A stretch of 64,000 nucleotides of DNA from Octadecabacter ascidiaceicola. GTDB taxonomy: Bacteria > Pseudomonadota > Alphaproteobacteria > Rhodobacterales > Rhodobacteraceae. A model generated the notes under the pieces. The model saw only the letters and a program-made list of their open reading frames with translations, had not been told where the DNA came from and did no database searches. Below are positions 1-64,000 of this stretch, in pieces. Each line of letters begins with the position of its first letter. Position 1 is the first letter of the stretch. The position numbers and the translations under genes were made by a program. The stretch is from contig NZ_FXYD01000001.1 of NCBI RefSeq assembly GCF_900185015.1, forward strand, positions 186,001-250,000. Reading direction: 5' to 3'.

Positions 1-746
1 GTCGGCAATTTCAGAACCCGTTGTAAAATAACGTGTATCTTGGTGGCTTCGAACAGGTCTTGGCCGCGCACTACATGTGTAATGCCTTGCGCCGCATCAT
101 CCAGAACCACCGACAAATGATAAGATGTACCCATATCACGGCGTGCCAGAACGATGTCGCCAATGGTGTCTATGGCCTCTTGCGTGCTGAATTCTATCAG
201 CCCTGTTTCACCGTTTGGGCCTTGGCCTGTTTCATGGAATGACAGGACGTTCCCGCCGGTGAGTTCACTCCCGTGTTTACGCGCCACAGTGTCCATCAAC
301 AGGCGAATTGCTGTGTCTTCGGGCATATTAACCGTGCCGGACTGGTTGGTATTCGCACGGCAGGTCCCAGGGTAAATAAGCCCGTCGGGGCCAGTTGCGG
401 GGGCCATACCTTCCTGAGGGGCCGACATGGCGTCTTGGATGTCACGGCGGCTACAATCACAGGAAAAGGCGTACCCGTGGTTCCAAAGCCAACGCAGTTT
501 GTTGCGGTAAACGTCCAAATGATCCGACTGGCGGATAACGGGGCTGGGCCACCACAGGCCAAGCCATTTTAAATCATCATAAATCTGCGCTTCCCATTCA
601 GGGCGTGCACGGCTTTTGTCGATGTCCTCAATCCGCAGCAAAAACTCACCACCTCTTTCCAACGCCATATCGTGGGCGAGTAGCGCAGAATAGGCATGGC
701 CAAGGTGCAAAGGTCCGGTCGGTGACGGTGCGAAACGTGTAATCAT
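1..746 (-). CDS. gluQ: Glutamyl-Q tRNA(Asp) synthetase, partial (3-prime end beyond window)
   Basis: The frame is open from an ATG at 746 to the window edge, giving 248 codons. It is a truncated GluRS-like class I synthetase. HLGH of the nucleotide-binding signature is at residues 14-17, preceded by APSPTGPL. Cys96 and Cys98 followed by a later YPGTC suggest the zinc site of this family. The family transfers glutamate to queuosine in the anticodon of tRNA-Asp, and it is shorter than true GluRS because the anticodon-binding domain is missing. The start overlaps the stop of the upstream methyltransferase as ATGA, so translation is probably coupled. Full-length glutamyl-tRNA synthetase is less likely but cannot be excluded because the C-terminus is outside the window. 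Confidence 0.85.
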   Translation of the reverse strand, partial: MITRFAPSPTGPLHLGHAYSALLAHDMALERGGEFLLRIEDIDKSRARPEWEAQIYDDLKWLGLWWPSPVIRQSDHLDVYRNKLRWLWNHGYAFSCDCSRRDIQDAMSAPQEGMAPATGPDGLIYPGTCRANTNQSGTVNMPEDTAIRLLMDTVARKHGSELTGGNVLSFHETGQGPNGETGLIEFSTQEAIDTIGDIVLARRDMGTSYHLSVVLDDAAQGITHVVRGQDLFEATKIHVILQRVLKLP

Positions 747-1372
747 GTGCGGTGAAGGACGATCACGTCAGAGCCAGTGACTGCTTCATTCAGATGCGGG
801 CCATTTTCACGGAACACTTGTGACGCAGTTCCATCTGACAGCAGACCATTAAAGGCACTCATGTAGTTTTCATCCAGTAGCGTCGGATCATTGTAGCTAA
901 ACGCCAGAAGGCCGCCGGGCGCGAGAGCTTGGGCAAGCACCGGCAGTATATCGGGTGGTGCAGCGCCCAGCGAAATTACCCCCGTCGCGACAATTATCCC
1001 GTAGTCCCCGGGGGCGACGTCGATTTCGCCCACCGTACCAAGCCATAGTTTTCGATATAACGGCCCGTCTGGCCCAGCTTTCTCTTTGGCATGTACAAGC
1101 ATCTCGGGGGAAATTTCGGTGCCGTCGATTGTGGAAAACCCTTTTTTCTTCAAGGCGATACCAGACAGTCCAGTCCCGCAACCGAAATCAAGAACAGGCT
1201 GGGTTAAGTCTGGGGCCAGGGTAAGCAGCGCTTCGGCAATCCGGTCAAGCGTGGCGTAGGCCATTGCTGTGATGTCGTCCTCGTAGGTGTCAGCCCAATC
1301 CGCGTAAAGCGCGCGCGTTTCGCCAACACTGCGAGGTGCCCAAATCTTCGCTTTCGAGTTATCATCAACCAT
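743..1372 (-). CDS. Class I SAM-dependent methyltransferase
   Basis: This 209-residue protein carries the Rossmann SAM-binding motif LDFGCGTGLSG near residues 61-71 and a following acidic loop (DGTEISPEM) expected to hold the SAM ribose. The substrate cannot be told from sequence. The fold resembles the Methyltransf_11/25 group of small-molecule or UbiE-like enzymes. It lies just downstream of trmFO on the same strand (43 bp gap) and overlaps gluQ by ATGA, so it may be cotranscribed with two tRNA-modification genes. That context hints at, but does not show, a role linked to RNA modification. Confidence 0.8.
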   Translation of the reverse strand: MVDDNSKAKIWAPRSVGETRALYADWADTYEDDITAMAYATLDRIAEALLTLAPDLTQPVLDFGCGTGLSGIALKKKGFSTIDGTEISPEMLVHAKEKAGPDGPLYRKLWLGTVGEIDVAPGDYGIIVATGVISLGAAPPDILPVLAQALAPGGLLAFSYNDPTLLDENYMSAFNGLLSDGTASQVFRENGPHLNEAVTGSDVIVLHRT

Positions 1373-1415
1373 GAGGTCAGCCTAATCGCGCCCACTAGGG
1401 TGCGTCCAGCGTGGA

Positions 1416-2750
1416 TTAGTCAAGCCACGCCTGCCAGTCGAGTTTGGCGCGGTCAGTGTAGGCTTTGTAGCGGTCTTTGCGTCCACGGCGGCCGGATTTG
1501 AGACCCTCGACAGGCGGGAACAACCCGAAATTGACGTTCATGGGTTGGAACGTCTTCGCGTCAGCGCCGCCCGTGATATGGGTCACAAGCGCGCCGGTAG
1601 CCGTTGTGTTCGGAACTGTGTCCAATGTTTCACCGCGCATTTCAGCAGCGGCCAGACGACCAGCCAAAAGACCCATCGCGGCACTTTCGACATAGCCTTC
1701 AACACCTGTGATCTGGCCGGCGAACCGGATATTGGGCTTGGATTTCAGGCGCATCTGGTCATCCAGCAATGTTGGAGAGTTCAGAAACGTGTTGCGGTGG
1801 ATGCCGCCAAGGCGTGCGAAGTTCGCGTTTTCAAGTCCAGGAATGCGTTTGAAAACATCAACTTGCGCGCCGTACTTCATCTTGGTTTGGAAGCCGACAA
1901 TATTGTAAAGCGTACCCAAGGCGTTGTCACGGCGCAGCTGTACAACAGCATAGGCCTTGTTTTGTGGATCGTGCTCATTGGTCAGGCCGACGGGTTTCAT
2001 CGGGCCAAAACGCAGGGTCTCACGTCCGCGTTCCGCCATGACCTCGATCGGAAGGCAGCCATCGAAGTAACCCGCTGTTTCGCCTTCTTTAAATTCGGTT
2101 TTGTCTGCTGCGAGAAGGGCGTCAATGAAGCCTTCGTAGTCTTCCTTTGACATCGGACAATTGAGGTAGGCTGTGCGTTCTTCCTCGGTCTCACCCTTGT
2201 CATAGCGCGATTGCATCCACGCTTTGCTCATGTCGATGCTGTCGTGGTGAATGATCGGCGCGATGGCATCGAAAAACGCCAAGGCCTCGGCGCCAGTTTC
2301 GGCGGCAATTGCATCCGCCAGCTTGCCCGATGTCAGTGGCCCAGTAGCGATAATCCACTGGCCGTCATCAGGTAGCTCATAAACTTCTTCGTATGAAACC
2401 GATATGTTAGGGTGAGACGTTAATGTCGCTGTCACCGTTTCCGCGAAAGGATCACGGTCGACCGCCAAGGCACCACCAGCAGGCAGTTTGTGTTGATCTG
2501 CGGTGGTCATGATGATCCCGCCAGCTGCGCGCATTTCCCAGTGCAGCAGCCCGACGGCGTTTTGTTCATCATCATCTGATCGGAATGAATTCGAACACAC
2601 CATTTCAGCCAGATTGCCCGTACGGTGGGCGAATGTTTCAACCTTTGGGCGCATCTCATGGATGACGACCTTTTGGCCGAGGTTGGCCGCCTGCCAAGCT
2701 GCTTCAGATCCGGCCATCCCGCCGCCGATGATGTGTAATGTATCTGTCAT
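1416..2750 (-). CDS. trmFO: Methylenetetrahydrofolate-tRNA (uracil-5-)-methyltransferase TrmFO
   Basis: The protein has 444 residues, the usual length for the family. It begins with an FAD-binding GGGMAG at residues 9-14, followed by CSNSFRSDD with Cys52, matching the conserved catalytic-region cysteine of TrmFO. The family makes ribothymidine at position 54 of the tRNA T-loop, using methylene-THF as the carbon donor and FADH2 as reductant. This folate-dependent type replaces SAM-dependent TrmA in many alphaproteobacteria. It heads a minus-strand group with the methyltransferase and gluQ. The start ATG at 2750 follows a short purine-rich stretch and fits the family N-terminus exactly. Confidence 0.95.
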
Positions 2751-2828
2751 AACGGGGGAGATAGGGCGTCAGCAGGCCAATGAAAAGGTCCGTTTTCGCC
2801 CTAGCGGTTGATGATTGGGTGATACACG

Positions 2829-3611
2829 TCAGAACGACATAACAATCCCGCGTTGGACAAGTTGCTCAAACGGGTTTGGTGTTTCAAACGGGCGATCCAT
2901 GAGCGTTTGCGAAGACCGTCCGAGGTCCATCGTGACACCAATCTGGAAAGTCGTGATCGGGGACTGCGCATCGGTTCCGTATAACGCGCTGTGACGCGCT
3001 TCGCCAAACACAGCGAAGTTGGATGCGTTCAAGCGGTGGGAAACGCGCAGGCTGCTATCAACGCCGATTGCACGAAAGGTCAGCTCATCAAACTCGGCGA
3101 TATCTACGCGTGCCTCCAAAGTGGTGGCATCGCTCTTGGCAAAAAGAAGGCCGCCGCCAGCGAAGACATAGTCCCATTGATTCGCAGATGTGCCACCCAT
3201 CCCGGTTGTGCCGCCAATGCCAAGATGAAGGTCGAGCGCCAGTTGGTCAGACAGCCCGATCCGCCCTTCGCCGCCAACAGACAAGTATTGAATCGCCTCG
3301 CCATCCATGTCCGAGATCGACGCGAAGAAACCGTATTTTTGGTTCTGCACGGGCCGCATATAAAGATGCGCACCCAGTTGCCCTGTTAGCGCCTTGCCGC
3401 CGTCAATTAAACCGAGGTCCAATTGCAAACCATGCACCTGCGTGATGTCCACATCCAGTTTCACTTGGCCCGAGCCAACTGTTTGGCCATCGTCGGCCAT
3501 CCCGTAGCTCAGGCTTGCTTGTAGCCCTTGAATACCAAGACTGTCTTGCGCGTAAGCCGAGCCGGCGGCGAATGCGATTGGTAGAACGATTGAGAGGAGG
3601 CGGGTGAACAT
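2829..3611 (-). CDS. Probable outer-membrane beta-barrel protein
   Basis: About 260 residues. I chose the internal ATG at 3611 because GGAG lies 8 nt upstream and it gives a clean signal peptide (MFTRLLSIVLPIAFAAGSAYA, cleavage after AYA). The longer reading from 3644 adds 11 residues without a ribosome-binding site. The mature part alternates polar and hydrophobic residues, has repeated Gly/Asp turns (DVDITQVHGLQLDLGLIDGG), and ends in Phe (VMSF). All three are typical of outer-membrane barrels recognised by the BAM machinery. No specific porin family is recognised. It is convergent with nothing and sits between trmFO and gyrA on the same strand. Function is unknown; a small-solute pore or structural barrel is inference. 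Confidence 0.65.
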   Translation of the reverse strand: MFTRLLSIVLPIAFAAGSAYAQDSLGIQGLQASLSYGMADDGQTVGSGQVKLDVDITQVHGLQLDLGLIDGGKALTGQLGAHLYMRPVQNQKYGFFASISDMDGEAIQYLSVGGEGRIGLSDQLALDLHLGIGGTTGMGGTSANQWDYVFAGGGLLFAKSDATTLEARVDIAEFDELTFRAIGVDSSLRVSHRLNASNFAVFGEARHSALYGTDAQSPITTFQIGVTMDLGRSSQTLMDRPFETPNPFEQLVQRGIVMSF

Positions 3612-3720
3612 GTTGAAGACTCCGAATAGCGGCATGAGTGCCATTCCAAGAGTCGTAACGAACCCGTATGGTTAATTAAATATAAATGATAACAGAGGGT
3701 TAACGTGATATTGGTTAACG

Positions 3721-3742
3721 ACCCGAGGCTTAAGCCTCGGGT
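3721..3742. repeat. 22-nt perfect palindrome overlapping the gyrA stop codon
   Basis: ACCCGAGGCT and its exact complement meet at the centre, so the RNA would fold into an 11-bp arm pair. The gyrA stop codon (3730-3732 on the minus strand) sits in the centre. No long U-tract follows, so it is not a classic terminator. It may protect the mRNA 3-prime end or act as a weak terminator. Confidence 0.7.
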
Positions 3743-6495
3743 GCGTCACCATCTTCACCGTCTTCGTCATCCGCCTGATCCGCGATATAGGCCACGGAAA
3801 CAACGACTTCGTTCTTGCCAGTGTTGAACACCTTCACGCCACCAGCGGAACGGCTGCGGAAGGAAATGCCTTCGATTGGCACGCGGATGGATTGGCCTTT
3901 TGACGTGGCCAGCATGATCTGGTCATCCATTTCCACAGGGAAGGAGGCCACGATGTCGCCACCACGCATGGCCTTGTCCATCGCCGTAACGCCCATGCCA
4001 CCACGCCCGCGAACAGGATAATCGTGGCTAGAGGACAGCTTACCAGAACCACCGGCGGTAATCGTCAGGATCAGGTTTTCGGATGCCGACATTTCCGCAT
4101 AGCGTTCTGTGGTGATGTCACCTGCTGGTTCTTCTTCGTCCTCGACCTCGGCATCATCCGCGAGGCCCGCCATCGCGCGGCGCATCTTGAGGTAGGCCGT
4201 ACGCTCAGACGCTTCAGCGTCAAAGTGACGGATCACGGACATTGAGACGATTTCATCATCGCCCTTGAGCTTAATCCCGCGTACACCAAGCGACGCACGT
4301 GAGTTAAACACACGCACATCCGTACATGGGAAGCGGATCGCGCGACCAGAGTTGGTCACAAGCATCACATCATCATCATCAGAACAGATGCGGGCGTTGA
4401 TCAGGGACACGCCTTCGTTTTCGCCCTCAAACTTCATCGCGATCTTGCCGTTGCGCATAACGTTGGTGAAATCGGACAGCTTGTTGCGGCGCACGGTGCC
4501 CGCCGAGGTCGCGAAGACGATTTGCAGGTCGTCCCAGTCTTTTTCGTCGCGATCAACTGGCATGATGGCCGCAATCGACACACCTGTCGGGATCGGCAGG
4601 ATGTTGACGATGGCCTTACCCTTGGACGTGCGCGACCCTTGGGGCAGGCGCCATGTCTTGAGCTTGTAGACCATGCCGTCCGTCGTGAAGAACAACAGTT
4701 GCGTGTGGGTGTTGGCAACGAACAGCTGCGTGACGACATCGTCTTCTTTCAGACCACTGCCAGATACGCCTTTGCCGCCACGTTTTTGCGCGCGGAAGTC
4801 GCTAAGAACGGTGCGTTTGATGTAGCCGGATTCCGTGACCGTCACGACCATGTCCTGACTTTCGATCAGGTCTTCGTCTTCCATGTCGCCAGACCAGTCG
4901 ACGATTTCCGTGCGACGTGGCACGGCAAACAGATCGCGGCATTCTTGTAGCTCGTCACGGATAATCCCGAGGATACGTTCGCGGGAGCCGAGGATCGCGA
5001 GGTATTCTTTGATCTTACCTGCGAGCTCTTCGAGCTCGTCAGTGACTTCTTTAACGCCGATCTGTGTCAGGCGTTGCAGACGCAATTCAAGGATCGCGCG
5101 GGCTTGGATTTCGGACAGGTTATATGTGCCATCATCGTTGGCCGTATGGGTCGGATCGTCGATCAATGCGATGAAGGGCAGGATTTCCTCAGCCGGCCAC
5201 GCGCGTGTCATCAAGGCTTGGCGGGCGGCGGGCGCATCGGCGGATGCGCGGATCGTTGCGACGACTTCGTCAACGTTGGAAACCGCCACAGCCAGACCAC
5301 ACAAGACGTGAGCGCGATCGCGGGCTTTGTTTAGTTCAAACGCGGTGCGGCGGATGACGACGTCTTCGCGGAACTCCAAGAAAGATGTCAGAAAACGGCG
5401 CAGCGTCAGGGTTTCAGGGCGGCCACCGTTCAGCGCCAACATGTTGCAGCCAAAGCTTGTTTGCATCGGGGTGAAGCGGAACAACTGGTTCAGCACGACT
5501 TCGGCTGTGGCATCGCGCTTAAGCTCGACCACGACGCGCACACCGTTGCGATCAGATTCATCCTGAACGTGGGCGATGCCCTCGATCTTTTTGTCCCGCG
5601 CGGCTTCGGCGATGCGTTCCACCATGGTGGATTTGTTCACCTGATAGGGGATTTCTTCGATCACGATGGCGAAACGGTCCTTACGGATTTCTTCAACCTT
5701 GGTTTTGGCGCGGGTCACAACTGATCCACGGCCTTCAAGGTAGGCTTTACGCGCACCGGAACGGCCCAGCATGATGCCACCCGTCGGGAAATCAGGGCCA
5801 GGGACGTATTCGATCAGCTCTTCAGAGGTCAGATCAGGGTTTTCAATCAAAGCCATGGTCGCATCGACGACTTCGCCCAAATTGTGGGGCGGAATATTGG
5901 TGGCCATACCCACGGCGATACCACCCGCACCATTGACAAGCATGTTGGGGTAGCGGGCCGGAAGAACCGTTGGTTCGCGGTCTTTGCCGTCATAGTTGTC
6001 TTGGAAATCGACGGTATCTTTGTCGATGTCGGCCAGCAGATAGGCCGCCGGCTTGTCCATGCGGACTTCGGTATAACGCATCGCGGCAGGGTTATCGCCG
6101 TCCATGGAGCCAAAGTTGCCCTGACCGTCCAAAAGCGGCAGCGACATCGAGAAATCCTGCGCCATGCGCACCAAGGCGTCATAGATCGCGCTGTCGCCGT
6201 GCGGGTGGTATTTACCCATAACATCGCCGACTGCACGGGCGGATTTGCGGTAGGGTTTATCGTGCGTGTTTCCGCCTTCATGCATCGCATAAAGAATACG
6301 GCGGTGAACGGGTTTTAGACCGTCACGAAGGTCTGGAATCGCACGCGAAACGATCACCGACATGGCGTAATCGAGGTATGAGGTTTTCATCTCCGAGGTG
6401 ATGGAAATGGACGGGCCGTCATGGGGCATGCGAACGGGCATAACCTCGCCAGAGTTTTCTTCTTCGTTTTCAGGAGTTTCTGGTGTGTCGTTCAT
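3730..6495 (-). CDS. gyrA: DNA gyrase subunit A
   Basis: The protein has 921 residues. The DNA-cleaving tyrosine is Tyr141 in AAMRYTEVR. The quinolone-determining region reads [10 protein letters not shown] with Ser102 and Asp106, the quinolone-sensitive residues of the wild-type family. The C-terminal DNA-wrapping domain carries a GyrA box (QKRGGKG), which separates it from ParC. An acidic tail ([14 protein letters not shown]) closes the protein. With GyrB it introduces negative supercoils using ATP. An insertion of about 20 acidic residues ([14 protein letters not shown]) is visible near residue 765. The gene has its own promoter and a leader hairpin and appears monocistronic. Confidence 0.97.
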
Positions 6496-6510
6496 GTCGT
6501 CCGCCTGCCT

Positions 6511-6528
6511 GACCGAGCTGACTCGGTC
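6511..6528 (-). promoter_or_regulatory. Hairpin in the gyrA 5-prime leader
   Basis: GACCGAG (6511-6517) pairs perfectly with CTCGGTC (6522-6528) around a 4-nt loop. It lies 16-33 nt upstream of the gyrA start codon, between the predicted -10 box and the ribosome-binding site (AGGCGG). It could tune translation or mRNA stability; no function is shown. Confidence 0.5.
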
Positions 6529-6550
6529 CCTCTATATATTGTTGGTTCAA

Positions 6551-6578
6551 CCTATATCAGAGCCTAGGGGTGGTGCAA
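6551..6578 (-). promoter_or_regulatory. Predicted gyrA promoter
   Basis: Reading the minus strand, TTGCAC (6578-6573) and TATAGG (6556-6551) are separated by 16 bp. The layout matches the sigma-70 class and lies about 55 bp upstream of the gyrA start. Assignment is by eye. Confidence 0.5.
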
Positions 6579-6601
6579 CGCCTGTCGGTCGAATTTACCG
6601 T

Positions 6602-6621
6602 CCAATACGCTTGAGTATTGG
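6602..6621. repeat. Small inverted repeat between ocd and gyrA
   Basis: CCAATAC and GTATTGG form a 7-bp arm pair with a 6-nt loop. It follows the larger GC hairpin downstream of ocd and may be a second termination or processing hairpin for that operon. Confidence 0.4.
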
Positions 6622-6649
6622 CGATTGATTGTTGCGCAAATCTGATCCG

Positions 6650-6699
6650 CTGGGGGCAATCGCCCCCAGTCCCATGAGTATTTTTGAGCCAAAGAAAAC
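6650..6699 (-). terminator. Conserved 3-prime element, copy 1 (after ocd)
   Basis: Read on the minus strand, the gene end is followed by TTTCTTTGGCTCAAAAATAC, then a GC hairpin (CTGGGGGC paired with GCCCCCAG, 6650-6669). The same two-part layout recurs after dsbB and mfd. It probably ends the arginase-ctlX-ocd transcript. See the finding on the three copies. Confidence 0.6.
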
Positions 6700-6709
6700 T
6701 ACAAAGGCG

Positions 6710-7753
6710 TTACTTGGCGCGGTTGAGCATGCCGTAAAGGTCGCGCGGGTCATCAGGGTCTGCGAGCATGTCGAGGTCGATGTAGAAATCGGTACCTTTG
6801 ATCGCGTCTTTGATGCAGCGCAGGGCGGAGAAATCTTCGATTGCGAAGCCGACTGAATCAAACAGGGTGATCTGTTTGTCGTCTGTGCGTCCTGTGGTTT
6901 TGCCAGAGAATACCTCGTGGAGCTCAATGACAGGGTGATCCTCTGCGAGGGCTTGGATTTCGCCCTCGACGCGGGTTTGGGGTGGGTATTCCACGAAGAT
7001 TGATGAGCGGTGCAGGATATCGCTGTGCAGTTCGGTTTTGCCCGGGCAGTCGCCGCCGATTGCGTTGATATGAACGCCCGCGCCAACCATGTTGTCGGTC
7101 AGAACGGTGGCGTTTTGTTTGTCGGCGGTGCAGGTCGTGATGATCTGCGCGCCTGTCACGGCGTCCTCGGCGGTTTTGCAGGTCGCCACGTGTAAGCCAC
7201 TGTTTTCAAGGTTTTTTGCGCATTTCTGTGTGGCTGCCGCGTCGGTGTCGAAAAGGCGTACATGGGTGATGCCGCAGATCGCCTGAAAGGCGCGGCATTG
7301 GAATTCGGACTGCGCGCCGTTTCCGATCATGGCCATTGTTGTGGCGCCCTTCGGTGCGAGGTGCTTGGCGGCAAGCGCGGACATTGCAGCAGTACGCAGC
7401 GCCGTGAGAAGGGTCATTTCGGAGAGTAGGACCGGATAACCAGAGTGTACGTCCGCAAGCAGGCCGAAGGCGGTGACCGTTTGCAGGCCTTCGGCCGTGT
7501 TCTTGGGGTGGCCGTTGACGTATTTGAAGCCATACATCTCGCCATCCGATGTGGGCATAAGTTCGATCACACCCACATCAGAATGGGATGCTACGCGCGG
7601 GGTTTTGTCGAACTGGTCCCAACGTAGAAAGTCTTGTTCGATCGCATCTGCAATGCGGATGAGCATCGCATCCAGCCCGTTGTGATGCACTAGGCGCATC
7701 ATGTTTTCAACGGATACGAAAGGAACGAGGGCGAGTTTTGAGGGAGCGTTCAT
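6710..7753 (-). CDS. ocd: Ornithine cyclodeaminase
   Basis: About 347 residues. The ATG at 7753 is preferred because AAAGG lies 6 nt upstream and because it overlaps the ctlX stop as ATGA; the frame continues open further upstream without a better start. The protein belongs to the ornithine cyclodeaminase/mu-crystallin family. It has the substrate-binding stretch FKYVNGHP near residue 75, an NAD-binding AMIGNGAQSEFQ and the DSVGFAIEDFSAL segment near the end. The enzyme converts L-ornithine to L-proline and ammonia with bound NAD. As the last gene of arginase-ctlX-ocd it would complete arginine to proline conversion. A related dehydrogenase activity is possible, but the operon supports ocd. 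Confidence 0.9.
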   Translation of the reverse strand: MNAPSKLALVPFVSVENMMRLVHHNGLDAMLIRIADAIEQDFLRWDQFDKTPRVASHSDVGVIELMPTSDGEMYGFKYVNGHPKNTAEGLQTVTAFGLLADVHSGYPVLLSEMTLLTALRTAAMSALAAKHLAPKGATTMAMIGNGAQSEFQCRAFQAICGITHVRLFDTDAAATQKCAKNLENSGLHVATCKTAEDAVTGAQIITTCTADKQNATVLTDNMVGAGVHINAIGGDCPGKTELHSDILHRSSIFVEYPPQTRVEGEIQALAEDHPVIELHEVFSGKTTGRTDDKQITLFDSVGFAIEDFSALRCIKDAIKGTDFYIDLDMLADPDDPRDLYGMLNRAK

Positions 7754-8694
7754 TGGGAAACCTTTGGGCGTTTGGTTAGGTGGACACCAGCGATCATGCA
7801 GCGGGCAGAGCCACCAGCGCATTCGATTGTTGGAAGGGAAAGAGGAAGCAGGGTCGCAGAGGCCGTGATCCGCTCGGTTTGTTCGGGCGTAAGGGCATTT
7901 GCAGCGCGTGCGGAGAGGGCGAGATAGCGGCCCGTGGTGCCTGTCAGCTCAATAGCGTTGCCTGCGAAGTTGGCGATTTGTTCGGCGCTAAGTGCGATCA
8001 CGTCGCGCCCAGTTTCTGCGAGCCGACGATGAACGGTCGCGCGGCGCGCCTCATCGGGGATCAAGTCCAGCCCGATTAGAGCAAAATCCGTTCCGATGCA
8101 CATCAAAACGTTGGTGTGATAAACGGGAACGCCGGATGGATCGAATGCGTCAAAGACGACTGGTTCATATCCGAAATGGGTACAAAAACGTTCCAAAACA
8201 ATCGGGTCAGCACGATTGGAACGGGCGACCATTGCGATGCGCCCAATATGGTCAAGCACCATAGCGCCAGTCCCTTCGAGGAACAGGTTATCTTGCTCTA
8301 AGCCGGAGTAATCGTAAACAGTTTCAACGCGGTAGTCTCGCTTCAGAAAGGCCAACACATCCGTGCGGCGTTCACGTCTTCGGCTGACGGGATACATCGG
8401 ATAAACGCCCACGACACCACCAGGATGGGTCGAAAACCAGTTGTTTGGAAAGACACTGTCGGGTGTGTCGTGGCTGCCGTCGTCATCAAAGACATGTACG
8501 TCGATGCCTACCTTTCTCAGCGTACAAACCGCAGTGTCGTGTTCCGCCAATGCGTGGGCCGCGACGGTATCGGGGGCCGCGGTTACGACAGTTTGATATG
8601 AGTTGTCCTTGGCTGTTTCAGCATTCGGGTGGAATGCGTGCGGGCGTACCATGACGACAGCGCGAGGTGCTTGAAGTGTGTTTGTGAGCGTCAT
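7750..8694 (-). CDS. ctlX: Amidinotransferase/dimethylargininase-like hydrolase (CtlX type)
   Basis: This 314-residue protein of the amidinotransferase (pentein) superfamily has conserved elements in order. These are DSVFPNNWFSTH near residue 80, the acidic FLEGTGAMVLD, the catalytic-His segment VYHTNVLMCIG, and a C-terminal nucleophile Cys in GGSARCMIAG. Penteins with this pattern hydrolyse guanidino or ureido groups. The name CtlX denotes a citrulline-utilisation hydrolase family that I recognise by its overall pattern. The gene starts 3 nt after the arginase stop and overlaps ocd by ATGA, so it supplies or consumes a metabolite of the arginine-ornithine pathway. Dimethylargininase or arginine deiminase-like activity are alternatives. 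Confidence 0.75.
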   Translation of the reverse strand: MTLTNTLQAPRAVVMVRPHAFHPNAETAKDNSYQTVVTAAPDTVAAHALAEHDTAVCTLRKVGIDVHVFDDDGSHDTPDSVFPNNWFSTHPGGVVGVYPMYPVSRRRERRTDVLAFLKRDYRVETVYDYSGLEQDNLFLEGTGAMVLDHIGRIAMVARSNRADPIVLERFCTHFGYEPVVFDAFDPSGVPVYHTNVLMCIGTDFALIGLDLIPDEARRATVHRRLAETGRDVIALSAEQIANFAGNAIELTGTTGRYLALSARAANALTPEQTERITASATLLPLSLPTIECAGGSARCMIAGVHLTKRPKVSQ

Positions 8695-8697
8695 TGT

Positions 8698-9621
8698 TCA
8701 TCCAAACGAGCGGGTTGGGCGATCAAAGACGCGGCGCCCCATAAGAGAGGCTGTGAGGTCAACCATAAGCGAGGCGGTCTTGCCGCGTTCGTCCATGAAG
8801 GGGTTGAGTTCGACCAGATCGAGGGAAGTCACACGAGCAGAGTCGTGCAGCATTTCCATCGCCAGATGGGCTTCACGCAGGGTCGCGCCACCGGGAACGG
8901 TCGTGCCAACAGCGGGTGCGATGTCGGGGTCGAGGAAGTCGACATCAAGGGAGACATGCAGCAGGCCATTGGCGGCTTCAACTTTGGTAAGGAATTCCGC
9001 CAAGGGCGCGCGGATGCCGCCTTCGTCGATTGCACGCATGTCGGCGATCTCGACGTACGTTTCAGCGAGGGCCGCGTGCTCGGCAGGGTCAACGGAGCGT
9101 AGGCCGATCATGCAGATGTTTTCGGTTGGCACGGGATTTGCGACAGGTGGAAAATCGTCAAAGCCTTTCTGCCCAGAAAGATAGGCAGTTGGCGTTCCGT
9201 GAAGATTGCCGGAGGTTGTCGTCTCGGGTGTGTGGAAATCGCTGTGTGCATCGAGCCAAAGCACAAACAGCGGCCGACCAACGGATGCGGCATGATCGGC
9301 GATGCCTGTTACTGTGCCGAGGGCGAGGGAATGGTCACCACCCAAGAAGATGGGCAGACCCTTAGGTGCCGCGTCTTTCGCGGCCTTTTGAAGAGTGCGC
9401 GTCCAGCCGACGGTTTGGGGCAGGGCGACGAGGTGGTCGTGCTCTGGGAGGTCAGTTTCTTCGGGTGCAAGGTTGCCCAAGTCAGACACGTTGTGACCCA
9501 GTTCGACCAGCGTTTCTGAAAGCAGCGCAGTGCGGTAGGCGTCGGGCCCCATGATGCAGCCTTTGCGGTCTTTGCCGCTATCCACGGGTGCGCCAATGAG
9601 GAGGATGTTTTGCGGGATCAT
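8698..9621 (-). CDS. rocF: Arginase
   Basis: 307 residues from the ATG at 9621, which has AGGAG six bases upstream; an upstream in-frame start at 9654 adds 11 residues without support. The binuclear manganese-binding motifs of the ureohydrolase family are present: GGDHSLALG near residue 100, DAHSDFH near residue 125, and SLDVDFLDP near residue 230. Arginase cleaves L-arginine to ornithine and urea. It heads an operon with ctlX and ocd and is divergent from an Lrp-type regulator. That organisation recalls arginine-responsive Lrp control in alphaproteobacteria (ArgR type), which is inference here. Agmatinase is a less likely reading. Confidence 0.9.
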   Translation of the reverse strand: MIPQNILLIGAPVDSGKDRKGCIMGPDAYRTALLSETLVELGHNVSDLGNLAPEETDLPEHDHLVALPQTVGWTRTLQKAAKDAAPKGLPIFLGGDHSLALGTVTGIADHAASVGRPLFVLWLDAHSDFHTPETTTSGNLHGTPTAYLSGQKGFDDFPPVANPVPTENICMIGLRSVDPAEHAALAETYVEIADMRAIDEGGIRAPLAEFLTKVEAANGLLHVSLDVDFLDPDIAPAVGTTVPGGATLREAHLAMEMLHDSARVTSLDLVELNPFMDERGKTASLMVDLTASLMGRRVFDRPTRSFG

Positions 9622-9726
9622 GGAAGGCTCCTGAATGATTTGAAGTATCTTCATGGGAATTGACGCATTACGGAAGAAAGCGCATTGTCCAATTTGGGCG
9701 ATAAATTATCAAAATGAGCAACATTG

Positions 9727-10155
9727 ATGGACGAATTGGATAGTAAGCTGGTGCAGGCGCTTAAGCGGGATGGGCGCGCGGCTGTTTCTGACCTGAGTGC
9801 AGACTTAGGTGTGACACGAGCCACCGTTAAGGCGCGGATGGATCGGTTGCGGACCAGCGGTGAGATTGCCGGGTTTACTGTGCAGACGCGCAGTGATGTC
9901 GCGTCTCATAGTGTGCGTGGGTTGATGATGCTCGGTATTGAAGGGCGTGGGACCGAGAAAGTGATGCGCGCGTTGTTGGGGATGGTTGAGGTGCAAGCTG
10001 TGCATTCCACCAACGGAACGTGGGACTTGATCGTGGAAATCGGCACGGGTTCGCTAGATGCCTTGGATGCGGTGTTGTTTCGCATTCGTCGGATGGACGG
10101 CGTGACGCGGTCTGAGACGAGTCTTCTGCTTTCGACACGTCGCGCAGGGCGGTAA
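9727..10155 (+). CDS. Lrp/AsnC-family transcriptional regulator
   Basis: 142 residues from ATG 9727; a TTG one codon earlier is possible. The N-terminal winged helix-turn-helix begins MDELDSKLVQALKRDGR and contains AAVSDLSADLGVTRATVKARMDRL. The C-terminal RAM/AsnC domain follows (GLMMLGIEGRG). The family binds amino acids and controls their metabolism. It is transcribed away from the arginase operon with a roughly 100-bp shared control region, so it most likely senses arginine or ornithine and regulates that operon. The control region is AT-rich (ATAAATTATCAAAAT) just upstream of this gene. Confidence 0.85.
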   Translation: MDELDSKLVQALKRDGRAAVSDLSADLGVTRATVKARMDRLRTSGEIAGFTVQTRSDVASHSVRGLMMLGIEGRGTEKVMRALLGMVEVQAVHSTNGTWDLIVEIGTGSLDALDAVLFRIRRMDGVTRSETSLLLSTRRAGR

Positions 10156-10213
10156 GGGCGGGCTAGGGGCCAGCCCCTAGGACCGCGAGATATTTTTGAG
10201 ACAAAGACAATAT
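10156..10213 (-). terminator. Conserved 3-prime element, copy 2 (after dsbB)
   Basis: On the minus strand, GTCTTTGTCTCAAAAATAT (10208-10190) is followed by the hairpin CTAGGGGC/GCCCCTAG (10163-10180). The order and orientation relative to the upstream gene equal copy 1. It lies between convergent lrp and dsbB, so the hairpin could serve both genes. Confidence 0.6.
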
Positions 10214-10223
10214 GGAAAAGGGG

Positions 10224-10673
10224 TTAGCGGAGCGCCGCTTTGATCCAAAGACCTGCCAATACGAGTGAGATCAACGCGTTGTAGGACGCCATAGAAAGCC
10301 CCAAGAGCGACCAAACGACATCGTCACACATTACTATGGGCGCAATGTCTGTGCTGAGAGGGTCTGTCAGGTTTAACCCACCGCCACCTGTGCAGCTTGA
10401 CGGGCCTTCCCACCAATCACGCTCCACACCTGTATGGTAAACGCCAATGGCACCGGTTGTTAGCGCTGCGAGCGCGCCGAGGATCGCCAGTTGCGTTTGA
10501 AAGCGCGTGAGGATGAGAGCAAGCAGACCGATGACGACTGCGACCGCGTGCGGATAGCGTTGCCACAAACACATCTGGCACGGCGCATAGCCAGAGAATT
10601 GAAAGAGGAAAGCGCCAGCAAGCAGAGCAAAGCTGCCGAATGCTGCGATGAGGATAAATTGGGATTTTGTCAT
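10224..10673 (-). CDS. dsbB: Disulfide bond formation protein B
   Basis: 149 residues starting at ATG 10673 (AAGGA lies 10 nt upstream); the frame extends to a TTG at 10697. Four hydrophobic segments are visible. The first periplasmic redox pair is Cys32 and Cys35 in PCQMCLWQRYPH, and the second pair lies in SSCTGG and MCDD. DsbB sits in the inner membrane, reoxidises DsbA and passes electrons to ubiquinone. It follows exoD on the same strand. A DsbA-like protein is encoded 23 kb away at 33.4 kb, but it is of the FrnE type and not an obvious partner. Confidence 0.9.
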   Translation of the reverse strand: MTKSQFILIAAFGSFALLAGAFLFQFSGYAPCQMCLWQRYPHAVAVVIGLLALILTRFQTQLAILGALAALTTGAIGVYHTGVERDWWEGPSSCTGGGGLNLTDPLSTDIAPIVMCDDVVWSLLGLSMASYNALISLVLAGLWIKAALR

Positions 10674-10736
10674 TTTGTCAAAGTCCTTCACTGCCAATGG
10701 GGCAAGACAGGGTGGGAAACGGGCGATATCGAAGCA

Positions 10737-11351
10737 TTAGATTCCGAGCCATCCGCGCAAAAGAGTGGCCAATGTGGCCCCAGCAAAAATCAGCGTCGCG
10801 ATCCATGCTGTGCCAAGGAGTAGCCCTAGCAGGATCAAAACGCCATCCCGCTGCAAAAGACCCATAGAAATGATGACGACAGCCACACCAGGAACGGAAT
10901 TGGTGCCCGGTAGGGGTACGAGAATGGAAGCACTGAAGAGGACAAGCCCGAGCCCAACCAGACGGTCCAAAGGTGGGCGGGACAAGGCTGTTAGCCTTGG
11001 GCGGCTCACGGCCTCGATTTTGCGCAGCCATGGGCTCGCGCGGTCCGACAGGTTCTGAAGCCCATTTTTGGTGACCGTGCGCGCGCCCAGTTTTTGGGGA
11101 AGCCACGGGAGTCTTCGTCCAAACAAGATTTGAACCGATACAAGCATCAGCGGCAGGGCCACGACCTGAGGGATGCCATAAAGAAAGGGAATGCAGCAGG
11201 GCAAAGCCAGAACCAGCAGAAACAGCCCAAACGCGCGTTCGTTCAGATGATGGAGAACCCAATCGAGCGTTACTGTTTCTTCGGTTGCGTCCGCCGCCAG
11301 TTGGGCGAGCTGTTGAGAGATCGCCAGATCAGTATGGGTTGAGGCCGTCAT
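10737..11351 (-). CDS. exoD: ExoD-family exopolysaccharide synthesis membrane protein
   Basis: 204 residues. The N-terminal soluble part (LDWVLHHLNERAFGLFLLVLALPCCIPF) and later hydrophobic segments with GVAVVIISMGLLQRDG match the ExoD family first described in rhizobial exopolysaccharide and alkali-tolerance work. Four or more membrane segments are predicted by eye. The biochemical role of the family is not established. It is divergent from the zinc metallopeptidase and upstream of dsbB. Confidence 0.85.
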   Translation of the reverse strand: MTASTHTDLAISQQLAQLAADATEETVTLDWVLHHLNERAFGLFLLVLALPCCIPFLYGIPQVVALPLMLVSVQILFGRRLPWLPQKLGARTVTKNGLQNLSDRASPWLRKIEAVSRPRLTALSRPPLDRLVGLGLVLFSASILVPLPGTNSVPGVAVVIISMGLLQRDGVLILLGLLLGTAWIATLIFAGATLATLLRGWLGI

Positions 11352-11515
11352 AGGTGTCGCCCTTCAAAAGCCGGGGTTTGGTTGGTGTAGGGTTGGGGCC
11401 GGTAACAAAGATGACGGATCATAGATGACCTTTTGAGGCTGCTCTTATTTGTTTGGTTTCTTAGGCCAGAGACAGGCTGTATGGTCAACAGCAACTATAT
11501 GCAGAGGATGTGCAG

Positions 11516-12367
11516 ATGAAGTGGCAAGGTAGACGTGGTAGCAGCAATATCGAAGATCGCCGCCGCAGCGGTGGCGGTGCACGCAAGGCCGGTGGGATTG
11601 GTGGTATCGCAGGCCTATTGATCTTGCTTGCAGGTTTGTATTTTGGCTTCGACACATCGGGCTTTGTTGATCTTGGTGGCACAGAGCAACAAGTGAGCGG
11701 TGGTGAAATCACCGAGGCAGATGAACGTATGGCGCAGTTCGTGTCTGTTACGTTGGCGGACACGGAAGAGGTTTGGGCTGAAATTTTCGAAACTCAGGTC
11801 GGGGCGCGTTACGCGCCGCCAACCTTGGTGTTGTTCAAAGGCGCGACACAGTCGCCTTGTGGCGGTGCCACTGGTGCCTCTGGTCCGTTTTATTGTCCGG
11901 GTGATGAAAAAGCTTACCTTGATACGGAATTTTTCGTGACGCTGGAAAATCGTCTTGGGGCAGGTGGGGACTTTGCCGCGGCTTACGTTGTGGCCCATGA
12001 AGTCGCCCATCATGTTCAGAACGAGCTGGGTATCTTAGGGCAGGCGAACCGTATCAGAGCGCAAGTTAGTGAACGGGAAAGCAACGCAATTTCGGTTCGC
12101 ATTGAACTTCAAGCGGATTGTTTTTCCGGCATTTGGGCCCGTCTAGCGCAAGAAAAATTCAATTCTCTTGAACGCGGTGACATTGCTGAAGCCATGAATG
12201 CAGCGGCGCAAATTGGGGATGACACCTTACAGCGAAATGCGGGCCGGACTGTGCGGCCGCACACCTTTACCCATGGGACATCAGAACAGCGCCAGCGCTG
12301 GTTCCGGACTGGTTATGAAACCATGCAATTGGCCGCTTGCAATACGTTTGAGACCAATAACCTCTAA
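11516..12367 (+). CDS. Neutral zinc metallopeptidase (YpfJ/zinicin family), membrane-anchored
   Basis: 283 residues. ATG 11516 is preferred over GTG 11510 because AGAGGA lies 7 nt upstream. A basic, Gly-rich N-terminus (residues 1-30) is followed by one membrane segment (IGGIAGLLILLAGLYFGF). The extracytoplasmic domain holds the zinc motif HEVAHH near residue 160 and the family pattern SPCGGATGASGPFYCPGDEKAYLD. Later QADCFSGIWA carries the third probable ligand region. The length equals the usual YpfJ-type proteins. Substrates are unknown. It is a single gene followed by tRNA-Leu. Confidence 0.88.
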   Translation: MKWQGRRGSSNIEDRRRSGGGARKAGGIGGIAGLLILLAGLYFGFDTSGFVDLGGTEQQVSGGEITEADERMAQFVSVTLADTEEVWAEIFETQVGARYAPPTLVLFKGATQSPCGGATGASGPFYCPGDEKAYLDTEFFVTLENRLGAGGDFAAAYVVAHEVAHHVQNELGILGQANRIRAQVSERESNAISVRIELQADCFSGIWARLAQEKFNSLERGDIAEAMNAAAQIGDDTLQRNAGRTVRPHTFTHGTSEQRQRWFRTGYETMQLAACNTFETNNL

Positions 12368-12429
12368 AACTTGATTTATCGCCGTTGACGTCGCGCGAGA
12401 CGAGGGGTATTCGCCCCCTTGTCGCGTGT

Positions 12430-12515
12430 GCCGGTGTGGCGGAATGGTAGACGCAGGGGATTCAAAATCCCCCGATGGTGACATCGTGCCGGTTCGAGTC
12501 CGGCCACCGGTACCA
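12430..12515 (+). tRNA. tRNA-Leu (anticodon CAA)
   Basis: 86 nt of a class II tRNA with a long variable arm (GATGGTGACATCG region). The acceptor stem GCCGGTG pairs with CACCGGT (one G-U), the anticodon stem GGGGA/TCCCC closes the loop TTCAAAA with CAA at 12463-12465, and the T-arm reads CCGGTTCGAGTCCGG. The CCA end is encoded. A 15-nt palindrome (12512-12526) overlaps the CCA end. Confidence 0.97.
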
Positions 12516-12526
12516 CTTAAAGTGGT
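12512..12526. repeat. Palindrome at the tRNA-Leu 3-prime end
   Basis: ACCACTT, a central A, and AAGTGGT form a perfect 7-bp inverted repeat including the encoded CCA. It could mark processing or weak termination; there is no T-run. Confidence 0.4.
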
Positions 12527-12705
12527 GATGCGCGCGACACTTTCCTGAAAATCTTCAAATTCTCGAATCAACAGTGTTGGTGAAACGTTAACAAAGCCGA
12601 GACTTTCACGAGATTTGTTACCGTTCGTGAACAGCCTTAGAGGCGAGCCTGTACTAAAGTTAGGTCTCAGTTTGGGAAAAATCACAGCCTATCTCCCCAT
12701 TCACG

Positions 12706-12720
12706 AATTGTTCAACAATT
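12706..12720. repeat. Inverted repeat, candidate operator
   Basis: AATTGTT, a central C, and AACAATT form a perfect 15-nt palindrome 450 bp upstream of the RTX gene. Confidence 0.45.
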
Positions 12721-12791
12721 GGGTTCAATAGAGCGAAAACTGGGTGATTGGTCACATAATCCTTCGATTTAGGCGATTTTTATCGCTGTAG

Positions 12792-12808
12792 GTTTCCAGA
12801 TTGGAAAC
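12792..12808. repeat. Inverted repeat, candidate operator
   Basis: GTTTCCA and TGGAAAC are exact 7-nt arms around GAT, about 360 bp upstream of the RTX gene. Confidence 0.45.
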
Positions 12809-13170
12809 AAAGCGTTTCGTTGACGTAACGTAAGACGCAACCTTTTCGAGTGCCGCGGCAGCGGTTGCTACGGCGTTAACCATAATCGCGCCATTTTTCG
12901 CTTTTTTAGACGCAAATCTGCCTGTATTCAAAACGAGCCCAACTGGGGGGCATTCCGACTGACTGGGGAAGTCGGGTCAAGATTTAGGTCTTGATGAATG
13001 AGTGGTGTCTGCGTGATTGGGGCTTACCCTATGACAAAGCGGATTAGAGTTTGGTCGCAGTTTGCGGCCAGCGCATGTGTAATGCTGTGGCCCAAAACCC
13101 AGACAATTACATGCGTGTCATCAATGGAGAGGCCTGGGTTGGCCGCTTCTAGGGGAAGATAGGAAGTACG

Positions 13171-16100
13171 ATGTCAGATTATACAATTGACTGGTCAAAT
13201 ACGAACGTAGACGGCAGCAATACGATTGCGGGCCCAGACGGGAACATTAACGTCAGCGTTGCGACGCCGCAAAATGCTCAGGGTCAACAGTGGTTCGTTG
13301 AGAACGGAATGCTGAAGAACTGGGATGTTACAACTGACAGTTCAGCGGACATCACGTTCTCCGAAGCGGTAACTGACGTTAAGTTCACACTCCTAGACGT
13401 TGACCGTCTGGACGAGATCACAATCATGACCAAGGATGCTAACGGCAATCCTGTTGAAGTGCAGTTCGAAGCAACTGGCGTGCACTCGGTCAATGGTAAC
13501 ACTGTGACTGGAACGCAGACGAACGCACCTGGCCCGGGTGCAAATAACAATGCACAAGACATCGAAATCTGCATTCCTGGACCTGTTATGACATTCTGGA
13601 TCGTTCTGGATGATGGCCCAGAGCGTAACTTTTCCGGTACTGTTGCGGTTAGCGACATCACATTCAACATCGCCGAGCAGGAAGACGGTTATGTAGAAGG
13701 TACTGCTGGCAACGACACGATCGACGTGGCCTACACTGGCGACCCGGATGGCGACCAGATCGACAACAACGATGCGTTGCTTCCAGGCGAAGCGGCACAG
13801 GACGATATCGTTCTGGCCGGCGCCGGGAACGACCTCGTTATGGCGAATGACGGAAACGACGAAATCTATGGCGGCGAAGGCGATGATACGCTTTGTGGCC
13901 AAGACGGTGACGATGTTATCTATGGCGGCGAAGGCAATGATACCCTCGAAGGTATGAACAACAACGACGTTCTTATCGCGGGCGATGGTAACGACACTGT
14001 TTACGGTGACGCAGGTACAGACGTAATGTCTGGTGGCGCTGGTGACGACAAAATGTACGGTGGCTCCGGCGACGATGTCGCGTCCGGCGGCAAAGGCGCC
14101 GACCTTCTTAACATGGGTACAGGAAATGACGTTGCATACGGCGGCGTTGGCGCAGACAGCATCCTTGGTGGCGCCGGCAATGACACGCTCATCGGCGGCA
14201 ACATGTCTTACGACGGCACACAGGACTTCAATGACCTGTCTGCGGGCGAACTTGTTGATGGCCAATACATTGCAGAAGGCGTGACAATCACATCTGCTGA
14301 TCCACGTCACCCTGTTATGGCATTTGACACCGACAACCCAACGGGTGGTGACAACGACCTTGCGACAAACAACCTCGGCACTGTTCTGATCCTTTCAGAG
14401 GATCGTGACGGCGGTGACCCAGATGACAACGCATCCGGCGGTACATTCAACATCAACTTCGAAAACCCGGCAGACGTGACTTCTTTGACGTTGCTGGATG
14501 CGGACGAAGGTGCCTGGATCAAGTACTACGATATGAACGGCAACCTGCTGCAGCAAGTTGATGTGACGACTGCCAATGGTGGTCAGCATGTCGTGAACAC
14601 GAACCTGCACAACGTTGCGTCTATCGAAGTGATCCTTGGTGGGTCCGGCGCGATCGACAACCTGACGTACTCCATCAACCCAGATAACATGGATGGCAAC
14701 GACGTCATTTCTGGCGGCGCTGGCGATGACTACATCGAAGGTAACGCTGGCGACGACGTTTTGAACGGCGGCACTGGCAACGACACAATTTACGGTGACT
14801 CTCCAAACGGGTCTACGGGTTCAACCGACGGCAAGACCCTCGTTTGGGACGATGTTGCGGCTGACGGCACCAATCTTGGCGGCTCAACGAATCACGATGT
14901 TGGTGGTATCAACGTTGAGATCGGCTTCGCTGGTCAGGATAACGGCGCATATGGCCAGATTTCCAACAGCACAGTCTATGTTGAAGCTGGCGAAGGTCTG
15001 GACAGCGACTCCAGCCTCCTGCTGAGCGGCAACGGCGGAGAAGGTGGATTTGACAACACGTCTACGACGAAACTCGACTTCTCTTCTACTAACGCAGCTT
15101 ACGCTGGCGAAGTTCAGAACGTCAAGTTCCGTCTCGACGATGTTGATCTGTCCACAAACAACGGCGACACACACATCGACCGCGTGACGATCCGTGCGTA
15201 TGATGAAAACGGCAACCTTCTTGATGTTGACCTTACGCCGGAACTGAACGGCCAGACTGTCAATGGTAACACGGTAACCGGTACAGTTGAGCACAACGCG
15301 GGCGTAACACCTGAAAGCCAAATAGGTTCCGTGCTCGTGAATATCGCTGGTCCGGTTTCCTACATCGAAATCGACTACGATAACGGTGGCCTGACGTCAC
15401 AAATCATCCACGTGACTGACGTAACATTCGACACGATCGCTGCTGGCGGAAATGGCGAAGGTGGTGACGATGTAATCACTGGTGGCGAAGGCAGCGATGT
15501 CATGTTCGGTCAGGGCGGCGACGATACCTTCGTTGTATCCAGCGCGTCGGAAGGTGCTGGCGACGTCATCGACGGCGGCAACGGACCGGATCAGACAACA
15601 GACCGCGATGTTCTGGACCTGACTGGTGCAGGCGACGTTGTGATCAACGATGCAGCCGACGCAAACGATGACGGCGCGACAGCTGGTACAGTTACATTCA
15701 ATGACGGTTCCGTACTGACATTTGAAGGTATCGAGCAGATCATTACTGATCCGCAAAACAAAGCGCCTATTGCAAATGATGATGCCTACGACGTGGAAGA
15801 AGATGGCTCTGTCACCTTCAACCCGCTGCTCAACGACAGCGATCCTGACGGTGACACTCTGACCTTGGATGGCGCAAGCGATCCAGCTCACGGTACACTC
15901 AACGACAATGGCGACGGCACATACACCTACACGCCTGATCCTGATTACAACGGCCCGGATTCCGTCACATACACCATCTCGGATCCATCCGGTGAAACCA
16001 GCACAGCGACAGTTACGTTCAACGTCACACCAGTAAACGACGCACCTGACGCGGTTGATGATGCGGACGTCACAGACTTCAATACACCTGTAACTGTTGA

Positions 16101-18303
16101 CCTTCTGGCCAACGACACAGACGTTGATGGTGCTGATCTGACGGTTATCAGCGCAACGGTTCCAGCCGATCAAGGTACTTTGGCCGACAATGGCGATGGC
16201 ACTGTAACGTTCACACCAGCACTCGGCTTTATTGGTGAAGCGACGATCAGCTACACAATCGAAGACGAAGAAGGTCTGACAGATAGCGCCGTTCACGTCA
16301 TCACTGTGGAAGCTGGCATTCTGGACGGAACTGTCGAAGGTACTGCAGGCGATGACTTGATCGACGGCAACTACCTTGGCGATCCGGATGGCGACCTTGT
16401 TGATAACAACGACGCAATCCTGCCTGGTGATGTTGGTGACGATGACCTGATCTACGGCTTTGGCGGCGACGACAGCATCCTTGCTGGCGAAGGCGACGAC
16501 GAAGTCTATGGCGGCACAGGTGACGACACCATCGACGGTGGCAATGGTGACGACAGCATTGAAGGCGGTACTGGCGACGACAGCATCCTCGGCGGCGAAG
16601 GTGACGACGTTCTCGGTGGTGGCCGTGACGATGACACGATCGACGGTGACGCCGGCGATGACATGATCTTCGGCGGTGCCGGCGATGATGAACTCGACGG
16701 TGGCGGCGGCGACGATAAGATCGAAGCTGGCTCTGGCGATGACACGATCATCGGTGGCGAAGGCAACGACGATCTTTGGGGTGCGTCCGGTGATGACAGC
16801 GTTGACGGCGGTATCGGCGACGACACTATCAGCACAGCTGAAGGCAATGATATTGTCGAAGGTGGTGACGGTGACGACATCATTGACACTGGCAACGACG
16901 AAAGCCCGCTGACAGGTCAGAACCTGCCGGATCAAGGTTACCCAGGCGTCTATCCTGCGGATCTCGACCCGAATGACGACCTCGACACTGTCTTTGGTGG
17001 CGCTGGCAACGACAGCATCACAACTGGCGATGACGATGACACCATCTTTGGTGGCACTGGCAACGATAACATCGATGCTGGTATCGACGACGACTATGTC
17101 GAAGCAGGCGATGGCGACGACACTGTCATCGGTTCCGAAGGTAATGACGAAATCTACGGCAACGACGGCGACGACATCATCTATGGTGGTCTGGTTACGC
17201 CTGGACCTGCAGATGCGCTGAACTTGCCTGACGATCTGGACGGTGACGGCGACAGCAATGATCCAGGCGAAGATCTGGTGACCGACAACAACAACGACAC
17301 GTTGTTCGGTGGTGCTGGCGATGACACCATCTACGGTGCGGACGATGACGACACATTGTACGGTGGCACTGGTAATGACTACCTAGATGGCGGCGTTGAC
17401 GACGACAGCATCGAAGGCGGTGATGGCGATGACACTATCGTCGGTGGTCAGGGCAACGACGATCAGTCTGGTGGCCTCGGCAACGACATCTTCCTTGGTG
17501 GCAACGGCGGTGACGTGGTTGTTGGTGGCGAAGACCCAGACGCAGATGGCGACGGTAACTCCGATGATGTGGATGTGCTCGACCTGACTGGTTCCAACGT
17601 GGACTTCGTCACATATGATGAAGCCGACCCGACCTTTGCCAACGGTGTTGGCGAAAGCGGTACAGTGACGTTCCTCGACGGTTCCACAATGACCTTCTCC
17701 GAGATCGAGAATGTGATCCCATGCTTCACGCCTGGCACCACAATCGCGACACCGAAAGGGGAACGTCTGGTCGAAGAGCTTCGCGAGGGTGATCGTATCA
17801 TCACACGTGACAACGGTATCCAAGAGATCCGTTGGGTTGGCCGCAAAGAGATGTCTGGTAAAGCGCTTGTCGCCAATCCGCACCTCAAGCCAATTCTGGT
17901 TCGCGCTGGTTCCCTCGGGAACGGCTTGCCAGAGCGTGACATGTTGGTGTCTCCAAACCACCGTATGCTGGTCGCATCCGAGAAAACTCAGCTCTACTTC
18001 GAAGAGCGTGAAGTTCTTGCGGCCGCTAAGCACCTCGTTGGTTCAGACGGCATCCACGCTGTTGATGTGATGGGCACTGCCTACATTCACTTCATGTTCG
18101 ATCGCCACGAAGTGGTTCTGTCGAACGGCGCATGGACAGAAAGTTTCCAGCCTGGCGATTACTCCCTCAAGGGTATCGGCAACAGCCAGCGCAACGAAAT
18201 CTTTGAGCTCTTCCCAGAGCTTCAGGAAAAACAGGGTCTGGAAGGATACCAGTCTGCACGTCGCGCACTTAAGAAGCACGAAGCCAAACTGTTGGTTCGC
18301 TAA
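13171..18303 (+). CDS. Large RTX calcium-binding protein with cadherin-like and Hint domains
   Basis: 1710 residues, highly acidic, with no Sec signal, as expected for type I secretion. In order: an N-terminal beta domain (about 1-165) with VKFTLLDVD and NGNTVTGT; RTX nonapeptide repeats GGxGxDxxx (about 170-345); a second beta domain (350-505); short RTX; a third beta domain (560-755) repeating the VKF-LDDVD and NGNTVTGT patterns of the first; two cadherin/VCBS-like repeats (about 860-1050) with NDSDPDGDTLTLDG and NDTDVDGADLTV; a long RTX block (1050-1490); and a C-terminal Hint domain from about residue 1517 (CFTPGTTIAT, VEELREGDRI, SPNHRML). Such proteins are surface or matrix adhesins in roseobacters. 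No type I exporter genes are in the window. The start has AGGA six bases upstream. Confidence 0.9.
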   Translation: MSDYTIDWSNTNVDGSNTIAGPDGNINVSVATPQNAQGQQWFVENGMLKNWDVTTDSSADITFSEAVTDVKFTLLDVDRLDEITIMTKDANGNPVEVQFEATGVHSVNGNTVTGTQTNAPGPGANNNAQDIEICIPGPVMTFWIVLDDGPERNFSGTVAVSDITFNIAEQEDGYVEGTAGNDTIDVAYTGDPDGDQIDNNDALLPGEAAQDDIVLAGAGNDLVMANDGNDEIYGGEGDDTLCGQDGDDVIYGGEGNDTLEGMNNNDVLIAGDGNDTVYGDAGTDVMSGGAGDDKMYGGSGDDVASGGKGADLLNMGTGNDVAYGGVGADSILGGAGNDTLIGGNMSYDGTQDFNDLSAGELVDGQYIAEGVTITSADPRHPVMAFDTDNPTGGDNDLATNNLGTVLILSEDRDGGDPDDNASGGTFNINFENPADVTSLTLLDADEGAWIKYYDMNGNLLQQVDVTTANGGQHVVNTNLHNVASIEVILGGSGAIDNLTYSINPDNMDGNDVISGGAGDDYIEGNAGDDVLNGGTGNDTIYGDSPNGSTGSTDGKTLVWDDVAADGTNLGGSTNHDVGGINVEIGFAGQDNGAYGQISNSTVYVEAGEGLDSDSSLLLSGNGGEGGFDNTSTTKLDFSSTNAAYAGEVQNVKFRLDDVDLSTNNGDTHIDRVTIRAYDENGNLLDVDLTPELNGQTVNGNTVTGTVEHNAGVTPESQIGSVLVNIAGPVSYIEIDYDNGGLTSQIIHVTDVTFDTIAAGGNGEGGDDVITGGEGSDVMFGQGGDDTFVVSSASEGAGDVIDGGNGPDQTTDRDVLDLTGAGDVVINDAADANDDGATAGTVTFNDGSVLTFEGIEQIITDPQNKAPIANDDAYDVEEDGSVTFNPLLNDSDPDGDTLTLDGASDPAHGTLNDNGDGTYTYTPDPDYNGPDSVTYTISDPSGETSTATVTFNVTPVNDAPDAVDDADVTDFNTPVTVDLLANDTDVDGADLTVISATVPADQGTLADNGDGTVTFTPALGFIGEATISYTIEDEEGLTDSAVHVITVEAGILDGTVEGTAGDDLIDGNYLGDPDGDLVDNNDAILPGDVGDDDLIYGFGGDDSILAGEGDDEVYGGTGDDTIDGGNGDDSIEGGTGDDSILGGEGDDVLGGGRDDDTIDGDAGDDMIFGGAGDDELDGGGGDDKIEAGSGDDTIIGGEGNDDLWGASGDDSVDGGIGDDTISTAEGNDIVEGGDGDDIIDTGNDESPLTGQNLPDQGYPGVYPADLDPNDDLDTVFGGAGNDSITTGDDDDTIFGGTGNDNIDAGIDDDYVEAGDGDDTVIGSEGNDEIYGNDGDDIIYGGLVTPGPADALNLPDDLDGDGDSNDPGEDLVTDNNNDTLFGGAGDDTIYGADDDDTLYGGTGNDYLDGGVDDDSIEGGDGDDTIVGGQGNDDQSGGLGNDIFLGGNGGDVVVGGEDPDADGDGNSDDVDVLDLTGSNVDFVTYDEADPTFANGVGESGTVTFLDGSTMTFSEIENVIPCFTPGTTIATPKGERLVEELREGDRIITRDNGIQEIRWVGRKEMSGKALVANPHLKPILVRAGSLGNGLPERDMLVSPNHRMLVASEKTQLYFEEREVLAAAKHLVGSDGIHAVDVMGTAYIHFMFDRHEVVLSNGAWTESFQPGDYSLKGIGNSQRNEIFELFPELQEKQGLEGYQSARRALKKHEAKLLVR

Positions 18304-18352
18304 ACAAATATGCAGCTTGTTCCCAGCGATTGATCGTTGGGGACAAACGGAG

Positions 18353-18380
18353 CGGGGGGCAATTGCCCCCCGTTTCAGTT
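18353..18380 (+). terminator. Terminator-like hairpin after the RTX gene
   Basis: A perfect 20-nt palindrome (CGGGGGGCAATTGCCCCCCG, 18353-18372) is followed by a T-rich GTTTCAGTTT. A further weaker 14-bp inverted repeat with two G-U pairs precedes it (18317-18346). Confidence 0.65.
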
Positions 18381-18551
18381 TCAAAGCAATAGTTTTCTAT
18401 GTAAGAGGAACTTAATCGATCGTTTTGCCACGCCAGAGGCGGGCCAAAGTCGCGATAAGGGTTTGTTTTAGATTTTTTCCCCATAAAATGATGGGGCTGC
18501 GCACCTATGTAAGTACTGCTACAAAGTTCATTGATATCCGTGGGGGATCAT

Positions 18552-19643
18552 ATGCCAACGTCATTTGAAGTTCTTTATCTCGGTAATTTGCCGCTCATCG
18601 ATACGACTGAAGGCGATCAATTTGTTGATCAAACAGCGGTAAACAGCTGGCTTGGCATATATGGTTCCGCGGCGGACCCTTTGGCATCTACCGACAACGT
18701 TATGGACTGGGCACCCGCCAGCTTTTCAGGCGGCCAAGCCACGAACTATGATTTGAACAATAACACGTCAAATGACACGTTTACCGTGGACGGGGTTCAG
18801 CAAACTCACGACGCCACGATGATCTACAACGCTACGATCACGTATTTTGATGGCACCACGGCGAACATCACCGCCGTCGTTTCACAAGCGACCAATGGCG
18901 ATACCTATTTGATGCCTGAATTCTCCGCCAATGCGGATCAAGCCGCGATTGAAGCTCAGCCAATCCAATCTATTCAGTTGATCTCACCGATCTATGCCAA
19001 CAACAATCCGGGTCAGGCCTATAACTTGGTGGCGGATCGACAGGCGGCTGATTTGGTTCCTTGTTTCACGGCAGGTACGCGGATCGCGACCAATCGCGGT
19101 GAAGAGCTGGTGGAAGAACTGGAAGTTGGCGACCTTGTGATGACACGGGACAACGGGCTGCAACCTGTTCGATGGGTAGGGCGCCGTGACGTAAATGCTG
19201 CCGAAACGCTTATTTCGCCAGAATGGCGGCCAATCATGGTACGTGCCGGTTCCGTTGGTCCGAACGTGCCGGAGGCAAATTTGCTTTTGTCTCCAAACCA
19301 CCGCGTTCTGATTTGTGGCGAGCAGGCGTCCTTGTTCTTTGGCGAAAACGAGGTTCTCGTCGCGGCCAAACATCTGACAGGGATGGATGGTGTGGATTGG
19401 GCGGATCAAGCGACCGTTAGCTATTTCCACATCATGTTTGATCGCCATGAGGTGATCCTGTCCAACGGTGCATGGTCTGAAAGTTTCCAGCCTGCCGATT
19501 ATTCACTGCGTGGGATTGGCGACGATCAACGCAATGAAATCATTGGCTTGTTCCCTGAACTTGAAAATTACACGAACGGCGCAGGCTGGCCTTCAGCGCG
19601 TAAGGTGTTGAAAAAACACGAAGCCCAGCTTCTAACTAGCTGA
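18552..19643 (+). CDS. Small Hint-domain secreted protein, paralog of the RTX C-terminus
   Basis: 363 residues from ATG 18552 (GGGGGA 4 nt upstream); an upstream TTG at 18531 is possible but unsupported. Residues about 1-165 form a beta-rich, Asn/Thr/Ala-rich domain of unknown function with no RTX repeats. From about residue 172 a Hint domain begins CFTAGTRIAT and continues VEELEVGDLVMTRDNG, LLSPNHRVLI and MFDRHEVILSNGAWSESFQP. It closely mirrors the RTX protein's C-terminus, down to KKHEA before the end. Hint domains can cleave or rearrange peptide bonds at the leading Cys. Being adjacent to its large paralog suggests duplication and a shared export or maturation pathway; that is inference. 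Confidence 0.8.
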   Translation: MPTSFEVLYLGNLPLIDTTEGDQFVDQTAVNSWLGIYGSAADPLASTDNVMDWAPASFSGGQATNYDLNNNTSNDTFTVDGVQQTHDATMIYNATITYFDGTTANITAVVSQATNGDTYLMPEFSANADQAAIEAQPIQSIQLISPIYANNNPGQAYNLVADRQAADLVPCFTAGTRIATNRGEELVEELEVGDLVMTRDNGLQPVRWVGRRDVNAAETLISPEWRPIMVRAGSVGPNVPEANLLLSPNHRVLICGEQASLFFGENEVLVAAKHLTGMDGVDWADQATVSYFHIMFDRHEVILSNGAWSESFQPADYSLRGIGDDQRNEIIGLFPELENYTNGAGWPSARKVLKKHEAQLLTS

Positions 19644-20211
19644 AACGATTGCGGTAGCGATCCCAGTCTTCAGGCGTATCCAGATCAAGGCGTGCGCGAT
19701 TACCCTCAAGCGGCACGAGGTGTGTTTTATCCTTTAGCGCCTTGGCGATGTGGAACGCGCCGCGATCCCCGTCCAAGTTTTCGAACTCTGGGAAAAGAAT
19801 TTTGTCAAAATAAACCGGGTGGCCCGGCGTGCCGTTAGCCGTGCAAGCGCGAACAATCAGCGCGTCAGATTCTTGAACAGCCGCAATAACTTTGCCAATG
19901 TCATTGGCCGTTATGTCTGGCATGTCGGCGGGCATAAGAAGCACGCCTTTAGCCTCAGCGGGCAAGGCGGCGATCCCCGTTTTGATGCTATTGCTCATTT
20001 CACCAGCAACTGGGATTACTGTCACGGCCTTGGACAAAATCGCCCTACGCGGGTGATCTGCGCTTGGGAGAGTTACATAGGTCGGCCCGCATTGAAGCGC
20101 GCGTTCCGCGAGCAAAGCCAAAAGTGGAACGCCATCTATTTCTTCAAGCAATTTATCGCGGCTTCCCATGCGGGACGACTTTCCAGCCGCGAGAAGTAGT
20201 ACTGGTATCAT
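19636..20211 (-). CDS. MobA-like NTP transferase (molybdenum cofactor nucleotidyltransferase family)
   Basis: 191 residues. The N-terminal nucleotide-binding signature LLLAAGKSSRMG followed by DKLLEEIDGVPLL is typical of MobA/MocA transferases. LMPADMPDIT matches the metal-binding aspartate segment, and GTPGHPVYF the product-binding loop. The family joins CTP or GTP to molybdopterin. It overlaps the stop of the upstream FAD/GcvT gene by ATGA and the convergent Hint gene by 8 bp. There is no molybdoenzyme in the window, so the specific partner is unknown. Confidence 0.8.
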   Translation of the reverse strand: MIPVLLLAAGKSSRMGSRDKLLEEIDGVPLLALLAERALQCGPTYVTLPSADHPRRAILSKAVTVIPVAGEMSNSIKTGIAALPAEAKGVLLMPADMPDITANDIGKVIAAVQESDALIVRACTANGTPGHPVYFDKILFPEFENLDGDRGAFHIAKALKDKTHLVPLEGNRARLDLDTPEDWDRYRNRFS

Positions 20212-22598
20212 CCGCGCAACCGTGATCCATCAGCATCAAAGATCGGTTCGGTGATCAATGTTGCAGGGCGCAGATCGCCAAGGATCTCGATTTCTACCTT
20301 TAGACCTTCTTTCGCGTGTTCTTTCGGGATCAAACCGAAGGCGATGGATTTGCCCGTGTGGTGGCTGAAACCGCCCGACGTGCAAAAGCCCAAAACCTCA
20401 CCATTAATGAAGATAGGCTCGTAGGCCGTGACATCGGCATCCTTCGCGTCGACCTCAAACGTCACGAGCTGGCGGGCAGGGGTTTCAGCCTCGGCGGCAG
20501 CTTTACCGATAAAGTCCTTGTCCCATTTGATAAAGCGGCCCATGCCAGTTTCAGCGGCGGAATAATCTGGTGAAAACTCGCGCATCCAAGAGCCAAAGAA
20601 CCGATCCAAACGAAGCGACATGATGGCCCGCATTCCGAACAATGACAGTCCCATGGGCTGGCCAGCGGTCCACAAAGTTGTCCACAGGGTGCGTTGATCC
20701 ATTGGGTTACAGTAGATTTCGTAGCCCAAATCACCGGTGTAGGACACACGGTTCACGGTGCAGGCGACCTGTCCGATTGTCATTTGGCGCACATCGAGGA
20801 ACTTCATGTCCGCATCATCGCGAGAGCACAGCTTCAAAAGCTCACGTGCATTTGGCCCTGCAATCGAGAAACCATTCATCTTATCACTTATATTTTCGAC
20901 ACTTGCGCCGTTTTCTTGATGTTGCAGAAACCAGCGCATGTGCTGGGCCTGCGCACCATAGGAGGCCGTCAAAATGAAGGTGGTTTTATTCAAACAAGAC
21001 ACAGTGAAATCGCCCAAAAGTTTGCCCTTTGGCGACAGCATCGGGGTCAAAGAAATGCGGCCCACCTTGGGGATACGGCCCGCCATAATGCGGTCCAGCC
21101 ACGCCCGCGCATTGGCACCTTGGACGCGGTACTTTCCGAAGTTATGCACTTCGGTAATTCCAACGTTTGCGCGCAGCGATTTGACTTCACGTGCGACGGC
21201 CTCAAACGCGTTGGAGCGGCGGAAGGACGGGTCCTCAAACGTCGGCTCATCCCCTTGGGCGAAGTAGTTCGGAACCTCTAGCCCAAATTGATGCCCCCAA
21301 ACCGCGCCGTGGCCTGAGAAAATGTCATACATGGGGGTCATGCGATGTGGGCGGGCGGCTGGAAGTTCTTCGTTCGGGTAGGCGATTGAAAACCGTTTCT
21401 GATAGTTCTCGATGACCTTAGGGCGCGTGTAGCCCGGTGTGATCCAATCCCCGAAACGCGCCACATCCATGGCCGTGACATCGCGTTCGCATTCGCCCTC
21501 GACCATCCACTGCGCCAGCATAAGACCCACACCGCCACCCTGCGAAAACCCAGCCATAACGCCACAAGCAGACCAATAGCCCTGCAAGACCGGAATGGGC
21601 CCAACGAGCGGGTTGCCGTCAGGCGCAAAGGTAAACGGCCCGTGCACAACTGATTTCACGCCAGCGCGTTCAAGGGCAGGGAACCTTTTGTAGGCGAATT
21701 CAATGCTGTCGGTGATCTTGTCAAAGTCATCAGGCAAAAGCTCATGCCCGAAATCCCAAGGGGTGCCATTCACGGCCCATGGGCGGCAGGGCTGTTCATA
21801 AAAACCGATACACAAACCCTTACCTTCTTGGCGAAGATAGCTTTCGCCAGCTGGGTCCATCACATGGGGATGCTCGCTGTCACGTTCAACGATTTCAGAA
21901 ACGTCATCGGTGACGATATATTGGTGTTCCATTGGCTGCAGCGGCGCGTAAATGCCCGCCATCGCGGCGACCTCGCGCGCCCAAAGACCACCAGCGTTCA
22001 CGATGTTGTCGGTATGGATCGTACCTTTGTCGGTAACCACATCCCAGGTGCCATCGGCGCGTTGGGTTGTGGCGGTAACCATACAGTGTGTAACGATATC
22101 AGCCCCGCCCATACGCGCCGCCTTGGCGTAAGCGTGCGTCGTACCGCTTGGGTCAAGGTGCCCGTCCAACGGATCATACAGCCCGCCAATGATACCATCC
22201 AGATTGGTGATCGGCGCGATCTTGGCGATTTCTTCAGGGCCGATGATCTCAGTCTCAAGCCCCATATAACGATGCTTAGCGCGTTCGGCGACGAGCATGT
22301 CAAAGCGGTCTTGGTTATCCGCCAGCGTCACACCACCCACGTGGTGCAGCCCACAGGACATCCCCGTGATCTCTTCTAACTCTTTGTAAAGCTTGATGGT
22401 GTAGCCCTGCAGCGCCGCCATGTTGGTATCGCCGTTCAGCGTGTGAAACCCGCCCGCGGCATGCCACGTGGACCCCGACGTCAATTCTGAGCGTTCTAGC
22501 AGCATCACATCAGACCACCCCAGCTTGGTCAGGTGGTACAAAACAGACGCGCCAACAACGCCTCCGCCGATGACAACAACGCGGGTGGTGGTTTTCAT
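20208..22598 (-). CDS. FAD-dependent oxidoreductase with GcvT domain (dimethylglycine/sarcosine dehydrogenase family)
   Basis: 796 residues. The N-terminal DAO fold begins VVVIGGGVVGASVLYHL and contains GSTWHAAGGF, where the His aligns with the covalent FAD site of dimethylglycine dehydrogenase. From about residue 425 the folate-binding GcvT domain starts (MYDIFSGHGAVWG) and continues with LLGDFTVSC and SYTGDLGYEIYC. The family oxidatively demethylates methylated glycines and passes the C1 unit to tetrahydrofolate. The exact substrate is not readable. It is back-to-back with a second family member at 23.5 kb, the two sharing a small divergent control region before the secreted protein. Confidence 0.85.
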   Translation of the reverse strand: MKTTTRVVVIGGGVVGASVLYHLTKLGWSDVMLLERSELTSGSTWHAAGGFHTLNGDTNMAALQGYTIKLYKELEEITGMSCGLHHVGGVTLADNQDRFDMLVAERAKHRYMGLETEIIGPEEIAKIAPITNLDGIIGGLYDPLDGHLDPSGTTHAYAKAARMGGADIVTHCMVTATTQRADGTWDVVTDKGTIHTDNIVNAGGLWAREVAAMAGIYAPLQPMEHQYIVTDDVSEIVERDSEHPHVMDPAGESYLRQEGKGLCIGFYEQPCRPWAVNGTPWDFGHELLPDDFDKITDSIEFAYKRFPALERAGVKSVVHGPFTFAPDGNPLVGPIPVLQGYWSACGVMAGFSQGGGVGLMLAQWMVEGECERDVTAMDVARFGDWITPGYTRPKVIENYQKRFSIAYPNEELPAARPHRMTPMYDIFSGHGAVWGHQFGLEVPNYFAQGDEPTFEDPSFRRSNAFEAVAREVKSLRANVGITEVHNFGKYRVQGANARAWLDRIMAGRIPKVGRISLTPMLSPKGKLLGDFTVSCLNKTTFILTASYGAQAQHMRWFLQHQENGASVENISDKMNGFSIAGPNARELLKLCSRDDADMKFLDVRQMTIGQVACTVNRVSYTGDLGYEIYCNPMDQRTLWTTLWTAGQPMGLSLFGMRAIMSLRLDRFFGSWMREFSPDYSAAETGMGRFIKWDKDFIGKAAAEAETPARQLVTFEVDAKDADVTAYEPIFINGEVLGFCTSGGFSHHTGKSIAFGLIPKEHAKEGLKVEIEILGDLRPATLITEPIFDADGSRLRG

Positions 22599-22728
22599 GT
22601 GAAGCTCCTTCGCTAGGGTCAGCGTATTTTCGATCGTTATGTATTGGAAGTCCGTTCGCGACAGGATGTGTCGCCTTACGGCAAATGATCGTTAGGGTGG
22701 GGTTACACAGTTAGCGCAGGAGACATTG

Positions 22729-23499
22729 ATGAGACGTGTTCTACTCACAGCATTCACCACCCTTTGGGGGGCCACAGCGCAGGCTGATCCAGTCACCTTT
22801 GACGGTCGTATCGGACCCTATGATATAGAAGCCGAGCTTACACGCGATGCGGACGGTTTGGTTGGGCGCTACCGGTACGCAGGGCGCGATACGTGGTTGG
22901 AGCTGGCAGGCGAGGTGTTTGCCCAAGAGGTTATGACGCTCAGCGAACAGGTGGACGGCGAAACGACGGGAACGTTTTTCCTTGAGGTCGAAGGCGAGCA
23001 GCTTGAAGGCTATTGGGTGAATGAAACCACAGAGTTCGCCGCTCAGCTTTCATCGTCAAGCGCCTCAGTCGCTTCATTGCTCGACCCTGTAACAGTGCCG
23101 CAGGTTAACTCATCGGTGACGGGGCAGTATTTTGTTGGCAGTCATTGGGTCAATACGATGTGGGCGCCGAATTATGAGGTCGCGTTCAATGGCGGTGACG
23201 TCAACGTCGTTCGGGTTTCGTCCGACCTCATTTACGTTCGGTTCGAGTTTATCGTTGGGCCGACCTATCATTTCGCGTTTTTTGAAGGATTTGCCCGCCA
23301 AAGTGACGAGACGACTTACATTCATGATGCAGTTCTTGAGGGCAGCGATGAACCCTGCCGTTTGGTCTTCACGTTCGAAGAAGCGGCGCTGTCGATTGAA
23401 GACCACGACAACGGGTTTGCCTGCCAATTCGGAATGCGCGCCCATGCAAATTTTGACCTGATCAAGGTCAGCGATATCGCAGAGTTTGAGGAAAGATAA
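22729..23499 (+). CDS. Secreted protein of unknown function
   Basis: 256 residues from ATG 22729 (AGGAG six bases upstream). A signal peptide is visible (MRRVLLTAFTTLWGATAQA). The first mature half has a repeat-like beta pattern (GRYRYAGRDTWLELAG, TLSEQVDGETTGTFFLEVEG) seen in many small lipocalin-like periplasmic proteins. The second half has two Cys (CRLVF and FACQF) that may form a disulfide. No named family is recognised. Its stop overlaps the next start as TAATG, so it is probably cotranscribed with the FAD/GcvT oxidoreductase. A role in substrate binding is speculation. Confidence 0.7.
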   Translation: MRRVLLTAFTTLWGATAQADPVTFDGRIGPYDIEAELTRDADGLVGRYRYAGRDTWLELAGEVFAQEVMTLSEQVDGETTGTFFLEVEGEQLEGYWVNETTEFAAQLSSSSASVASLLDPVTVPQVNSSVTGQYFVGSHWVNTMWAPNYEVAFNGGDVNVVRVSSDLIYVRFEFIVGPTYHFAFFEGFARQSDETTYIHDAVLEGSDEPCRLVFTFEEAALSIEDHDNGFACQFGMRAHANFDLIKVSDIAEFEER

Positions 23500-25904
23500 T
23501 GAGAACACACGCCCAAGCAGTCGTCATCGGGGGCGGCGTTATCGGCTGCTCCATCCTATACCATTTGGCGAAATTGGGCTGGACCGACGTTGTTCTGTTG
23601 GAACGCGATGAGCTGACGTCAGGGTCCACATGGCACGCTGCCGCGAACATTCACGGGCTGCATGACAGCACAAATATCTCACGGATTCAGCACTATACGA
23701 TGAACCTCTATAATGAACTTGAGGCAGAGACCGGCCAGTCTTGCGGTGTGTTCCAACCCGGATCTCTCTATCTCGCGCAGACAGAAGAACGCGAACACCA
23801 GCTGCGACTTCAGGCGGCTAAGGCGAAGTTTTACGGGATGAATTTCCACGAGGTCAGCCGCGCTGAAGCGGAAGAACTGCACCCGATGGTCAACTATGAC
23901 GGTATTCGTTGCATCATGTTTGAACCCGATGGCGGCAACGTCGACCCAAGCGGTGTGACCAACGCCTATGCCGTCGGCGCGCGTCAACGTGGGGCCGAGA
24001 TCATCCGCTTTTGCCCTGTAACTGCGACGGTGCAGCAGCCTGACGGAACGTGGATTGTTGAGACACCAAAGGGCAACATCGCGACGGAATGGGTGATTAA
24101 CGCGGCTGGTTTGTGGGGACGCGAAGTTGGGAAACTGGCGGGCATCGAACTGCCGCTGCTGCCGACGGAACACCAGTATTTCGTCACAGAAACCATCGCA
24201 GAGATTGCAGCGATGGACCGTCGTTTACCGTCCGTCGCGGACCGCGATGGGGAGTACTATTTGCGCCAAGAGGGGCAAGGGTTGCTCGTCGGGGCCTATG
24301 AAAAGAACGTACAATTCTGGGCAGAAGACGGCACACCACAAGGGTTCGGGCATGAGCTGTTTGCCGATGATCTGGAACGTATCGAAGATAACATGATGCG
24401 TGCGATTGATCGTGTGCCCGCAGTCGGTGAGGCGGGGATCAAACGGGTGATCAATGGTCCGATGATCTGGTCGCCGGATTCCAATGTGCTGTTTGGCCCA
24501 CATCCAGACTTGTCTAACTACTTCTGTTGTAACGGGATTATTCCTGGGTTTTCGCAGTCTGGTGGCATGGGGCTGATGGCCGCCGAATGGATCACCAAAG
24601 GCGAAAGCACCTATGACATGTTCGCGTGGGACGTGGCGCGGTTTGGCAAATGGGCGGATGCGAAATTCACTAAGGCGCGGGTCGGGGACCAATATGCGCA
24701 TCGCTTCAAGATCCATTTTCCAAATGAGGAACGTGACGCAGGGCGCCCTGTTCGGGTGCGGTCGGTCTATGAACAGCAAAAGGACATGGGCGCAGTGTTC
24801 GGCCTGAACTACGGCTGGGAGCATCCGCTGTACTTTGATGCGGACACCCCAGAGAGTGCCGGATTCACCCGCCAGCCGTGGTTTGACAACGTCGGGCGCG
24901 AGGCGAAGATGTTACGCCAGTCCGTTGGTATCATTGATATTTCCAACTTCGCCAAGTACCGCGTCGCGGGTGCTGGGGCTGAACGTTGGCTGAATGCTGT
25001 CTTCGCCAACAACATGCCAAAATCGGTTGGTCGATCGTGCCTCACACCGTTGATCGGGGTGAATGGCGGGATCGCGGGGGACTTTACCGTCACGCGCATG
25101 GCTGAGGACGAATTCTGGATCATCGGGTCGGGAATGGCAGAACGCTATCATCAGCGGTTCTGGAAAATGGTTCCGATGCCTGACGATGTTACGTTTGAGA
25201 GCAAAACGGATGCTTGGTGTGGCTTTAACATTGCGGGACCATCGTCGCGTAAGGCATTGCAAACACTTACGAATATGTCTCTTGAGACGGCTGAGTTTCC
25301 GTTCATGCGTTCAAAGTGGCTAGAGATCGCAGGCGCGACTTGTCTTGCGTTGCGGGTGTCATTTACGGGGGATTTGGGTTGGGAAATTCACTGTAAGGCT
25401 GAGGACCAAGCGGCTGTTTACATGGCGCTTTTATCTGCCGCAAATCAGGAGGATGGCGGGCCGGTTGGTAGCCGTGCATTGATGTCGTTGCGGGTTGAAA
25501 AGGGCTATGGGTCTTGGGGGCGTGAGTACTCACCAGAGTATTGGCCGCAAGAGGTTGGGCTTGATAGGCTGATCAAGCTTGATAAGGAATTTCTACACAA
25601 AAACAGTTATTTGAAAGTCAAAGATAACCTATCACGTGAAGTTCTGGCGTTGATCCATGTGCAAGATGTCACAACGGCGGATGCGACCGGAGGCGAGCCG
25701 ATTTTCTTGCCGGATGGCACGCCTGTTGGTCGGGTCACGTCTGGCACGTATGGCTATTCAGTCGATATGAGTTTGGCGCTTGGATACCTGAAAGACACCC
25801 CCGCAGGAACGAAGGTGGATGTGATGATCCTTGGAAAATCACACCGCGGTGTGGTGCTGGCTGAGCCGCCGTTTGATCCGAAAGGCGAGCGGCTCAGACG
25901 CTAA
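23499..25904 (+). CDS. FAD-dependent oxidoreductase with GcvT domain (dimethylglycine dehydrogenase family)
   Basis: 801 residues with the same two-domain plan as the gene at 20.2-22.6 kb. There is an N-terminal VVIGGGVIGCSILYHL, a GSTWHAAANIHGL segment with the likely flavin-linked His, and a C-terminal GcvT domain from about residue 430 (SVYEQQKDMGAVFG, GGIAGDFTVTRM, SFTGDLGWEIHC). The paralogs differ after the His (AAGGF versus AANIH), so they probably use different methylated amines. Translation is coupled to the upstream secreted protein by TAATG. Confidence 0.85.
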   Translation: MRTHAQAVVIGGGVIGCSILYHLAKLGWTDVVLLERDELTSGSTWHAAANIHGLHDSTNISRIQHYTMNLYNELEAETGQSCGVFQPGSLYLAQTEEREHQLRLQAAKAKFYGMNFHEVSRAEAEELHPMVNYDGIRCIMFEPDGGNVDPSGVTNAYAVGARQRGAEIIRFCPVTATVQQPDGTWIVETPKGNIATEWVINAAGLWGREVGKLAGIELPLLPTEHQYFVTETIAEIAAMDRRLPSVADRDGEYYLRQEGQGLLVGAYEKNVQFWAEDGTPQGFGHELFADDLERIEDNMMRAIDRVPAVGEAGIKRVINGPMIWSPDSNVLFGPHPDLSNYFCCNGIIPGFSQSGGMGLMAAEWITKGESTYDMFAWDVARFGKWADAKFTKARVGDQYAHRFKIHFPNEERDAGRPVRVRSVYEQQKDMGAVFGLNYGWEHPLYFDADTPESAGFTRQPWFDNVGREAKMLRQSVGIIDISNFAKYRVAGAGAERWLNAVFANNMPKSVGRSCLTPLIGVNGGIAGDFTVTRMAEDEFWIIGSGMAERYHQRFWKMVPMPDDVTFESKTDAWCGFNIAGPSSRKALQTLTNMSLETAEFPFMRSKWLEIAGATCLALRVSFTGDLGWEIHCKAEDQAAVYMALLSAANQEDGGPVGSRALMSLRVEKGYGSWGREYSPEYWPQEVGLDRLIKLDKEFLHKNSYLKVKDNLSREVLALIHVQDVTTADATGGEPIFLPDGTPVGRVTSGTYGYSVDMSLALGYLKDTPAGTKVDVMILGKSHRGVVLAEPPFDPKGERLRR

Positions 25905-25910
25905 AACAAG

Positions 25911-25965
25911 CGTATGGAACCCGTATGGGTCTGGTATGGGTTCCGTATGGGTCTTTTATGGGATG
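25911..25965. repeat. 11-bp tandem repeat (five units)
   Basis: Five consecutive 11-bp units of consensus CGTATGGGTCT start at 25911, 25922, 25933, 25944 and 25955. Units 2 and 4 are identical, and the last diverges and enters the 3-prime end of the convergent SYLF gene. The TATGGG core is in all later units. Confidence 0.8.
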
Positions 25966-26513
25966 ATGCGCGTGTATTTGGTGCCTTCAATCGTTGCACC
26001 AGCACGGAAACCCGCCTGTGCAAACACCACAGCAATCACAGGGGCGAGGGAAGTCGTGGTTTCTGCACGAATGGATTCGCCCGTATCTTGCAGCGCGTAT
26101 TCGATATCTGCGCCAGCGGCCCAACCGTTCGCGCGGCGGAAATCGACAAGCGCGTCCTGCGTCATGAAGAACAGAACAGTCGAATACTGTTGGCCGCCAA
26201 TTTGCAGACCCGCACTCGCTGATGTTGCGGAGTAGTAATCTACCGTTGAATTGCCAATGCGCAGGGCACCACGTCCGAAGGACCCGCCAAGCCCAAGCCC
26301 GGCTTCGGTAACGACTGGCATCACCAACATGCCACTGGCCTTGTTGGCGAGGTCACGTGTTCCAGAATAGTTGTTATACATAAATGCCAGCGTGCTATCG
26401 ACGCGACTGTCGATAACAGCGGCGCCATTGCCGCCAATACCATTGCCACATGCGGACAACGTTGTTGATGCAAGCGCGGAAAGCGCAAAATTGCGTCTTG
26501 TGAGTAGGGTCAT
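25956..26513 (-). CDS. SYLF/Ysc84-domain lipoprotein
   Basis: 185 residues from ATG 26513 (GAGGC 5 nt upstream). The N-terminus has RRNFALSALASTTLSACG, a twin-Arg-like, lipobox-type signal with Cys as the probable lipid-anchor site. The mature part matches the SYLF lipid-binding family: GMLVMPVVTEAGLGLGGSFGRG, YYSATSASAGLQIG and FFMTQDALVDFR. The family binds phosphoinositides in eukaryotes, and its bacterial role is poorly known. The gene's 3-prime end carries the last unit of the 11-bp tandem repeat. Single gene between an FAD/GcvT gene and hemB. Confidence 0.85.
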   Translation of the reverse strand: MTLLTRRNFALSALASTTLSACGNGIGGNGAAVIDSRVDSTLAFMYNNYSGTRDLANKASGMLVMPVVTEAGLGLGGSFGRGALRIGNSTVDYYSATSASAGLQIGGQQYSTVLFFMTQDALVDFRRANGWAAGADIEYALQDTGESIRAETTTSLAPVIAVVFAQAGFRAGATIEGTKYTRIIP

Positions 26514-26614
26514 AACTGCCTCGTGCCTATAGGATCGGGGTTTGTCCCCGTTATGGGGCAAACTATAGGCGGTAATTCGCGCCCTGTCAGCAGCTAGATT
26601 TGGGGTGGCGAGAA

Positions 26615-27607
26615 TTAGCCGTTTAGCAGTTTGGCCGCAGCTGGGGCGAAGTAGGTCAGCACCCCGTCGCAGCCTGCGCGTTTGAAGCCCATCAGCGATT
26701 CCATCATCACTGCATCATGATCAAGCCATCCGTTTTGCGCGGCCGCTTGGATCATCGCGTATTCGCCGGACACTTGGTAAGCAAATGTCGGAACGCCGAA
26801 TTCAGTTTTCACGCGGCGGACGATATCAAGGTAGGGCATGCCCGGTTTGACCATGATCATATCCGCGCCCTCGGACAGGTCACGCGCGACAAGGCGCATG
26901 GCTTCGTCCGAATTGGCAGGGTCCATTTGATAGGTGTTCTTGTCCCCCGTCAGCGCAGAAGACGCGCCAACCGCATCACGGAATGGGCCATAAAACGCCG
27001 AGGCGTATTTCGCGGTATAGCTGAGGATCGTGACATTCTGATGCTTTGCGGATTCGAGCGCAGTGCGGATCGCGCCAACGCGACCGTCCATCATGTCAGA
27101 CGGGCCGAGGATATCAGCACCGCAGTCTGCCTGCGTCAGCGCCATTTTAACCAGCGCCTCAACGGTACGGTCGTTGATGATTTGGCCGTTCTCAACAAAC
27201 CCGTCATGGCCGTTGATATTATAGGGGTCCAGCGCAATGTCCGTCATCACGGCTATGTCTGGCACGGCGTCTTTGATGGCGCGAATGGCGCGATTGGCGA
27301 CGTTGTCGGGGGACCACGCAAGGGCACAATCTTCGGTGCGTTGCTCCATCCCAGTATAGGGAAAAACGCAGATCGCGGGAATGCCGAGGGCGTAGGCCTC
27401 TTTCGCGGCGGCACCGATGCGATCAACCGTGTGGCGCATCACACCAGGCATAGAGGCCACGGGTTCACTGGCGTCGGTTCCGTCCATAACGAACACCGGC
27501 CAGATGAAATCGCTTGGCGATAGCGCGTTTTCACGCACCATGGAGCGCAAAGCTGGGGTCGCACGTAGGCGACGCAGGCGGGTGTTTGGGAAGGGAGGTT
27601 GCGTCAT
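26615..27607 (-). CDS. hemB: Delta-aminolevulinic acid dehydratase (porphobilinogen synthase)
   Basis: 330 residues from ATG 27607 (AAAGG 7 nt upstream); the longer reading to 27652 lacks support. The two Schiff-base lysines lie in SYTAKYASAFYGPFRD and MIMVKPGMPYLD. The enzyme joins two aminolevulinate molecules to porphobilinogen for haem and tetrapyrrole synthesis in the cytoplasm. It stands alone on the minus strand. Confidence 0.95.
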   Translation of the reverse strand: MTQPPFPNTRLRRLRATPALRSMVRENALSPSDFIWPVFVMDGTDASEPVASMPGVMRHTVDRIGAAAKEAYALGIPAICVFPYTGMEQRTEDCALAWSPDNVANRAIRAIKDAVPDIAVMTDIALDPYNINGHDGFVENGQIINDRTVEALVKMALTQADCGADILGPSDMMDGRVGAIRTALESAKHQNVTILSYTAKYASAFYGPFRDAVGASSALTGDKNTYQMDPANSDEAMRLVARDLSEGADMIMVKPGMPYLDIVRRVKTEFGVPTFAYQVSGEYAMIQAAAQNGWLDHDAVMMESLMGFKRAGCDGVLTYFAPAAAKLLNG

Positions 27608-27723
27608 AACAGGGCCTTTCAGGTCACACCATTTGGGTGCCATGAAATTCACCGCATCACAAGGCTAGGCATTGTCGCATCACGCGGCTAGGTTGCGACG
27701 AAATAGAGAGGCTGCCAAACCCC

Positions 27724-28248
27724 GTGAACTGGACAAATACCCTTTTTGAAGTGATCGACATGCGTTCGTTCAGCAACCTTTGGTTCTGGATTGCGCTGGC
27801 TGTTGTCTGGTCGTCTGTTAGCCATTGGGTGTTGGGCGTGCCGTTCGACATGATCCAGAAGGCCCGCAAGATTGGCGGGCAGGCTGAGGTGGACTTGCAC
27901 GACATGGTGCGGATCAATGTGAATCGCTTGCTTTATATCGGGCAGGTGTCGGGGTTGGTTCTGTTGGCGTTCTTGTCATTTTTCCTAACGTCACTGGGCA
28001 TTATGGCGTTTTTCTATGATGTGGAATTCGCGCAGGCGGTGTTCTTGCTTGCCTTCCCGATGACGTTGGTCGGCGCGTTTAGCCTGTCCACCGCCAAGGT
28101 GATCGCGGAACAGCAGCCCGAAGGTGAGGCGCTTTATGCACGGCTTTCAAAACATCGCGTAATTACGCAGTTCATCGGCATGATTTCGATCTTCATCACC
28201 GCGATGTTTGGCATGTATCAGAACTTGGCAGTTGGTCCCGGATTCTAA
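27724..28248 (+). CDS. Conserved small membrane protein of unknown function
   Basis: 174 residues from GTG 27724 (no ATG upstream; ATG at 27760 would give 162 residues). Three or four hydrophobic segments are visible (LWFWIALAVVWSSVSHWVL, GLVLLAFLSFFLTSLG, AVFLLAFPMTLVGAFSL and the last 25 residues). I recall close relatives in other roseobacters, sometimes labelled as a SufBCD component, but nothing in this sequence supports that function. It lies 40 bp upstream of mfd on the same strand. Confidence 0.7.
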   Translation: MNWTNTLFEVIDMRSFSNLWFWIALAVVWSSVSHWVLGVPFDMIQKARKIGGQAEVDLHDMVRINVNRLLYIGQVSGLVLLAFLSFFLTSLGIMAFFYDVEFAQAVFLLAFPMTLVGAFSLSTAKVIAEQQPEGEALYARLSKHRVITQFIGMISIFITAMFGMYQNLAVGPGF

Positions 28249-28287
28249 GCGGTTGACTTGGGCAGCCCGCGCGATAGGTCGCACGCT

Positions 28288-31200
28288 ATGACAAATTCAT
28301 CCCACATTACTGTTTCTGGCGCACCGGAAGGCTTTGACGCCCGTTTGATCTTGGCCGAGGCCGAGAAGGGCGCGGTTGTGCATGTTTGTCGTGATGACAA
28401 ACGCCTTGAAGCGACCCGCGCGGCGCTGGCGTTCTTTGCGCCAGATATGCCTGTGATCGTGTTTCCAGGCTGGGATTGTTTGCCCTATGACCGCGTGTCG
28501 CCCAACGCTGATGTGTCGGCCGCGCGTATGGCGGTGCTGGCGGGCTTGGCCCATGGGATGCCGGAACGCTTTATCTTGCTGACCACCCTGAACGCAGCGA
28601 CGCAAAAGGTGCCTGCACGATCCGTTCTGCGCGAAGCTGCGTTCACTGCGCGGGTTGGCTCGCGCATTGATGAACCGGCGTTGAAGGCGTTTTTGGTGCG
28701 CATGGGGTTTGTGCAAAGCCCGACGGTGATGGAACCGGGTGATTATGCGGTTCGTGGCGGCATCATTGATATCTACCCACCCGGGCAGGTTGGCCCTGTG
28801 CGTCTAGACCTGTTTGGCGACGATCTGGACGGCGCGCGACGTTTTGATCCGGCGACACAACGCACCACCGAAAAACTGGATGTGGTTGAGCTCGCGCCCG
28901 TGTCTGAAGTTATTCTGGACGAAGCTGCGATAACGCGGTTCAGGCAGACGTACCGTTTGGAATTTGGCGCGGCTGGGTCTGATGACCCGCTGTATGAAGC
29001 GGTGTCCGCGGGCAAGAAACATGCCGGCGTTGAACACTGGATGGGGTTCTTTCATGAGAAGCTCGACACGCTTTTTGACTATGTGCAGGGCGCGACGATC
29101 ACGCTGGATGAACAAAACGCCGCCATGCGCACAGCGCGGTGGGAGTCAATTGACGACCAATACGATGCACGGCGCGAGGCGATGCAGGCTAAGGGGCGGA
29201 TGGATTCCGTCTATAAGCCTGCCAAGCCGGATGGATTGTATCTGGACGGCCCTGCGTGGGACGCAGCATTGGCTGGATTTCGCGTGCTGCAATTCGGCGC
29301 GCTGCCGTTGCCGTCCGGCCCCAATGTTATCGACGCGGGCGGGCGCATCGGGCGCAATTTTTCACCCGAACGCCAGCAGGAAAGTGTAAGTCTTTTCGGT
29401 GCTTTGGCGCAACATCTTAAAGCAAAATTACAAGAAGGCCCTGTCGTCGTTGCCTCCTATTCCGAGGGCGCGCGCGAACGACTTATGGGCCTGATTGAGG
29501 ACGAGGGGATTGCCGAAACGATCCCTGTGACTGATTTCTCTCGCGTTGGTAAAACGGGCCTTCATCTGGCCGTCTGGGCGCTTGAACACGGGTTTGAGGC
29601 CAAAGGCCTGACAGTGGTGTCTGAACAGGACGTTCTGGGCGACCGTCTGATTCGCCAAACCAAAAAGAAGCGCCGCGCTGAGAACTTCCTGACGGAAACC
29701 CAAAGCCTGAGCCCGAATGATCTGGTGGTCCACGTGGACCACGGTGTCGGGCGCTATCTGGGGCTTGAGGTTGTCACGGCAGCAGGGGCGGCGCACGAAT
29801 GCCTGCTTTTGGAATACGCTGAAAATTCAAAGCTTTACCTACCGGTTGAAAACATCGAACTGTTGTCGCGTTATGGCCATGAAGTTGGCTTGCTCGACAA
29901 GCTGGGTGGCGGCGCGTGGCAGGCGAAAAAGGCCAAGCTGAAGGAACGTATCCGCGAGATGGCGGAGCGTCTGATCCGCGTGGCAGCCGAACGTGCGTTG
30001 CGCACTGCACCTGCGCTAACACCGCCCGATGGTATGTGGGATCAGTTCCTTGCGCGGTTCCCCTATGCGGAAACCGACGATCAATTGCAGGCGATCGAGG
30101 ACGTGTTGGAAGACCTCGGGTCCGGCTTGCCGATGGATCGTTTGGTGTGCGGCGACGTGGGCTTTGGTAAGACCGAAGTTGCAATCCGCGCGGCATTTGT
30201 TGCGGCGATGTCTGGTGTTCAGGTGGCAATCGTTGCGCCGACCACATTGTTGGCGCGACAGCATTACAAAGGATTCGCCGAACGTTTCCGAGGTTTTCCG
30301 ATTAACGTCAGGACCTTATCGCGCTTTGTGAGTGCAAAAGAAGCCGCGCTTACGCGTGATGGCATCACCAAGGGCACAGTCGATATCGTTATCGGCACCC
30401 ATGCGTTGTTGGCGAAATCCATTCGGTTCAAGAACCTCGGGTTGTTGGTGATCGACGAGGAACAGCATTTTGGCGTGCAGCATAAAGAACGCCTAAAACA
30501 GATGCGCACGGATATTCACGTGCTGACGCTGACGGCCACGCCGATCCCGCGAACGTTGCAATTGTCGCTGTCCGGTGTGCGGGAGCTGAGCATTATCGGC
30601 ACGCCGCCAGTGGACCGCCTTGCCATTCGCACCTACGTCAGTGAATTCGACACCGTCACCATCCGAGAAGCGTTGCTGCGCGAACATTATCGTGGTGGGC
30701 AGTCGTTTTTTGTGGTGCCGCGCATTACTGATCTCGCTGAGATTGAGGATTTCCTGAAACGCGAAGTGCCGGAGGTGCGCTATGTCACGGCAAGCGGGCA
30801 GATGGCGGCGGGTGAGCTAGACGACCGCATGAACGCGTTTTATGACGGTAAATATGACGTGTTGCTGGCGACGACGATTGTGGAATCCGGCCTCGATATT
30901 CCGACGGCGAACACGATGATCGTGCACCGTGCGGACATGTTCGGCCTTGCGCAGCTCTATCAAATTCGCGGCCGGGTCGGGCGGTCTAAAACCCGTGCCT
31001 ATGCGTATTTGACCTATAAACCACGCCAAAAGCTGACGCCGCAGGCGGAGAAACGTTTGCGTGTGCTTGGGTCAATCGACAGCCTCGGGGCAGGGTTTAC
31101 GCTGGCGTCGCAGGACTTGGACATTCGCGGGGCGGGGAACCTGTTGGGTGAAGAACAGTCCGGCCAAATGCGCGAAGTTGGTTATGAACTGTATCAGTCC

Positions 31201-31725
31201 ATGTTGGAAGAACAGATCGCCAAGATTAAGTCCGGCGAAGTCACGCTGGTAGACGATGGCCAATGGGCACCGCAGATTAACCTTGGCGTGCCGGTGCTGA
31301 TCCCCGAAGACTACGTGCCTGATTTGGATGTGCGCCTTGGACTGTATCGTCGCCTGTCTGAACTCACCACGAAGGTCGAATTGGAAGGCTTCGCCGCCGA
31401 ACTGATCGACCGTTTTGGTAAGCTGCCCAAAGAGGTCAACACGCTGATGCTGGTCGTGCGGATCAAGGCGATGTGTAAGCGGGCAGGGATTAGCCAGCTG
31501 GATGCCGGGCCAAAAGGTGCCGTGCTGCGGTTCCACAATGACAAATTCGCGTCACCCAAGGGTCTCGTTGAATTTATCGAGGATGAACGTGGAACAGCCA
31601 AGGTGAAGGACAACAAGATCGTTCTGCAACGCGACTGGAAGTCAGACCGCGAAAAAATCCAAGGCGCGTTCAACATCGCTCGTGATCTGGCCGCAAAGGT
31701 GAAGGCAGCAAAGGCAAAGACCTAA
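28288..31725 (+). CDS. mfd: Transcription-repair coupling factor
   Basis: 1145 residues from ATG 28288 (AGGT 8 nt upstream). The N-terminal UvrB-like region includes [20 protein letters not shown]-polymerase-interacting domain ([14 protein letters not shown]) follows near residue 485. The RecG-like motor carries [12 protein letters not shown] (Walker A) near residue 620 and the DEEQHFGV box. The C-terminal TRCF domain is complete. Mfd removes stalled RNA polymerase and recruits UvrA to lesions. It ends with the conserved 3-prime element. Confidence 0.95.
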
Positions 31726-31730
31726 GCCCT

Positions 31731-31810
31731 TGCCTCTGTTTCATAAATATCCCGGGGGAGGCGCGTAGTGCCGGGGGCAGCGCCCCACTTTTAGCGCACC
31801 GAAGGTGCGC
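31731..31810 (+). terminator. Conserved 3-prime element, copy 3 (after mfd)
   Basis: CCTCTGTTTCATAAATATCCCG (31733-31754) matches the T-rich half of copies 1 and 2. A short GC hairpin (GGGGC/GCCCC, 31774-31786) and a second one (GCGCACC/GGTGCGC, 31794-31810) follow. It separates mfd from the convergent efflux operon. Confidence 0.55.
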
Positions 31811-31836
31811 CCCCCGCCCGCCGCAGGCGCATTCCC

Positions 31837-33066
31837 TTAATCGCTATCGCGACGGATCATTGTCGTCAGCCAAAGTGCGAGGCTGGCGCAAATCAAGACG
31901 CCAAGGGTGAGGGGCAGGGCTGTTCCGTTGAAGCTCAGGCCAATGGGAATCGCGACGATCACAGCTCCGACAGTGGCGATGGCTGTGATGATAGAGGCCG
32001 CCGAGCCTGCGATATGGCCCATCGGTTCAAGTGCGAGCGCGTTCAGATTGCCCAACGTCAGGCCAGCTTGAAAGAATACCGACACGTTCCAAAACGCGTA
32101 AAACAGTAATTCGATTTGGTTTGGCAGGCCGAGGGACATTACGGCAAGCATCGCAAGCGAGATCAGAATTTGTGCGATGAACATTGCTTTGATGATCGGG
32201 CGCATCCCCAAACGGCCGACCAACCGCGCATTCACCAAGGATGCAGATGACGCGAGAATGGCGATGCCGCCGAACCAGTAGTGGAACGTTTCGCCCTGTC
32301 CATATGTTAGATCAAACACTTGCTGGGTGGTGCTGAGCAATGAAAACAGCATCGCCATGCTGAGGGTTTGCACGAACGTCGCGAGACGCACAGTCGGGTG
32401 CGAAAACACTTCAACGGCGGCGGATATCAGGTTTGCAAGGCTGAGCGGGCGACGGTTTTCTGGATCAAGGGTTTCAGGTTGGCGCAGCATCATCCAAAGG
32501 GTCATGAGGCTCATGAAAATGGCGAAGGCCAAAAACAAAACCCGCCAGTTCGACAGCGCGATGATACCGGCACCCAAGGTCGGCGCGAGGGCGGGAACGA
32601 GGGAAAACACCAGCATCACAAAGGACATGATGCGCGCCATTTCACGCCCAGAGTAAAGATCGCGCATAATTGCGACAGCCGCCACGCGCGGTGCCGCCGC
32701 CCCAAGCCCCATGAGCAGTCGAGCTGCAAGCATAGTTTCAAGGGAGGATGTGAAGTATCCAATGATCGTGGCGCCGACATAGATCACAGCACCCCACGCA
32801 ATTACATTTTTGCGCCCGAACCGGTCAGCCAGCGGGCCCGTGAAAAACGTCCCGATTCCCATTCCGAGGACAAAGCTGGTGATGATCAGCTGCGCACGGT
32901 TGAGGTTGTCAGGCGAAAGATCCTCGCCGATATCGGGAAGGGCGGGCAACATCGCATCAATCGAAAACGCGATGCTGGCTGTCAGCATCGCGATGAGGGC
33001 CACAAATTCAACTTGGCCAAGTGCTTTGGTTGGCGCGGTTCGCCGCGCCTTTGGGGCAGAGGTCAT
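31837..33066 (-). CDS. Bcr/CflA-family multidrug efflux transporter (MFS)
   Basis: 409 residues with about 12 hydrophobic segments. Family features include SIDAMLPALPDIGEDL in the first segment, FTGPLADRFGRKNVIAWGAVIY (motif A) between segments 2 and 3, and MGLGAAAPRVAAVAIMRDLYSGREMARIMSF. It belongs to the drug:proton antiporter group of 12 segments. It overlaps the upstream K+ channel gene by ATGA and is last in a four-gene operon. The real substrate is unknown. Confidence 0.88.
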   Translation of the reverse strand: MTSAPKARRTAPTKALGQVEFVALIAMLTASIAFSIDAMLPALPDIGEDLSPDNLNRAQLIITSFVLGMGIGTFFTGPLADRFGRKNVIAWGAVIYVGATIIGYFTSSLETMLAARLLMGLGAAAPRVAAVAIMRDLYSGREMARIMSFVMLVFSLVPALAPTLGAGIIALSNWRVLFLAFAIFMSLMTLWMMLRQPETLDPENRRPLSLANLISAAVEVFSHPTVRLATFVQTLSMAMLFSLLSTTQQVFDLTYGQGETFHYWFGGIAILASSASLVNARLVGRLGMRPIIKAMFIAQILISLAMLAVMSLGLPNQIELLFYAFWNVSVFFQAGLTLGNLNALALEPMGHIAGSAASIITAIATVGAVIVAIPIGLSFNGTALPLTLGVLICASLALWLTTMIRRDSD

Positions 33067-33422
33067 GCGTCGGGCCCTTTTTCAAGGGCGGCATTCGCGC
33101 GTTTTTCGGCTTCTGCGGCGCGGTGGCGTGCCTCAAGCAAAGCTTCGCGGGCTTTGATGCGATTTTTCAGCGTAAAGCTCCCGATCTGTTGAATGACAGC
33201 GGCGACAACGATGAGGCCAAAGAAGATCAGCACGGTTGTGCCGATTTTCCCCACCGCCGTGACCGGAACCAGTGATCCGTAGCCAACGGTTGAAAGGGTG
33301 ACGACGGTAAAGAAATACGAGTCGAGCCAGCTCCAACCCTCAACAAAGTGAAAGAAGACTGTGCCGCCAGCGACGATCGTCACGAGCGTTCCAAACAAGT
33401 ATAAGATGATTTCGCGGCTCAT
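33063..33422 (-). CDS. Two-segment potassium channel
   Basis: 119 residues: one membrane helix, a pore loop with the K+ selectivity filter TLSTVGYGSLVP near residues 42-53, a second helix (LIFFGLIVVAAVIQQIG), then a cytoplasmic basic/Ala/Glu helix (AREALLEARHRAAEAEKR). It is an Ion_trans_2 channel with no visible ligand-binding domain. It overlaps the DsbA-like and MFS genes by ATGA on both sides, so expression is tightly coupled. Confidence 0.88.
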   Translation of the reverse strand: MSREIILYLFGTLVTIVAGGTVFFHFVEGWSWLDSYFFTVVTLSTVGYGSLVPVTAVGKIGTTVLIFFGLIVVAAVIQQIGSFTLKNRIKAREALLEARHRAAEAEKRANAALEKGPDA

Positions 33423-34063
33423 GTGCTAGCCTCAATCTGCTCCATGATTTCGCCCATAACTTTCAGCCACATTTCAGTTGGTTGGGCGCCCGGAACCGCA
33501 TGCTGGTTGGCGATGATGAATGTCGGGACCGAAGTGACCCCCATTTCGCGTGAGTGCTGATCGCGTTTTTGCAAATCATCAAGGTCCGCGTCTGATGCGA
33601 GGAGTTTCGCGACAATACCCGCATCCATTTCACAGCTGTCGGCAATATCCGCGAGGACCTCAACATCGCCAATGTCGCGTGCGTCGCGAAAGTAGGCTTC
33701 AAACAGGCGTTGCACCACGAAGGCCTGACGCTGTTCAATGCCCGCCCAGTGGATGAGGCGGTGTGCATTCATCGTGTTTGGCGTGCGCTTCATGCCTTCA
33801 AAGTCGATCTTCAGACCAGCAGCTTCGGCTGCCTGAACGACAGGCGCATAGGCCTGAACCGCGCCGTCTTTGCCGCCAAATTTGCCTTCAAGGTAGGCTC
33901 GACGGTCCATGCCTTCGGGTGGCATGGCCGGGTTCAGCTGAAACGGGTGCCATTCGATTGTGAACGGGTGGTCCGGAACCTGTTCCAGCGCGCGATCCAG
34001 ATTGGATTTACCGATGTAGCACCACGGGCAAATCGGATCGGACATGATATCAAGTTTGACCAT
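33419..34063 (-). CDS. DsbA-family oxidoreductase (FrnE/2-hydroxychromene-2-carboxylate isomerase-like)
   Basis: 214 residues from ATG 34063 (GGGAG 7 nt upstream). The thioredoxin-like start LDIMSDPICPWCYIGKSNL has the CxxC pair Cys-Pro-Trp-Cys. There is no signal peptide, so it is cytoplasmic. Later parts (HRLIHWAGIEQRQAFVVQRLFEAYF, GVTSVPTFII) match the FrnE group. It overlaps the acyl-CoA synthetase stop by 14 bp and the K+ channel start by ATGA. Confidence 0.85.
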   Translation of the reverse strand: MVKLDIMSDPICPWCYIGKSNLDRALEQVPDHPFTIEWHPFQLNPAMPPEGMDRRAYLEGKFGGKDGAVQAYAPVVQAAEAAGLKIDFEGMKRTPNTMNAHRLIHWAGIEQRQAFVVQRLFEAYFRDARDIGDVEVLADIADSCEMDAGIVAKLLASDADLDDLQKRDQHSREMGVTSVPTFIIANQHAVPGAQPTEMWLKVMGEIMEQIEAST

Positions 34064-35546
34064 TTTCGGTCTCCCATTGCGACCTGAGCGCGCGGCGCAG
34101 GAGTTTATTGTTGGCACCACGCGGTAAGGTGTCTTTGCGCACGAATAGGCGCGGAGCTTTGTAGCGGGCGAGGTGTTTGGCGCAGTGCGCAGCCAGTTCA
34201 TCTTCGTCTATCACATCCGCGCTGGTGTAAAAGGCGGCAATGACAGTGACATCTTTTTTGATCGGTAAGGCAACGGCGGCGACTTCGTTTACGTCAGGGT
34301 GTAGGGCGAGGGCGGTTTCGACCTCGATCGGGGAAACACGGTAGCCGCCTGCATTCATCATATCATCCACACGCCCTTCATAGCGGATCGCGCCGGATGG
34401 CAGGCGTTGGCCAATATCGCCAGTGAGGAACCAGTCACCACTGAAACGGTTTGCGGTGTCTTTAGGCGCGTTAAAGTACCCCAGCATAAGGCCGGGGTCG
34501 GCGTTGTGCACGGCGATTTGGCCTTGGTCGCCCAATATCCCGTCCTTAGCAAGCAAAGCTATGCGCCGGCCGGGTTGCGGTTGCCCGAGCGATCCTGCGT
34601 CAGCGGGGGTGCTTGGGCAACCTGAGATAAAGGTTGAGCATTCGGACATGCCGAAGGCTTCATAGATCGGCGTGCTTGTGGCGGTTGTCCAAGCATCGCG
34701 TGTGGTATCGGGGAGCTTTTCGCCAGCAGACAACCCGTGCCGCAGGGTCGGGATTGGGGCGATCGGTGACTTTAGGAGTTGGCGGTAAACGCCTGGGGCG
34801 GCGGCAAAAATTGTTGCTTTGTGTTTGTGCATGAGCGTTAGAAGATCGCGCGCGGCTGTGCCAACCTCAGGGATCAGGGCCGTTGCGCCCACGGTCCACG
34901 GGTCCATCAAGCCTGTGCCGAGCGTGTAGGTCCAGTTGAAAGCGCCCGCGTGCAGTACGCGGTCATCACGTGTGAGCCCGTACCAACCGTCATGCATCAT
35001 CCGACGCGCCCAGATCGCACGGTGCGCATGGACCACGCCGCGCGGCGTGCCAGATGTGCCGGACGTGTAGATGATGTAGGCCACGCGGTTTGGGTCACCT
35101 ATCACGAATTGTGCCGCGGGTCGCGTGTAGAAGCTTTCAAACGTCGCAGTGTCGATCACGGGGGCGGCGTGATCGGGCAGGGTGATGGCATCGCCTGCGA
35201 TGATTGCTTTTGGGGATAGGCCCGCTGCCATCGCCGTGATTTCGGCCACGGTAAGTTGGGATGACGTCGGCACAGGGATCAGACCCACCGCGATGCAGGC
35301 CAGAAATGCGATTGGAAAGTCAGGCGTATTCCCAAGGCGCAGCAAGACGCGGTCGCCTTCATTCAATCCTGTTTCCAACAGCCCCGTTGCTGCACCACGA
35401 ATGGCGGATTCGATTTGCCCGTAGCTCCAGTCTTGGGTGGTGTCAGGCCCTAGGATGGAGAGTGCGGTTTTGGTCGGATCATCCGCCGCACGCGTCAGAA
35501 CATGGGCGGCCATATTGAAGGGGGAAGGAACAGGATCGTGCGTCAT
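34050..35546 (-). CDS. AMP-dependent acyl-CoA synthetase / benzoate-CoA-ligase-like
   Basis: About 498 residues from ATG 35546 (a TTG two codons earlier is possible). The AMP-binding P-loop is YIIYTSGTSGTPRGVVHAH near residue 165. YEAFGMSECSTF is the adenylate-binding motif, GDWFLTGDIG and YEGRVDDMMNAGGYRVSP the hinge region, and PRGANNKLLRRALR near the end carries the catalytic Lys. Overall similarity is to benzoate- and fatty-acyl-CoA ligases, and the substrate cannot be assigned. First gene of a four-gene operon. Confidence 0.85.
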   Translation of the reverse strand: MTHDPVPSPFNMAAHVLTRAADDPTKTALSILGPDTTQDWSYGQIESAIRGAATGLLETGLNEGDRVLLRLGNTPDFPIAFLACIAVGLIPVPTSSQLTVAEITAMAAGLSPKAIIAGDAITLPDHAAPVIDTATFESFYTRPAAQFVIGDPNRVAYIIYTSGTSGTPRGVVHAHRAIWARRMMHDGWYGLTRDDRVLHAGAFNWTYTLGTGLMDPWTVGATALIPEVGTAARDLLTLMHKHKATIFAAAPGVYRQLLKSPIAPIPTLRHGLSAGEKLPDTTRDAWTTATSTPIYEAFGMSECSTFISGCPSTPADAGSLGQPQPGRRIALLAKDGILGDQGQIAVHNADPGLMLGYFNAPKDTANRFSGDWFLTGDIGQRLPSGAIRYEGRVDDMMNAGGYRVSPIEVETALALHPDVNEVAAVALPIKKDVTVIAAFYTSADVIDEDELAAHCAKHLARYKAPRLFVRKDTLPRGANNKLLRRALRSQWETENGQT

Positions 35547-35599
35547 GTCCAAGCGGTATCTTAGTCACATGGGCAGGCGCAAGCGGCGTAATCTCCGGC

Positions 35600-35827
35600 C
35601 TATGCGGCGGCTTGCAAATCCGGTGTCGCAATCGAAAACGCCAACCAATCATCGAGGGCCTGTGCTGCCTCAGCGAGGGTTAGGTCATGGGTTTGTGCAA
35701 GATACAGGTTCAACTTGGCACGATCCCCGCGAAAACGGGCCATGGCTGTCGGGTTCAAATGGCGAAAGCGTTGGCAAAGCGATGCTGACAGCTGCGGCCA
35801 AAGCGCGCGCGCTTGGGTCCAAGACAT
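35600..35827 (-). CDS. Small helical protein (possibly CsbD-like)
   Basis: 75 residues with a good ribosome-binding site (GAGAGG about 6 nt before ATG 35827). Two amphipathic helices are visible around RFRHLNPTAMARFRGDRAKL. The LWPQLSASL...GDRAKLNLYL...ALDDWL layout faintly recalls the CsbD family of small stress proteins. That assignment is a guess; the coding status is supported by the strong RBS and by frame isolation. Confidence 0.55.
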   Translation of the reverse strand: MSWTQARALWPQLSASLCQRFRHLNPTAMARFRGDRAKLNLYLAQTHDLTLAEAAQALDDWLAFSIATPDLQAAA

Positions 35828-35890
35828 GAAATACCTCTCAATGACGTTTCGGGTGTGGTCACACCAAAGCGTATTAAGGTTGAGGAGTTA

Positions 35891-36556
35891 TTAAGTCTGG
35901 TCGTCTTCGTTGTGCGAAAACAGCAAGCGGATCATCGGCAGCGCAATAGCAAGGCCAATGAATTGCGCCACGATAAACGCCGCAACATGCGCCGGATTGA
36001 TACCCGCAAACGTGTCCGTAAAGGCCCGCGCGACTGTAACCGCAGGGTTGGCGAAGCTGGTTGAAGACGTGAACCAATACGCACCCGTAATATAGATCGC
36101 CACGAGGGTTGGCACCGTGTCCGGTCGGCTGCGCAATCCGCCAAAAATGACCAGTAACAAACCGAAGGTCGCGAAGATTTCAGACACCCATTGGTTTGCC
36201 CCCGTACGCGCCGTTGAGGACGTCTGGATAAAGGACAGGTCAAACATAATGTGGCACAGCCAAACACCTGCGATGCCACTGATGATTTGCACGGGGATGT
36301 AGCCCGCGACCAGCCGCCAAGGGTGTTCGCCCTTCAACGCAAAGGCCAGCGTGACGATTGGGTTGAAATGCGCACCGGATACGGGGCCAAGGATCGTGAT
36401 GATGAAATACAGCGTACAACCCGTCGCAATGGCGTTCGCCAACAGCGCAAGCGCAATGTCATCCGTTAAGGATTGCGCCATGATGCCGGAGCCAACAACA
36501 CCAATCAAAAGGAGCGCAGTGCCGAGGCCTTCAGCAACGAGTTTTTGGGCGGTCAT
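35891..36556 (-). CDS. aqpS: Aquaglyceroporin (AqpS-like), arsenite-associated
   Basis: 221 residues with six hydrophobic segments and two half-helix boxes, HFNPIVTLA near residue 65 and FANPAVTVAR near residue 175. The first box has NPI rather than NPA, seen in some aquaglyceroporins. It overlaps arsC by ATGA. In Sinorhizobium meliloti an AqpS channel next to ArsC releases arsenite made by the reductase. The same logic is inferred here. No ArsR or ArsB is present nearby. Confidence 0.75.
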   Translation of the reverse strand: MTAQKLVAEGLGTALLLIGVVGSGIMAQSLTDDIALALLANAIATGCTLYFIITILGPVSGAHFNPIVTLAFALKGEHPWRLVAGYIPVQIISGIAGVWLCHIMFDLSFIQTSSTARTGANQWVSEIFATFGLLLVIFGGLRSRPDTVPTLVAIYITGAYWFTSSTSFANPAVTVARAFTDTFAGINPAHVAAFIVAQFIGLAIALPMIRLLFSHNEDDQT

Positions 36557-37038
36557 ACGTCTGCAATCTTGTTCAGTGCGGTTTGTAGGTCTGCACGATC
36601 CATATCTTCAATCGTTAGGGCCATCAATGCAGCGGCTTTTGCGGACAGCGCTTTGTAGGCTGTCTCAAAAGCCTCGGTCCAATCGGGTTCTGCGGCTGCG
36701 GCGGGGTCGGGAATGCCCCAATGGGCCTGCACGGGCGGGTTATTCCCTGTGCGCGGCCACAGCGGGCAGGTTTCGGCGGCGGCACTGTCACAGACTGTAA
36801 TCACGATATCCATCTGCGGCGCATCTGGGCCTGCGAAATCATCCCAGCTTTGCGAAGACAGCCCATCAATCGGGTAGCCCTTTTCAGCCAGTAGTTTCAG
36901 CGATTGCGGGTGCACTTTTCCTGACGGGGTCGAGCCTGCAGAATAGGCCGTAAAGCGCCCGTTGCTGTCGCGGTTAAAGATGGATTCCAAAAGGATCGAG
37001 CGAGCCGAGTTACCGGTGCAGAGGACGAGTATATTCAT
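36553..37038 (-). CDS. arsC: Arsenate reductase (low-molecular-weight phosphatase family)
   Basis: 161 residues. The N-terminal active-site loop is CTGNSARS (CX5R with Cys7 and Arg13), as in the thioredoxin-coupled ArsC and LMW-PTP group. A second catalytic Cys may lie in TVCDSAAAETCPLWP, which matches the redox cysteines of the ArsC type. It reduces arsenate to arsenite. Translationally coupled to the aquaporin gene. A plain LMW tyrosine phosphatase is the alternative, and the CDSAAAETCP segment argues against it. Confidence 0.85.
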   Translation of the reverse strand: MNILVLCTGNSARSILLESIFNRDSNGRFTAYSAGSTPSGKVHPQSLKLLAEKGYPIDGLSSQSWDDFAGPDAPQMDIVITVCDSAAAETCPLWPRTGNNPPVQAHWGIPDPAAAAEPDWTEAFETAYKALSAKAAALMALTIEDMDRADLQTALNKIADV

Positions 37039-37204
37039 GGGGCCTCGTTAGGTGGAAAATGTAACAGCCGTGTGACAAGGGAGTGGAGTATCAGAGTATG
37101 GCCACATTGGGTGTAAAACTAAGATGTTGGGTCTCAGGTTAAGTGGGGTAATTGCGAATTAGAAATGTTTCTCTGGTACCCATTCCGGCCCGCGAATTTG
37201 AAGT

Positions 37205-37233
37205 AAAATGCCGGCTCCAATTGGGGCCGGCAT
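37205..37233 (-). terminator. Rho-independent terminator of the peptide-binding gene
   Basis: On the minus strand ATGCCGGC/GCCGGCAT (arms 37208-37215 and 37226-37233) closes a stem that includes CCAATTGG, followed by TTTTAC. It lies 28 bp past the stop of the solute-binding gene. The rest of 37039-37260 shows nothing else. Confidence 0.75.
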
Positions 37234-37260
37234 AGTTATCGAACTGAGGGATAGGGCCCC

Positions 37261-39093
37261 TTATCCTTCGTCATACCACCAGACATCTGGCTGCCAACCG
37301 GGCCAATCGCCGAAGATCGGCATGGTTTCGGGGTAGTGCAGGTTTTTGTCATGGGCGATGCGGCTGATGTTCCACTGATAGATCGGGATCACGTAGCGCC
37401 CTGAGGTCAGTAAACGGTCGAGGCCGCGAGTTGCCGCGAGGAAGTCGTCTTGGCTGGGGGATGTCAGCAAGTGGTCGATCATTGCGTCAATCGCTTCGGA
37501 CTTAACGCCCATCAGATTACGACCGCCTTCGACGTCAGCCCCTTCAATGCCCCAGTAGAGGTATTGCTCGTTACCCGGGGACAGGGACAGACCGCGGCGG
37601 TAGTAGGTCATGCCGAAATCATAGACATCCGTGCGTTCGGAATATTGCGCGTTGTCGACGACGGTGATCGTCGGCGTGATGCCAAGGCGGCTAAGGCTTT
37701 CGACAAACATATCCACTATGGACTGGTTTTCGCTTGAGCCCGATTTGAGCAGGATTTCAAAGGTAAACGCTTCGCCGTCAGCATTCGCCATCACGCCGTT
37801 CTGAACGGTGTAGCCCGCCTGTTCCATCAGATCGAGGGCAGCGCCGATGTTGGCGCGGTTGCGCTCGGATCCGTCAGAAACGGGCAGGGCGTAGCCGGTA
37901 ATGGCATCGGCAGGGATTTGATCCGCGAAAGGTTCAAGCATTTCCAACACGCGGCCCGTGGCGGGGCCTTCTTGCATCGCCAGTGGCGAGTTTGAGAAAT
38001 ACGACGTGATGCGGGGCTGCGCGCCGCCTGTCATCGTGTCGTTGATGAATTCAAAGTTAAACGCGTGGATCATCGCATCGCGCACGCGGATGTCTTCAAA
38101 CTGCGGCAAACGGGTGTTCATCACGAAGCCTGTGATCCCAGATGGGCGCGAGTGCGGCAGGATAGAGCGCACAAAGTCGCCGGACTGCATCAGCGCGAAA
38201 TCATACTGGCTGTCCCATTTGGCGACGTTGAATTCACGGTTTGAATTGATTTCGCCCACTTTGAACGCCTCAAACGCAGCGGTTTCGTCGCCAAAGAACT
38301 CCATACGGATCGTGTCGAGGTTATAAAGCCCGTTCACAAACGGCACGACGTCCGCGCCCCAATAGTCGGGGTTGCGGGTCATCTCGATATGACGACCGGC
38401 TTCAAAGTCGGTGATGATGTACGGCGACGACGTGACGGGGATCACATCGAGGCCGGATTCAGCGAAGTCGAGGCCTTCCCATTGGGATTTCTGCAAAATT
38501 GGGCGCAGCCCCGCCAGAAGCGCCAATTCGCGGTCTTCTTCGTTGAAATTGAACCGCACACCGCGTTCGCCGACTGCTTCGATGCTGTCCACTTTGTTAA
38601 AGAAGCCGTGGTAGCGTGGGTGGCCAACGGTGCCGAGGGTTTCATAAGACCAGATCACGTCTTCGACCGTCACGGGAGAGCCGTCAGAGAATCGGGCCTC
38701 TGGGCGGAGGGTAAATTCGACCCATGAGCGGTCTTCAGCGGTCTCAACCGATTCGGCGAGAAGGCCGTAAAGCGAAAAAGGCTCGTCCAATGAGCGGCCC
38801 ATCAGACTTTCGCCCATTAAGAAACGAAGCTGCCAATGAACCGAGCCTTTGACGATGAACGGATTGAGGCTGTCAAAGGATCCGACGTTGGCTGTGATGA
38901 TTGCACCGCCGGTTGGCGCGTCAGGGTTGGCATAGGGCAAATGCGCAAAATCTAGGGGTAGAGCAGGGTCCCCATACATAGCTATGCCATGTGTGGCCTC
39001 GGCGCTGGCGAAGGTCGCAAGTGCGGTGGTCGCCATTGCAAGCGCGGTTGTGCGCAATGTGGCACCCAGCCTTGTGAATAATCCTGTGGTCAT
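37261..39093 (-). CDS. Extracellular solute-binding protein, family 5 (peptide/opine type)
   Basis: 610 residues. A Sec signal (LGATLRTTALAMATTALATFASA) precedes the mature start EATHGIAMYGDPALPLDF, which is typical of YejA-like SBP_bac_5 proteins. GSFDSLNPFIVKG, RPEARFSDGSPVTVEDVIWSYETL and GITGFVMNTRLPQFEDIRVRDAMI follow. It should bind peptides in the periplasm for an ABC importer. The permease and ATPase genes normally next to it (yejBEF type) are absent, so it is an orphan binding protein. Confidence 0.85.
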   Translation of the reverse strand: MTTGLFTRLGATLRTTALAMATTALATFASAEATHGIAMYGDPALPLDFAHLPYANPDAPTGGAIITANVGSFDSLNPFIVKGSVHWQLRFLMGESLMGRSLDEPFSLYGLLAESVETAEDRSWVEFTLRPEARFSDGSPVTVEDVIWSYETLGTVGHPRYHGFFNKVDSIEAVGERGVRFNFNEEDRELALLAGLRPILQKSQWEGLDFAESGLDVIPVTSSPYIITDFEAGRHIEMTRNPDYWGADVVPFVNGLYNLDTIRMEFFGDETAAFEAFKVGEINSNREFNVAKWDSQYDFALMQSGDFVRSILPHSRPSGITGFVMNTRLPQFEDIRVRDAMIHAFNFEFINDTMTGGAQPRITSYFSNSPLAMQEGPATGRVLEMLEPFADQIPADAITGYALPVSDGSERNRANIGAALDLMEQAGYTVQNGVMANADGEAFTFEILLKSGSSENQSIVDMFVESLSRLGITPTITVVDNAQYSERTDVYDFGMTYYRRGLSLSPGNEQYLYWGIEGADVEGGRNLMGVKSEAIDAMIDHLLTSPSQDDFLAATRGLDRLLTSGRYVIPIYQWNISRIAHDKNLHYPETMPIFGDWPGWQPDVWWYDEG

Positions 39094-39173
39094 TTTGGTC
39101 CCGCTCCCCGGTTCAATGAATCTGTTCTTGGGGTCACGTTAGAGGTGGAAACAAACCTTTTCAAACTTTTAGC

Positions 39174-39202
39174 TTGGACGCGGGCGGGCAATTGCTTATA
39201 AG
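39174..39202 (+). promoter_or_regulatory. Sigma-70-like promoter of the candidate small RNA
   Basis: TTGGAC (39174-39179) and TATAAG (39197-39202) are separated by exactly 17 bp. The first transcribed base is probably A39209. No CDS follows before the terminator. Confidence 0.65.
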
Positions 39203-39208
39203 AAGGGC

Positions 39209-39282
39209 ACTGCTCGATAGGTTTCTTGCCTGTATGAAACCTGCCTCAATAACTTAACCCCAGCTTCGGCTGGGGTTTTTTT
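39209..39282 (+). ncRNA. Candidate trans-acting small RNA (about 74 nt)
   Basis: A well-formed promoter precedes it. The first hairpin has arms AGGTTTC (39219-39225) and GAAACCT (39236-39242) with a 10-nt loop TTGCCTGTAT. A short single-stranded linker (GCCTCAATAACTTA) leads to the terminator hairpin ACCCCAGC-TTCG-GCTGGGGT (39257-39276) with a seven-T tail. This is the layout of an Hfq-type small RNA: an unpaired loop and linker for target pairing, then a strong intrinsic terminator. The linker carries CCTGCCTC, which could pair with ribosome-binding sites. No annotated family is claimed. Confidence 0.65.
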
Positions 39283-39416
39283 CTGCCCATTTTTTAAGGG
39301 CGAGCGGCGTTTTCAGAATTATGATTTCACGCCGCGCGAATGGCGTGCGGGAATCACCAGAATCGGGCGTTAAGAATGCTTAACGACACAGGGCGATAGA
39401 ATGTTTGGGGAATGGA

Positions 39417-40046
39417 TTAAACTGCGCCGACCCGCAGTTCGTTTTCCAAGGCTTCAATGTCCAGATCGCTGAAGTTGGACGTCGCGGCGTTTTCAAATGT
39501 CGCGTTCAAGACGTGGACGTTTGTAGTGCGCGCTTTGCGCCGTGCGTTTCGCTTTTTGGTACGGGCGCGCTGTCTTTTCTGGGATTTAGCTGCGTCATCC
39601 GCAAAAATTCCGCTGAGTTCATGTGCGCTGAAGACTTCGCCAGTTTTCAGGTGCAGAGGATTCTTGCCGGACACCAGTTCTTCCAGTTCCGCAGGGTCGA
39701 GTTCGACGTTCAGATCAAGCGGTGCGGTGTCGTCGATGACAACCGACGGCAGAACCTCTGTTGCATCAAACCAAGGGGCCTGAGCATCCGCAAAGGCGGC
39801 GTTCAGGTCGGTGACTGGCGTGTTGATGTCAGGGTAGGTGGCGTGGGTGGTTAGAACTGAGGTCGTGGAGCGGGACTGGACCTCGATACGGGCGACGGTG
39901 CCAGCAATGGGTAGATTGGTTTCAGGATCATAGCGCAGGTCAGTGCCATAAACGACGGCGCCGTGAAATACAGGTGCGGTGTCAACATTCGTGAAGGTGC
40001 CGAACAAAAAGCGCGTCTTGCCTGTATTTGAGATCATCGTATCCAT
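39417..40046 (-). CDS. Hypothetical protein with Lys/Arg-rich C-terminal segment
   Basis: 209 residues if ATG 40046 is used (MDTMISNTGKTRFLFG); the frame is open to 40118 and the start is uncertain. The first half looks beta-rich (FLFGTFTNVDTAPVFHGAVVYG, IAGTVARIEVQSR). An acidic middle (DDTAPLDLNVELDPAELEELV) is followed by a very basic patch (KSQKRQRARTKKRNARRKAR) and a final acidic tail. No signal peptide and no family recognised. The basic patch suggests nucleic-acid or membrane contact, which is inference. Confidence 0.6.
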   Translation of the reverse strand: MDTMISNTGKTRFLFGTFTNVDTAPVFHGAVVYGTDLRYDPETNLPIAGTVARIEVQSRSTTSVLTTHATYPDINTPVTDLNAAFADAQAPWFDATEVLPSVVIDDTAPLDLNVELDPAELEELVSGKNPLHLKTGEVFSAHELSGIFADDAAKSQKRQRARTKKRNARRKARTTNVHVLNATFENAATSNFSDLDIEALENELRVGAV

Positions 40047-40218
40047 TTTAGCGTCAAATCCGAAACAGTTGTCTGGTTGGCAGTGTTTTACGCGTGGTTT
40101 GTGGACAAATCGGGGCAAGGGCAGGGCAGTTTTGGTTCATATTAAGCTGGTTTGAGGGCACTCGCGCATTGTGCAGATGCAGCATATAAGGTGGCAAACA
40201 CATTGCAGGAGAAGAACC

Positions 40219-41004
40219 ATGTCAGCCAACGGACCCCTTTCAGGTAAAACCGCCGTCATCACCGGATCAAACTCGGGTATCGGGCTTGGTGTGGCGCGTG
40301 AGGTGGCGAAGGCTGGTGCGGATGTGGTTCTGAATTCCTTCACGGATCGCGAAGAGGATCATGCGTTAGCTGCTGAAATGGCTAAGGAATTTAGTGTTAA
40401 GGTGACGTATATTGCGGCGGATATGTCCAAGGCGGAGGATTGTCGTCGTTTGATCACGGATGCTGGGACATGTGACATCCTGATTAACAATGCGGGCATT
40501 CAGCACGTCGCCCCGATTGACGAGTTCCCGACTGAGAAATGGGACGCGATTATTGCGATTAACCTGAGTTCCGCGTTCCATACAACGGCGGTGGCTCTGC
40601 CGATGATGCGGGCGGCAGGTTGGGGGCGGGTGATTAATATTGCCTCGGCCCATGGTTTGACAGCATCGCCGTTCAAATCTGCCTATATCGCGGCCAAACA
40701 CGGGATCGTCGGGATGTCTAAAACCGTCGCCTTGGAAACCGCGCAAGAACCGATCACCTGTAATGCGATTTGCCCGGGCTACGTGCTGACGCCCCTGGTT
40801 GAGGCGCAAATTCCCGACACGATGAAAGAATACGACATGAGCCGCGAGGACGTTATCAAGAATGTTATGTTGACGCGCCAACCATCCAAGGAATTTGCGA
40901 CCGTTGAACAACTGGGCGGCACGGCTGTGTTCCTTGCATCTGATGCTGCAGCACAGATCACGGGAACAACCATCAGCGTCGATGGGGGTTGGACCGCGCT
41001 TTAG
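40219..41004 (+). CDS. bdhA: 3-hydroxybutyrate dehydrogenase (SDR family)
   Basis: 261 residues from ATG 40219 (AGGAG 7 nt upstream). The classical short-chain dehydrogenase pattern is complete: ITGSNSGIGLG (NAD binding), INNAGIQHV, IASAHG with the catalytic Ser, and SAYIAAKHG with Tyr and Lys. QIPDTMKEYDMSREDVIKNVMLTRQPSKEFATVEQ matches the substrate lid of D-3-hydroxybutyrate dehydrogenases. It interconverts 3-hydroxybutyrate and acetoacetate in PHB and ketone use. Stands alone. Confidence 0.9.
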   Translation: MSANGPLSGKTAVITGSNSGIGLGVAREVAKAGADVVLNSFTDREEDHALAAEMAKEFSVKVTYIAADMSKAEDCRRLITDAGTCDILINNAGIQHVAPIDEFPTEKWDAIIAINLSSAFHTTAVALPMMRAAGWGRVINIASAHGLTASPFKSAYIAAKHGIVGMSKTVALETAQEPITCNAICPGYVLTPLVEAQIPDTMKEYDMSREDVIKNVMLTRQPSKEFATVEQLGGTAVFLASDAAAQITGTTISVDGGWTAL

Positions 41005-41023
41005 GCCGCGTTTATGGCGCGGT

Positions 41024-41797
41024 TTAATCAGCCGCGTCAGTATCAGATTTGTTCGTATGCGCGATTTTATCAGCGAGGTCCGTGTAGGACTCTGACAGCT
41101 GGCCTTCTTTTTCGCCCGGATAGACAAGACCGGCCGAGATCACCAGTTTGGCCGCGTCTTCCACGCTCATATCCAATTCAAGAATGTCGCGCGTTGGGAA
41201 AAAGAGTAAGAAACCAGACGTCGGGTTAGGCGTTGTTGGCAGGAACACGGATGTCATCGGTCCAGTGTCGGCCTTTTCAAGAAGTTCACCCTTGGTTGAG
41301 GTCGAAATGAAGCCGATCGCCCAAATCCCTTTGCGCGGGTATTCGATCAGGCAGGCCTTATCAAAGCTGGTTTCTGTCTGTGCGAAAACCGTCTCAGCGA
41401 TCTGTTTTACGCCGTTATAGATGGAGCGCACCACAGGCATACGCGCCACAAGGCCTTCGCCCCAACGTAAGAAACTGCGCCCAAGCAGGCCTTTGCCCAT
41501 CCAGCCCACAAGCATCGTGAACAACAGGAACACAACAACGCCGATGCCGCGCACGTTGACGGTGATCCAATTGTCGTCGGCAACGCTGCGGCCCAGCGCC
41601 CAGTTTACCAGCTCTTCTGGATGGTAAGCGTTTGGCACGAAGGGCCAAACAAAGCTGTCGACCCAGCCGACAACGGTCCAGATCAGCCAAAGCGTCAGGC
41701 CGATTGGCGCGATGACCACAAGGCCGGCCAGAAAGTTGGTGCGCATGCCGCTGATAAGCGAGCGACGTTGCGTTGTCGGGTCTTTGATCGTTTTCAC
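41024..41797 (-). CDS. DUF502-family membrane protein
   Basis: 257 residues. Two N-terminal hydrophobic segments (FLAGLVVIAPIGLTLWLIWTVVGWV, VNVRGIGVVVFLLFTMLVGWMGKG) lead to a soluble part with ARMPVVRSIYNGVKQIAETVF and TSVFLPTTPNPTSGFLLFFP, all diagnostic of DUF502. Relatives in plants act in membrane trafficking; in bacteria the role is unknown. Confidence 0.88.
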   Translation of the reverse strand: MKTIKDPTTQRRSLISGMRTNFLAGLVVIAPIGLTLWLIWTVVGWVDSFVWPFVPNAYHPEELVNWALGRSVADDNWITVNVRGIGVVVFLLFTMLVGWMGKGLLGRSFLRWGEGLVARMPVVRSIYNGVKQIAETVFAQTETSFDKACLIEYPRKGIWAIGFISTSTKGELLEKADTGPMTSVFLPTTPNPTSGFLLFFPTRDILELDMSVEDAAKLVISAGLVYPGEKEGQLSESYTDLADKIAHTNKSDTDAAD

Positions 41798-41896
41798 TTA
41801 AGCGCAGCCTTGGATTCATGCCCCGCGAATGTGCGGGCCGTTGTTATGTAGGGGATGGTTGACGCTTCCACAATGTCTGGTGGGGTTGAAGCGCCC

Positions 41897-42805
41897 TTAG
41901 TCGGCCAAACTGCCTGCAATTTGGGCGGCAAGGCGGGCATTGTTTCGAACCAGTGCAATATTGGCCGTCAGGGATGCGCCGTCAGTGAGTTCAAAGATGC
42001 GGCCCAGCAGGAAGGGAGTGACCCCTTTGGCGCTGATGCCTTGGTCGTCTGCTTCGCTCAAAGCTTGGGCGATGATCGGGGCAAGGGTTTCTGCGGGGAT
42101 TTGTGCGTCGCTCGGGATCGGGTTCGCGATCAGCTGGCCACCGGGTAGGCCCATTGCTACGCGCATGTTGTGGGCCGCGGCAATGTCGCTTGCGTTGTCC
42201 ATTCGCAGGGGCGCGGGCAGGGGTGATGTTGCAGACCAGAACGCGGGCAGGGTGTCTTGGCCGTAGGCAATGACAGGAACGCCGAGGGTTTCGAGAACTT
42301 CATAAGTTTTATCGAGGTCGAGGATGGCTTTCGCGCCAGCGGCAACGACCGTTACAGGCGTTTGAGCCAGCTCATTCAGGTCAGCGGAAATGTCGAACGT
42401 GGTTTCCGCGCCTTTATGGACGCCGCCAATGCCGCCCGTTGCGAAGACTTTGATACCTGCCAGATGCGCTGCGATCATGGTGGCAGCTACGGTTGTCGCA
42501 CCTGTGCCTCCCGTTGCGATGCAGGCGGCAATGTCTGCACGGCTGAGCTTAGCAACGTTTTGGGCTTGGCCGAGTGTGTCGAGTTCCTCGTCCGTTAGAC
42601 CGATATGCAGCGTGCCGTTCAGCACGGCGATTGTGGCGGGAACAGCGCCGTTTTCCCGAACGTCCGCCTCAACCAGTCGCGCGGTTTCAACGTTCTGCGG
42701 GTAGGGCATGCCGTGGGTGATGATCGTGGATTCCAGCGCGACGATGGGGGTGCCGGCGTCTTTGGCGGTGGCAACGTCTGGTGCGAAGGTCATAGGGATG
42801 GTCAT
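41897..42805 (-). CDS. psuG: Pseudouridine-5-phosphate glycosidase
   Basis: 302 residues. Family motifs are VALESTIITHGMPYPQN near residue 22, ATIAVLNGTLHIGLTDEEL, ATGGTGATTVAATM and FATGGIGGVHKGAETTFDISADL. The enzyme splits pseudouridine 5-phosphate into uracil and ribose 5-phosphate with a manganese ion. The start overlaps the stop of the upstream kinase by ATGA, the usual psuK-psuG partnership for pseudouridine salvage. Confidence 0.92.
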   Translation of the reverse strand: MTIPMTFAPDVATAKDAGTPIVALESTIITHGMPYPQNVETARLVEADVRENGAVPATIAVLNGTLHIGLTDEELDTLGQAQNVAKLSRADIAACIATGGTGATTVAATMIAAHLAGIKVFATGGIGGVHKGAETTFDISADLNELAQTPVTVVAAGAKAILDLDKTYEVLETLGVPVIAYGQDTLPAFWSATSPLPAPLRMDNASDIAAAHNMRVAMGLPGGQLIANPIPSDAQIPAETLAPIIAQALSEADDQGISAKGVTPFLLGRIFELTDGASLTANIALVRNNARLAAQIAGSLAD

Positions 42806-43704
42806 GAGGGTGTTTCTCCGGAAACGTAAGTGGCGGCGGCGTTCAGGGCGCGTTCCAGCGCGGCTTGGCGTGGCATGCCTTGGATTTCTGAGGCGATATG
42901 GGCGGCCATGAATGTGTCGCCCGCACCTGTAACGCGGGTCACGAGGACTTCGGGTGGCTGTGCGGTTATCAAATCACCGTTCAGGCATTCCGCTGCAGGG
43001 TTGCCACCATCAGTGACTAGGGCGCGGTGCACGCCGCGGCCTGTTAGGACCTTTGCGCCATCTTGCGCGGTCTGAAATGTGGTTTGGCAAAGCAGGCCTG
43101 CTTCTTCGAGGTTCACGTAAAGCGTGGCGGAGGGATGCCCCACAAGCGCGAGCAGGCGTTCCGCTTTGCCCGGGGATGCTGGCGCAACGCGCAGGTCAGA
43201 TGCTGCAAAGAGGGGGGATTGGGCGATGTCGGCCAGCAAATCGCGGGTCAGGTTGCCATCTAGCGCCACAAGGCCGGACCACGGAGCGGTGTCACTGCCC
43301 AGCGTGCCGTTTTCCATGGGCCGCAGAATTTTGGTGCCCGCTTGTTCCAGCGAGTGGGCGTCGGCGATGGCGGCAATCAATCCGTTCGCGCCTTCAATCG
43401 CCATGTAGGAATCTGTTGGCAGGTCCTCTGATCGGTAAAGGTGATCCGTAAGAATACCCAGTCGTGCGGCCTCACCGACGAGTTCATCCCCTTCAGGGTC
43501 GCGCCCGACGGCAGACAACACAGCAGGGGTTAGGCCAAAGTTGACCAGCGTCATGGCGATGTTCATGGCTACGCCACCGGGAATGCGGGTGATGCGACCT
43601 GGCACATCAGATCCCGCCCGCATGCTGCTAGACGAACGCCCGATGATGTCCCACAGGACTGAACCGATACAAAGGATGTCTGGTTGTTTCATGTAAACGG
43701 TCAT
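42802..43704 (-). CDS. psuK: PfkB-family pseudouridine kinase
   Basis: About 300 residues; ATG 43704 or 43692 (the latter begins MKQPDILCIGSVLWDIIG). The PfkB signature DVPGRITRIPGGVAMNIAMTL is at the start and the catalytic-Asp motif VTRVTGAGDTFMAAHI at the end. Coupling with psuG identifies the substrate as pseudouridine. The start is uncertain because neither candidate has a clear ribosome-binding site. Confidence 0.88.
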   Translation of the reverse strand: MTVYMKQPDILCIGSVLWDIIGRSSSSMRAGSDVPGRITRIPGGVAMNIAMTLVNFGLTPAVLSAVGRDPEGDELVGEAARLGILTDHLYRSEDLPTDSYMAIEGANGLIAAIADAHSLEQAGTKILRPMENGTLGSDTAPWSGLVALDGNLTRDLLADIAQSPLFAASDLRVAPASPGKAERLLALVGHPSATLYVNLEEAGLLCQTTFQTAQDGAKVLTGRGVHRALVTDGGNPAAECLNGDLITAQPPEVLVTRVTGAGDTFMAAHIASEIQGMPRQAALERALNAAATYVSGETPS

Positions 43705-43787
43705 GGCGCGGCGATTGGGTAAGGTCAACGGGGTGCGTGGGGTATGGAATGCCTGACCTTACTGTATTGGGGGTGTTTCAGTATTTA

Positions 43788-43800
43788 TGAACAATGTTCA
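43788..43800. promoter_or_regulatory. Candidate operator palindrome
   Basis: TGAAC-AAT-GTTCA is a perfect 13-nt inverted repeat in the control region between psuK and the divergent acyltransferase, 58 bp before the start of the latter. Confidence 0.4.
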
Positions 43801-43857
43801 CATATGGATAGTGTTGAAACTTCCAATCGATTCATTCTTCTGCCAAGGTTAACCTGT

Positions 43858-44529
43858 ATGATACGTTTTATTGATGCCACGCTCGGTAAATGGACGCGCC
43901 ATTTCTTCTTTGTGATGCTGCGCACCTACTACGGGTTGTTTTACAATGTGAGCGCGTCCGGCAAGCATTTGTTGCAGGCCCAGCCGGGGACATTGATCTT
44001 GGCAACACACGTCAGCCGCCATGACGGCCCGCTGATTGCCACGACGCTATATTCCACAACCCGCGTGCGCCCGACGGTGCATTATGACGAATACCACAAC
44101 TGGGCGCAGTGGTTTCCGATGTATGTGGCAGGGGCGGTGCCGATGAGTTCGCCCAAAGCGTGGCCCGAAGAAAAGCGCGCCCAGCGCAAGGTTGATACTC
44201 TGGCGAAAATTCACACGCTTTTGGGGGATGGAAACTCGATCCTGTTGTTTCCTGCGGGGCAGGTGCGTCGCCAACCGGAAGAGATTGTGAAACCCTATTT
44301 GTCTGGCGTGCATGAAATCCTGCGGGCCGAACCGGATACCCCAGTGATGCTGCTGCGTCTTGACGGGTTAGGGAAGTTCCAGCGCGCCACATATGATCTG
44401 TTCTGGAGCTTTCTGGGTCGCAAAAAGGGGCGTCGCCACGTCAGCCTTGATCTGCAACCGGTTGAGCTCGACGCAGATTTGGAGCTGGAGGCGTTTAACG
44501 CGGAGCTAGAGCGGCTATTGAACGGGTGA
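43858..44529 (+). CDS. Lysophospholipid acyltransferase-like protein (PlsC fold)
   Basis: 223 residues from ATG 43858 (AAGG 9 nt upstream); the frame is open to 43744 but the extra N-terminus looks unlike the family. The acyltransferase HX4D motif is HVSRHD near residue 45. GDGNSILLFPAGQVRR is equivalent to the substrate-binding block. An N-terminal amphipathic stretch would hold it at the membrane. It probably acylates a lysolipid or related acceptor; the specificity is unknown. Confidence 0.7.
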   Translation: MIRFIDATLGKWTRHFFFVMLRTYYGLFYNVSASGKHLLQAQPGTLILATHVSRHDGPLIATTLYSTTRVRPTVHYDEYHNWAQWFPMYVAGAVPMSSPKAWPEEKRAQRKVDTLAKIHTLLGDGNSILLFPAGQVRRQPEEIVKPYLSGVHEILRAEPDTPVMLLRLDGLGKFQRATYDLFWSFLGRKKGRRHVSLDLQPVELDADLELEAFNAELERLLNG

Positions 44530-44648
44530 CGGCTGGTCAGCCAGTGTCCGCTTTCGCGGGCTTTGCCGCCATTCAGCTACCTGCATCGAAGGTCCACTTC
44601 CGCGTTATATTTGTTGTTGCGGTGAACCAACTATTCTAACATTTAACA

Positions 44649-45215
44649 ATGCAAGCATCCAATCAACCCGGTTTTTTCATCAATCTGAATTCACATTTAT
44701 TGCTGGTTGTGGTCGCGACATTGATGTCCTCATGCTCCTCATTTGAGGCTCCGGTTTCGATCGTTTCTCCCTTGGTGTTAAACGCTTGCTCCGGCACCGA
44801 AGTTTATTCAGAAATCGAGTTTGATTTCGAAGAGAACTGGATGGATGAATATACATTTTGGGTCGAGGATTCTGCGGTTCTTGATGCGCCGGCAGAGATA
44901 GGCGGGTTACGATTTGGACGCGACAAAGATCAATCAGCAACGGTGAGAATGCTTGGTGGAAGCGGCTCATGTATATTTCAGGTTGAAACATTTTCCCTTC
45001 AAGCATCTTCAGTTCAGCTATACGTCGAGACCTTTGGAGGTTCCGGAGGCCCTGACCCATCTATTTCAATGGCTTTTGATCTGGTAAGAACGCCTGACTT
45101 TGAGTTGGATATATCGGAGTTAGTGTTTGTCGGACTTACCGTCCAAGAGGAGGGAAAGGGGGCAACATTCTACACGTTCGTCGTTGCTGGTGGTGAAATT
45201 CTCCCGGAGGAATGA
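44649..45215 (+). CDS. Small hypothetical lipoprotein
   Basis: 188 residues. A hydrophobic segment (LLLVVVATLMSSCSS) with Cys after MSS looks like a weak lipobox. The rest is acidic, with two further Cys (NACSG, GSCIF) and a beta pattern. Base composition is more AT-rich than its neighbours and no clear ribosome-binding site precedes the ATG, so start and origin are uncertain. No family recognised. It may be recently acquired. Confidence 0.5.
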   Translation: MQASNQPGFFINLNSHLLLVVVATLMSSCSSFEAPVSIVSPLVLNACSGTEVYSEIEFDFEENWMDEYTFWVEDSAVLDAPAEIGGLRFGRDKDQSATVRMLGGSGSCIFQVETFSLQASSVQLYVETFGGSGGPDPSISMAFDLVRTPDFELDISELVFVGLTVQEEGKGATFYTFVVAGGEILPEE

Positions 45216-45319
45216 ATAAAGTCTGCAACGTTACTCCAGAAGAAAGCAGCCGTTCGTTTATTGTGCAGCTTTGGTTTGTTAGAGTTCAATGCGGTCGTTG
45301 AGTCATTTTCGACAGATCT

Positions 45320-46123
45320 TCATTCCGGCACACCAAACGTCAGCGCAGCCCACAGGGTTTCCCATTGAATGTCTGTGTCGCCGATCAGCTCTGGGTTGGG
45401 TTCGCGCAGGACCACGGCGTCCACTAGATAGCTGTGGCCCGCTTTGACGGGCAGGGTGGCGATTCCGTCTGCGTCTGTGCGGTGCAGTGTGATCTCAACG
45501 GTGCCGTCCGGTGCCTTTTCAAACAGTTCGACTTGGGCATCGGGGCGTAGATCGTCGAGGTAGTACAGCTGCACGCGTAGGCCGTTGCTGAGGTCATCGG
45601 TGTAGGGGTTGTCGAGTGCTACGAACTCAATCGCTAGTCCGGAGCGAAAGTCGCGCCCGATCGCATTGCCAACACCAATAAGGGTTTTCGCAAAGCGCCA
45701 GTAGCCTTCAGAAAAGCCGGTGCGGGGCAGGCCGCGGGCGTCGTGGATGGCTTCGATATCGGCGAAATCTTTGTGTTCCGCAAAGGCCAGAAACTTTTCC
45801 CATTCCGCATAGCTGATCGTGGAAATCCGCGACTGGTAGCTAATTACATTCAGCCCTTCAGCCAATGGTGCGATGTCCAGCGCGGGACGTGCACCGACGC
45901 GGTTTCGAATGTTGCTTTGGCGCATGCCAGCGGCCACCGAGAAACGTGCAAACCGCTGGGGTAAAAAAGCGAGCTGTGATCCCTCGAACTCTTGCCCATT
46001 GGTGAGCTCCCCTCTAATTGTGCCGTCGATATCTACTTGATATGCCAGCGGTTCGATCCAGAATTCGTGGGATTGAACGGGTAGGGCGGCAATGGCTGTA
46101 AGAAGGATGGCGAGAATGCGCAT
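45320..46123 (-). CDS. DUF4198 periplasmic protein (NikM-like)
   Basis: 267 residues from ATG 46123 (GGAG 7 nt upstream), signal peptide MRILAILLTAIAALPVQS then HEFWIEPLAYQVD. The mature part matches DUF4198: GTIRGELTNGQEFEGSQLAFLP, VQLYYLDDLRPDAQVELFE and HSYLVDAVVLREPN. The family is often found with nickel or cobalt transport. It is head-to-head with the HupE/UreJ gene with essentially no space between them, supporting a joint metal-uptake role. Confidence 0.78.
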   Translation of the reverse strand: MRILAILLTAIAALPVQSHEFWIEPLAYQVDIDGTIRGELTNGQEFEGSQLAFLPQRFARFSVAAGMRQSNIRNRVGARPALDIAPLAEGLNVISYQSRISTISYAEWEKFLAFAEHKDFADIEAIHDARGLPRTGFSEGYWRFAKTLIGVGNAIGRDFRSGLAIEFVALDNPYTDDLSNGLRVQLYYLDDLRPDAQVELFEKAPDGTVEITLHRTDADGIATLPVKAGHSYLVDAVVLREPNPELIGDTDIQWETLWAALTFGVPE

Positions 46124-47468
46124 GGGAAACTCCGTTTGGGCTGTGGCTAAGGTGACAGTCACGCGGATAGTGTCAATGGCTGCTCTGCTCTGGATCACGC
46201 TGGCGTCATTCGCAAGCGCCCACGAGGTCTTTCCGACCATTGGCGATATGGAAGTCGTTGGCGACCAGATCACGTTCAGCCTTGAAGGGAACTTTGAAAG
46301 CATCGTTGCTGGTATCGATCTGGACGGTTTGGAAGACACCGAAGCCGCACCTGAGGCAGACGTTTATGACAGCCTGCGTGCGCTTGAGCCTGATGCCTTT
46401 GGCGCTGAGATGGAGGCCTATTGGCCGACGATGGCGCAAGAAATTACGGTTCTGGCTGATGGTGAACCTGTTGAGCTGTCGCTAACGTCTTTTGATGTGC
46501 CAACCGTTGGCAACGTCGAGGTCGTGCGCCAGTCTACATTGGTGTTCCAAGGCACGCTTCCAAGCGGCGCGGAAGGTATGCAGATTGAATGGCCGTCTGA
46601 GTACGGAACGCTCGTGCTGCGCCAGATGGGGGTTGAGGCTGGCTGGGATGGAATTTTGTCCGGTGGTGGTTTGACGGATCCTGTGTCGCTCAGCGGTGGT
46701 GGTGAAATGTCCGGTGGCGAGGCGTTCGTTCGCTTTATCCCTGTTGGTGTTGAACACATTGTTCCACTTGGGTTGGACCATATTTTATTTGTGCTGGGCC
46801 TGTTCTTTTTGTCCGTCAAAATGCGCCCGCTGCTGTGGCAGGTGACGGCGTTTACGGCGGCGCACACGGTGACGCTGGCACTGGCGACGATGGGGGTCGT
46901 GAACATTCCAGATGAATACATGTGGATCGTTGAAAGCATCATCGCGGCGTCCATTGTTTATGTCGCGGTCGAGAACATCTTTACCGATGGTCTGAACCCT
47001 TGGCGGCCTGCAATAATCTTCTGTTTCGGTTTGTTGCACGGGCTGGGATTCGCGTCGGTTCTTACGGCCTATGGCCTGCCGGATGGTGCCGTTCTGCCCG
47101 CGTTGCTGGGCTTTAACATCGGTGTCGAACTGGGCCAGCTGCTGTGCATTGCGATTGCATTTATCATCGTGGTCACCGCGATCCGCCTGTCTGAGGACGG
47201 CAAGACCAACAAAACCGCTGCATGGGTCTATATGGCAATCGCAATTCTGGTTGTGCCTTTGGCCATCATTCCTGTGTCCGCAATGGGACCAGAAGCGGTG
47301 GAGGCTTATTTGCCACTGTTGTTCATGGTTGCGGCTTTGTCCGGTCTGTGTGCGGCGTCTTGTGCGGTGGAACGGTTCGAAAGCTACCGACACATGGTCA
47401 CAATGCCAGCCAGCATCGGGATCGCCCTGATCGGTGCGTATTGGGTCGTTGAACGGGTCTTCCTGTAA
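46116..47468 (+). CDS. HupE/UreJ-family protein
   Basis: About 450 residues. A signal-like stretch (VSMAALLWITLASFASA) precedes HEVFPTIGDMEVVG. A periplasmic beta domain covers about residues 40-210, then the membrane domain starts with FIPVGVEHIVPLGLDHILFVLGLFFLS, the family His/Asp pattern probably binding metal. Seven or so hydrophobic segments follow with FTAAHTVTLALAT and FGLLHGLGFAS. Start: ATG 46116 has AAGGA 8 nt upstream but overlaps the divergent DUF4198 start; GTG 46152 is the alternative. Family members import nickel or cobalt; metal identity is open. Confidence 0.82.
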   Translation: MRMGNSVWAVAKVTVTRIVSMAALLWITLASFASAHEVFPTIGDMEVVGDQITFSLEGNFESIVAGIDLDGLEDTEAAPEADVYDSLRALEPDAFGAEMEAYWPTMAQEITVLADGEPVELSLTSFDVPTVGNVEVVRQSTLVFQGTLPSGAEGMQIEWPSEYGTLVLRQMGVEAGWDGILSGGGLTDPVSLSGGGEMSGGEAFVRFIPVGVEHIVPLGLDHILFVLGLFFLSVKMRPLLWQVTAFTAAHTVTLALATMGVVNIPDEYMWIVESIIAASIVYVAVENIFTDGLNPWRPAIIFCFGLLHGLGFASVLTAYGLPDGAVLPALLGFNIGVELGQLLCIAIAFIIVVTAIRLSEDGKTNKTAAWVYMAIAILVVPLAIIPVSAMGPEAVEAYLPLLFMVAALSGLCAASCAVERFESYRHMVTMPASIGIALIGAYWVVERVFL

Positions 47469-47495
47469 ACTTGTTTGGGCCCGCAGGATAAGGGC

Positions 47496-47524
47496 TTGCG
47501 CCACCTTAAAACCCGTTCTATACG
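47496..47524 (+). promoter_or_regulatory. Predicted rpsB promoter
   Basis: TTGCGC (47496-47501) and TATACG (47519-47524) are 17 bp apart. The start would give a leader of about 115 nt before rpsB, containing GC-rich complementary stretches (CCCCAGACGGGGGCGGG). Confidence 0.55.
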
Positions 47525-47644
47525 GCGCTCACTAAATCCCCAGACGGGGGCGGGTGAATTGGGGAGAAATCCCAAGGCATCCACCGGTTGACCAAAAGGT
47601 TGATACCCCCGTCCAAGGCTAATGAAACCGGAAAGGAAACGACC

Positions 47645-48424
47645 ATGGCTCTTCCAGAGTTTACCATGCGCCAACTGCTTGAAGCAGGCGTACACTTCGG
47701 CCACCAGAAGCAACGCTGGAACCCGAAGATGCAAGAATTCATCTACGGCGCCCGCAACGGCATCCACATCATGGACCTTACACAGACGCTTCCAATGTTG
47801 GATGCGGCTCTTGATATCGTTCAGAAAACTGTCGCTAAAGGCGGCCGCGTTTTGTTCGTTGGTACCAAGCGTCAGGCGCAGGCTCCGATTAAAGAAGCTG
47901 CTGAGAAATCCGCGCAGTTCTACATGAACCACCGTTGGTTGGGTGGCACACTCACCAACTGGCAGACTGTTTCCAAGTCTATCCAGCGCTTGAAGGCGAT
48001 CGACGAAGCATCCGAGCGTGGCTTTGAAGGCCTGACCAAGAAAGAACGTCTTGGCATGGAGCGTGAGCAGGGCAAACTCGAAGCATCCCTTGGCGGTATC
48101 CGCGAAATGGGCGGCGTTCCTGACCTGTTGTTCGTCATCGACGTCAACAAAGAAGACCTGGCCATCGCTGAAGCCAACAAGCTGGGCATCCCAGTTGTAG
48201 CTGTTGTCGACACCAACTGTTCCCCAGCTGGCATCGACTACATCATCCCGGGCAACGACGACGCGGCCCGCGCGATTGCACTTTACACAGACCTCGCTGC
48301 ACGCGCGGCTCTGGACGGCATGACAACACAGATGGGTGCCGCTGGTATCGACATCGGTGAGATGGAAGCCTCTGTTGAGGAAGAAATCGCCGCAGCAGAC
48401 GCTGAAGCACCTGCTGCCGAATAA
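47645..48424 (+). CDS. rpsB: 30S ribosomal protein S2
   Basis: 259 residues from ATG 47645 (AAAGGA 7 nt upstream). Signature [22 protein letters not shown] at the start, [13 protein letters not shown] in the middle and a variable acidic Ala/Glu tail. S2 joins the 30S subunit late and contacts S1. First gene of the usual rpsB-tsf pair, 77 bp from tsf. Confidence 0.97.
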
Positions 48425-48501
48425 GGCCGCAAGCGCGACACGAATTTGGGTGCGGGGATAGCCTCGCGCCCACTTCAATCACATTCCAAAGGAGACCAAA
48501 G

Positions 48502-49374
48502 ATGGCGATTACAGCTGCATTGGTAAAAGAACTGCGTGACTCCACAGGCGCGGGCATGATGGACGCTAAGAAAGCGTTGACAGAAACAAACGGCGACATG
48601 GAAGCTGCGGTCGATTGGCTGCGCACCAAGGGTCTTGCAAAAGCTGCTAAGAAATCCGGCCGTACGGCTGCTGAGGGCCTCGTGGCTGTTGCTGTTAAAG
48701 ACGGCAAAGGCATCGCGGTTGAAGTGAACTCTGAAACTGACTTCGTTGGTAAAAACGCTGACTTCCAGAAAATGGTTTCCGGCATCGCTGGCGTTGCGCT
48801 GTCCGTTGACGATGTTGACGCGTTGAAAGCAGCTGACATGGACGGCAAGTCCGTTGAGCAAACTGTGACTGACGCTGTTGCGATCATCGGTGAGAACATG
48901 TCCGTACGTCGCATGGCAACACTCGGCGGCGACACAGTCGTTTCCTACGTTCACAACGCGGCTGCACCTGGCATGGGTAAAATCGGCGTTCTGGTTGCAA
49001 TGACTGGTGGCGACGAAGCCCTTGGCAAGCAGGTTGCGATGCACATCGCGGCTGTAAACCCAGCAGCACTTTCCGAAGCAGACATGGATGCGTCCATCGT
49101 TGAAAAGGAAAAGCAGGTCCAGATGGATATCGCACGTGAATCTGGTAAGCCAGAAGCTGTGATCGAAAAGATGATCGTTGGCCGTATGAAGAAGTTCGTT
49201 GCTGAAGCAACTCTTCTGAACCAAGCCTTCGTTGTGAACCCAGACCTGACTGTTGGGCAGGCGGCTACTGAAGCTGGCGCGACCATCACAGGGTTTGCAC
49301 GTTTGGAAGTTGGCGAAGGCATCGAAGTCGAAAAAGAAGACTTCGCGGCTGAAGTTGCCAAAATGAATGGCTAA
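48502..49374 (+). CDS. tsf: Translation elongation factor Ts
   Basis: 290 residues. N-terminal UBA-like domain with [20 protein letters not shown], then [18 protein letters not shown] which holds the EF-Tu contact region. It is the nucleotide exchange factor for EF-Tu. It follows rpsB and is closed by a strong terminator. Confidence 0.97.
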
Positions 49375-49407
49375 TTTAGAACATTAAGTTCTGTATTTAA
49401 GTTATTG

Positions 49408-49435
49408 AAAGACCGTCCTTTTTGGGCGGTCTTTT
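49408..49435 (+). terminator. rpsB-tsf terminator
   Basis: AAAGACCGTCC (49408-49418) pairs with GGGCGGTCTTTT (49424-49435) with one mismatch, ending in a T-run. Complementary A-runs allow it to act on the minus strand too. Confidence 0.8.
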
Positions 49436-49765
49436 GCGTTTTGACGGTATTGGCGGCCTTGCAATGGGAGATCGCAAGGCCGCGCTGACGTGCATCACAG
49501 GGATAAGAAAAACAATACACGACTACTCAGGGTGCTGGCCCTTTTGGGCTTAGCCCAAACGGACCAGCGTCCGGTTTCCCGGTGTGGCTAAGCTTGCCTT
49601 GAAATCCCAAGGGGTCGAAACCACTGTTCCCAGGCCTAAGGCCACCACTCACGGAACAACCTTAGAGTTGCATTTACGTTAGGGAAACTACAGTACGGGA
49701 TTCCTTACCGACGCATAATCGCAGGAAATAAAGGGGAAAAATTGCTCAAATCGCGCAGAATTGCC
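49436..49765. other. Hairpin-rich gap between tsf and the LuxR gene
   Basis: 330 bp without an ORF. Inverted repeats seen: 10-bp stem GCGGCCTTGC/GCAAGGCCGC (49453-49483); a long hairpin 49534-49568 (GCTGG..TTTGGGC / GCCCAAA..CCAGC); CCGG/CCGG (49571-49582); CCTTG/CAAGG (49597-49612); GTTCC/GGAAC with an inner GGCCT-A-AGGCC (49626-49657). A long-range pairing between 49530-49540 and 49640-49650 (one mismatch) would close the middle part into one domain. It does not match SRP RNA, RNase P RNA or tmRNA key sequences that I can recall. It may encode a structured RNA on either strand. Confidence 0.5.
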
Positions 49766-50515
49766 TTAGGCCGCTTCGGACTCGATCACGAACATCTGGT
49801 TATAAAATGCAGCCTTTAGAACGGCTTGCGCTGTGGTTTCCACATCCAAAGCTTCGCGCGCCAGTCGAAGGTGCTTCTCAATCGTCGCCGCTGTAAGCTC
49901 CAACAAGATGGCGATGTCTTGCGTTGTTTTGCCATCGCCAACCCACTGAAGAACCTCGCGCTGTCGCTTTGTCAGCTGACGTTGGGAATAGGGCAGGGTT
50001 TGGATTTTCAGGTGCATCACGTTGTTTATCATCGTGATTTCGTCGCCATGCTCCGCCCAAATCTCTTCAACGTCGTCTTGTGTCATGCCGACCTTTGCCG
50101 TTAACGCCGTTGCGCCCTTGGTGCGCTCTGTAACACTTAGAAAGCTAACCGTGTAGCCTGCGGTGACGTTCTGGCCGACGTTGAAGGCCATAACAGCTTG
50201 CTCAGAGGCACTGAGCTCAACCTGACGCATCCAATTCCAAGAGCACGCACCAGTATTGGCGAGCGCCCAGCGGATCATCGGGGCGTGATAGAGGTGACCT
50301 TTGCCAAGGAATTCTTCCATGTAGCTGTCACCGTGATTGGTGAGCAGAACCCAGTCTTGCGGATCACCAAGCGAGTGCCCACTGCGGTAACGCGTGAAGC
50401 CGTAGATGATACGATCAAAGCCGTAAGAGGCCATTCTGTTCGAATGCAACGCCCAGAGCGCCTCGACGGTTGGGGCGTTGGTTAAGGCATTCAAGTATGT
50501 GACGAGTTCTGACAT
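49766..50515 (-). CDS. LuxR-family autoinducer-binding regulator (solo)
   Basis: 249 residues. The N-terminal autoinducer-binding domain (about 1-170) includes YGFTRY, MIRWALANTGACSWNWM and GYTVSFLSVTERTKGA. The C-terminal GerE helix-turn-helix begins LTKRQREVLQWVGDGKTTQDIAILLELTAATIEKHL. Family members respond to acyl-homoserine lactones. No luxI synthase is in the window. AGGA sits immediately upstream of the ATG, so the start could be misread. Confidence 0.85.
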   Translation of the reverse strand: MSELVTYLNALTNAPTVEALWALHSNRMASYGFDRIIYGFTRYRSGHSLGDPQDWVLLTNHGDSYMEEFLGKGHLYHAPMIRWALANTGACSWNWMRQVELSASEQAVMAFNVGQNVTAGYTVSFLSVTERTKGATALTAKVGMTQDDVEEIWAEHGDEITMINNVMHLKIQTLPYSQRQLTKRQREVLQWVGDGKTTQDIAILLELTAATIEKHLRLAREALDVETTAQAVLKAAFYNQMFVIESEAA

Positions 50516-50700
50516 TCCTAATGGGTATCACTGTTTAAGCGCCGCGCGAAGTATTTTTGAACCTTTGGTCTATTGTAGTGAAGGTGGTGTTAGCCGTGCT
50601 CGGTATCTATTTGAATTTAAACCTCAATACATATTTTACATAATACTGATTATGAGAAAAGGGTATTGGAATTTACGGGGCCAGAAGATAACCCACCCCA
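50516..50700. other. Upstream region of the LuxR gene
   Basis: 185 bp, AT-rich in its outer half (50620-50680). It must hold the LuxR promoter on the minus strand. No clear lux-box palindrome is seen. Confidence 0.4.
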
Positions 50701-51161
50701 CTAGCTGTGGTTCCAGTCATCCGGACTATCTGAATTGTTTAGCGACAACCCGATGATGTCGCCCTGTGTTGAGCACCCAAGCCCGAGAACCGTACGTCTG
50801 GTGTACGGGCATCGATTGCAGTGCGGATCGCATCAGAGCGTGCATCGTCTGCGAGCAACCGTTTCATTCCGGCGAAATGGTGATCGACGCAGTAGCCGCA
50901 GTCGTTCAATGAGCTGATCCAGACGCCAAGTACTTCGAGAAACCATTTCGGGATCGTATTGCCGGAATGATGAAGCACATATTTGTAGATCGCAATATTC
51001 CCTTCCATCGAATGTGGGCGCAACGAGTGCTTCATCATGATGTTGTCGACGTTGTTGTCGAGACCCTTAGCGCGGTCATAAAGCGTTTTGAGCTTACCAG
51101 TGGCGTCATCGTAAGGAATGGTTTCGATCCAAGGAATATCGTTTCCTTTGATGGGGTCTGA
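50701..51161 (-). pseudogene. AhpD-like (carboxymuconolactone decarboxylase family) peroxidase remnant
   Basis: Reading the minus strand, an open frame without a start codon (from a stop above 51161) encodes PIKGNDIPWIETIPYDD..., then the AhpD core with CGYCVDHHFAGMKRLLADDARSDAIRTAID ending ARTPD. Right after this, a different frame gives RTVLGLGCSTQGDIIGLS and runs to the stop at 50701, which is how I remember the normal C-terminus of this family. So an internal stretch, of the order of 60-70 codons, is missing, and the 5-prime end is also lost. Active-site CxxC is still present. CGTAC occurs on both sides of the join. The intact family gives about 190 residues. Confidence 0.75.
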
Positions 51162-51175
51162 TCACCCTACCCTGA

Positions 51176-51209
51176 TACGAAAAATGCCGGAACCCAAGGG
51201 TCCCGGCAT
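51176..51209 (-). terminator. Terminator of the liv operon
   Basis: On the minus strand ATGCCGG..ACCC / GGGT..CCGGCAT (51184-51209) is followed by TTTTTC, 25 bp past the livK stop. Confidence 0.85.
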
Positions 51210-51234
51210 CTTATTCTTAGCTAAGCAGTTTTGC

Positions 51235-52425
51235 TTATTGGATCAGTTCAGCAGCCCAAGCGCCGTCTACAACTGTCGACTTGGAGAAGTTGCCAGCAAC
51301 GTCACCGTTTTCGTCGAAGTCTTGGTTGCCTGCGCCACCTTCGTAGTTGATGTCGCCACCAGCTGCGAGGATCGCTTTAGCTTCAGCCCACTGACCTGGC
51401 AAGATGATTTCACCTGGTGCAGAGGAAATCGCGCGCAAGGAAGCCGCGATTGCTTCACGGTCTGCGGAACCAGCGTGCTCAATTGCGAGCGCCATCATGA
51501 ATGTCGCGTCATAGGAGTTTGGCACGAACGGGTCAGATGCTGGAACTTCAGCTGCGTCAGCGATTGCCTGCCAAGCTGCGTATGCAGGTGTGCTGCTATC
51601 AGACGCCGCAGTTGTGAACGTAGTTGTTCCAAGGTTTTCAGCACCGATCTGCTCAATCACTTCGTCTGACAGCATGCCGTCAGCGCCGATGAAGTTCGTG
51701 AACGCACCAGTTTCGAGCGCGTTACGCATCAATGTGATGCCGCCGGAACCGTAGTATGAGAACAACGCGAGGTTTTCAGAAGACGCACCGATTGTCGCGA
51801 CTTCAGAACGGTAAGATGCTTTGTTTGGCTCGTGTGCTTCATTCGCAGTCACGGTGCCGCCCATGCCTTCGTATGCTTCAACGAAAACAGCAGCGATTGC
51901 CGCGTTGTAGTCGTCGTTTGCGTAGGAAACAGCCAGCTCGGTCATGCCCTGTGCTATCGCGAGTTCTGCCAGTGCAACACCTTGGTATGCGTCAGAAGCA
52001 GTTGCACGGAACACGAGGTCAGTGCCGTCTTCCATTGTTGTGATCGCTGGCGAGGACGCGGAAACAGAAAGCGTTACAACACCTGCTGGGATGGATACGG
52101 ACTCAGCTTGCGCGATTGCAGCACCGGAACAAACTGGGCCAACGATTGCGGATACGCCGTTTACGTTGATCAGCTTTGTTACCGCATCAACAGCAGCGAC
52201 TGGGTCACATGCGGAGTCAGCACGCACAACGTTGAACGCTTGGCCGTCAGCGAACATGCCGCCTTGGTCGTTGATGTTCTGCGCAGCTAGGTCAACAGCA
52301 GCAGCCATTGGTGCAACCAGATCAGGAATCGGGCCAGTCATACCCATTGGGTTGCCGATGTTTACATCAGCCATTGCGGTTGTTGCGAGAAGTGTCGCAG
52401 CTGTCGCGAAAGTCATAGTTTTCAT
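51235..52425 (-). CDS. livK: Branched-chain amino acid ABC transporter, substrate-binding protein
   Basis: 396 residues with a Sec signal (MKTMTFATAATLLATTAMA). The Peripla_BP_6 fold shows DVNIGNPMGMTGPIPDLVAP, AVDLAAQNINDQGGMFADG and VSAIVGPVCSGAAIAQAE. Two cysteines (DSACDP and GPVCSG) may bond. It is the last gene of livG-F-H-M-K and ends with the operon terminator. Ligand is probably a branched-chain or similar amino acid or amide. Confidence 0.85.
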   Translation of the reverse strand: MKTMTFATAATLLATTAMADVNIGNPMGMTGPIPDLVAPMAAAVDLAAQNINDQGGMFADGQAFNVVRADSACDPVAAVDAVTKLINVNGVSAIVGPVCSGAAIAQAESVSIPAGVVTLSVSASSPAITTMEDGTDLVFRATASDAYQGVALAELAIAQGMTELAVSYANDDYNAAIAAVFVEAYEGMGGTVTANEAHEPNKASYRSEVATIGASSENLALFSYYGSGGITLMRNALETGAFTNFIGADGMLSDEVIEQIGAENLGTTTFTTAASDSSTPAYAAWQAIADAAEVPASDPFVPNSYDATFMMALAIEHAGSADREAIAASLRAISSAPGEIILPGQWAEAKAILAAGGDINYEGGAGNQDFDENGDVAGNFSKSTVVDGAWAAELIQ

Positions 52426-53522
52426 TTGGTTTCTCCCGTTAAACCCGCGTCGTTGTTGTCTGCCTTTGGTGATGCGGGTCTCACCTCTGGTAGTATCCCT
52501 TCAGGATAGCGCTGCAAGATAACTTGCATCAAGATGCCAATCAGCATCATACGCAAGAACCCTGCCCGTGTCTGCAAGAAGCTTGGATCAAGCGTCGAGA
52601 AGATATTTGAAATCAGCCCGATAGAGCCGGTGATGACCAGTTCAGATGCAGACCAGATGGTCCAGATCAGGAACGCACCAAGGATCGCACCACGGTTGTT
52701 ACCAGAGCCACCGAGGATCAACATGACCCATGTCAAGAACGTGACTTTTGCTGGGTCAAAAGTGTTGGTTGGTTCAATCAATCGCAGGTGTTGTGCGAAC
52801 AACGCCCCTGCCAAACCCATGATCGCGGCACCAATAACAAATGCTTCAATACGGCGGCGTGTGACGTCTTTGCCGGATGCACGTGCCGCTGGCTCGTTTT
52901 CGCGGATCGCGGTCATCATGCGGCCCCAAGGGGCTGTGCGTGCGCGTTCCAGCATGCGGTAGATAATGTACACGATCAAAAGGATCGTCGCGGCAAACAA
53001 TGGCTGCCAGTACCAGTTCGGCAGCTTGTCAAAGAAGGCTTCCCAGTTTTCTGATGTTCCGAACCAGCTCATCGGCCAGCTGGAATAGAAACGTTCTTCG
53101 CTGAAGTGTTCCCAAAAACGCGGGATCTTGTTTACGCCGCGCGGGCCGTTGGTGATCTCGGTTTCGTTTTTCAGAACCAGCTTGATGATCTCGGCGATAC
53201 CGATTGTGGCAATCGCCAGATAGTCCGCGCGTAGACGAATACAAATCAAGCCGATGAAGGCCGCGACGATGGCGGACATGATCATGCCCACAAACATCCC
53301 AAGCGGCAGCGGCAGACCAAACCCACCCAAGTGGAACGTGGACTCAGCCGTCGTCAGCAGCGCGTAAGTGTAGGCACCAACAGCCGCAAAGCCGACGATA
53401 CCGACGTTAAACAGCCCTGCGAAGCCCCACTGGACGTTCAGCCCAAGCGCGAAGATCGCGTAGATGCCACCAACCGTCAGGAGCGACAGAAGATAGAGGA
53501 AATATCCAACATAAGCTTCCAT
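52422..53522 (-). CDS. livM: Branched-chain amino acid ABC transporter, permease LivM
   Basis: 366 residues, about ten hydrophobic segments. The LivM pattern LNVQWGFAGLFNVGIVGFAAVGAY at the start and GRMMTAIRENEPAARASGKDVTRRRIEAFVIGAAIMGLAGALFA is the cytoplasmic coupling loop. It overlaps livK by ATGA and the livH stop as TAATG. Confidence 0.9.
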   Translation of the reverse strand: MEAYVGYFLYLLSLLTVGGIYAIFALGLNVQWGFAGLFNVGIVGFAAVGAYTYALLTTAESTFHLGGFGLPLPLGMFVGMIMSAIVAAFIGLICIRLRADYLAIATIGIAEIIKLVLKNETEITNGPRGVNKIPRFWEHFSEERFYSSWPMSWFGTSENWEAFFDKLPNWYWQPLFAATILLIVYIIYRMLERARTAPWGRMMTAIRENEPAARASGKDVTRRRIEAFVIGAAIMGLAGALFAQHLRLIEPTNTFDPAKVTFLTWVMLILGGSGNNRGAILGAFLIWTIWSASELVITGSIGLISNIFSTLDPSFLQTRAGFLRMMLIGILMQVILQRYPEGILPEVRPASPKADNNDAGLTGETK

Positions 53523-54475
53523 TAGAACGACCTCCCCTTGAACAGCCCTTGCGGACGTACGATCAGCATGACGACCATGATTGCGAACGCGACGCCGGTT
53601 TTATAGCCCGGTGATAGAAGCGGTGTGTCGCCGATCCACGGATAGGCGCTCAATTCTTCTGCGAGGCCGATAATCAAACCACCAGCAACCGCACCGTATG
53701 GTTTGCCGATCCCGCCAAGAATGGCAGCGGCGAACATAGGCAGCAGCATTCTGAAGCCCATCGTTGTCTCAAGCATTTGGGTGTCCATTACGAGGAAAAC
53801 ACCGGCAGCCGCGGCGCAAATACCGCCAACGATCCACGTCGCGCGAATGACTTTATCAACGTTGATCCCGGTGACGTGCGCCAGATCCGGGCTGTCAGAC
53901 ACAGCACGCATAGCTTTGCCGATACGTGTGCGGTTCAACAAATAGCCGAGTGCAACGACGAGGATGATTGTCCCTGCGAAGATGAACAAGTGCTTGTTTG
54001 GCATGAGGATTTGCAGCCCCATGTTTGAGGTGATCTCGCTTAGGGTGGCGTTAGGTTTGGCAATGCCGCGCACGAATGTGATCTGGTTTGGACCCCAGAT
54101 GACCTGCACAGCCGAGCGAATGATCAGCATCATACCAAAAGACGCCATGACGACCTTGATCGTCTCTGCTTTGCGAAATGGCTTATAGAAGAAGCGGTCT
54201 GTCGCGAGGAATATCAAAATAACGAGGGCGGCGGCAGGTACCATCGCGATCAGCGGATGAAGTGCCCAGTCCGAAAAGCCAAAGTAGGCCCCAAGAGCAG
54301 TAAACGCCGCCATCACGGTCCACGTCAGGTACGCACCCGACATCATGATTTCGCCGTGGGCGAAGTTGGAAAAGCGCAAAATGCCGAATGTCAGCGTGAT
54401 GCCGATCGCGCCGAGCGCATAGATGCAGCCCAGAACAAGACCGGGGATGAAATAGTAGTTTACGAATTCCCACAT
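53522..54475 (-). CDS. livH: Branched-chain amino acid ABC transporter, permease LivH
   Basis: 317 residues from ATG 54475, placed directly after the livF stop (TGATATG). LivH features are MWEFVNYYFIPGLVLGCIYAL, ITLTFGILRFSNFAHGEIMM and GKAMRAVSDSPDLAHVTGINVDKVI. Longer readings to 54622 overlap livF and lack support. Confidence 0.9.
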   Translation of the reverse strand: MWEFVNYYFIPGLVLGCIYALGAIGITLTFGILRFSNFAHGEIMMSGAYLTWTVMAAFTALGAYFGFSDWALHPLIAMVPAAALVILIFLATDRFFYKPFRKAETIKVVMASFGMMLIIRSAVQVIWGPNQITFVRGIAKPNATLSEITSNMGLQILMPNKHLFIFAGTIILVVALGYLLNRTRIGKAMRAVSDSPDLAHVTGINVDKVIRATWIVGGICAAAAGVFLVMDTQMLETTMGFRMLLPMFAAAILGGIGKPYGAVAGGLIIGLAEELSAYPWIGDTPLLSPGYKTGVAFAIMVVMLIVRPQGLFKGRSF

Positions 54476-54476
54476 A

Positions 54477-55193
54477 TCAGTGACCCCCGCCCAAGAACAT
54501 GCGTGCAATTTCAGGATCAGCGGCAAGCCCTGCCCCCGTCCCTGTGTGACGGTTCGCACCGTCCACCAGCACATAGCCACGATCAGACACGCCAAGCGCT
54601 TGCTTGGCGTTCTGCTCAACAATCAGGATCGGCACGCCGGTTTCCTTGATTTTTTGAATGGTCCCGAAAATTTCACCACGGTATTTGGGCGATAGCCCAG
54701 CCGTTGGTTCATCCAGCAGCAAAATCTTGGCATCCACCATCAGTGCCTTGGCCATCGCGACCATCTGGCGTTGGCCACCAGACAGCGACCCCGCCGCCTG
54801 ATTGCGCTTTTCGGCTAGGTCGGGAAACAGCACGTACATTTCTTCCAGACGTTCCTCGACACCGGTTGGCCGCGTCCACGCGCCCATCTCGAGGTTTTCT
54901 TTTACGCTGAGGTTCACAAACACGTTGTTGGTTTGCGGCACGTAGGAAATGCCCTTTTCGATGACTTTTTGCGCGGGTGTGTCGGTGATGTTTTCACCGT
55001 TCAGCTCAACCGTGCCTTCAGAGATGTTCAAAAGCCCTAGCACGGATTTCATCGCGGTGGATTTACCAGCACCGTTCGGGCCGATGATAGCGACGATCTC
55101 GTTCGGGTTCACGAACATCGACAGATCATGAAGAATTTCGGTTTGGCCGTAGCCAGCCTTGAGGTTATTTAGCGACAATACAGGCTGGGTCAT
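54477..55193 (-). CDS. livF: Branched-chain amino acid ABC transporter, ATP-binding protein LivF
   Basis: 238 residues. Walker A is IGPNGAGKSTAMKS near residue 37, the ABC signature LSGGQRQMVAMAKAL, and Walker B KILLLDEPTAGLSP. LivF type by its N-terminal LNNLKAGYGQTEILHDLSM. Overlaps livG by ATGA. Confidence 0.92.
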   Translation of the reverse strand: MTQPVLSLNNLKAGYGQTEILHDLSMFVNPNEIVAIIGPNGAGKSTAMKSVLGLLNISEGTVELNGENITDTPAQKVIEKGISYVPQTNNVFVNLSVKENLEMGAWTRPTGVEERLEEMYVLFPDLAEKRNQAAGSLSGGQRQMVAMAKALMVDAKILLLDEPTAGLSPKYRGEIFGTIQKIKETGVPILIVEQNAKQALGVSDRGYVLVDGANRHTGTGAGLAADPEIARMFLGGGH

Positions 55194-55969
55194 ACGACTT
55201 CTCCGCCGAAATAGGCGTCAATGACGCGCTCGTCGTTGCGCACTTCGTCCATGGTACCTTCCATCAGAACTTGGCCCTCTGCCAACACGACGACTTTGCC
55301 GCACAGCCGCGCAATCATGTCCATGTCGTGTTCGATAATGCAGAAGGTGTAGCCGCGTTCTTCGTTCAATTGTTCAATCATTTCAGCAACTTTGCGCATC
55401 AATGTGGGGTTCACCCCTGCCCCGGGCTCATCCAAAAGAACGACTTTGGAGTCGTTCATCATGGTGCGCCCGATTTCCAGCAGCTTCTTTTGACCACCAG
55501 ACAGATTGCCCGCCAGTTCTTCACCAACATGGGTCAATCCAAGGAACTCCAGCGTATCGCGGGCCAGTTCAATCACTTCGGCTTCGCGCTTTTTCACGCG
55601 ACCATTGGTAAACCAGCTGGACCAGATGCTTTCGCCCGTTTGATCAGGCGCTGCGACCATCAGGTTTTCAAGCGACGTCATACGGGCATATTCGTGCGAC
55701 AGCTGGAATGTGCGCATCAGGCCTTTGTGGTACAGCACATCTGTGCGCTGCCCTGTTACGTCTTCGCCCAAAAGGGTGATCTTGCCAGATGATGGCGGCA
55801 ATTCACCGGCGATCATGTTGAATGTTGTGGTTTTACCAGCGCCGTTCGGACCGATCAGCCCGACGATTGCGCCTTTGTCGACGTGGAAATCCACGCCGCG
55901 CACGGCATGTAAACCACCGAAATTCTTTGCCAACCCAGCTACGCTGAGGACAACCTCACTTGCAGACAT
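55190..55969 (-). CDS. livG: Branched-chain amino acid ABC transporter, ATP-binding protein LivG
   Basis: 259 residues from ATG 55969 (AGAGGG 5 nt upstream). Walker A LIGPNGAGKTTTFNMIAGE near residue 37, signature NLSGGQKKLLEIGRTMM, Walker B KVVLLDEPGAGVNP. First gene of the five-gene operon. The 5-prime extension to 56137 is not supported. The 200 bp upstream hold its promoter, not resolved by eye. Confidence 0.92.
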   Translation of the reverse strand: MSASEVVLSVAGLAKNFGGLHAVRGVDFHVDKGAIVGLIGPNGAGKTTTFNMIAGELPPSSGKITLLGEDVTGQRTDVLYHKGLMRTFQLSHEYARMTSLENLMVAAPDQTGESIWSSWFTNGRVKKREAEVIELARDTLEFLGLTHVGEELAGNLSGGQKKLLEIGRTMMNDSKVVLLDEPGAGVNPTLMRKVAEMIEQLNEERGYTFCIIEHDMDMIARLCGKVVVLAEGQVLMEGTMDEVRNDERVIDAYFGGEVV

Positions 55970-56139
55970 CCGCACCCTCTCCCAAAAGTCGCGTGTGCTT
56001 TGAAGTTTTCGGTAGATGCGCGTGCGCACACCGTGCTTGTCCATCAAAGCGGCTGGGAAAGTGCTAACCTGCAGCAAATTGGTTGTCCACGGCGAACTGA
56101 AGTCGTTTCGACTGCGTTTCGCCGCGTCACAACACAAAA

Positions 56140-56161
56140 CGACGCCCCAGAGGGGGCGTCG
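56140..56161 (-). terminator. Terminator of katG
   Basis: CGACGCCCC and GGGGCGTCG arms (56140-56148, 56153-56161) form a hairpin followed on the minus strand by TTTTGTGTT. It starts about 20 bp past the katG stop. Confidence 0.75.
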
Positions 56162-56181
56162 CTGTCATTTTGGTTCTTAAA

Positions 56182-58419
<2,238 letters not shown>

Positions 58420-58460
58420 GTTTAAGTGGTATTTTCTGATAGGTTTGATAAGCAGATCTT

Positions 58461-59357
58461 ATGATGAACCTGACCCTTAAACAGCTTCGATATTTTGAGG
58501 CGTTGATCCACCATAAACACTTTGGCCATGCGGCCGACGCGAGTGGGATTTCACAGCCCGCCTTGTCCATGCAAATCAAAGAGATGGAGGAAAGCCTTGG
58601 AGTGCCGCTGTTTGAACGTGCGGCCCGCCAAGTCCGTCTGACGCGCTTTGGCGAAGACCTCGCGCCGCGGGTGCGCGATATCTTGCGCAGTGTTGGCGAG
58701 GTGGAAGACATGGCCCGCCTCGCGCAGCACACGATGTCGGGGCGTTTGCGTATTGGTGTGATCCCGACGATTGCGCCTTATCTATTGCCCAGTTTTATAG
58801 GCCATCTAAAACAAGAACACCCGACGCTGGATGTTCACATTCGTGAAACGCTGACGCCGCGCCTGATTACAGAGCTTGCAGAAGGGAAGATCGACACAGC
58901 GATTGTTGCTTTACCCGTGTCTGAACCCGCGTTTGAAGAAGTGACAATCTTTGAGGAAGATTTTGTTCTCGTGCGCCCTGAAAGCGATGCCATGCGTCCG
59001 GTGCCCAGTGCGGCGGACCTGCAGCTCATGAAGCTTTTGCTGCTGGAAGAAGGTCATTGCTTTCGCGATCAGGCGCTTTCGTTTTGCAATATTCGCTCGG
59101 CCTTGCCGCGCGATGGATTGGACGGATCGTCCCTTACAACGTTGGTTCAACTGGTGGCCGCGGGGCTGGGTGTCACGTTGATCCCGCAAATGGCGATGTC
59201 TGTTGAAACACATTCGGCGGCGGTGTCCGTGGCGCAGTTTCCCGAACCACGACCGAAACGTAAAATTGGCATGATCTGGCGGAAGACATCCCCGTTGACG
59301 GATCAGTTTCACCAACTCGCGCGAATAGTAGAAATCGCCGCCAACGGGATGCACTAG
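58461..59357 (+). CDS. oxyR: Hydrogen-peroxide-responsive LysR-type activator OxyR
   Basis: 298 residues, ATG 58461 or 58464. The LysR helix-turn-helix (residues 4-62) contains HFGHAADASGISQPALSMQIKEME. The redox pair Cys200 and Cys209 lies in EGHCFRDQALSFCNI with the exact spacing of OxyR Cys199/Cys208. Oxidation to a disulfide activates the regulator. Divergent from katG, its probable target. Its stop overlaps the convergent aminotransferase stop by 4 bp. Confidence 0.92.
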   Translation: MMNLTLKQLRYFEALIHHKHFGHAADASGISQPALSMQIKEMEESLGVPLFERAARQVRLTRFGEDLAPRVRDILRSVGEVEDMARLAQHTMSGRLRIGVIPTIAPYLLPSFIGHLKQEHPTLDVHIRETLTPRLITELAEGKIDTAIVALPVSEPAFEEVTIFEEDFVLVRPESDAMRPVPSAADLQLMKLLLLEEGHCFRDQALSFCNIRSALPRDGLDGSSLTTLVQLVAAGLGVTLIPQMAMSVETHSAAVSVAQFPEPRPKRKIGMIWRKTSPLTDQFHQLARIVEIAANGMH

Positions 59358-60751
59358 CCGGCTTTGTACAAACCCTCGGCTTTGATCTGCTCCAACGTTT
59401 CATCAAGTGACAGGAGCGCGCGTTCAATAAGCGTATCAATTTCGGCCTTGGTGATAACCAGCGGCGGTGAAATCACCATGCGGTCCCCGACGTGGCGCAT
59501 TACAAGGCCATTGGCAAAGCATCGCGTGCGGCAGGCCAGTCCAACAGTACCAGCGTCAGCTGCAAACTTTGCGCGGCTTTCTTTATGCGGCGTCAGCGCG
59601 ATTGAGCCCATCATCCCGACGATCTTGGCTTCCCCCACAAGCGGATGCGCGGTCAGGGATTCCCATTTCGCTTTCAAATATGGGCCGGTGTCTTGCGCGA
59701 CATTTTCCACGATCTTTTCTTCCTGCATGATACGCAGGTTTTCTAAGGCGACGGCACAAGCGACCGGATGGCCGGAGTAGGTATATCCGTGGTTAAAATC
59801 ACCCGCCTGCGCGATGGTCTCGGCAACGTCATCACAGACCAAAGAGCCACCAATCGGCGCGTAACCGGATGACAACCCCTTAGCAATCGCCATGATATGC
59901 GGGCGTATGCCGTAATAATCCGTGCCGAACCAATGGCCCGTACGTCCAAAGCCACAAATGACCTCATCCGCGATCAGCAAGATGCCGTGTTCGTCGCAAA
60001 TGCGTTGGATTTCTGGCCAATAGGTAGATGGCGGGATGATCACGCCCCCTGCCCCTTGGACGGGTTCCGCGATAAAGGCGCCAACGCGATCTGCACCTAG
60101 TTCAAGGATCGCAGCCTCAAGCTGGCGCGCGCGTTCTAGGCCGAATTCCTCAGGTGTTTTGTCGCCACCCTCAGACCACCAGTCAGGCTGATCAATGTGG
60201 TGAATGCCCGGAATGACCGGAACGCCCTGATTTTGCATGCCGGACATGCCACCTAGCGAGCCCCCACCAAGCGTAGAGCCGTGATAGGCATTCTTGCGGC
60301 TGATGATGATGTTCTTGTTTGGCTGGCCCTTGATCGCCCAGTAGTGGCGCACAAGGCGGATGTTGGTGTCATTGGCCTCAGACCCAGAGCCTGCGTAAAA
60401 CACGTGGTTCAGATCGTTTGGTGCAAGTTCAGCCAGTTTCGCAGACAGCGCGATAACGGGCACGTGGCTCGTCTGGAAGAACGTGTTGTAATACGGCAGT
60501 TCCTTCATCTGGCGCGCGGCAGCATCAGCCAGCTCATGGCGTCCATACCCAATATTCACGCACCACAGACCCGCCATCGCATCCAGAATCTGATGCCCTT
60601 CGCTGTCCGTCAGCGTCACGCCATTTGCACCGGTAATGATACGTGCGCCTGTCTTTGCCAGCTCAGCACCAGCGGTAAACGGATGCATGTGGTGCGCGGT
60701 GTCTAGCGCTTGCAGTTCGGCGGTCGGCATGTGGTTTGAGATCACGTTCAT
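59354..60751 (-). CDS. Class III (omega) aminotransferase, putrescine-pyruvate type
   Basis: 465 residues from ATG 60751. PLP fold class I with FYAGSGSEANDTNIRL, LLIADEVICGFGRTG and the catalytic Lys in AIAKGLSSGYAPIGG near residue 285. The N-terminus HHMHPFTAGAELAKTGARII matches polyamine:pyruvate aminotransferases (SpuC-like). It is divergent from a polyamine transporter with a shared 196-bp control region, which supports a role in putrescine breakdown. Beta-alanine or taurine transaminase are alternatives. Confidence 0.82.
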   Translation of the reverse strand: MNVISNHMPTAELQALDTAHHMHPFTAGAELAKTGARIITGANGVTLTDSEGHQILDAMAGLWCVNIGYGRHELADAAARQMKELPYYNTFFQTSHVPVIALSAKLAELAPNDLNHVFYAGSGSEANDTNIRLVRHYWAIKGQPNKNIIISRKNAYHGSTLGGGSLGGMSGMQNQGVPVIPGIHHIDQPDWWSEGGDKTPEEFGLERARQLEAAILELGADRVGAFIAEPVQGAGGVIIPPSTYWPEIQRICDEHGILLIADEVICGFGRTGHWFGTDYYGIRPHIMAIAKGLSSGYAPIGGSLVCDDVAETIAQAGDFNHGYTYSGHPVACAVALENLRIMQEEKIVENVAQDTGPYLKAKWESLTAHPLVGEAKIVGMMGSIALTPHKESRAKFAADAGTVGLACRTRCFANGLVMRHVGDRMVISPPLVITKAEIDTLIERALLSLDETLEQIKAEGLYKAG

Positions 60752-60947
60752 TGAGGTGTCCTGTGGATTGGTCCTTGCGCGGCCTTTGCGCGTTCTCCAG
60801 CACACTATGCCGAACATCGGGCAAGTCAATTACCCCTGTTTTCCATACAGCACACTTTCGCAACACCATATTGCCAAACCAGAAACCGCTAACCATAGTG
60901 TTCGTCAGAGACGGGGTAACCCCGCTAAGAAACGACAGGGAAATCAC

Positions 60948-62036
60948 ATGAAAAACGTTAAACTACTTTCCGGTATTGCGGCTGTTGCACTTGTGGCAGG
61001 AATGGCTACTGCTGAAGAAGTGCGGGTCTATAACTGGTCCGATTATATCGATGAAGACTTGCTGACACAGTTCGAAGAAGAAACCGGCATCGATCTGATC
61101 TATGACGTGTTTGATTCCAACGAAGTTCTTGAAACAAAGATGCTTTCTGGTGGTTCAGGCTATGACGTTGTGGTGCCAAGCTCGACCTTCTTGCAGCGCC
61201 AGATCTCTGCAGGCGCGTTCCAACCACTTGACGTTGCACAGCTGCCAAACCACGGCAACCTTTGGGGCGTAATTCAAGAACGCACAGATCAATACGATCC
61301 AGATGGTGCCTATTCCGTTAACTATATGTGGGGCACCACAGGTATCGGCTATAACATTGGTAAAGTTACCGAAGTCTTGGGCGAAGATGCCCCGTTTGAC
61401 AATTGGGACCTCGTCTTTGATCCGGCCAACATGGAAAAACTCGCTGAATGTGGCGTGTATTTCCTCGATGCGCCGTCTGAAATGATTCCGGCTGCGTTGA
61501 ACTATATTGGCGAAGACCCAGACAGCCACGATCCGGAAGTGATCGCAAAGGCCGAAGACGTATTTGCCGCCGTGCGCCCCTACATTCAAAAGTTCCACAG
61601 CTCTGAATACATTAACGCACTGGCCAACGGTGATATCTGCGTCGCAGTGGGTTGGTCTGGTGATGTTTTCCTTGCGCAACTTCGCGCGGCCGAGGCTGAA
61701 AACGGACACGAGATCGATTACTCGATTCCAACACAAGGTGCGCAGATGTGGTTTGACCAAATGGCGATCCCGACCGACGCGCCAAACCCTGAAGCGGCCC
61801 ACACGTTCATCAACTTCATCCTTGATGCTCAGAATGCCGCAGCGGCCACCAACTATGTTTGGTATGCCAGCGGCAACGAAGCCGCACAGGAATTCATTGA
61901 TCCTGAAATCCTTGGCTACCCTGCCGTCTATCCAGATGAAGCGACCTTGGCCAATCTGTACACAACGCGCCCCTATGATGCGCGTGTGCAGCGTGTTGTT
62001 ACACGCCTCTGGACAACGATTAAGTCCGGCCAGTAA
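60948..62036 (+). CDS. potF: Polyamine ABC transporter, substrate-binding protein
   Basis: 362 residues from ATG 60948 (CAGGGA 6 nt upstream); upstream in-frame starts are not supported. Signal MKNVKLLSGIAAVALVAGMATA. EEVRVYNWSDYIDEDLLTQFEEETG, SGYDVVVPSSTFLQRQ and GAQMWFDQMAIPTDAPNPEAAH are typical of PotF/SpuD proteins. It binds putrescine or spermidine in the periplasm. Confidence 0.9.
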   Translation: MKNVKLLSGIAAVALVAGMATAEEVRVYNWSDYIDEDLLTQFEEETGIDLIYDVFDSNEVLETKMLSGGSGYDVVVPSSTFLQRQISAGAFQPLDVAQLPNHGNLWGVIQERTDQYDPDGAYSVNYMWGTTGIGYNIGKVTEVLGEDAPFDNWDLVFDPANMEKLAECGVYFLDAPSEMIPAALNYIGEDPDSHDPEVIAKAEDVFAAVRPYIQKFHSSEYINALANGDICVAVGWSGDVFLAQLRAAEAENGHEIDYSIPTQGAQMWFDQMAIPTDAPNPEAAHTFINFILDAQNAAAATNYVWYASGNEAAQEFIDPEILGYPAVYPDEATLANLYTTRPYDARVQRVVTRLWTTIKSGQ

Positions 62037-62045
62037 GTGATTGAA

Positions 62046-62071
62046 CCCTCGCGCTTTTTCTGGCGCGGGGG
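62046..62071 (+). promoter_or_regulatory. Intercistronic stem-loop between potF and potG
   Basis: CCCTCGCGC and GCGCGGGGG pair over 9 bp (one U-G) with an 8-nt loop. Such a hairpin after a binding-protein gene usually stabilises its mRNA and lowers expression of the genes that follow. Confidence 0.6.
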
Positions 62072-62095
62072 CTTCCCTTTTTCAAAGGATAGATG

Positions 62096-63229
62096 ATGGC
62101 GCAACCCAACACGAATGTGGTCTTTGCCCCTTGGGACGATCCTGCAGCAAAACCGATTATCCAGTTTAAGAATGTGACCAAGCGGTTTGGCGAATTCACA
62201 GCCATCGACAATCTGACACTCGATATTTACCCGCAGGAATTCTTCGCGCTGCTCGGTCCGTCTGGATGTGGTAAAACCACGCTGATGCGGATGCTCGGCG
62301 GGTTTGAAAGCCCCACAGAAGGTCAAATTCTTCTCGATGGGGTTGATATTGGGCCCGTCCCCCCGAACGAGCGCCCTGTGAACATGATGTTCCAGTCCTA
62401 CGCTCTGTTTCCGCACCTGTCTGTTTGGGACAATATCGCGTTCGGGCTGAAACGGTCGAACATGCCCAAAGACCAGATCGGTGACCGTGTTGAAAAGATG
62501 TTAAAGCTGACACAGCTGGGCAAGTTTGCGAAACGCAAGCCACACCAGATTTCTGGCGGCCAACGTCAGCGTGTTGCGCTTGCGCGTTCACTGGCCAAGG
62601 CGCCAAAGCTGTTACTGCTGGATGAACCCCTGGGCGCGTTGGACAAGAAATTGCGCAATGAAACCCAGTTTGAATTGATGGACATTCAGGAAACCACCGG
62701 CACCACCTTCGTGATCGTGACACATGACCAAGAAGAAGCGATGACTGTGGCGTCGCGGGTCGCGATTATGGTTGATGGAAGTCTGGCGCAGGTCTCTACG
62801 CCGGACCAAATCTATGAGGCCCCAAATTCCACTTACGTCGCCGACTTCATTGGCGATGTGAACTTGATCGAAGGTAAGGCCGCCGCGGCCAAAGGTGGCA
62901 TGGATGTCCATTGGGGGGATCATCAGCCCCCGATCCACATCACCACCGATAAACCCTTGCCCGCCGGCGCACACTGCCATTTCGCGATCCGACCTGAGAA
63001 AGTTTCGATTTCGGCGACTACGCCGAAGGCTGCGAATGTTGTCAAAGGCACGATCCTCGATATTGCCTATCTCGGTAACATTTCAACTTACCATGTTGAG
63101 ATCGCGTCCGGTGTCATCTTCAAGGCGCAAACGACGAATTCGAAGCGTCTGTCGCGCCGAACATTCACTTGGGAAGACGAAGTGTACCTCAGCTGGACAG
63201 ACACTGCTGGTGTCGTGTTGAGCGAATGA
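62096..63229 (+). CDS. potG: Polyamine ABC transporter, ATP-binding protein
   Basis: 377 residues from ATG 62096 (AAAGGA 6 nt upstream; ATG 62093 is too close). Walker A LLGPSGCGKTTLMRMLGG near residue 57, signature ISGGQRQRVALARSL, Walker B LLLLDEPLGALD, and a C-terminal TOBE domain (residues 290-375). Second gene of the pot operon. Confidence 0.92.
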   Translation: MAQPNTNVVFAPWDDPAAKPIIQFKNVTKRFGEFTAIDNLTLDIYPQEFFALLGPSGCGKTTLMRMLGGFESPTEGQILLDGVDIGPVPPNERPVNMMFQSYALFPHLSVWDNIAFGLKRSNMPKDQIGDRVEKMLKLTQLGKFAKRKPHQISGGQRQRVALARSLAKAPKLLLLDEPLGALDKKLRNETQFELMDIQETTGTTFVIVTHDQEEAMTVASRVAIMVDGSLAQVSTPDQIYEAPNSTYVADFIGDVNLIEGKAAAAKGGMDVHWGDHQPPIHITTDKPLPAGAHCHFAIRPEKVSISATTPKAANVVKGTILDIAYLGNISTYHVEIASGVIFKAQTTNSKRLSRRTFTWEDEVYLSWTDTAGVVLSE

Positions 63230-64000
63230 AATTCGGTCGCACTCTCTTAGTTGCCATACCCTATACATGGCTGTTGGTTTTCTTCCTGATCCCGTTCGGG
63301 ATTGTGCTGAAAATTTCCTTCTCTGACATCGCGCTGGCCATTCCGCCTTATACGCCAACGTTGAAGGATGGGTTCTGGCAAATGCTGTCGGGACTGGACC
63401 TTGAGAACTACGCCTTCATCGGTGCTGGCGCGGTATTCGCTGTGTTCGCGGTTTTGGTGATTTCTGTCGCGATGTTCCAAATTGTCTACCCTAGGGTGCG
63501 ACGCGCTTTAATTCCGGACGCCAGATATGGCGTTTTTGATAGTGCGGCGGCGGCACTGACGACCTTGGCTGTCGCGCTGGTGAATGTGGCGTTGATCGTC
63601 GCACTCGTCAGTTTCCTGTTTCCGGTCCTGAAATCTTTCGTTGATATTCCCGATTTCCTCTACTTCGCGGCCTATCTGTCGTCCCTGAAAATCGCCATTA
63701 TCTCGACGTTTCTTACGCTCCTGATCGGCTACCCGATTGCCTACGGAATGGCGCGCGCCGCAGAGCATTGGCGCCCCACGTTGTTGATGCTGGTGATCCT
63801 GCCGTTCTGGACATCATTCCTGATCCGCGTTTATGCGTGGATCGGCATCCTCAGCACCGAAGGTTACCTTAACCAGCTCTTGCTAAGCATCGGCATTATT
63901 AGTGAGCCGCTGGCAATCCTGAACACACCTGTCGCGGTCTATATCGGCATTGTTTATACCTACCTGCCCTTCATGGTCCTGCCAATCTACGCAGCGCTTG
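63226..64000 (+). CDS. potH: Polyamine ABC transporter, permease (partial, runs past window end)
   Basis: 258 codons visible from ATG 63226, overlapping potG as ATGA. PotH-type start (YTWLLVFFLIPFGIVLKISFSD) and the permease core from about residue 140 (YLSSLKIAIISTFLTLLIGYPIAYGMARA). Between them lies an unusual extra stretch (about residues 60-135) with two hydrophobic segments (AVFAVFAVLVISVAMF, ALTTLAVALVNVALIVALVSFLF), absent from E. coli PotH as I recall it. C-terminus outside the window. Confidence 0.88.
   Translation, partial: MKFGRTLLVAIPYTWLLVFFLIPFGIVLKISFSDIALAIPPYTPTLKDGFWQMLSGLDLENYAFIGAGAVFAVFAVLVISVAMFQIVYPRVRRALIPDARYGVFDSAAAALTTLAVALVNVALIVALVSFLFPVLKSFVDIPDFLYFAAYLSSLKIAIISTFLTLLIGYPIAYGMARAAEHWRPTLLMLVILPFWTSFLIRVYAWIGILSTEGYLNQLLLSIGIISEPLAILNTPVAVYIGIVYTYLPFMVLPIYAAL

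Follow-up and report, generated by a model that had tools for sequence, protein, structure and literature searches.

Between two genes read from the minus strand, in a window (the whole stretch of 64,000 nucleotides analysed) from Octadecabacter ascidiaceicola, lies a plus-strand unit with its own promoter and its own intrinsic terminator, i.e., the layout of a free-standing small RNA gene that had been proposed for it, and the orientation given for both neighbours also holds. The features are these.

37261 to 39093, minus strand: family-5 solute-binding protein gene (PF00496)
39156 to 39173, no strand assigned: conserved box CCTTTTCAAACTTTTAGC directly upstream of the -35 element, with a putative function taken up below
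39174 to 39202, plus strand: promoter, TTGGAC-N17-TATAAG (TTGGAC at 39174 to 39179 and TATAAG at 39197 to 39202 in the sequence)
39209 to 39282, plus strand: small RNA with a predicted length of about 72–75 nt (74 nt in the window), from fold and conservation
39218 to 39243, plus strand: 5′ hairpin of 8 bp with the 10-nt loop TTGCCTGTAT, from the fold; invariant
39227 to 39243, plus strand: pairing segment TGCCTGTATGAAACCTG, exact complement of a stretch in this genome's own dcw (mraZ) leader
39256 to 39282, plus strand: intrinsic terminator with a 9-bp stem, a TTCG loop and seven T, from the fold and a terminator scan
39417 to 40118, minus strand: 233-aa ORF with no Pfam match, between the small RNA and the dehydrogenase gene

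The gene, its promoter and its fold

The RNA contains the stretch UUGCCUGUAUGAAACC; the promoter and the border of the invariant sequence put its start at about 39209. No listed ORF of at least 40 aa overlies it, in keeping with the original prediction, the nearest ones reaching 39142 and 39405. The predicted fold has a minimum free energy of -25.5 kcal/mol (z -4.27), equalled by none of 200 shuffled sequences, and it contains the 5′ hairpin that had been noticed earlier, though with 8 bp and a 10-nt loop instead of the 7 bp first counted. The terminator with its seven Ts is borne out both by the fold and by the terminator scan. Since that scan returns 13 sites over the 5 kb scanned against 6.5 expected, a terminator by itself is weak evidence, and what takes the unit beyond chance is that the whole of it recurs across the family. 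The A/U-rich linker ahead of the U-tailed terminator would be compatible with binding of Hfq.

To what sigma factor might the promoter answer? The TTGGAC-N17-TATAAG of the original prediction is present where it had been placed, and the base before it is C at 39173, giving CTTGGAC. By manual count TTGGAC has three of its six bases in common with TTGACA, and 39174–39202 was not among the matches of a scan for sigma-70-like promoters. The logos for RpoHI and RpoHII of Rhodobacter sphaeroides, as published, have a C, TTG and a required A 22 nt past the G (PMC3441632), and in the window C, TTG, T and A stand at the logo spacing with the distance from TTG to A being equal; the promoter has neither the T that RpoHI prefers at -9 nor the C that RpoHII prefers at -14. 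According to the same source the activity of RpoHI and RpoHII promoters is not predictable from sequence alone (PMC3441632), and RpoH control in Octadecabacter is put forward here as probable by analogy with R. sphaeroides. Among 144 distinct upstream regions from relatives the consensus is CTTGGA...TATAAAG.

Directly upstream of the -35 element, the box CCTTTTCAAACTTTTAGC is conserved more strongly than the promoter spacer. With close relatives all retained in the counts, CAAACTTT is found at 115 of 137 loci that have a divergent solute-binding-protein-like gene and at none of six that have no such gene, five further loci having too little upstream sequence. The box is possibly the -35 side of the promoter of that divergent gene (TTGAAA-N17-TAACGT on the minus strand); alternatively it may be an upstream element of the small RNA promoter.

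Conservation and distribution

Of 61 genomes searched by BLAST with the 121-bp region, 35 have the small RNA, counting the window's own; the 26 without a match comprise two incomplete genomes of the same genus and 24 that belong to other families. An exact 24-nt pattern was present in at least 118 stretches, whose titles point to Rhodobacteraceae-type genera or to unresolved alphaproteobacteria. A covariance model built from the 35 copies, 18 of which had been chosen by the 24-nt pattern, recovered the RNA from 384 of the 394 genomes of the family, which span 393 genera; among the 347 good genomes it matched 345. When the class was searched with the model, 289 genomes in all, four family members matched at 100–107 bits and the 285 other alphaproteobacteria gave no convincing match, in a search whose filters lose some weak matches. 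Six non-family matches at 28.6–31.6 bits share no more than 19 of the 30 core bases and are regarded as chance.

None of the 35 aligned copies differs in the first 40 nt of the RNA. A second set of 30 genomes was made up of 24 with low scores and six picked for odd leaders; of its 29 readable copies, 22 have the 40 nt intact. Invariance does not reach the terminator stem, where changes on one side are compensated on the other: the consensus structure has 17 pairs, of which seven have two-sided changes that keep the pair, and all seven are in that stem. As the 5′ hairpin is invariant, its fold is without covariation support. Promoter and hairpin are thus both retained in relatives, as the upstream consensus and the invariant 40 nt attest, and the flanking genes are mostly kept. 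In counts over 148 loci, for which close relatives were all retained, a divergent solute-binding-protein-like gene lies upstream at 137 and a short-chain dehydrogenase-like gene (PF13561), on the same strand as the RNA, downstream at 113. The description of the gene as an ‘orphan’, if isolated is meant, is hence not sustained, its counterparts in 384 of the 394 family genomes being mostly beside the same genes. A protein similar to that of the 233-aa ORF (39417–40118) was seen at only eight of the 148 loci.

No Rfam family reaches its cut-off at the locus, so that it is no surprise that the original prediction recognised none, though the RNA does fit a published one, StsR, as discussed below. 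In the absence of such a family, annotation that depends on Rfam misses the gene. A literature search with the letters of the core returned nothing related by title among the matches listed.

Complementarity to the dcw leader

On what does the RNA act? The original prediction was that the loop and linker could pair with purine-rich ribosome-binding sites, which is not supported; the conserved partner that was found is the leader of the dcw (mraZ) operon, beside which targets at ribosome-binding sites may exist. In the same genome TGCCTGTATGAAACCTG is complementary at 17 of 17 nt to G000:C3:484919-484935 in that leader, with corresponding values of 16/16 in R. pomeroyi and 17/18 in genome G093, which is taken to be R. 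sphaeroides 2.4.1, numbered alike, because its SorY match, above the Rfam cut-off, is at 1,632,645 and the published SorY start is 1,632,642 (PMC6238624). Each of four whole genomes searched with the small RNA had one additional weak match, which in the fourth, a Paracoccus, was of 15 nt to its terminator and not to the leader.

For a broader view 394 family genomes were searched for mraZ and 92 leaders taken, i.e., those of the best 90 of 386 mraZ-positive genomes together with G093 and R. pomeroyi, a sample biased to query-like mraZ; one was too short, leaving 91. At least 15 contiguous complementary nt are present in 75 of these and at least 12 in 81, while at the latter threshold same-sense, reversed and complement-only versions of the RNA and 20 shuffled RNAs all gave 0/91. 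Most of the ten leaders with fewer than 12 nt retain the site with few changes, four of them, by our own reading, including a change to a G-U pair; one of the ten (L187) has no clear site. The paired site has a median position 210 nt upstream of the start of the mraZ match, and the paired stretch of the RNA is the loop with the 3′ arm of the hairpin. In the second set, where two of the 30 genomes were unusable and six are also in the first set of leaders, at least 11 complementary nt occur in 18 of 28 genomes, against 3 of 560 shuffled trials, the other 10 of the 28 having fewer than 11. There the small RNA is mostly fixed and the leader site slides, with either GAGGCAGGTTTCA or TTCATACAGGCAA as the paired window. 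A fixed small RNA with a sliding leader site is a natural data set on co-evolution of small RNA and target.

The interaction predicted in the window's own genome has an energy of -22.4 kcal/mol, against -8.1 (sd 3.1, minimum -18.6) for 200 shuffled leaders. That predicted for G093 is weak at -16.1 kcal/mol, a value as low as which was given by at least one of 200 shuffles (minimum -17.5), and it becomes -12.6 kcal/mol with UpsM, the RNA derived from this leader in R. sphaeroides, trimmed to its published 206 nt. The leader of the window's genome has 77% identity to UpsM over UpsM nt 47–201. In a whole-genome BLAST with UpsM the small RNA site is only one among many weak matches; it is not that search which singles out the RNA but promoter, length, terminator and conservation combined.

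Compensating changes were sought in seven variant small RNAs. In one genome, G144 (L283, L295), the small RNA has the variant loop TTAGGAAACC and a leader has CTCCTACGGG, seemingly changed in step; the case is suggestive but single, and the variant RNA and the leader have TCCTA in common. G101 has no site, G268 and G071 are ambiguous, G198 and G408 are little informative and the leader of G035 is incomplete, and with results so mixed no claim of covariation is made.

Could there be a second contact? The sequence CGAGCAG follows the pairing site in 76 of 81 aligned leaders and could pair with the 5′ CUGCUCG of the small RNA, which would make the pairing two-part. This stays a guess from the letters of the two RNAs, since neighbouring leader bases that pair with nothing appear equally conserved; in the complexes predicted for the window's genome and for G093 the 5′ end of the small RNA pairs at other places. 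Also in the leader is a hairpin-like stretch (L163:1540-1583) whose loop, CGAGCAGACATCCCCCCAGG, recurs in most leaders compared. We know of no partner for the C-run of that loop.

Correspondence with StsR and other readings

The RNA is most likely trans-acting by base pairing and most likely this organism's version of a known regulator, not an element of a new kind. StsR (sRNA targeting sRNA), the former RSs0827 of Rhodobacter sphaeroides, is described as a 72-nt RNA under RpoHI/RpoHII control that pairs with UpsM and with the dcw leader, pairing being followed by a cut by RNase E (PMC8307010, PMC11354728, PMC8625941). Cutting of UpsM is reported to require Hfq, RNase E, and RpoHI or RpoHII (PMC5089854). 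StsR binds Hfq, is induced in stationary phase and by its pairing exposes an RNase E site in UpsM. A further published target of StsR is rpoE mRNA, paired 10 nt after its start; the readable R. sphaeroides sequence gave no match for rpoE. Identification of the RNA at 39209–39282 as the StsR ortholog has a probability of roughly 0.75 and is made by these published traits, not by sequence: the pairing with UpsM and dcw, the RpoH control and the 72 nt. Its likeness to StsR is in a predicted length of about 72 nt, in RpoHI/RpoHII promoter spacing and in complementarity to UpsM and the dcw leader near an RNase E site. In G093 the copy of the small RNA is at 1,443,997–1,444,072, with a predicted length, from the A of ACTGCTC to the T run, of 72–76 nt, and the pairing site at 694,689–694,706 ends 14 nt before the published RNase E cut in UpsM at 694,720 (PMC6238624).

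If the RNA acts as StsR does, it would be transcribed from its own RpoH-type promoter, under stress and in stationary phase, and stop at its own terminator; its loop and 3′ arm (UUGCCUGUAUGAAACCUGC) would pair with the dcw (division, cell-wall) operon message at the conserved site of its long 5′ leader, and likewise with the small RNA derived from that leader, UpsM in R. sphaeroides. On the model of StsR, such pairing, possibly assisted by Hfq, would open the leader to RNase E, the level of dcw mRNA would drop and growth would slow under stress. A stress-to-division switch described for one species would then be common to nearly the whole Rhodobacter/Roseobacter family, this genome included, and testable in many of its members. 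In its accessible parts the StsR literature contains no statement on distribution across the family or on a sliding leader site, though NAR 2021 gkab491 may contain one.

What sits uneasily with the identification is that the old number RSs0827 points to a place in the chromosome other than that of the small RNA copy. RSs numbers rise along chromosome 1 (RSs0682 is at 695 kb, RSs1624 at 1,725 kb and RSs2461 at 2,598 kb), from which RSs0827 is expected at about 853 kb, in conflict with a copy at 1,444 kb. RSP_0829 (lactate dehydrogenase) was not found beside that copy among the 17 ORFs scanned, and the copy adjoins a TetR, HlyD and AcrB cluster that fits RSP_2853-55. A proposal that StsR is RSs2461 was rejected, the papers giving RSs0827 as StsR and RSs2461 as SorX. 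It could accordingly be that StsR is another gene, e.g., an R. sphaeroides terminator unit near 858 kb, some 5 kb from the expected place, and that the RNA of the window is a separate one that also pairs with the dcw leader; we consider this unlikely. That unit matches a loose promoter pattern, can pair over 11 nt (TTCACTGTCCC) with UpsM nt 5–15, and its predicted interaction with UpsM, -20.5 kcal/mol, is stronger than the -12.6 of the window-type RNA. However, a stricter scan gives it no RpoH-spaced promoter, its assumed start comes 68 nt after the end of a long same-strand ORF, of which it may be only the terminator, and a chance 11-nt match among the 30 terminators scanned is not rare (about 0.14 by our own estimate). 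Over the 340 kb of R. sphaeroides scanned as candidate places for RSs0827, only the window-type RNA joins RpoH-type spacing, 72–76 nt, a perfect terminator stem and a 12-nt match to UpsM. Were there two small RNAs that converge on UpsM, the deeply conserved one would be the unstudied one; that such a separate, so far unstudied RNA is present in nearly every genus, with its 40 nt fixed largely by pairing to the dcw leader, is similarly on the unlikely side.

Much less probable than a separate RNA, and in our judgement hardly to be expected, is a mode of action mainly by blocking ribosome-binding sites with CCTGCCTC: CCTGCCTCA is indeed invariant and in some divergent leaders part of it is used for pairing, but the conserved paired site is about 210 nt upstream of the start of the mraZ match and the anti-Shine-Dalgarno motif CCUCCUCCC is absent from the small RNA. 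Least probable of all is that what is conserved is not a trans-acting RNA but an element of the DNA or of a leader, e.g., a terminator with attenuator before the dehydrogenase gene, for although a gene like the PF13561 gene is downstream on the same strand at 113 of the 148 loci, an opposite-strand ORF separates the two in the window, invariance stops short of a terminator stem that varies with compensation, and the antisense match to the dcw leader would be left unexplained.

Among other RNAs with which the StsR-like RNA may be compared, UpsM and the dcw 5′ leader of R. sphaeroides are its conserved pairing target and not the RNA itself. The loop motif of the CcsR RNAs is the anti-Shine-Dalgarno CCUCCUCCC, and this CcsR-type motif was not found in the sequence of the window RNA. 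CcsR1-4 (the RSs0680a family) resemble it as RpoH-linked short RNAs of R. sphaeroides; they are reported to be processed from a ccaF1 precursor, whereas it has its own promoter. Two RNAs of Paracoccus denitrificans, Intergenic 60 and Intergenic 134, may be likened to it by their description: both are expressed, they measure 80 and 84 nt, and conservation throughout Rhodobacteraceae is reported for them (PMC5107571). The best Rfam score at the locus was for SorY (RF02651), a stress RNA of R. sphaeroides of similar size and with a terminator, but membership is rejected, at 23.5 bits against a gathering cut-off of 111 and with SorY at a separate locus in G093, at 1,632.6 kb. SorY-like RNAs were themselves detected in 370 of the 394 family genomes at E≤0.001, with one (G093 locus L149) above 111 bits, and the SorY family may be much wider than the Rfam cut-off allows.
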